Source of the DNA: JAFGIT01 sp016929465 [NCBI: Candidatus Coatesbacteria bacterium]
GTDB lineage: Bacteria; B130-G9
NCBI GenBank assembly: GCA_016929465.1
Contig: JAFGIT010000058.1
Span: forward strand, 1 to 16,762
Reading direction: 5' to 3'
Length of the DNA: 16,762 bases
Below, one piece after another: positions 1 to 16,762 of the stretch. The notes beneath the pieces were generated by a model. That model was not told the origin of the DNA and did no database searches. It saw nothing but the letters and a program-made list of their open reading frames with translations. Both the position numbers and the translations under genes were made by a program. Every line of letters starts with the position of its first letter. Position 1 is the stretch's first letter.

Positions 1-274
1 GAACCAGCTCGACCTCTCAAAAACCGTCAATCTGATTATTGGGGGCGGGTGGGTGTGACTCAGAATTGCAGGTAATCTCGTGCCAGTGTTGATTTCAGCA
101 AATTGGCATCTGATTGATTTGCTTTGCTCAGTCAATGCCCCATAGGGGCGTCATGTTAATAGCCTCTGGCGCCGGCCGCAGGCCAAACCTACGGATTCGA
201 GGACACCAAAACGAAGCCTTCCCCCTTCCCGTCAATCGCGGCGCGATTGACGGGAAGGGGAAGCAATTGGACTC
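1..274. other. Non-coding region downstream of ispH
   Basis: No convincing gene is visible. The first 50-75 bases are open in several frames on both strands, so the end of a neighbouring gene cannot be excluded, but nothing recognisable is encoded. Two hairpins are present. A short one, GCCCC-ATA-GGGGC at 137-149, could end a plus-strand transcript entering from the left. A much stronger one at 222-260 is listed separately. The rest is unremarkable intergenic sequence. Confidence 0.5.
222..260 (-). terminator. Strong stem-loop after ispH, probable transcription end
   Basis: The left arm (222-240, CCCCTTCCCGTCAATCGCG) is perfectly complementary to the right arm (242-260), with one base between, so the folded form has about 18 paired bases and a 3-base loop. 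Further pairing (AA/TT, G/C) is possible outside with a bulge. It starts 14 bases after the ispH TAG stop on the minus strand. No clean run of T follows on either strand (GGAAGGCTTCGTTTTGG on the minus side), so it is not a textbook intrinsic terminator. It could be an atypical terminator, an RNA-stabilising 3' hairpin, or one copy of a dispersed intergenic repeat. Confidence 0.55.
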
Positions 275-1186
275 CTAATCCATAATTCGCACAATCGATA
301 GAGATATTTCCCTGAGTCTTTTCACCACCGCGGAGGTTATCCAGACCGGCGTTGAGGCTCCGACAGTGACGCCTACGTTCCTTTTACCCTCAAACCACTG
401 GTCTTCCAGTTCCTCGGGCCTCTCTATATGATAAGTATCGGTCCCATGCTGCCTTGCCGCTGCAGCCAACTGCTTGGTATTTGCGCTGTGTTTGCCGCCC
501 ACGACGACCACGACATCGCACATCTCGGCCAGTTTAAGCGTATTTGAGCGTCTCGACAGGGCCGAATCACATACTGTATTGAAGACGCGGACCTCCTTCG
601 CCTGGGCTACCACGGACGCCACTACTCGGGAGAAGATGTGTATTCGCTCAGTGGTCTGTGAGATGACGCCGATGCGGCTCGTTCCATCCGGTAGATTTAC
701 ATCGGACTCGCTCCCGACGATCTGCGCATCATGACCGGAGAAACCGAGAAGAGCCTTCACCTCCGGGTGATCAGCATTTCCGACGATGAGTATGTGATAG
801 CCCTCTCTTCTGAGTAAGGCGGCATAGTCCTGGGCCTTCTTAACGAATGGACAGGTCCCGTCGATGATTCTGATCCCCCTGCGGTTTGCCTCTTCGAGCA
901 CATCCGGCGGGAGGCCGTGCGAGCGCGCGATTACCGCGCTGTCATCAACTTCATCGAGATTTCGGGCAACCAGAATTCCCTCTTTCGCAAGTGCATCCAC
1001 AACGTCCGTGTTGTGAATTATCGGGCCGAGTGAATAGACCTTGCCGAGACGAGCTGCGGCGTCCTGAGCCAGTTTAACGGCTCTCTCAACCCCAAAACAA
1101 AACCCGGTATTCTCCGCGCACCAAATATCGAACCGTCCCCCTTCGACGATGGTCACTTGAATTGCGGGCGGCGTTAATTCAGACAT
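275..1186 (-). CDS. ispH: 4-hydroxy-3-methylbut-2-enyl diphosphate reductase (IspH/LytB)
   Basis: This enzyme catalyses the last step of the MEP (non-mevalonate) isoprenoid pathway: reduction of HMBPP to IPP and DMAPP with a cytosolic [4Fe-4S] cluster. The 303-residue length is normal for the family. The three cluster cysteines are visible: C30 in GFCFGVERAV, C112 in DGTCPFV and C206 in NTVCDSA. Substrate-site motifs are also present: H58 (IIHNTD), H90 (SHG), H140-E142 (DHPEV, with the catalytic Glu), SQTTE at 176-180, S234/N236 in GGKHSANT, and S277 in GASTP. The third cysteine motif reads CDSALSRR where many relatives have CxATxxRQ, a mild divergence. The start is chosen for GAGAGG upstream of the ATG and for the short extension before the first motif. 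It lies 31 bp after the plsC stop and is probably co-transcribed with it. Confidence 0.96.
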   Translation of the reverse strand: MSELTPPAIQVTIVEGGRFDIWCAENTGFCFGVERAVKLAQDAAARLGKVYSLGPIIHNTDVVDALAKEGILVARNLDEVDDSAVIARSHGLPPDVLEEANRRGIRIIDGTCPFVKKAQDYAALLRREGYHILIVGNADHPEVKALLGFSGHDAQIVGSESDVNLPDGTSRIGVISQTTERIHIFSRVVASVVAQAKEVRVFNTVCDSALSRRSNTLKLAEMCDVVVVVGGKHSANTKQLAAAARQHGTDTYHIERPEELEDQWFEGKRNVGVTVGASTPVWITSAVVKRLREISLSIVRIMD

Positions 1187-1217
1187 CTTCGGCCTCTCGA
1201 CGATCGCCTTCCATATC

Positions 1218-1910
1218 TCATCCGGTCCTCTTCAGAAGGTCATCCCTGAGTGACTTAATGCTGCTCATAACATCTTCTGCGAATTGCGCATGCACCTGCG
1301 TTCTCGTTTCGTCCCTCCCCGGCTTTGGAACCTGCATCGGCCTTCCGACGCAGACGTAAAGCTTATGCGGCCTTATAAGAAGCGACCCGCGAGGAAGAAT
1401 CCGCGAGCTATTGTGGATATAGGTGGGTATGACCGGAGCGCCGCTCTTTTCAGAGAGCAGCGCTATCCCTGGCCTGGCAGGCAGGAATTCATCGCTCTTG
1501 CTTCGAGTTCCCTCGGGAAATAGGAGGAGCGATTTCTCCTCGGCGAGGATCGCCATCGCGCTTCTCAACATATCCCGATCGACACCTGAGCGATGAACCG
1601 GGAAGGCATGAACGCTCCGAATGAGCCATCCAAAAAGGCGGTTGCGAAATAACTCCGCCTTTGCCACGAAAAAGAGCGGACGTGGAATCATGAATCCGAG
1701 CAGTGGAGGGTCCGCATAGCTGCGATGGTTAGAGGCGAATATAGCTCGGCCTTTTTCGGGCACGTTCTCCCGGCCGATAAGCTCCGCCCTCAGCAGGAGC
1801 TTCGATAGCGCCCAACCGATGAATTGAGCCGTCCCGTATAAATACCGGCTGAAAAGGCCCTCGACTGACCGATTACTCCTCATCTTCTCAATCATTATTC
1901 CCAATACCAT
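1218..1910 (-). CDS. plsC: 1-acyl-sn-glycerol-3-phosphate acyltransferase family protein (PlsC-like)
   Basis: A membrane-associated PlsC/LPLAT-family acyltransferase, most likely converting lysophosphatidic acid to phosphatidic acid in phospholipid synthesis. All four family blocks are visible in the 230 residues: NHRSYAD at 61-67 (catalytic His62 and Asp67 of HX4D), the FPVHRSGVDRD block around 103-113, FPEGTRS at 131-137 (glycerol-phosphate binding), and APVIPTYI at 158-165. A hydrophobic stretch around residues 28-40 probably associates with the inner membrane. The ATG at 1910 has no clear ribosome binding site; in-frame ATGs at codons 6 and 10 are alternatives. The gene is first in a two-gene unit with ispH; a plsC-ispH neighbourhood is also known in other bacteria. 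Acyl-donor (acyl-ACP or acyl-CoA) and lysolipid preference cannot be read from the sequence. Confidence 0.9.
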   Translation of the reverse strand: MVLGIMIEKMRSNRSVEGLFSRYLYGTAQFIGWALSKLLLRAELIGRENVPEKGRAIFASNHRSYADPPLLGFMIPRPLFFVAKAELFRNRLFGWLIRSVHAFPVHRSGVDRDMLRSAMAILAEEKSLLLFPEGTRSKSDEFLPARPGIALLSEKSGAPVIPTYIHNSSRILPRGSLLIRPHKLYVCVGRPMQVPKPGRDETRTQVHAQFAEDVMSSIKSLRDDLLKRTG

Positions 1911-2144
1911 AGCAGTTTCGTCGCAAACAGATAGAACGCTCTTAAGAGAAAACTTCGAACCAGAGTCGGATCGATTAGACTATTCTTGAGCGAGGCGTTC
2001 AAGCACCGAGATCCATGAACCGAGATTATCGTCAGTTTCCTATGTCAGCTGTTATCAATTTATACTGCTATCTTTACAAGGCAAGGGCGTCTCTATTAGG
2101 ATGGCCTGTGGCCAATTCACCCTTGGTCATCAGAAGAAAAGAAG
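1911..2144. promoter_or_regulatory. Divergent intergenic region between plsC and the ABC exporter genes
   Basis: Both flanking genes point away from this 234-bp stretch, so promoters for both should lie here. Visible elements are a 10-bp palindrome CTCTTAAGAG (1939-1948), a 19-bp dyad CTTGAGCGAGGCGTTCAAG (1985-2003; 5-bp arms plus inner CG/CG pairs), a -10-like TATACT at 2061-2066 on the plus strand with no good -35 partner, and the hairpin TGGCC-TGT-GGCCA (2102-2114) about 30 bases before the exporter start. The dyad could be an operator for a local regulator, but no regulator gene lies in the window. Element assignments are by eye. Confidence 0.35.
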
Positions 2145-3941
2145 ATGGACAAGCAGCCTCAAGAAAAGAGTAAGAGCTCGAAGCTGGAGAAGCGAGCATC
2201 GCTTCGGGCGATCTTCTCCTATTTCTGGCTTTATAAACGCTATACATTATGGGGCATTCTTGTTCTTCTCATAGTCGATGCGGTGCAGCTCTTCATCCCT
2301 CTTATCGTGAGGAGTCTGATCGACCGGATGACCTCGGGAACCGTCACCCTAGGCGACATCCCACTCTATGCAGCCCTGGTATTCGGAATAGGCCTGATAA
2401 TGGCCGCATGCAGGTTCCTGTGGTTTATCCTCCTGTTGGTGACGTCCGAGCGAATCTCGGAGCGAATTCGGGGCCGCTTCTTCAGCCACCTCCTCACGCT
2501 CTCGCAGCGATTTTTCCAGCACAGCAAGACCGGCGATCTGATGGCGAGGGTCTCGAACGATACCGAAAATGTCAGACTGGCGTGCGGGATGGGGATTATC
2601 ACGATGGTGGATGGCCTCTTATTCGCTGCGGCCGCAATCGGGATGATGGTCTTCATCAACCTGGAGTTGACCCTGTATGCGCTAATCCCGCTGCCTATCC
2701 TGACGGTCGTGGTAATCAAATTCGGACGAATGGTCCACTCCCGATTCGAGGCCGTCCAGGCTCGTATATCGGAGATAACCGAGAAAGTGAGGGATTCCTT
2801 TTCGGGGATAAGGGTCGTAAAGGCTTTCTGCCAGGAAACCGGCGAGCTCGAACACGTGAAGAAGGTCAGCTGGGAATACGTCAAAGACAACATGCATTTA
2901 ATCAAAGTGTGGGGGGCTTTCATCCCGCTTATAGGCCTTTTAGCGGGGTCATCGATGGCCATAGTCTTCCTCAAGGGAGGGTCGGACGTAATACTGGGTC
3001 GAATGAGCGTCGGCGACCTCACCGCGGTTACAAGCTATCTGGAGACCCTCACCTGGCCAATGATAGCTCTCGGATGGCTTATAAATCTGCTCGAAAGAGG
3101 CGCCGCCTCGATGTCACGCATCAACCGTGTGATGAACGAGGAGCCCGAGATAGTCGATGCTCCCGACGCGATGGAGCTGAAGTCGTCCTCTGCGAAGATA
3201 GAATTCCGGCATCTGACCTTCTCGTATGAAGATGGGCTTGCGCCATCGCTGTCAGATATCAGCTTCGAAGTCGCCCCCGGAAGGACACTTGCGATCGTTG
3301 GCCGGACCGGCTCCGGAAAGAGCACAATCGCCCGCCTGCTTCTGCGCGAATTCGATCCCCCTCCTGGCACTTTGTTCATCGATGGCAAGGATGTGCGAGA
3401 GGTGAAGAAGCAAGACCTCAGGAACCTCTTCGGATTCGTCCCGCAGGATTCATTCCTTTTTTCGGAGAGCATTGCCGAGAACATCGCCTTTGGACAGGAG
3501 AACATGGAGAGGTCAGCGATCGAGGAATTTGCCCGTAAGTCGGCGATCAACAAGGACATCGAGGACTTCCCCGATGGGTACGATACGATAGTCGGTGAAA
3601 GGGGCGTGATGCTCTCGGGGGGACAAAAGCAGCGAGTTGCGATTGCTCGTGCGCTCGTCAAGAACCCGCCTATTCTGCTCCTCGACGATTGTCTTTCCGC
3701 TGTCGATACTGAAACGGAGAGCCAGATACTGGGCAATCTCAGTGAGTCAATTCGTGGGATTACGACGATAATCGTCTCCCACCGGCTTTCGGCGGTCCAG
3801 CTTGCCGATGAGATAATCGTGCTGGACGAGGGCAGAGTGATGCAGCGGGGAACACATTCTGAGCTCCTCAGAGAGGGTGGCATCTACGCCGCGCTCTTCG
3901 CAAAGCAGCAGATCGAGGAGAGGCTGGACAGGAATGCTTGA
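2145..3941 (+). CDS. ABC exporter half-transporter, subunit with degenerate catalytic site (BmrC/TM287-type)
   Basis: A 598-residue type IV ABC half-transporter. The N-terminal membrane domain (about residues 25-330, six predicted helices) is fused to a C-terminal nucleotide-binding domain (about 345-585). Walker A is GRTGSGKST at 386-394, the Q-loop is FVPQDS, the signature LSGGQ at 490-494 is canonical, Walker B ILLLD ends at D514, and the switch His is H546. The residue after Walker B is Asp515 instead of the catalytic Glu, the hallmark of the non-hydrolysing partner in heterodimeric exporters such as BmrC, LmrC and TM287. It pairs with the downstream subunit, which has the reciprocal defects. 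The substrate is unknown; drugs, lipids or peptides are possible for this family. The ATG at 2145 follows a weak A/G-rich ribosome binding site. Confidence 0.93.
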   Translation: MDKQPQEKSKSSKLEKRASLRAIFSYFWLYKRYTLWGILVLLIVDAVQLFIPLIVRSLIDRMTSGTVTLGDIPLYAALVFGIGLIMAACRFLWFILLLVTSERISERIRGRFFSHLLTLSQRFFQHSKTGDLMARVSNDTENVRLACGMGIITMVDGLLFAAAAIGMMVFINLELTLYALIPLPILTVVVIKFGRMVHSRFEAVQARISEITEKVRDSFSGIRVVKAFCQETGELEHVKKVSWEYVKDNMHLIKVWGAFIPLIGLLAGSSMAIVFLKGGSDVILGRMSVGDLTAVTSYLETLTWPMIALGWLINLLERGAASMSRINRVMNEEPEIVDAPDAMELKSSSAKIEFRHLTFSYEDGLAPSLSDISFEVAPGRTLAIVGRTGSGKSTIARLLLREFDPPPGTLFIDGKDVREVKKQDLRNLFGFVPQDSFLFSESIAENIAFGQENMERSAIEEFARKSAINKDIEDFPDGYDTIVGERGVMLSGGQKQRVAIARALVKNPPILLLDDCLSAVDTETESQILGNLSESIRGITTIIVSHRLSAVQLADEIIVLDEGRVMQRGTHSELLREGGIYAALFAKQQIEERLDRNA

Positions 3942-4074
3942 ACCAGTGGCCCCCGCGCAAGACATCATCGCCCAGGGAATGCAGCTCGATGAGATGACAC
4001 AAGGCCGATCCTATCCGGCGATGATATTCACAGGGCTTTCACAATCTGAGAATTATCTACAGGACGAAGTGTGA
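3934..4074 (+). CDS. Possible 46-residue protein encoded between the two ABC subunits
   Basis: The 129-bp gap between the exporter genes is occupied by one open frame overlapping both neighbours. Its ATG (3934) lies in ATGCTTGA, which contains the upstream stop (8-bp overlap), and its TGA stop (4072-4074) overlaps the GTG start of the second subunit as GTGA. GAGGAGAGG at 3915-3923 and AGGA at 3930-3933 could serve as ribosome binding sites. The product is acidic, has no membrane segment and matches no family I recognise. Third-position G+C looks like the neighbouring genes. A frame of this length stays open by chance perhaps one time in eight, so the double overlap is the main support. It might instead be a translated coupling segment without a functional product. 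Confidence 0.4.
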   Translation: MLEPVAPAQDIIAQGMQLDEMTQGRSYPAMIFTGLSQSENYLQDEV

Positions 4075-6191
4075 ACGACGACTATTTCCCAGAAGACGCC
4101 CTGGACCGGCCGTACGACTGGCGGCTGATGAAGCGATTGCTCGCCTTCTCCAAGCCATATTGGCCGATCATTACGCTGTGCGCAGTACTCGTCATAATAA
4201 GCGCGGGATTCGACGTGTCCCTTCCCTATCTCACCAGGATTGCAATCGACCGTTATGTCGCAGTTGCAAGCAAAATGGTAACACTCGAGAACGAGTCTCT
4301 TCGCGAGCACTTCCAGACACAATACGGCGACCTGATTACTCCGGTCTCCAAGACTGAGTTCTTGATAGACGCCACCGAGACCCAGAAGCTCTTTTCAGAG
4401 GATCTGAAGCTCCTGAGAGACGACGGCCTCATCAGCGACGAGAGGATCTATGTTGTTCTGAGCCAGAACTACTCCGCGGAAGACTGGGACGCGGCGGCCG
4501 AAGTATGCCGCAAGAACAGCTTCACTGAGTTCGATGGTGGTTTCTACATAGCTGCAGAAGACCTGACCAAGATGCCACTTGCGGATTTGCTGACGCTGCG
4601 CAAAAGGGACCTGATAGGCCTCAAGACGTTGGCGATGATCTACCTCGCCATATTAGTTCTGAACTTCTTAATCTCCTATGGGCACGTATATCTCATGCAG
4701 TGGGCCAGCCAGAGGACTCTCTATGATCTGCGAGTATCCCTCTTCGATCACATGCAGAGATTGCCACTGTCCTTCTTCGACAAGTCACCGGTGGGAAGAC
4801 TGGTGACCAGGACTACCAATGACTTCTCCAATTTGCAGGAGATGTTCGGCGCGATCATCATCACAATAATAAAGGACGTTCTGATGGTTCTCTCGATCGC
4901 GGGGATCATGCTCTATATGAGCGTGAAATTCGCGCTTATCTCCTTCGTGGTCCTGCCGTTCGTGGTATATGTGTCCATCATCTTCCGCAGGAAGGCGCGT
5001 GGCGCATTCCGCAAGATACGCGTCAAGATTGCGAAAATGAACGCCTTGTTCGCCGAGTTCATATCCGGCATGGGCGTGATAAGAGCCTTTTGTCAGGAGG
5101 GGCGAATCAACAAGAAATTCCAGGACATTAACCACGAGGTCTTCGCCTGGCGACAGAGGCAGATAACGATCCTGGCCATTTTTCGCCCCACCGTCTGGAT
5201 CCTGAACAGCCTGGGAACGGGAATTATCATCTGGTATGGTGGCGGTAAAGTTATCCAGAATGAGGTCACGCTGGGGATATTCGTCGCATTCATCGCATAT
5301 ATGCGGATGTTCTTCATGCCGATCCACGACCTGACCGAGAAATTCAATACTATACAGGCCGCAATGGCTTCCTCCGAGCGTATATTCCAGCTGATCGACA
5401 GGGAACCCGAGCCTGTTGTCCAGGATCTCCCCGAAAAGGGAACCCCGGAAGATGCGAGAGTCGAATTTCGAGACGTGTGGTTCGCCTACAAAGGGGACAA
5501 TTGGGTACTGAAAGACGTATCCTTTGCGGTAAAGCCCGGGGAGACGGTCGCTATCGTGGGAGCAACCGGCGCCGGCAAGACGACCATGACCAGCCTTCTC
5601 TCGCGCCTGTATCCGATTCAGAAAGGCAAGATACTCATTGATGACACCGACATTGCTCGTCTATCACTCAGTAATCTCAGGAAGATGATCGGCGTGGTTC
5701 AGCAGGATGTGTTCCTGTTCTCGACCACGATCGGCCACAATGTCACCCTCAATGATGAGTCGATAGATGAGGCGGCGGTGAAGGACGCCATCAAGATCGC
5801 GAGGGCGGAGAAGCTCGTCTCCCGGCTTCCGAAGGGACTCGATGAGCCTGTCGTCGAACGCGGTGCAACGCTCTCTTCCGGCGAGAAGCAGTTGATCGCC
5901 TTCGCGAGGGTGCTCGCTTACAATCCCAAGATACTCGTCTTGGACGAGGCCACTTCGAACATCGATCCGGAGACCGAGTCGCTGATTCAGGAGGCACTCA
6001 TCAATCTCACCAGGGGCCGAACCTGTCTGATAGTCGCGCACCGGTTGAGCACAATCGAGCATGCAGACCGGATACTCGTCCTGCACAAGGGCCGCTTGCG
6101 CGAGGTTGGCACGCATTACGAGCTGCTGGAGAAGCGCGGGATATACTACGATCTCTATCGACTGCAGTATGCGGAGCGGAATCGCGCGTGA
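4071..6191 (+). CDS. ABC exporter half-transporter, catalytic subunit with large TM1-TM2 extracytoplasmic insert (BmrD/TM288-type)
   Basis: A 706-residue ABC half-transporter, longer than the usual roughly 580-600. The excess is a hydrophilic, acidic insert at about residues 62-180 between TM1 (about 30-53) and TM2 (about 183-205), which topology places in the periplasm. The same place carries the extracellular domain of BmrD (YheH) in BmrCD. The nucleotide-binding domain has Walker A GATGAGKTT (497-505), Q-loop VVQQD, signature LSSGE (601-605, non-canonical), Walker B LVLDE with catalytic Glu626, and switch His657. The competent ATP site therefore uses this Walker A/B with the partner's normal signature; the other site is degenerate. 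The start is a GTG with AGGA six bases upstream; an in-frame stop at 4047 rules out a long extension. It is likely co-translated with the upstream genes. Confidence 0.93.
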   Translation: MNDDYFPEDALDRPYDWRLMKRLLAFSKPYWPIITLCAVLVIISAGFDVSLPYLTRIAIDRYVAVASKMVTLENESLREHFQTQYGDLITPVSKTEFLIDATETQKLFSEDLKLLRDDGLISDERIYVVLSQNYSAEDWDAAAEVCRKNSFTEFDGGFYIAAEDLTKMPLADLLTLRKRDLIGLKTLAMIYLAILVLNFLISYGHVYLMQWASQRTLYDLRVSLFDHMQRLPLSFFDKSPVGRLVTRTTNDFSNLQEMFGAIIITIIKDVLMVLSIAGIMLYMSVKFALISFVVLPFVVYVSIIFRRKARGAFRKIRVKIAKMNALFAEFISGMGVIRAFCQEGRINKKFQDINHEVFAWRQRQITILAIFRPTVWILNSLGTGIIIWYGGGKVIQNEVTLGIFVAFIAYMRMFFMPIHDLTEKFNTIQAAMASSERIFQLIDREPEPVVQDLPEKGTPEDARVEFRDVWFAYKGDNWVLKDVSFAVKPGETVAIVGATGAGKTTMTSLLSRLYPIQKGKILIDDTDIARLSLSNLRKMIGVVQQDVFLFSTTIGHNVTLNDESIDEAAVKDAIKIARAEKLVSRLPKGLDEPVVERGATLSSGEKQLIAFARVLAYNPKILVLDEATSNIDPETESLIQEALINLTRGRTCLIVAHRLSTIEHADRILVLHKGRLREVGTHYELLEKRGIYYDLYRLQYAERNRA

Positions 6192-6252
6192 TCTGAGGTC
6201 GGGATTGACGAGAAAGGGCTGATTGTGGATTGCCCCGCCCGATCCGAAGGCC
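6192..6252. other. Convergent intergenic gap
   Basis: This 61-bp gap separates the plus-strand exporter gene from the minus-strand signalling operon. A terminator would be expected, but only weak pairing is seen: GGTCGGG (6197-6203) with CCCGATC (6238-6244), including one G-U pair and a long loop. No T run follows on either side, so no terminator is called. Confidence 0.4.
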
Positions 6253-6849
6253 CTATTCACTCTCCGGATAGTATTTATCGAGACATTCCGGGCAAAGGCC
6301 ATGGCTGAACATGGCCTCGGAGTGCTCCGTAATGTAGCTCTCCACGCTGTGCCAGTAGTCTTTGTCATCCCTTATTCTCTTGCAATGCATGCAAATGGGA
6401 ATTAGTCCACTCAGCTGCTTGACGTCCGCGAGCGCCTTTTCGAGGCTCGCTATCTTCGAGGCGAGTGCCCTTTCGAGCTCGACAACTCGCTCTCCTACCT
6501 TGATGCGGCTTCTCAATTCGGCATGGTCGAAGGGCTTCTTGACGTAATCATCCGCACCTGCCTCGAGACCATTCACAATATCTTCCCGCAGCGATTTGGC
6601 AGTCAGGAGGATCACATAGATATATCCGGAGCCGGCAGACTCCATTTGCCGAATCCTGCGGCAGAGTTCGACACCATCCGTACCAGGCATCATCCAGTCG
6701 AGAATGGCGAAGTCCAGTCGCTCCCTTTGGATAGACTCCCAGGCATTATTTCCATTGGTCGTGACTATCACCTCATGGCCCCATTTGGCAAGAGTACGCT
6801 CGAGCACTATTCGAGAGGTTACATCATCCTCGGCTATCAGGATTCGCAT
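6253..6849 (-). CDS. Response regulator: receiver domain with C-terminal four-cysteine module
   Basis: A 198-residue protein with an N-terminal receiver domain (residues 1-120). The acidic pocket is D8/D9, the phospho-acceptor is D51 (AILDWMMPG), and T83 and K105 (KKPF) complete the active site. A short coiled coil (about 120-146) leads into a C-terminal segment with C153xxC156, an IRDDKDYW block (159-166), FSHG (181-184) and C186PxC189. The four cysteines could bind a metal such as zinc. I recall this GLIPICxxCKxIRDDxxYW...SHGxCPxC pattern as a recurrent tail on receivers and PAS sensor proteins in many environmental bacteria, without an assigned function. No DNA-binding or enzymatic output domain is present. 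It is the last gene of the signalling operon and overlaps the preceding receiver gene by 13 bp. Confidence 0.9.
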   Translation of the reverse strand: MRILIAEDDVTSRIVLERTLAKWGHEVIVTTNGNNAWESIQRERLDFAILDWMMPGTDGVELCRRIRQMESAGSGYIYVILLTAKSLREDIVNGLEAGADDYVKKPFDHAELRSRIKVGERVVELERALASKIASLEKALADVKQLSGLIPICMHCKRIRDDKDYWHSVESYITEHSEAMFSHGLCPECLDKYYPESE

Positions 6850-7253
6850 TGTGGATTTACCTTCACCAAATCAAGCGCTTGAAGCTTCGAAAGCAGCCTT
6901 GCCTTATCGATCGGCTTTACAAGATAGGCCTGGCAATTGCCCCTCGCCGCGGCCTCTATTTGCTCGCGATCGCCAACCGCGGTAACGATGATGATCTTGA
7001 CTCGCTTGTTTTCGTCGAGGTTTGCCTCAGCCTCCAGTCTGCGCAGTTCTCTGAGCGATTCTTGGCCGCCAAGTCCAGGCATCAAAATATCGAGGCAGAT
7101 CAAATCATAGGGATGATCGCTCTTGAGGGCGCATTTGTACGCCTCAATCGCCTCCCATCCATTTACGGCAACGTCGCACTCGCTGTATTCAGCCAAAAGA
7201 CGACGCAGCAATAGCCTGCTCGTGAAGTTGTCTTCGACAATCAGTGTTCTCAT
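6837..7253 (-). CDS. Single-domain response regulator (CheY-like receiver)
   Basis: A 138-residue stand-alone receiver with all five conserved active-site positions: E7/D8 acidic pair, phospho-acceptor D55 (LICLDILMPG), T91 (IIVTA) and K113 (YLVKP). No output domain follows, so it should act by protein-protein contact or as a shuttle or phosphate sink in the relay. The natural donor is the HPt domain or REC domains of the kinase encoded immediately upstream, whose stop overlaps this start as ATGA. The 3' end overlaps the next receiver gene by 13 bp, so the two receivers are probably made in coupled amounts. Start choice is fixed by the ATGA overlap and by the receiver beginning at residue 2. 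Confidence 0.92.
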   Translation of the reverse strand: MRTLIVEDNFTSRLLLRRLLAEYSECDVAVNGWEAIEAYKCALKSDHPYDLICLDILMPGLGGQESLRELRRLEAEANLDENKRVKIIIVTAVGDREQIEAAARGNCQAYLVKPIDKARLLSKLQALDLVKVNPQCES

Positions 7254-10200
7254 AGCTCACCCACCTGTTCTTCAAGCGTGAATCCTGCCACTGCGAGTTT
7301 CAAATTCTCAAACTCCCTTATCAGTGACTTCATTAGGCCTTGCGCCTGGCGCATGTCACCCTGCGAGCAGAGGTCCTCCATTTCACTCGCCAAATCCTTC
7401 AGTGAACCTGCGCTGACATTTCCGGATGCGCCTTTTATCGTGTGCGCCTGTCGCCTTGCCGTTTCTTCATCTGCTTCCGACAGGGCTCTTTCCAGGACCT
7501 CGATCTGAATTGGGATATCCATGAGGAAGGCATCCATGATCTCCTTTGCCAGCTCCTCGTCTCCTCCGAGCCGCTCAATAAAGCCAGGCCTATCGAATTC
7601 CGCAGGTGCTTTCCAGTTCTCCCTTAGATCCGTTTCTGATGGCCTCTTCTCGGCATCGATCCACCTGTTGATTGCCGCTGCCAGATCCCGAGGCTGAACC
7701 GGCTTGGAGACATAGTCGTCCATGCCGGCATCGATGCACTTCTGACGGTCTCCCTTCAGGACATGCGCCGTCATGGCGATGATAGGAACGCGCGAGCCAG
7801 TCCCATTCTCCTTCTCTCTTATGATGGCGGTTGCCTCGAGCCCATCCATTTCGGGCATCTGGACATCCATGAAGACTAGGTCATAAGGTATCGCCTTCAA
7901 TGAGGCAATCGCCTCGAGCCCGTTAGCCACAACATCGGCTCGAAAGCCCAGCTTCTCGAGTATCTTCAGCGCGACCTTTTGATTTATGATGTTGTCTTCT
8001 GCCAATAGAATGCGGGCTTTCTGTCTTCGGTTTTCTGATAGGGTGTGCCGTGCCACTATCTTCTCGCTGGAATTCTTGTTCCCGAACGCCTTGCCCAAGA
8101 CCGAATGAAGAAGCTCGCACAGCTGAGATTGCTTGACCGGCTTGGTTAAATAACCTGCGAATCCTACCTTCGCGAGTCTTGCAGCATCGCCGCGTTTGCC
8201 GAGAGAGGTCATCATCACCAAGATCGTATCCCTGAGGAGTGGGTCCTCCTTGATCATCCTTCCAAGTGACTCTCCATCGATCCTCGGCATTAGCATGTCC
8301 AGAACCGCTACCTGGAATGGATCATTCGCCTCGACAGCCTCTCTCAATTTATTGATCGCCGATTCAGCGCAATCCGCTAAATCGAGCCGACAACCGAATG
8401 ATTTTAGCATTCCCGCAAGCACTCGACGATTCGTCTTATTGTCATCGACCCCGAGAATACGCGCCCTATCGATATCGCCGGCATAGCGGCCCTGAATCGC
8501 CTCTTGTGGGTCTTGCTTGGTCAATCGAGCAGTGAACCAGAACAGCGACCCGCGGCCCTCCTCGCTCTCGACACCTATTTCGCCGCCCATTTTCTCTGCG
8601 AGCTGCTTCGATATCGATAGACCAAGTCCGGTCCCACCGAATTGGCGAGTAGTCGAGGCATCAACCTGGGTGAAGGCAGAAAATAGGCCGTCGAGCTTGC
8701 ACTCGGGAATACCAATTCCTGTATCCTTCACGGCGAAGCGGACCATCGCTTCTCCGTCAGCCTCCCAATCAAGAGAGACATGGAGTGCGACCTCCCCCTC
8801 TGAAGTGAATTTCAATGCGTTACCCAAAAGGTTTATGACAACCTGCCTTAACCTCCCAGGATCCCCCTGAAGCAGGGCGGGGACTGCCGGCTCAATGAGG
8901 CAGGTCAGCTCCAGATTCTTCTCATAAGCCTTGATGGCGTGAATGTCGATGACTTCCTCAAGACAAGTCCGGAGATCAAAATCGAGCGACTCCAGCTCCA
9001 ATCTCCCGGCCTCGATCTTGGAGAAGTCTAGAATATCATTGATTATATCCAGAAGCGCTTCTGCACTGCTCTTGACGGTCTCAGCGTAGTCTCTCTGCTC
9101 TGACGTCAATTCGGTGTCGATCAAAAGACCCGTCATCCCGATTACGCCATTCATTGGAGTGCGTATCTCATGGCTCATGTTCGCCAAGAACTGGCTCTTG
9201 GCTGCATTTGCAACTTCTGCCTTTATCGCCAGGTCGTTTGCTCGAGCAAGCGTCTGTTCGAGTCGGAGATTGATTATCTCTGTCTCCTCTTTGGCTTCTC
9301 TCAATGCTCCTTCGGCGAGCTTACGCTCGGTTATGTCTCGAAAGAAGCCCACGTTGCACAGCGTGCCGTCTATCACTGCCGTGCTAGCATTAACATCAAC
9401 ACAGAGAATCGAGCCGTCTTTTCTCAGGCATGGAATGTCGGAGGCGAGTCTCTTCTCTCCTCTACCCTGGGCCTCGAATTCCGAACTCACGTACTCCAAC
9501 GCATCTTGAGGATGGATGTCCATCGACCTCAAACCGACTAATTCACCTTCCGCATACCCGAGCATAGATAGGATCGCTGGATTCGCATACCTGATCAGCC
9601 CTTCCGCGTGATCTGCTATCAAGATACCGTCTGCGCTGGCGTCAAAAAGAGCTCTGTGCCTCACTTCTGAGTCACGCAGTGCCTTCTCGGCGGTCTTGCG
9701 CTCCGTGATGTCGCGTACGACCGTTTGAATCACCATCTTCCCGCCCAATTCCAGCCGGTCCAATAGAACCTCAGCCGGGAATTCGGTCCCATCGGTTCTT
9801 CTGTGTAACCACTCGAATCTCGCGTAGCCATCACGCATCGCGACAGAGATATATTGCTCCGCGAGGACCTGTGAATCTCGACCGCCCGGCTGTGAGGGAG
9901 GAGACAGGTCAATGGGCGTTTTCCCTCTGAATTCAAGGGAATCGGCAAAGCCGAACATCTCGAGCGCGGCGCTGTTGCAGTCGAAAAAGCCGCCTTCATC
10001 AAGCAACATGACAGCGTCGCTGGAAGAATCATAGAGGGTGCGGAACTTCAGCTCTGACTCGCGCAGCGATTCGATTGCATCCCGAAGCTCACTGGTCCGC
10101 TGATTTACTCTCTCCTCCAATTTGCCCTTCTCCTGCGCCAGCATTTCGAGAGTATCCCTTAGACGGGCCTTCATGGCGTTGAATGACCGTGCCAGTTGGC

Positions 10201-10831
10201 CGATCTCATCACCCGAATCAGCCTTGACATCCGGTGTATCCAGTTTGCCGGTCCCAGCTGATTCAAAGGCCTTCTGCAAGACACGTATCGGGCGGATGAC
10301 CATTCTGTTCAAGATTAGAGTCGTCGCGCCCGCAACGAGAACTAAGAGAACCATCAAGTAGCCGATCATCGATATGGTCATCGTCTCGAGGTCAGCTTTT
10401 TCTACACTTCTGCTGAACTCCATCCTGACTTCACCAATGTCCGTGGTCCCCCAGATCACTGGTGTTGCTGTGCTTCTGATACCGTCTGGAATCGCCGACA
10501 GATTCCTGTAATCAGGCGATGCGACATCCACAATGGGCGATCCTTTGAAATCCAGGAATTGGAGACGTATTACCCTGGGTAGCTGCATGAATTGCTCAGC
10601 CCGCCTTTTGATCTCATTGAAATTACGATCGTGCATGTGCTCTGCCACAGTACTAGATATTACCGAGGCGGTGTTCATGCACTCTCTATGGTATCTTCTC
10701 AGAATCTCGTCCTGCTGTTTCGCGAGCGTGTTAAGCCAGAAGTAGCCAATTATGGCAACCATCAGGACTGCTGCAAATGAGAATTTGGATCGAAGGCCCC
10801 CCATCTGGCTAAATCGCAGGATATGCTTCAT
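7250..10831 (-). CDS. Membrane-bound hybrid sensor histidine kinase (HAMP-PAS-PAS-HisKA-HATPase-REC-REC-HPt)
   Basis: A 1193-residue unorthodox hybrid kinase in the inner membrane. TM1 (about 17-36) and TM2 (about 152-174) flank a periplasmic region of about 115 residues with no family I can name. Then follow HAMP (about 175-228), a coiled coil, PAS1 (about 258-380) and PAS2 (about 385-506), each ending in a RDITERK motif, and a second coiled coil. In HisKA, H554 is the autophosphorylation site (NMSHEIRTP). The HATPase has N671 (N box), D703 (DTGIGIP) and GGTGLGL at 732-738. REC1 has D845, REC2 has D989 and the C-terminal HPt has H1130 (AHTIKGASG). All phospho-residues are intact, so a full His-Asp-His relay is possible. 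ATGA overlaps link it to the upstream heme sensor and downstream receiver. The BarA/EvgS class has a comparable relay layout. Confidence 0.95.
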   Translation of the reverse strand: MKHILRFSQMGGLRSKFSFAAVLMVAIIGYFWLNTLAKQQDEILRRYHRECMNTASVISSTVAEHMHDRNFNEIKRRAEQFMQLPRVIRLQFLDFKGSPIVDVASPDYRNLSAIPDGIRSTATPVIWGTTDIGEVRMEFSRSVEKADLETMTISMIGYLMVLLVLVAGATTLILNRMVIRPIRVLQKAFESAGTGKLDTPDVKADSGDEIGQLARSFNAMKARLRDTLEMLAQEKGKLEERVNQRTSELRDAIESLRESELKFRTLYDSSSDAVMLLDEGGFFDCNSAALEMFGFADSLEFRGKTPIDLSPPSQPGGRDSQVLAEQYISVAMRDGYARFEWLHRRTDGTEFPAEVLLDRLELGGKMVIQTVVRDITERKTAEKALRDSEVRHRALFDASADGILIADHAEGLIRYANPAILSMLGYAEGELVGLRSMDIHPQDALEYVSSEFEAQGRGEKRLASDIPCLRKDGSILCVDVNASTAVIDGTLCNVGFFRDITERKLAEGALREAKEETEIINLRLEQTLARANDLAIKAEVANAAKSQFLANMSHEIRTPMNGVIGMTGLLIDTELTSEQRDYAETVKSSAEALLDIINDILDFSKIEAGRLELESLDFDLRTCLEEVIDIHAIKAYEKNLELTCLIEPAVPALLQGDPGRLRQVVINLLGNALKFTSEGEVALHVSLDWEADGEAMVRFAVKDTGIGIPECKLDGLFSAFTQVDASTTRQFGGTGLGLSISKQLAEKMGGEIGVESEEGRGSLFWFTARLTKQDPQEAIQGRYAGDIDRARILGVDDNKTNRRVLAGMLKSFGCRLDLADCAESAINKLREAVEANDPFQVAVLDMLMPRIDGESLGRMIKEDPLLRDTILVMMTSLGKRGDAARLAKVGFAGYLTKPVKQSQLCELLHSVLGKAFGNKNSSEKIVARHTLSENRRQKARILLAEDNIINQKVALKILEKLGFRADVVANGLEAIASLKAIPYDLVFMDVQMPEMDGLEATAIIREKENGTGSRVPIIAMTAHVLKGDRQKCIDAGMDDYVSKPVQPRDLAAAINRWIDAEKRPSETDLRENWKAPAEFDRPGFIERLGGDEELAKEIMDAFLMDIPIQIEVLERALSEADEETARRQAHTIKGASGNVSAGSLKDLASEMEDLCSQGDMRQAQGLMKSLIREFENLKLAVAGFTLEEQVGEL

Positions 10832-11538
10832 TCGTGCGAAGCCTCATCCGATGGGGTCTCTCGGCTTCTCAAAGCGATAATAAATGGGGCCAGGACAAGG
10901 CAAAGCAATGCTCCCAGGAAGCCATAGGTCTCGATTCCGAAGTTGTTGGCAAGTTCAAGGGGAACCGAGACGATCAGCGCCCCGATCAATTCTCCTGGCT
11001 TTTTGCTGTAGCCATACTCAGTACCATATATCTCTTGGATGTTCTCAGGGGCTTCTTCTGGCTCTCCGTGGCATTTCAGACATTGATCCGTGATCCTAAC
11101 AGGCGTCGCGATATAGGACCGTCGCTCTCCGGTGTGCTTCATGACGCCGTCCCAGAGAGTGAGTTCGGGATCTCTGGCAAACTGCGCAATTATCTCTTTT
11201 TCCTGATCAGTAGCCAGGTTTCTGCGATTTCTCGGGTCTAGGCAAGCGTGCTTGAACGAGAAAGCCGGATAACTCTCTCGAATCCTGTTGAAGACATTTC
11301 TCGCCCCAAAGGATGAAGACATTGCCTCAATGACGAACCGGTCGTCCCCAAACTCCTTCCATAACGCGGGCTTGATGACGCTGCTCGTGATATACCGGTC
11401 CGCTTCCATCGCCGTCAGAATGAGACGTGCTCTCTGCTCGCATATCTCCTCGGCTGCAAATCGCTCCATCCAGAAGTGGATCAAGTACACTCCTATTAAG
11501 CTCGCTATGAGCACAATCCAGGCTGTTGATCTGGACAT
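10828..11538 (-). CDS. Membrane-anchored c-heme sensor protein, Tll0287-like (DUF3365)
   Basis: A 236-residue protein with a TM segment at about 5-23, a periplasmic domain of about 180 residues, and a second TM segment at about 204-223. The periplasmic part carries one c-type heme motif, C153-L-K-C156-H157, followed by GEPEEAP, and the pattern ADRYI...SYPAFSFKHACLDPRN...YIATPVRITDQ...GALIVSVP typical of the Tll0287-like/DUF3365 family. That family binds heme c and is commonly found as the sensory part of histidine kinases and chemoreceptors, with redox or gas sensing suspected. Here it is a separate protein whose stop overlaps the kinase start as ATGA, so it probably supplies the input to that kinase. 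The start follows a strong ribosome binding site, AAGGGGTGG. Cytochrome c maturation machinery would be needed elsewhere in the genome. Confidence 0.88.
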   Translation of the reverse strand: MSRSTAWIVLIASLIGVYLIHFWMERFAAEEICEQRARLILTAMEADRYITSSVIKPALWKEFGDDRFVIEAMSSSFGARNVFNRIRESYPAFSFKHACLDPRNRRNLATDQEKEIIAQFARDPELTLWDGVMKHTGERRSYIATPVRITDQCLKCHGEPEEAPENIQEIYGTEYGYSKKPGELIGALIVSVPLELANNFGIETYGFLGALLCLVLAPFIIALRSRETPSDEASHE

Positions 11539-12014
11539 CTATTCCACCCCTTATAGATTCAGATGTTGCTCTTGAGATTCGAGGGATTGCCCCCACTTTA
11601 ACGATTCGAATCTTGCGCGATCTTCTTTAGCGCTGAATTCGCTGACGGTGGGAAATCCTTCTGCAAATTCCTACGAAGGAAAGGCGGAAGGCCTCTTGCT
11701 GGCCTCTCTCTGATCAGATCATCAAAGATAAACGGACATGAGTGAATTCGATTGATCTCGAAGGACTACGAAGACGTACTAGCTGGTACCATTCGACCAC
11801 CTGACGGTTTGTGGGCTGTGCAATCCCGCCCAACCGGTCGGTTGCATCGAGGTCGCGGAATGATACATGCCACTGGTAGAACCCGAAGGCAGACCGGCTG
11901 GGACCTTCTCCCAAACGTGATCTGCGGGTTCATCTCCCACCCGTGATGAGCGGATGCCTGGTCGGTCAAGGGGGAGGTACCATGTTAATCGAGGGTAGTA
12001 CAGGACGATGTCGA
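11539..12014. promoter_or_regulatory. 476-bp non-coding region: leader of the heme-sensor operon and 3' flank of the T2SS operon
   Basis: No gene is supported here; the frames open on both strands are short, have no recognisable content and do not connect to the neighbours. The minus-strand promoter of the signalling operon should lie inside. Several small dyads are visible: GATTCGAATC (11603-11612), AGGCC-7-GGCCT (11689-11705), TCTGATCAGA (11709-11718), CAACCG-GT-CGGTTG (11831-11844) and a weak hairpin around 11923-11944. No clear sigma-70 or sigma-54 promoter and no terminator for the lipoprotein gene could be identified. The dyads are candidate operator sites only. Confidence 0.3.
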
Positions 12015-12578
12015 TCAGGAATCCTGCGAGGTTATCCTCAGCCGGGCCTCGCCTGTCGTATAGGCTTCCTCGCCATTTCCGAACTTGCCCTCTATGCGTA
12101 TCCGAAAGATCCCCTCCAGTATGCCTCCCTCAGCATCGACAATCGTCGCAAGCTGGGATTTCAACGTAGAGGGCACTGCAACCATGGTGAGGGTCGTCTC
12201 ATCGTCAGACGTCGATGCAGCAATCGATACATACATGCTTCTCTCAAAGGAGAAGGGCGAATAGCCAGGCAGCTCCAGCTGCACTAGATACCTCGTTATG
12301 ATGACGTTATAGGTCGGATCGATCTCGTTGCCCTCATAATAGTCCGGATACCTGTTGATGACATAGACGATTGCGCTGTCATCGGTGCCAAGATCATCGG
12401 CATGAACACTCGACTCGATGTAGGTCGAGCCCGTCATGGATTCGATCGCCGTTATCTGAAGTCCCCAAACCGTTGATTCGGAATCGTCCCCGCTGTCTCC
12501 TCCTCGCCGCGAGCACCCCGAGATCAGGAGTGCGCTAACGAGTATCGGTAAAGCCAGAATTAGAAAACACCTGCGCAT
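12015..12578 (-). CDS. Hypothetical lipoprotein at the end of the T2SS operon
   Basis: A 187-residue protein with a lipoprotein signal peptide: basic start (MRR), hydrophobic core (5-19) and lipobox I-S-G-C22. A short Asp/Ser/Gly-rich linker follows the lipidated cysteine, and the rest looks like a mainly beta periplasmic domain. I recognise no family. The gene starts 16 bp after the secretin stop on the same strand, so it belongs to the secretion operon. By position it could be a secretin pilotin or another outer-membrane assembly factor, since known pilotins (GspS, PilF/PilW, MxiM) are small lipoproteins, but no sequence similarity to them is visible. D23 is not the +2 residue (it is S23), so inner-membrane retention is not indicated and outer-membrane sorting is plausible. 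Function unknown. Confidence 0.75.
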   Translation of the reverse strand: MRRCFLILALPILVSALLISGCSRRGGDSGDDSESTVWGLQITAIESMTGSTYIESSVHADDLGTDDSAIVYVINRYPDYYEGNEIDPTYNVIITRYLVQLELPGYSPFSFERSMYVSIAASTSDDETTLTMVAVPSTLKSQLATIVDAEGGILEGIFRIRIEGKFGNGEEAYTTGEARLRITSQDS

Positions 12579-12594
12579 TTATGCCTCCATCCGT

Positions 12595-15132
12595 CTATTC
12601 TGATTTATCGGTATCATTGTCATTGCCGGTCTCATGCTGTCCAGAGTCCCCGGCGCCCGAATCTCCCTGCTGTCCAGAATCATCCCCGCCATCAGATCCA
12701 GATGATTCTGACTGGGTCTCGGAGCCTGTACCATCGCCTGGCGGGCAATTTCCTTCCTCCCAGAAGAGCACTTCTCGCTTCCGAATCTCCTTGAACAGGT
12801 CCTCCATGCTCGCCTCGAAGTCGTCTATTGCTCCCTGCGCATCAGCCGGAGTATCGATGATGGTCGGAGTAATTAGAATGAGGAGTTCGATATTCGTCTC
12901 AATAATCGACGTGGACGAGAAGAGCTTCCCCAAATAGGGGATATCCATGAGTAGTGGAATGCCCTCCCTCGCGGTATTCGTATTCTTCTTGATCATGCCG
13001 CCGATGAGCAGAGTATTCTTGTTGTCCATGAAGACGGTGGTCTTGACTTCCCGGCGGTTCACGATCGGTGAATCAGAGCCACCAATCTTGTTCGTCTGCG
13101 CATCCGAAACGGTCTGGTTGATCTCCAGTTTTATCTTGCTTCGCTCATTCACATAGGGCTTGACGTCCAGGATAACGCCGGTGTCCTTGTATTGGATGGT
13201 GCGTCTCACGTCGAAGTCAGACGCGGCGCTGGTGCTGCTGGAGGTTTCGCTGGTTACGATAGGGACGTCCTTACCGACATATATCTTCGCCTCCTGGTTG
13301 TTGGATGCGATGATTCTTGGTGTGGAGAGAACATTCAGCTTGGATTGGCTCGCGTAGGCATTGAGGATACCCTTGAACCGCTCGGCATCTATGGCGCTCA
13401 GGACGAATCCACTTCCTGTAGGGATCCCGAGAGCCTGTGCAATGTCAGAGGTGACGTTGAAGTCCTCGCCGAGAACGTTCGCGCTGCCCTCACCCTTAAG
13501 AGCCCACTCGAGGCCGAATTGCGTGGTCTTGTCAAGGGTAAGCTCGGCGATGAGAACCTCGATCAAAACCTGCTTCGGTCGGATGTCGAGAGACTTGATG
13601 GTCCTTAGTATCTCTGGCCAGTTGATTGGGTCCGTTACTATTATCACCGAGTTGGTGTGCTCATCAGCAACTATGTTGACGTCGCCTACTATTGTGCCGG
13701 AGTCGAAAGATTTTCCCTCGCTCCCGCTCTCTCTCACCTTGCCGCCGAAGGGGGAGCTGGAGCTCGAAGTGGAGGTCGAAGTCGCCCTGGAGCCAGTGGA
13801 TTTGTTCTTCCCCTTGGAATAAAGACTTGTCAGAAGCGTCGCCATCGCCTTTGCCTCTGCGTTTTCGAGATAATAGACGTAGGTTTTTTCCGCGCCGTAA
13901 ACGTCAACGTCCAGCATCTCGATTACCGTCTTGATCGCCTCATGGGCAGCTTTTCGCCCCAGGACAATCAGCGAGTTCGAACGCTTGTCAGTTATTATTA
14001 CAGGTTTCTCTCCGAGCCCTCCTAGAGTGTCGCTACTGGTGCTGGGAGTAGTTGTCCTGCTTCTCGACGACCTCCTGCTACTGCTGCTCCTTCTCGTAGA
14101 GGATGACGTTGTAGTGGACTTTTTCGATGAGAATAGCTTGTCGAGAATAGATGCAACTTCTGAAGCGTCGGCATATCGGATCACATATACCTCGAGTTCC
14201 TCCGTCGCAGTCGGCACGTCAAGGAGCTGCACGAAGGTCATAACTCGCTTTATGTTCGATGCAAGGTCGGTGATTATGAGAAGCATCGTATCGTCATTGG
14301 CGAGCTCGAATGACACACTCGACAAGAACGGCTTGACGAGTTTCAATAGCTCGGAGGGAGCAATATGCTCAGTCGGTATGACCTGTGTCACTAACGAGTC
14401 CTCTAGCTCGAGGTTATCCCCCGAACGGCCTATATACGTGTCAATCGGGAGCTGTCTCGCGTTCGGCAGGGGCACGATCTTATAGAAATCACGGCCAGAG
14501 TCCACCATCGCCAGGCCATTCATCGTTAATATCGACTGGAGTATAAACCACAGATTATCAGGTCTCACCGGACGCCAGAATCGCGTCGTGATCTTCTTTG
14601 TCTTCACGGAGGGGTCCACGATGTAGTTGAAGGTCCCTCTTTCGGGCATGATCTTGATGAACATCTCGAGGACCTCCTCGATGGGGGCACCCTCGAGCGT
14701 CAAATGAGGCCAGGGCTCACGCTCCTCGAGGTCATCCGGAAGAGTGCCGGTCGGAGTCTTAGTCTGCGTCGTGAAAAGCAGCTTGTCCGGGGCGACCTCC
14801 TTTTCTTCAGTCTCGTCTTCCTCCGCATCGCCCTCTAAATCTGCATCCTGAGAGGAGATGGTTGAGGCCGAGGCTCCTGGCTCGGATGTCCGCCCAGTGC
14901 CGTCGCTCGAGGTCCCGGCGTCATCTGCCGGCTCGCTATCTTGTGCAGTGTCTCCCGCTCGTTCGCCGGAGTCCATTCCTGGCTTGGTCGCTGGACTACT
15001 CGAGAAATCTTCCTGCTTGAATACAACCGAACAGCCACTTAATAAGAACACTGATAGCGCAAGTATCAAAACGAGACATAAGCTTATCGTGCTGGGCCGC
15101 TGGTATAGTGGTGGAATTGGCTTATTCGACAT
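12595..15132 (-). CDS. gspD: Type II secretion system outer-membrane secretin (GspD), lipoprotein form
   Basis: An 845-residue secretin that would form the multimeric outer-membrane channel. A lipoprotein signal ends at LLSGC34. An acidic, disordered stretch (about 40-115) precedes N0 (about 138-225), N1 (about 248-306), N2 (about 312-408) and N3 (about 415-517). The secretin core (about 520-760) contains VPIV (623-626) and the diagnostic GIPLLMDIPYLGKLF block (724-738). N2 and N3 each carry a Ser/Thr-rich insertion (about 337-375 with many Arg, and about 439-478). The C-terminus (about 795-845) is an acidic Gly/Ser/Gln/Asp tail in place of a recognisable S-domain. The start is supported by AGGGGGT just upstream. 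A 58-codon frame links it to the GspC-like gene; a lipoprotein gene follows 16 bp downstream. Confidence 0.93.
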   Translation of the reverse strand: MSNKPIPPLYQRPSTISLCLVLILALSVFLLSGCSVVFKQEDFSSSPATKPGMDSGERAGDTAQDSEPADDAGTSSDGTGRTSEPGASASTISSQDADLEGDAEEDETEEKEVAPDKLLFTTQTKTPTGTLPDDLEEREPWPHLTLEGAPIEEVLEMFIKIMPERGTFNYIVDPSVKTKKITTRFWRPVRPDNLWFILQSILTMNGLAMVDSGRDFYKIVPLPNARQLPIDTYIGRSGDNLELEDSLVTQVIPTEHIAPSELLKLVKPFLSSVSFELANDDTMLLIITDLASNIKRVMTFVQLLDVPTATEELEVYVIRYADASEVASILDKLFSSKKSTTTSSSTRRSSSSRRSSRSRTTTPSTSSDTLGGLGEKPVIITDKRSNSLIVLGRKAAHEAIKTVIEMLDVDVYGAEKTYVYYLENAEAKAMATLLTSLYSKGKNKSTGSRATSTSTSSSSSPFGGKVRESGSEGKSFDSGTIVGDVNIVADEHTNSVIIVTDPINWPEILRTIKSLDIRPKQVLIEVLIAELTLDKTTQFGLEWALKGEGSANVLGEDFNVTSDIAQALGIPTGSGFVLSAIDAERFKGILNAYASQSKLNVLSTPRIIASNNQEAKIYVGKDVPIVTSETSSSTSAASDFDVRRTIQYKDTGVILDVKPYVNERSKIKLEINQTVSDAQTNKIGGSDSPIVNRREVKTTVFMDNKNTLLIGGMIKKNTNTAREGIPLLMDIPYLGKLFSSTSIIETNIELLILITPTIIDTPADAQGAIDDFEASMEDLFKEIRKREVLFWEEGNCPPGDGTGSETQSESSGSDGGDDSGQQGDSGAGDSGQHETGNDNDTDKSE

Positions 15133-15298
15133 ATTTACCCCCTGGGGTCAATTTGATTGCGTAAAACGACCGCGTAAAACCAGCGGCTATATTCGTTTGC
15201 ATCTGCCTTATTTCCAGATGTGATATCAAGTGCCCACCCATGCAATCCCTGGATCCCGCTGGATTGCCGAGCTTCGTTGACGTAATGTCCTTTATCAT
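15122..15298 (-). CDS. Possible 58-residue protein encoded between the GspC-like gene and gspD
   Basis: The 162-bp gap between the GspC-like and secretin genes is spanned by one open frame. Its ATG overlaps the GspC-like stop as ATGA (15298-15295), and its TAA (15124-15122) lies 11 bp inside gspD. The product is mildly basic with one Cys and no convincing signal or membrane helix; I recognise no family. A frame of this length survives by chance in roughly one gap in thirteen per frame, so the ATGA junction is the main support. An alternative is a frameshifted former C-terminus of the GspC-like protein, or simply an untranslated spacer. The frame contains a 7-bp inverted repeat (GCAATCC at 15242-15248, GGATTGC at 15261-15267) and two copies of GCGTAAAAC (15159-15167 and 15172-15180). 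Confidence 0.35.
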   Translation of the reverse strand: MIKDITSTKLGNPAGSRDCMGGHLISHLEIRQMQTNIAAGFTRSFYAIKLTPGGKYVE

Positions 15299-16047
15299 TT
15301 CTTTCCAGCCCTCTTCAGAGCATCGAGGAATCGCTGCGTTGCCTCATCCCTGTCCGGAGGTTTCGGCGGCGTCCGCCTGGAGGTTGAACGAGAGCGACTC
15401 GCTGGACTGCTCTTTTCCTTTTCCTGCTCCTCGTCAGCCTGATCCTGTTCTGGGACAGCCGTCTTCAACACTGCGACCTCGAAGCTCTCCTGTCCATTCG
15501 AGAAAACGACGAGCGTGTGCCTGATTTCGGCCACATACCAACCGTCTTTGACCTCTTCGCCAACGCGATACGACCTCGGATCGAGCAGTTCGTCGGGCGT
15601 AGGCGTTGGAGTAGGCGTGCTCCTACTGGTCCGACGTGATCGTCTAGACCTGCGTGCTGGCCTCTTTGGCTGCACCTTCTGCGCCGCTTTCTCCGCTACT
15701 ATTGCGTATTTGATCCTATCGGAGAGGATCATGATGCCATACACCTCGAGATTGGGCTTTTCTTTGCTGTCTGCATCATCCGTCGGTGTTTTCGTCGGCG
15801 ATGGCTCTGGCGGAATATATCTAGTCCTATCAGGCCTGAAGAGGTCTCGTTCAACCATCAGCTCATAGCCTGAGCCGGCTTCCATCTTCTCGACAGCATA
15901 TTCGTCTCGCGATATACGCCTGGGTGTGACTGTATCTGCCTTGGCCTCCTGCCCCAGAGGTCCCTGCCAAATCTCTGCAAGCCAAAGCGCCATCAGGACA
16001 GCGGCGACAGAGAGAGAAAGATTTATCAAAAATAGCTTTCGAAACAT
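15295..16047 (-). CDS. Type II secretion system GspC-like protein (HR domain, no PDZ)
   Basis: A 250-residue bitopic inner-membrane protein: cytoplasmic MFRK, TM about 6-26, then periplasm. The segment VERDLFRP (66-72), LEVYGIMILSDRIKYAIVAEKA (about 100-121) and YRVGEEVKDGWYVAEIRHTLVVFSNG (about 160-185) follows the GspC homology-region pattern, related to PilP, which links the inner-membrane platform to the N0 domain of the secretin. The homology region is interrupted at about 127-151 by an Arg/Ser-rich stretch and a Thr-Pro repeat. A charged Ser/Arg-rich tail (about 197-250) takes the place of the PDZ domain of classical GspC. It lies 11 bp after the GspM-like gene and upstream of gspD, as expected for a linker protein. 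PilP-type or PulC/GspN naming would also be defensible. Confidence 0.75.
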   Translation of the reverse strand: MFRKLFLINLSLSVAAVLMALWLAEIWQGPLGQEAKADTVTPRRISRDEYAVEKMEAGSGYELMVERDLFRPDRTRYIPPEPSPTKTPTDDADSKEKPNLEVYGIMILSDRIKYAIVAEKAAQKVQPKRPARRSRRSRRTSRSTPTPTPTPDELLDPRSYRVGEEVKDGWYVAEIRHTLVVFSNGQESFEVAVLKTAVPEQDQADEEQEKEKSSPASRSRSTSRRTPPKPPDRDEATQRFLDALKRAGKK

Positions 16048-16058
16048 CTGCTAAATAC

Positions 16059-16616
16059 CTAGGGCAATTCCTTTAGAACGAAACCAACTACTGTAATCTC
16101 GATAAAAATCTTCTGGGGATCGCGCTGGTTCTCGGGCCTCAACTCCAGCTTTTTGACGTGTAGGATCATGCGATCATCCAACAGTCTGCTCAAGAAATCC
16201 TTCAATTCAGATAGAGAACCCGTTGCGCTAAGCTCGACTGGGACAGCCACGAAACCGCCGCGTTCCTCATTCTTCAGTATCTTCTTGCTGCGGGTACTGA
16301 GTCTCGACCTCTGAAGAAGCGAATCCAGCGTCTGCTGGAGCTTCGCCCCCGCCACATTTGTATTCGTCGATGGGATAAGCCTGGAATCGAGCCCCGAGCC
16401 AATGCTCTTCAACTCGTTCAGCTCATACTCAGCGGCGGGCCGCTCCGATATTATCTTGACACTCTTCTCATATTTGAATTGTAGGTCTTCGATCTTATCC
16501 GATAATTCCTGGCTATATGCGAAAATCGGTGCGATGGCGAATTTGAATAGAATGAATAGCCCAACAGCGACGCCGCCCACTATCAGTATTTTGCGGTCTC
16601 GTTCAGTCAGCTTCAT
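16059..16616 (-). CDS. Type II secretion system GspM/PilO-like inner-membrane protein
   Basis: A 185-residue bitopic protein: short charged cytoplasmic start (MKLTERDRK), one TM helix (about 10-31), a coiled-coil stretch (about 34-62), and a C-terminal periplasmic domain (about 85-180) with alternating strands and helices. The pattern GAKLQQTLDSLLQRS...VPVELSATGSLSELKDFLSRLL fits the GspM/PilO ferredoxin-like fold. GspM pairs with GspL in the inner-membrane assembly platform of the T2SS. Its ATG overlaps the upstream partial gene as ATGA, and it is followed after 11 bp by the GspC-like gene, an order seen in many T2SS operons (L-M-C/N-D). Sequence conservation in this family is low, so the call rests on architecture plus context. 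Confidence 0.75.
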   Translation of the reverse strand: MKLTERDRKILIVGGVAVGLFILFKFAIAPIFAYSQELSDKIEDLQFKYEKSVKIISERPAAEYELNELKSIGSGLDSRLIPSTNTNVAGAKLQQTLDSLLQRSRLSTRSKKILKNEERGGFVAVPVELSATGSLSELKDFLSRLLDDRMILHVKKLELRPENQRDPQKIFIEITVVGFVLKELP

Positions 16617-16762
16617 TCTTCCGGCTCCTCATCTGTCTCATCGCCCTCTCCTTCGGAACCAGGGTCATCGGTTGTCCCCACCTCCTCGTCGCCGCCAGCA
16701 TCTCCGCCGGTATCGACCTCGTCGTCAATATGGGCGTCATCAGTTGCTGCTGTATCTTCTTC
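16613..16762 (-). CDS. 3' end of an upstream T2SS gene (GspL position), acidic C-terminal tail
   Basis: The last 150 bases read as 49 sense codons plus a TGA stop that overlaps the GspM-like start as ATGA; the 5' part lies beyond the window. The visible tail is almost entirely Asp, Glu, Gly and Thr with no hydrophobic segment, so no family can be read from it. Its position directly before the GspM-like gene is where gspL (or pilN) normally sits, which is the best guess. Such an acidic end is not typical of GspL; a GspK-like or other platform protein remains possible. The tail resembles the acidic regions of the secretin in the same operon. Confidence 0.6.
   Translation of the reverse strand, partial: EEDTAATDDAHIDDEVDTGGDAGGDEEVGTTDDPGSEGEGDETDEEPEE

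Follow-up and report, generated by a model that had tools for sequence, protein, structure and literature searches.

Four overlapping genes on the minus strand of the window (the whole 16,762-nucleotide stretch of DNA analysed, from a Candidatus Coatesbacteria bacterium; the genes span positions 6253-11538) encode a heme protein, a hybrid histidine kinase and two response regulators (RR1 and RR2), which confirms what a first-pass annotation had observed. We judge the chances to be about even that the quartet is one signalling unit in which a heme subunit of gas-sensor type, having lost its own output, signals in trans to a partner, probably the kinase whose gene it overlaps; this estimate applies to the unit and its mechanism together. 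The earlier interpretation, a two-input periplasmic sensor complex, is supported in part.

Architecture of the four-gene set

The host bacterium is a member of a poorly sampled lineage. Coordinates of the open reading frames (Table 1) bear out the overlaps reported earlier: the heme and kinase genes share 4 bp (10828-10831, coding-strand ATGA), the kinase and RR1 genes 4 bp (7250-7253, ATGA), and the RR1 and RR2 genes 13 bp (6837-6849). Promoter and terminator patterns at the locus are no more numerous than in shuffled sequences, and the stretch has no match in Rfam.

Table 1. Features of the four-gene set in the window
Feature	Position	Strand	Evidence
Heme protein, sCache_heme (Tll0287-like), stand-alone, two-TM, 236 aa	10828..11538	-	ORF, Pfam, AlphaFold2, Foldseek, tree
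CxxCH, residues 153-157, predicted covalent heme c site	11068..11082	-	sequence
Hybrid histidine kinase, 1193 aa	7250..10831	-	ORF, Pfam, phospho-residues
RR1, stand-alone receiver, 138 aa, D55	6837..7253	-	ORF, Pfam
RR2, receiver + C-terminal coiled coil + Cys4 module, 198 aa, D51	6253..6849	-	ORF, Pfam
MOD (Cys4 module of RR2), residues 136-196	6262..6444	-	module model, alignment, AlphaFold2 pLDDT 87.9

The heme protein matches PF11845 (E 1.2e-32; 113.7 bits, the curated cut-off being 24.1) and, at E <= 0.01, no other Pfam family: HAMP or another fused signalling domain is absent, as is an H-NOX (HNOB) domain. Its hydrophobic segments begin near residues 2-4 and 200-202, the second being followed by a short cytoplasmic tail of about 15 residues. 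The AlphaFold2 model (pLDDT 91.5) is a confident fold with both membrane helices, and its top Foldseek match is Tll0287 (5b82; E 1.6e-8, TM 0.78 on target). The single CxxCH lies where it had been placed earlier (C153-C156-H157), in an insert before the last strand of the Cache fold. The protein is predicted to be loaded with c-type heme; a cytochrome c assembly protein (PF01578) is encoded in the same genome.

The kinase has the order TM, periplasmic region, TM, HAMP, PAS, PAS, HisKA, HATPase_c, REC, REC and HPt (Pfam), with hydrophobic segments beginning near residues 15 and 148, a spacing that agrees with the earlier estimate of about 115 periplasmic residues. This region has no Pfam match and no detectable similarity to the heme Cache domain. 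Scores are below the NCBIfam equivalog cut-offs for BarA (521.7 of 890) and TorS (TIGR02956, 490.4 of 676.5). The phosphorelay residues are complete, from HisKA His through REC Asp and HPt His (H554, D845, D989 and H1130 in the kinase) to the Asp of RR1 and RR2, both of which match Response_reg (Pfam). The juxtaposition from which the first-pass annotation argued is supported: a two-TM heme protein with no cytoplasmic domain stands beside a kinase that has a periplasmic region itself.

Class and ancestry of the heme protein

A preprint of 2026 sorts heme-Cache proteins into two kinds, NO sensors that are fused and redox proteins that stand alone, links the stand-alone architecture to redox roles, and counts nearly half of the family as stand-alone (PMC12889525). 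The earlier emphasis on the stand-alone state accordingly stands in part: there is indeed no output domain here, but the state itself is common. By its architecture the heme protein could be a periplasmic redox or electron carrier like Tll0287, merely co-transcribed with the kinase. We consider this unlikely: S75 occupies the alignment column in which redox-class proteins have their axial Cys, and the protein has two TM helices.

The comparison covered 99 heme ORFs, comprising, among the matches listed, all whose open frame does not exceed about 444 aa; fused proteins were taken only from loci returned by the search, so that their class is sampled in part. The axial-Cys type accounts for 23 of the 99, and all 23 consist of the heme domain alone and have at most one TM segment. 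In the tree these 23 rows fall in a separate group (support 99/96) that excludes the window protein, a further point against the redox reading. The window protein belongs instead to a group of 24 rows (support 99/94) made up of 17 fused or long-tailed, five HAMP-only and two tailless proteins; by tree path its nearest rows are HAMP-only (L149, L146 and L147). In BLASTP, too, all better-scoring rows ahead of the first Cys-type row have a HAMP domain or a kinase core. The heme protein resembles the signalling class (P. azotoformans type) in lacking an axial Cys, in its pair of TM helices and in its clade of HAMP- or kinase-fused proteins, but not in having HAMP or another fused signalling domain; of the redox class it has neither the axial Cys nor the place in the tree.

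These sequence features suggest a gas sensor rather than an electron carrier, and since the protein has no distal Cys the sixth heme ligand is probably exchangeable. By analogy with the P. azotoformans protein, NO is the most likely ligand (PMC12889525). The genome, which is 86% complete, has no match to PF00115, PF03063 or PF02335, and this guess therefore gains no backing from NO or oxygen enzymes of these three families. The proposal that the heme protein is a sensor gains from the ligand column and the tree, which point to a sensory rather than an electron-carrier lineage.

Kinase neighbours and conservation of the quartet

Pairing of the heme protein with a kinase, which the first-pass annotation had described for this locus, recurs in unrelated genomes: among output-less two-TM heme proteins other than that of the window, six of 24 have a same-strand kinase nearby (p 0.022), although the close kinship of L155 and L156 means that fewer independent cases lie behind this count. 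In the first comparison set a kinase was near five of 19 such proteins and none of the 23 of the Cys class (p 0.014), the classes having been defined after the data were looked at. The 24 include L151, which is cut by a contig end, and exclude L214 (a broken fused gene, whose heme ORF ends inside a PAS domain that continues in the next ORF), L213 (where the gene abuts the contig end), L215 (truncated by the contig start) and L123 (whose matched region lacks CxxCH; a kinase lies two genes off). In favour of signalling to a kinase in trans, the kinase beside the heme gene at L124 and L209 has no predicted TM segment; against it, the three other intact tailless heme proteins (L057, L084 and L177) have no kinase neighbour.

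The 18 of 24 proteins that lack such a neighbour fit an electron carrier, whereas the window differs in this respect from Cys-type genes, none of which (0 of 23) has a kinase within three genes. The same 18 also fit a different sensory role, in which the heme protein serves some other membrane receptor while the kinase reads a ligand of its own through its periplasmic region. We regard this as quite improbable, given the 4-bp overlap with the kinase gene and the standing of kinases as the recurrent neighbour class.

Conservation of the quartet itself is poor. A search for it in other genomes, as the first-pass annotation had advised, found no exact copy elsewhere among the loci read, and a scan of genome contigs returned 20 loci that are all arranged differently from the window. 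Near misses are heme-HAMP, small membrane protein and kinase (L155 and L156) and heme-MOD, PAS-MOD, kinase, REC and REC-MOD (L125). Among the matches listed, PF11845 is not found in any of three same-family genomes, one of which encodes a 66%-identical kinase that bears a Phosphonate-bd (phosphonate-binding-like) sensor. With no heme gene match in these three genomes and a related kinase carrying another sensor, what was found within the family is the first result that the earlier annotation had named as refuting it, a heme protein not conserved beside the kinase. The kinase core and the REC-MOD receiver are better conserved than the link to the heme gene.

Such a distribution could also be left by decay, the heme protein being a remnant of a HAMP- or kinase-fused sensor that is nearing loss and has no present role. 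Loss of HAMP and output, a long branch (1.17) and the scatter of tailless forms over the tree (five rows and five changes, one row being contig-cut) agree with this. It is nevertheless a poor prospect in our estimation: the ORF and CxxCH are intact, the fold is confidently predicted, the heme gene overlaps the kinase start, and, because a TM1 is present in the kinase as well, the two are not one gene broken in two.

Signalling output and comparison with known systems

The output of RR2 would be MOD, its Cys4 module (C153, C156, W166, H183, C186 and C189), which the first reading overlooked. MOD matches no Pfam family above cut-off and no NCBIfam family; similarities below the Pfam cut-offs are weak (Gin, E 0.003; DUF3039, E 0.006; Fin, E 0.034), no PDB sequence scores below E 0.13, and the model has no Foldseek match at E <= 0.001. 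The best VIA row, in a comparison that looked for a solved zinc-ribbon fold, is Nmd3 (Z 3.2); the lack of a higher-scoring chain in that list is no proof of a new fold. MOD is present in 83 of 386 genomes sampled, which would make it a sizeable uncatalogued signalling output; it is attached behind heme, REC, PAS, GAF and membrane inputs, and is joined directly to the same heme domain (heme-MOD) in at least seven genomes, a lower bound because at most six candidates were scored per genome. Viral contigs contain relatives of MOD at nine loci (eight read as ORFs) and none of the heme protein; among plasmids MOD has a single match, among phage records none, and matches to PHROGs are weak (the best, through one viral relative, being an HNH endonuclease family, E 4.6e-4).

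In the mechanism that we favour, a sensor-type sCache_heme protein with c-type heme, anchored by two helices, would pass its state to a partner through periplasmic and transmembrane contact, since a protein with no output of its own must signal by contact; the likeliest partner is the kinase, whose start codon overlaps the heme gene stop. The kinase would then signal through its REC-REC-HPt relay to RR1 and RR2, presumably by phosphotransfer, and RR2 would act via MOD. Split periplasmic heme gas sensing in this full sense, an output-less sensor-class sCache_heme working in trans on a hybrid kinase with a relay ending in MOD, is offered tentatively, as a possibility on the doubtful side. It would contradict the rule, as published, by which a stand-alone protein is taken for a redox protein, and one heme input would reach a MOD output either directly (heme-MOD) or by phosphorelay (heme protein, kinase and REC-MOD), the fusions in other lineages then representing the same input and output type joined by another route. 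Ligation and lineage may predict function better than fusion, because the window protein is stand-alone yet sensor-like in pocket and ancestry.

The sCache_heme of Pseudomonas azotoformans, an NO-binding protein with two TM helices and HAMP (PMC12889525), shares with the window protein the two helices, the CxxCH and the absence of an axial Cys; the window protein lacks HAMP, and its gene overlaps that of a kinase. Tll0287 and the Pseudomonas putida sCache_heme, stand-alone proteins with Cys/His ligation (PMC12889525), share its Pfam family and stand-alone state. The window protein differs from these two in lacking the Cys and having a second TM helix. H-NOX proteins, which are cytoplasmic and hold heme b non-covalently, are of another fold and family than the window protein, predicted to be periplasmic with heme c; LuxP and TorT are not known to be membrane-anchored and, unlike the window protein, are not heme Cache proteins. 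The likeness to H-NOX lies in a separate heme NO sensor controlling a kinase in trans, here proposed only, PMC8738867 describing H-NOX proteins as binding and regulating histidine kinases. That to LuxP-LuxQ and TorT-TorS lies in a separate periplasmic sensor protein acting on a kinase, PMC8534201 giving LuxP-LuxQ as a complex and listing TorT as a TorS ligand. G056 locus L132, although its kinase has no predicted TM segment and the stretch read contains no heme gene, shares with the window the combination of a hybrid kinase (REC-REC-HPt, 43% identical over 815 columns) and a REC-MOD protein that is 51% identical to RR2.

The overlapping gene set and its surroundings

The first-pass annotation described a series of four overlapping genes encoding a heme protein, a hybrid kinase and two receivers (RR1 and RR2), and this arrangement is confirmed by the ORFs, by Pfam, which bears out the domains, and by the phosphorelay residues, all of which are present; successive overlaps are 4, 4 and 13 bp. 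Upstream of the quartet are a 187-aa ORF that matches no Pfam family and type II secretion genes that apparently have no tie to the quartet, and no promoter or terminator signal in the window exceeds shuffled sequence. The genome is a 3.19-Mb draft, 86.32% complete.

Features of the window
Feature	Coordinates	Strand	Remarks
Four serially overlapping genes	11538 down to 6253	minus	
Heme protein		minus	first gene; 236 aa
Hybrid kinase		minus	second gene; 1193 aa
RR1, receiver		minus	third gene; 138 aa
RR2, receiver		minus	fourth gene; 198 aa
C-terminal Cys4 module (MOD) of RR2	6262-6444		follows a coiled coil; CxxC, Trp, SHGxCPxC
ABC-transporter pair	2145-6191	plus	convergent with quartet, from its other side
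Secretin and T2SSM_b-like genes	12595-16616	minus	upstream of quartet

Class of the heme protein

The heme protein belongs to sCache_heme (PF11845), not to H-NOX. According to PMC12889525, where the domain goes by this name, nearly half of its members stand alone; redox behaviour was found for a stand-alone member whose axial ligand is Cys, and tight NO binding for a two-TM HAMP member that lacks the axial Cys. In an alignment of 99 non-redundant heme ORFs (three more ORF rows, from two genes, were excluded as having no CxxCH in the matched region), 23 carry Cys at the axial column, and the window protein carries serine, S75. By seven domain models all 23 Cys-type proteins are heme-only; not one is predicted to have two TM segments, and no kinase is encoded up to three genes away from them on either strand, although at three of the 23 loci there is no gene on one side. 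A maximum-likelihood tree built from all 99 places the Cys rows and one other in a separate group (support 99/96), and the window protein in a group of 24 (99/94) comprising 17 fused or long-tailed, five HAMP-only and two tailless proteins; the branch of the window protein is long (1.17) and its sister placement (90/84) is not firmly fixed. Every BLASTP match that outscores the first Cys-type row has HAMP or a kinase core. An AlphaFold2 model (22 rows, pLDDT 91.5) consists of a long first helix, the Cache core and a second membrane helix, and its sole Foldseek match at E <= 0.001 is Tll0287. The protein is thus stand-alone in architecture but of the sensor type in pocket and ancestry. Its tail after the second TM segment is short, so that any signal would have to exit via a partner. 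Elsewhere, two proteins carry the heme-Cache domain twice in tandem (L176:5918-7054, L181:6078-7151).

The kinase as a possible partner and the conserved relay

Kinase adjacency was assessed in a comparison class of HAMP-only, MOD-fused or tailless proteins that have two TM segments, no kinase core and no more than 130 residues beyond the heme match; this class comprises 20 of the 99 ORFs, that of the window included. Six of them (the window and loci L122, L124, L125, L155 and L156) have a kinase gene on the same strand at most three genes away, or 5/19 without the window versus 0/23 for the Cys type (Fisher p 0.014); farther out in the same stretches, kinases account for 3/109 and 0/95 genes, respectively. 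A heme-MOD alignment surveyed against 345 genomes of one phylum found near full-length fusions in at least seven: G126 (the L122 locus), L213, which ends at a contig edge, and five others. One of these five, L209, is separated from a kinase gene by 6 bp. Pooled adjacency is 6/24 (p 0.022 versus the Cys class, 0.012 versus an 8% chance rate derived from 3/109, 0.001 versus an assumed 5% rate), with classes defined after inspection and L155 and L156 closely related. The adjacent kinase lacks a predicted TM segment at L124 and L209, so that the heme protein is the membrane input beside it there. Against the kinase as partner, however, 18 of the 24 comparable proteins have no kinase neighbour, nor do the other intact tailless proteins (0/3: L057, L084, L177). 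In L155:8692-11806 and L156:4119-7319 (Desulfobulbaceae), the gene set encodes a heme-HAMP protein, a small hydrophobic protein that no Pfam family matches, and a kinase that has a sensor region of its own; in L210 and L212 a same-strand 1032-aa multi-TM protein, possibly an efflux pump, lies beside or near the heme-MOD gene.

The expectation that the heme gene is kept beside the kinase within the family did not hold: PF11845 has no match, among the matches listed, in the three same-family genomes sampled (the rest of the relatives sample belongs to the same taxonomic domain only), and in one of these, G002, the kinase, 66% identical to that of the window over residues 498-1183, begins with a Phosphonate-bd domain (E 8.1e-28). 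The proposed split sensor is partly supported, among other points by the stand-alone, sensor-type heme protein, and is weakened by this absence. The G002 counterpart of RR2 (63% identity) is encoded on a different contig, where none of the three nearest genes to either side is a kinase gene. In G056, a kinase with REC-REC-HPt and no predicted TM, whose identity to that of the window is 43% across 815 columns, adjoins a REC-MOD protein 51% identical to RR2. These comparisons indicate that the input half is exchanged and that the relay and RR2 are retained.

The Cys4 module and a proposed mechanism

Of broader reach are MOD itself and the proteins of other genomes in which it is joined directly to this heme domain. 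MOD matches no Pfam family above cut-off and no NCBIfam family, and literature text searches on its motif (SHGICP, SHGLCP, SHGICPDC) found no paper; the cysteine-rich archaeal domain described in PMC5847659 is different. A four-row model matches 83 of 386 genomes, including G002 and that of the window, where a second copy follows GAF. PF11845 occurs in 90 of the 386 and both in 31, which is above chance (p 0.001, related genomes not being independent). Among 47 non-redundant copies (39 bacterial, eight from viral contigs), MOD follows REC in nine, PAS in 14 (one a truncated duplicate), heme-type Cache in six (one without CxxCH) and no domain of the models used in 18, including the eight viral copies. 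In the 39 bacterial copies at most 21 residues follow the module before the protein ends, and the four Cys, Trp and His are 95-100% conserved across the 47. A same-strand kinase lies within two genes of 7/9 REC-MOD genes (6/8 excluding the window). An AlphaFold2 model of the module (nine rows, pLDDT 87.9) shows a long helix and, after it, a compact Cys4 fold, with no significant match among PDB structures. MOD is an uncatalogued C-terminal signalling module behind REC, PAS, GAF, heme-Cache and membrane inputs; its position and partners suggest that it is an output module. Further sites include L120:5279-5992, L125 and L132; small ORFs on IMG/VR contigs (L160-L168) encode short relatives (CxxC, W, [ST]HGxCPxC), and L123:4899-6191 is a heme-MOD relative with no CxxCH in the matched region, possibly a heme-less form.

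In the most probable mechanism, the heme protein would respond through its Cache domain and helices to a ligand or a redox state in the periplasm, and these parts would act on the kinase dimer within the membrane; the kinase would charge its own relay, RR1 and RR2 would become phosphorylated, and RR2 would act via MOD. NO would be the favoured ligand by analogy only. The genome, an incomplete draft, has a cytochrome c assembly protein and no match to PF00115, PF03063 or PF02335. The heme protein may be likened in its working to H-NOX, described in PMC8738867 as a separate heme protein that binds and regulates kinases, and to LuxP-LuxQ, with its separate periplasmic sensor (PMC8534201).
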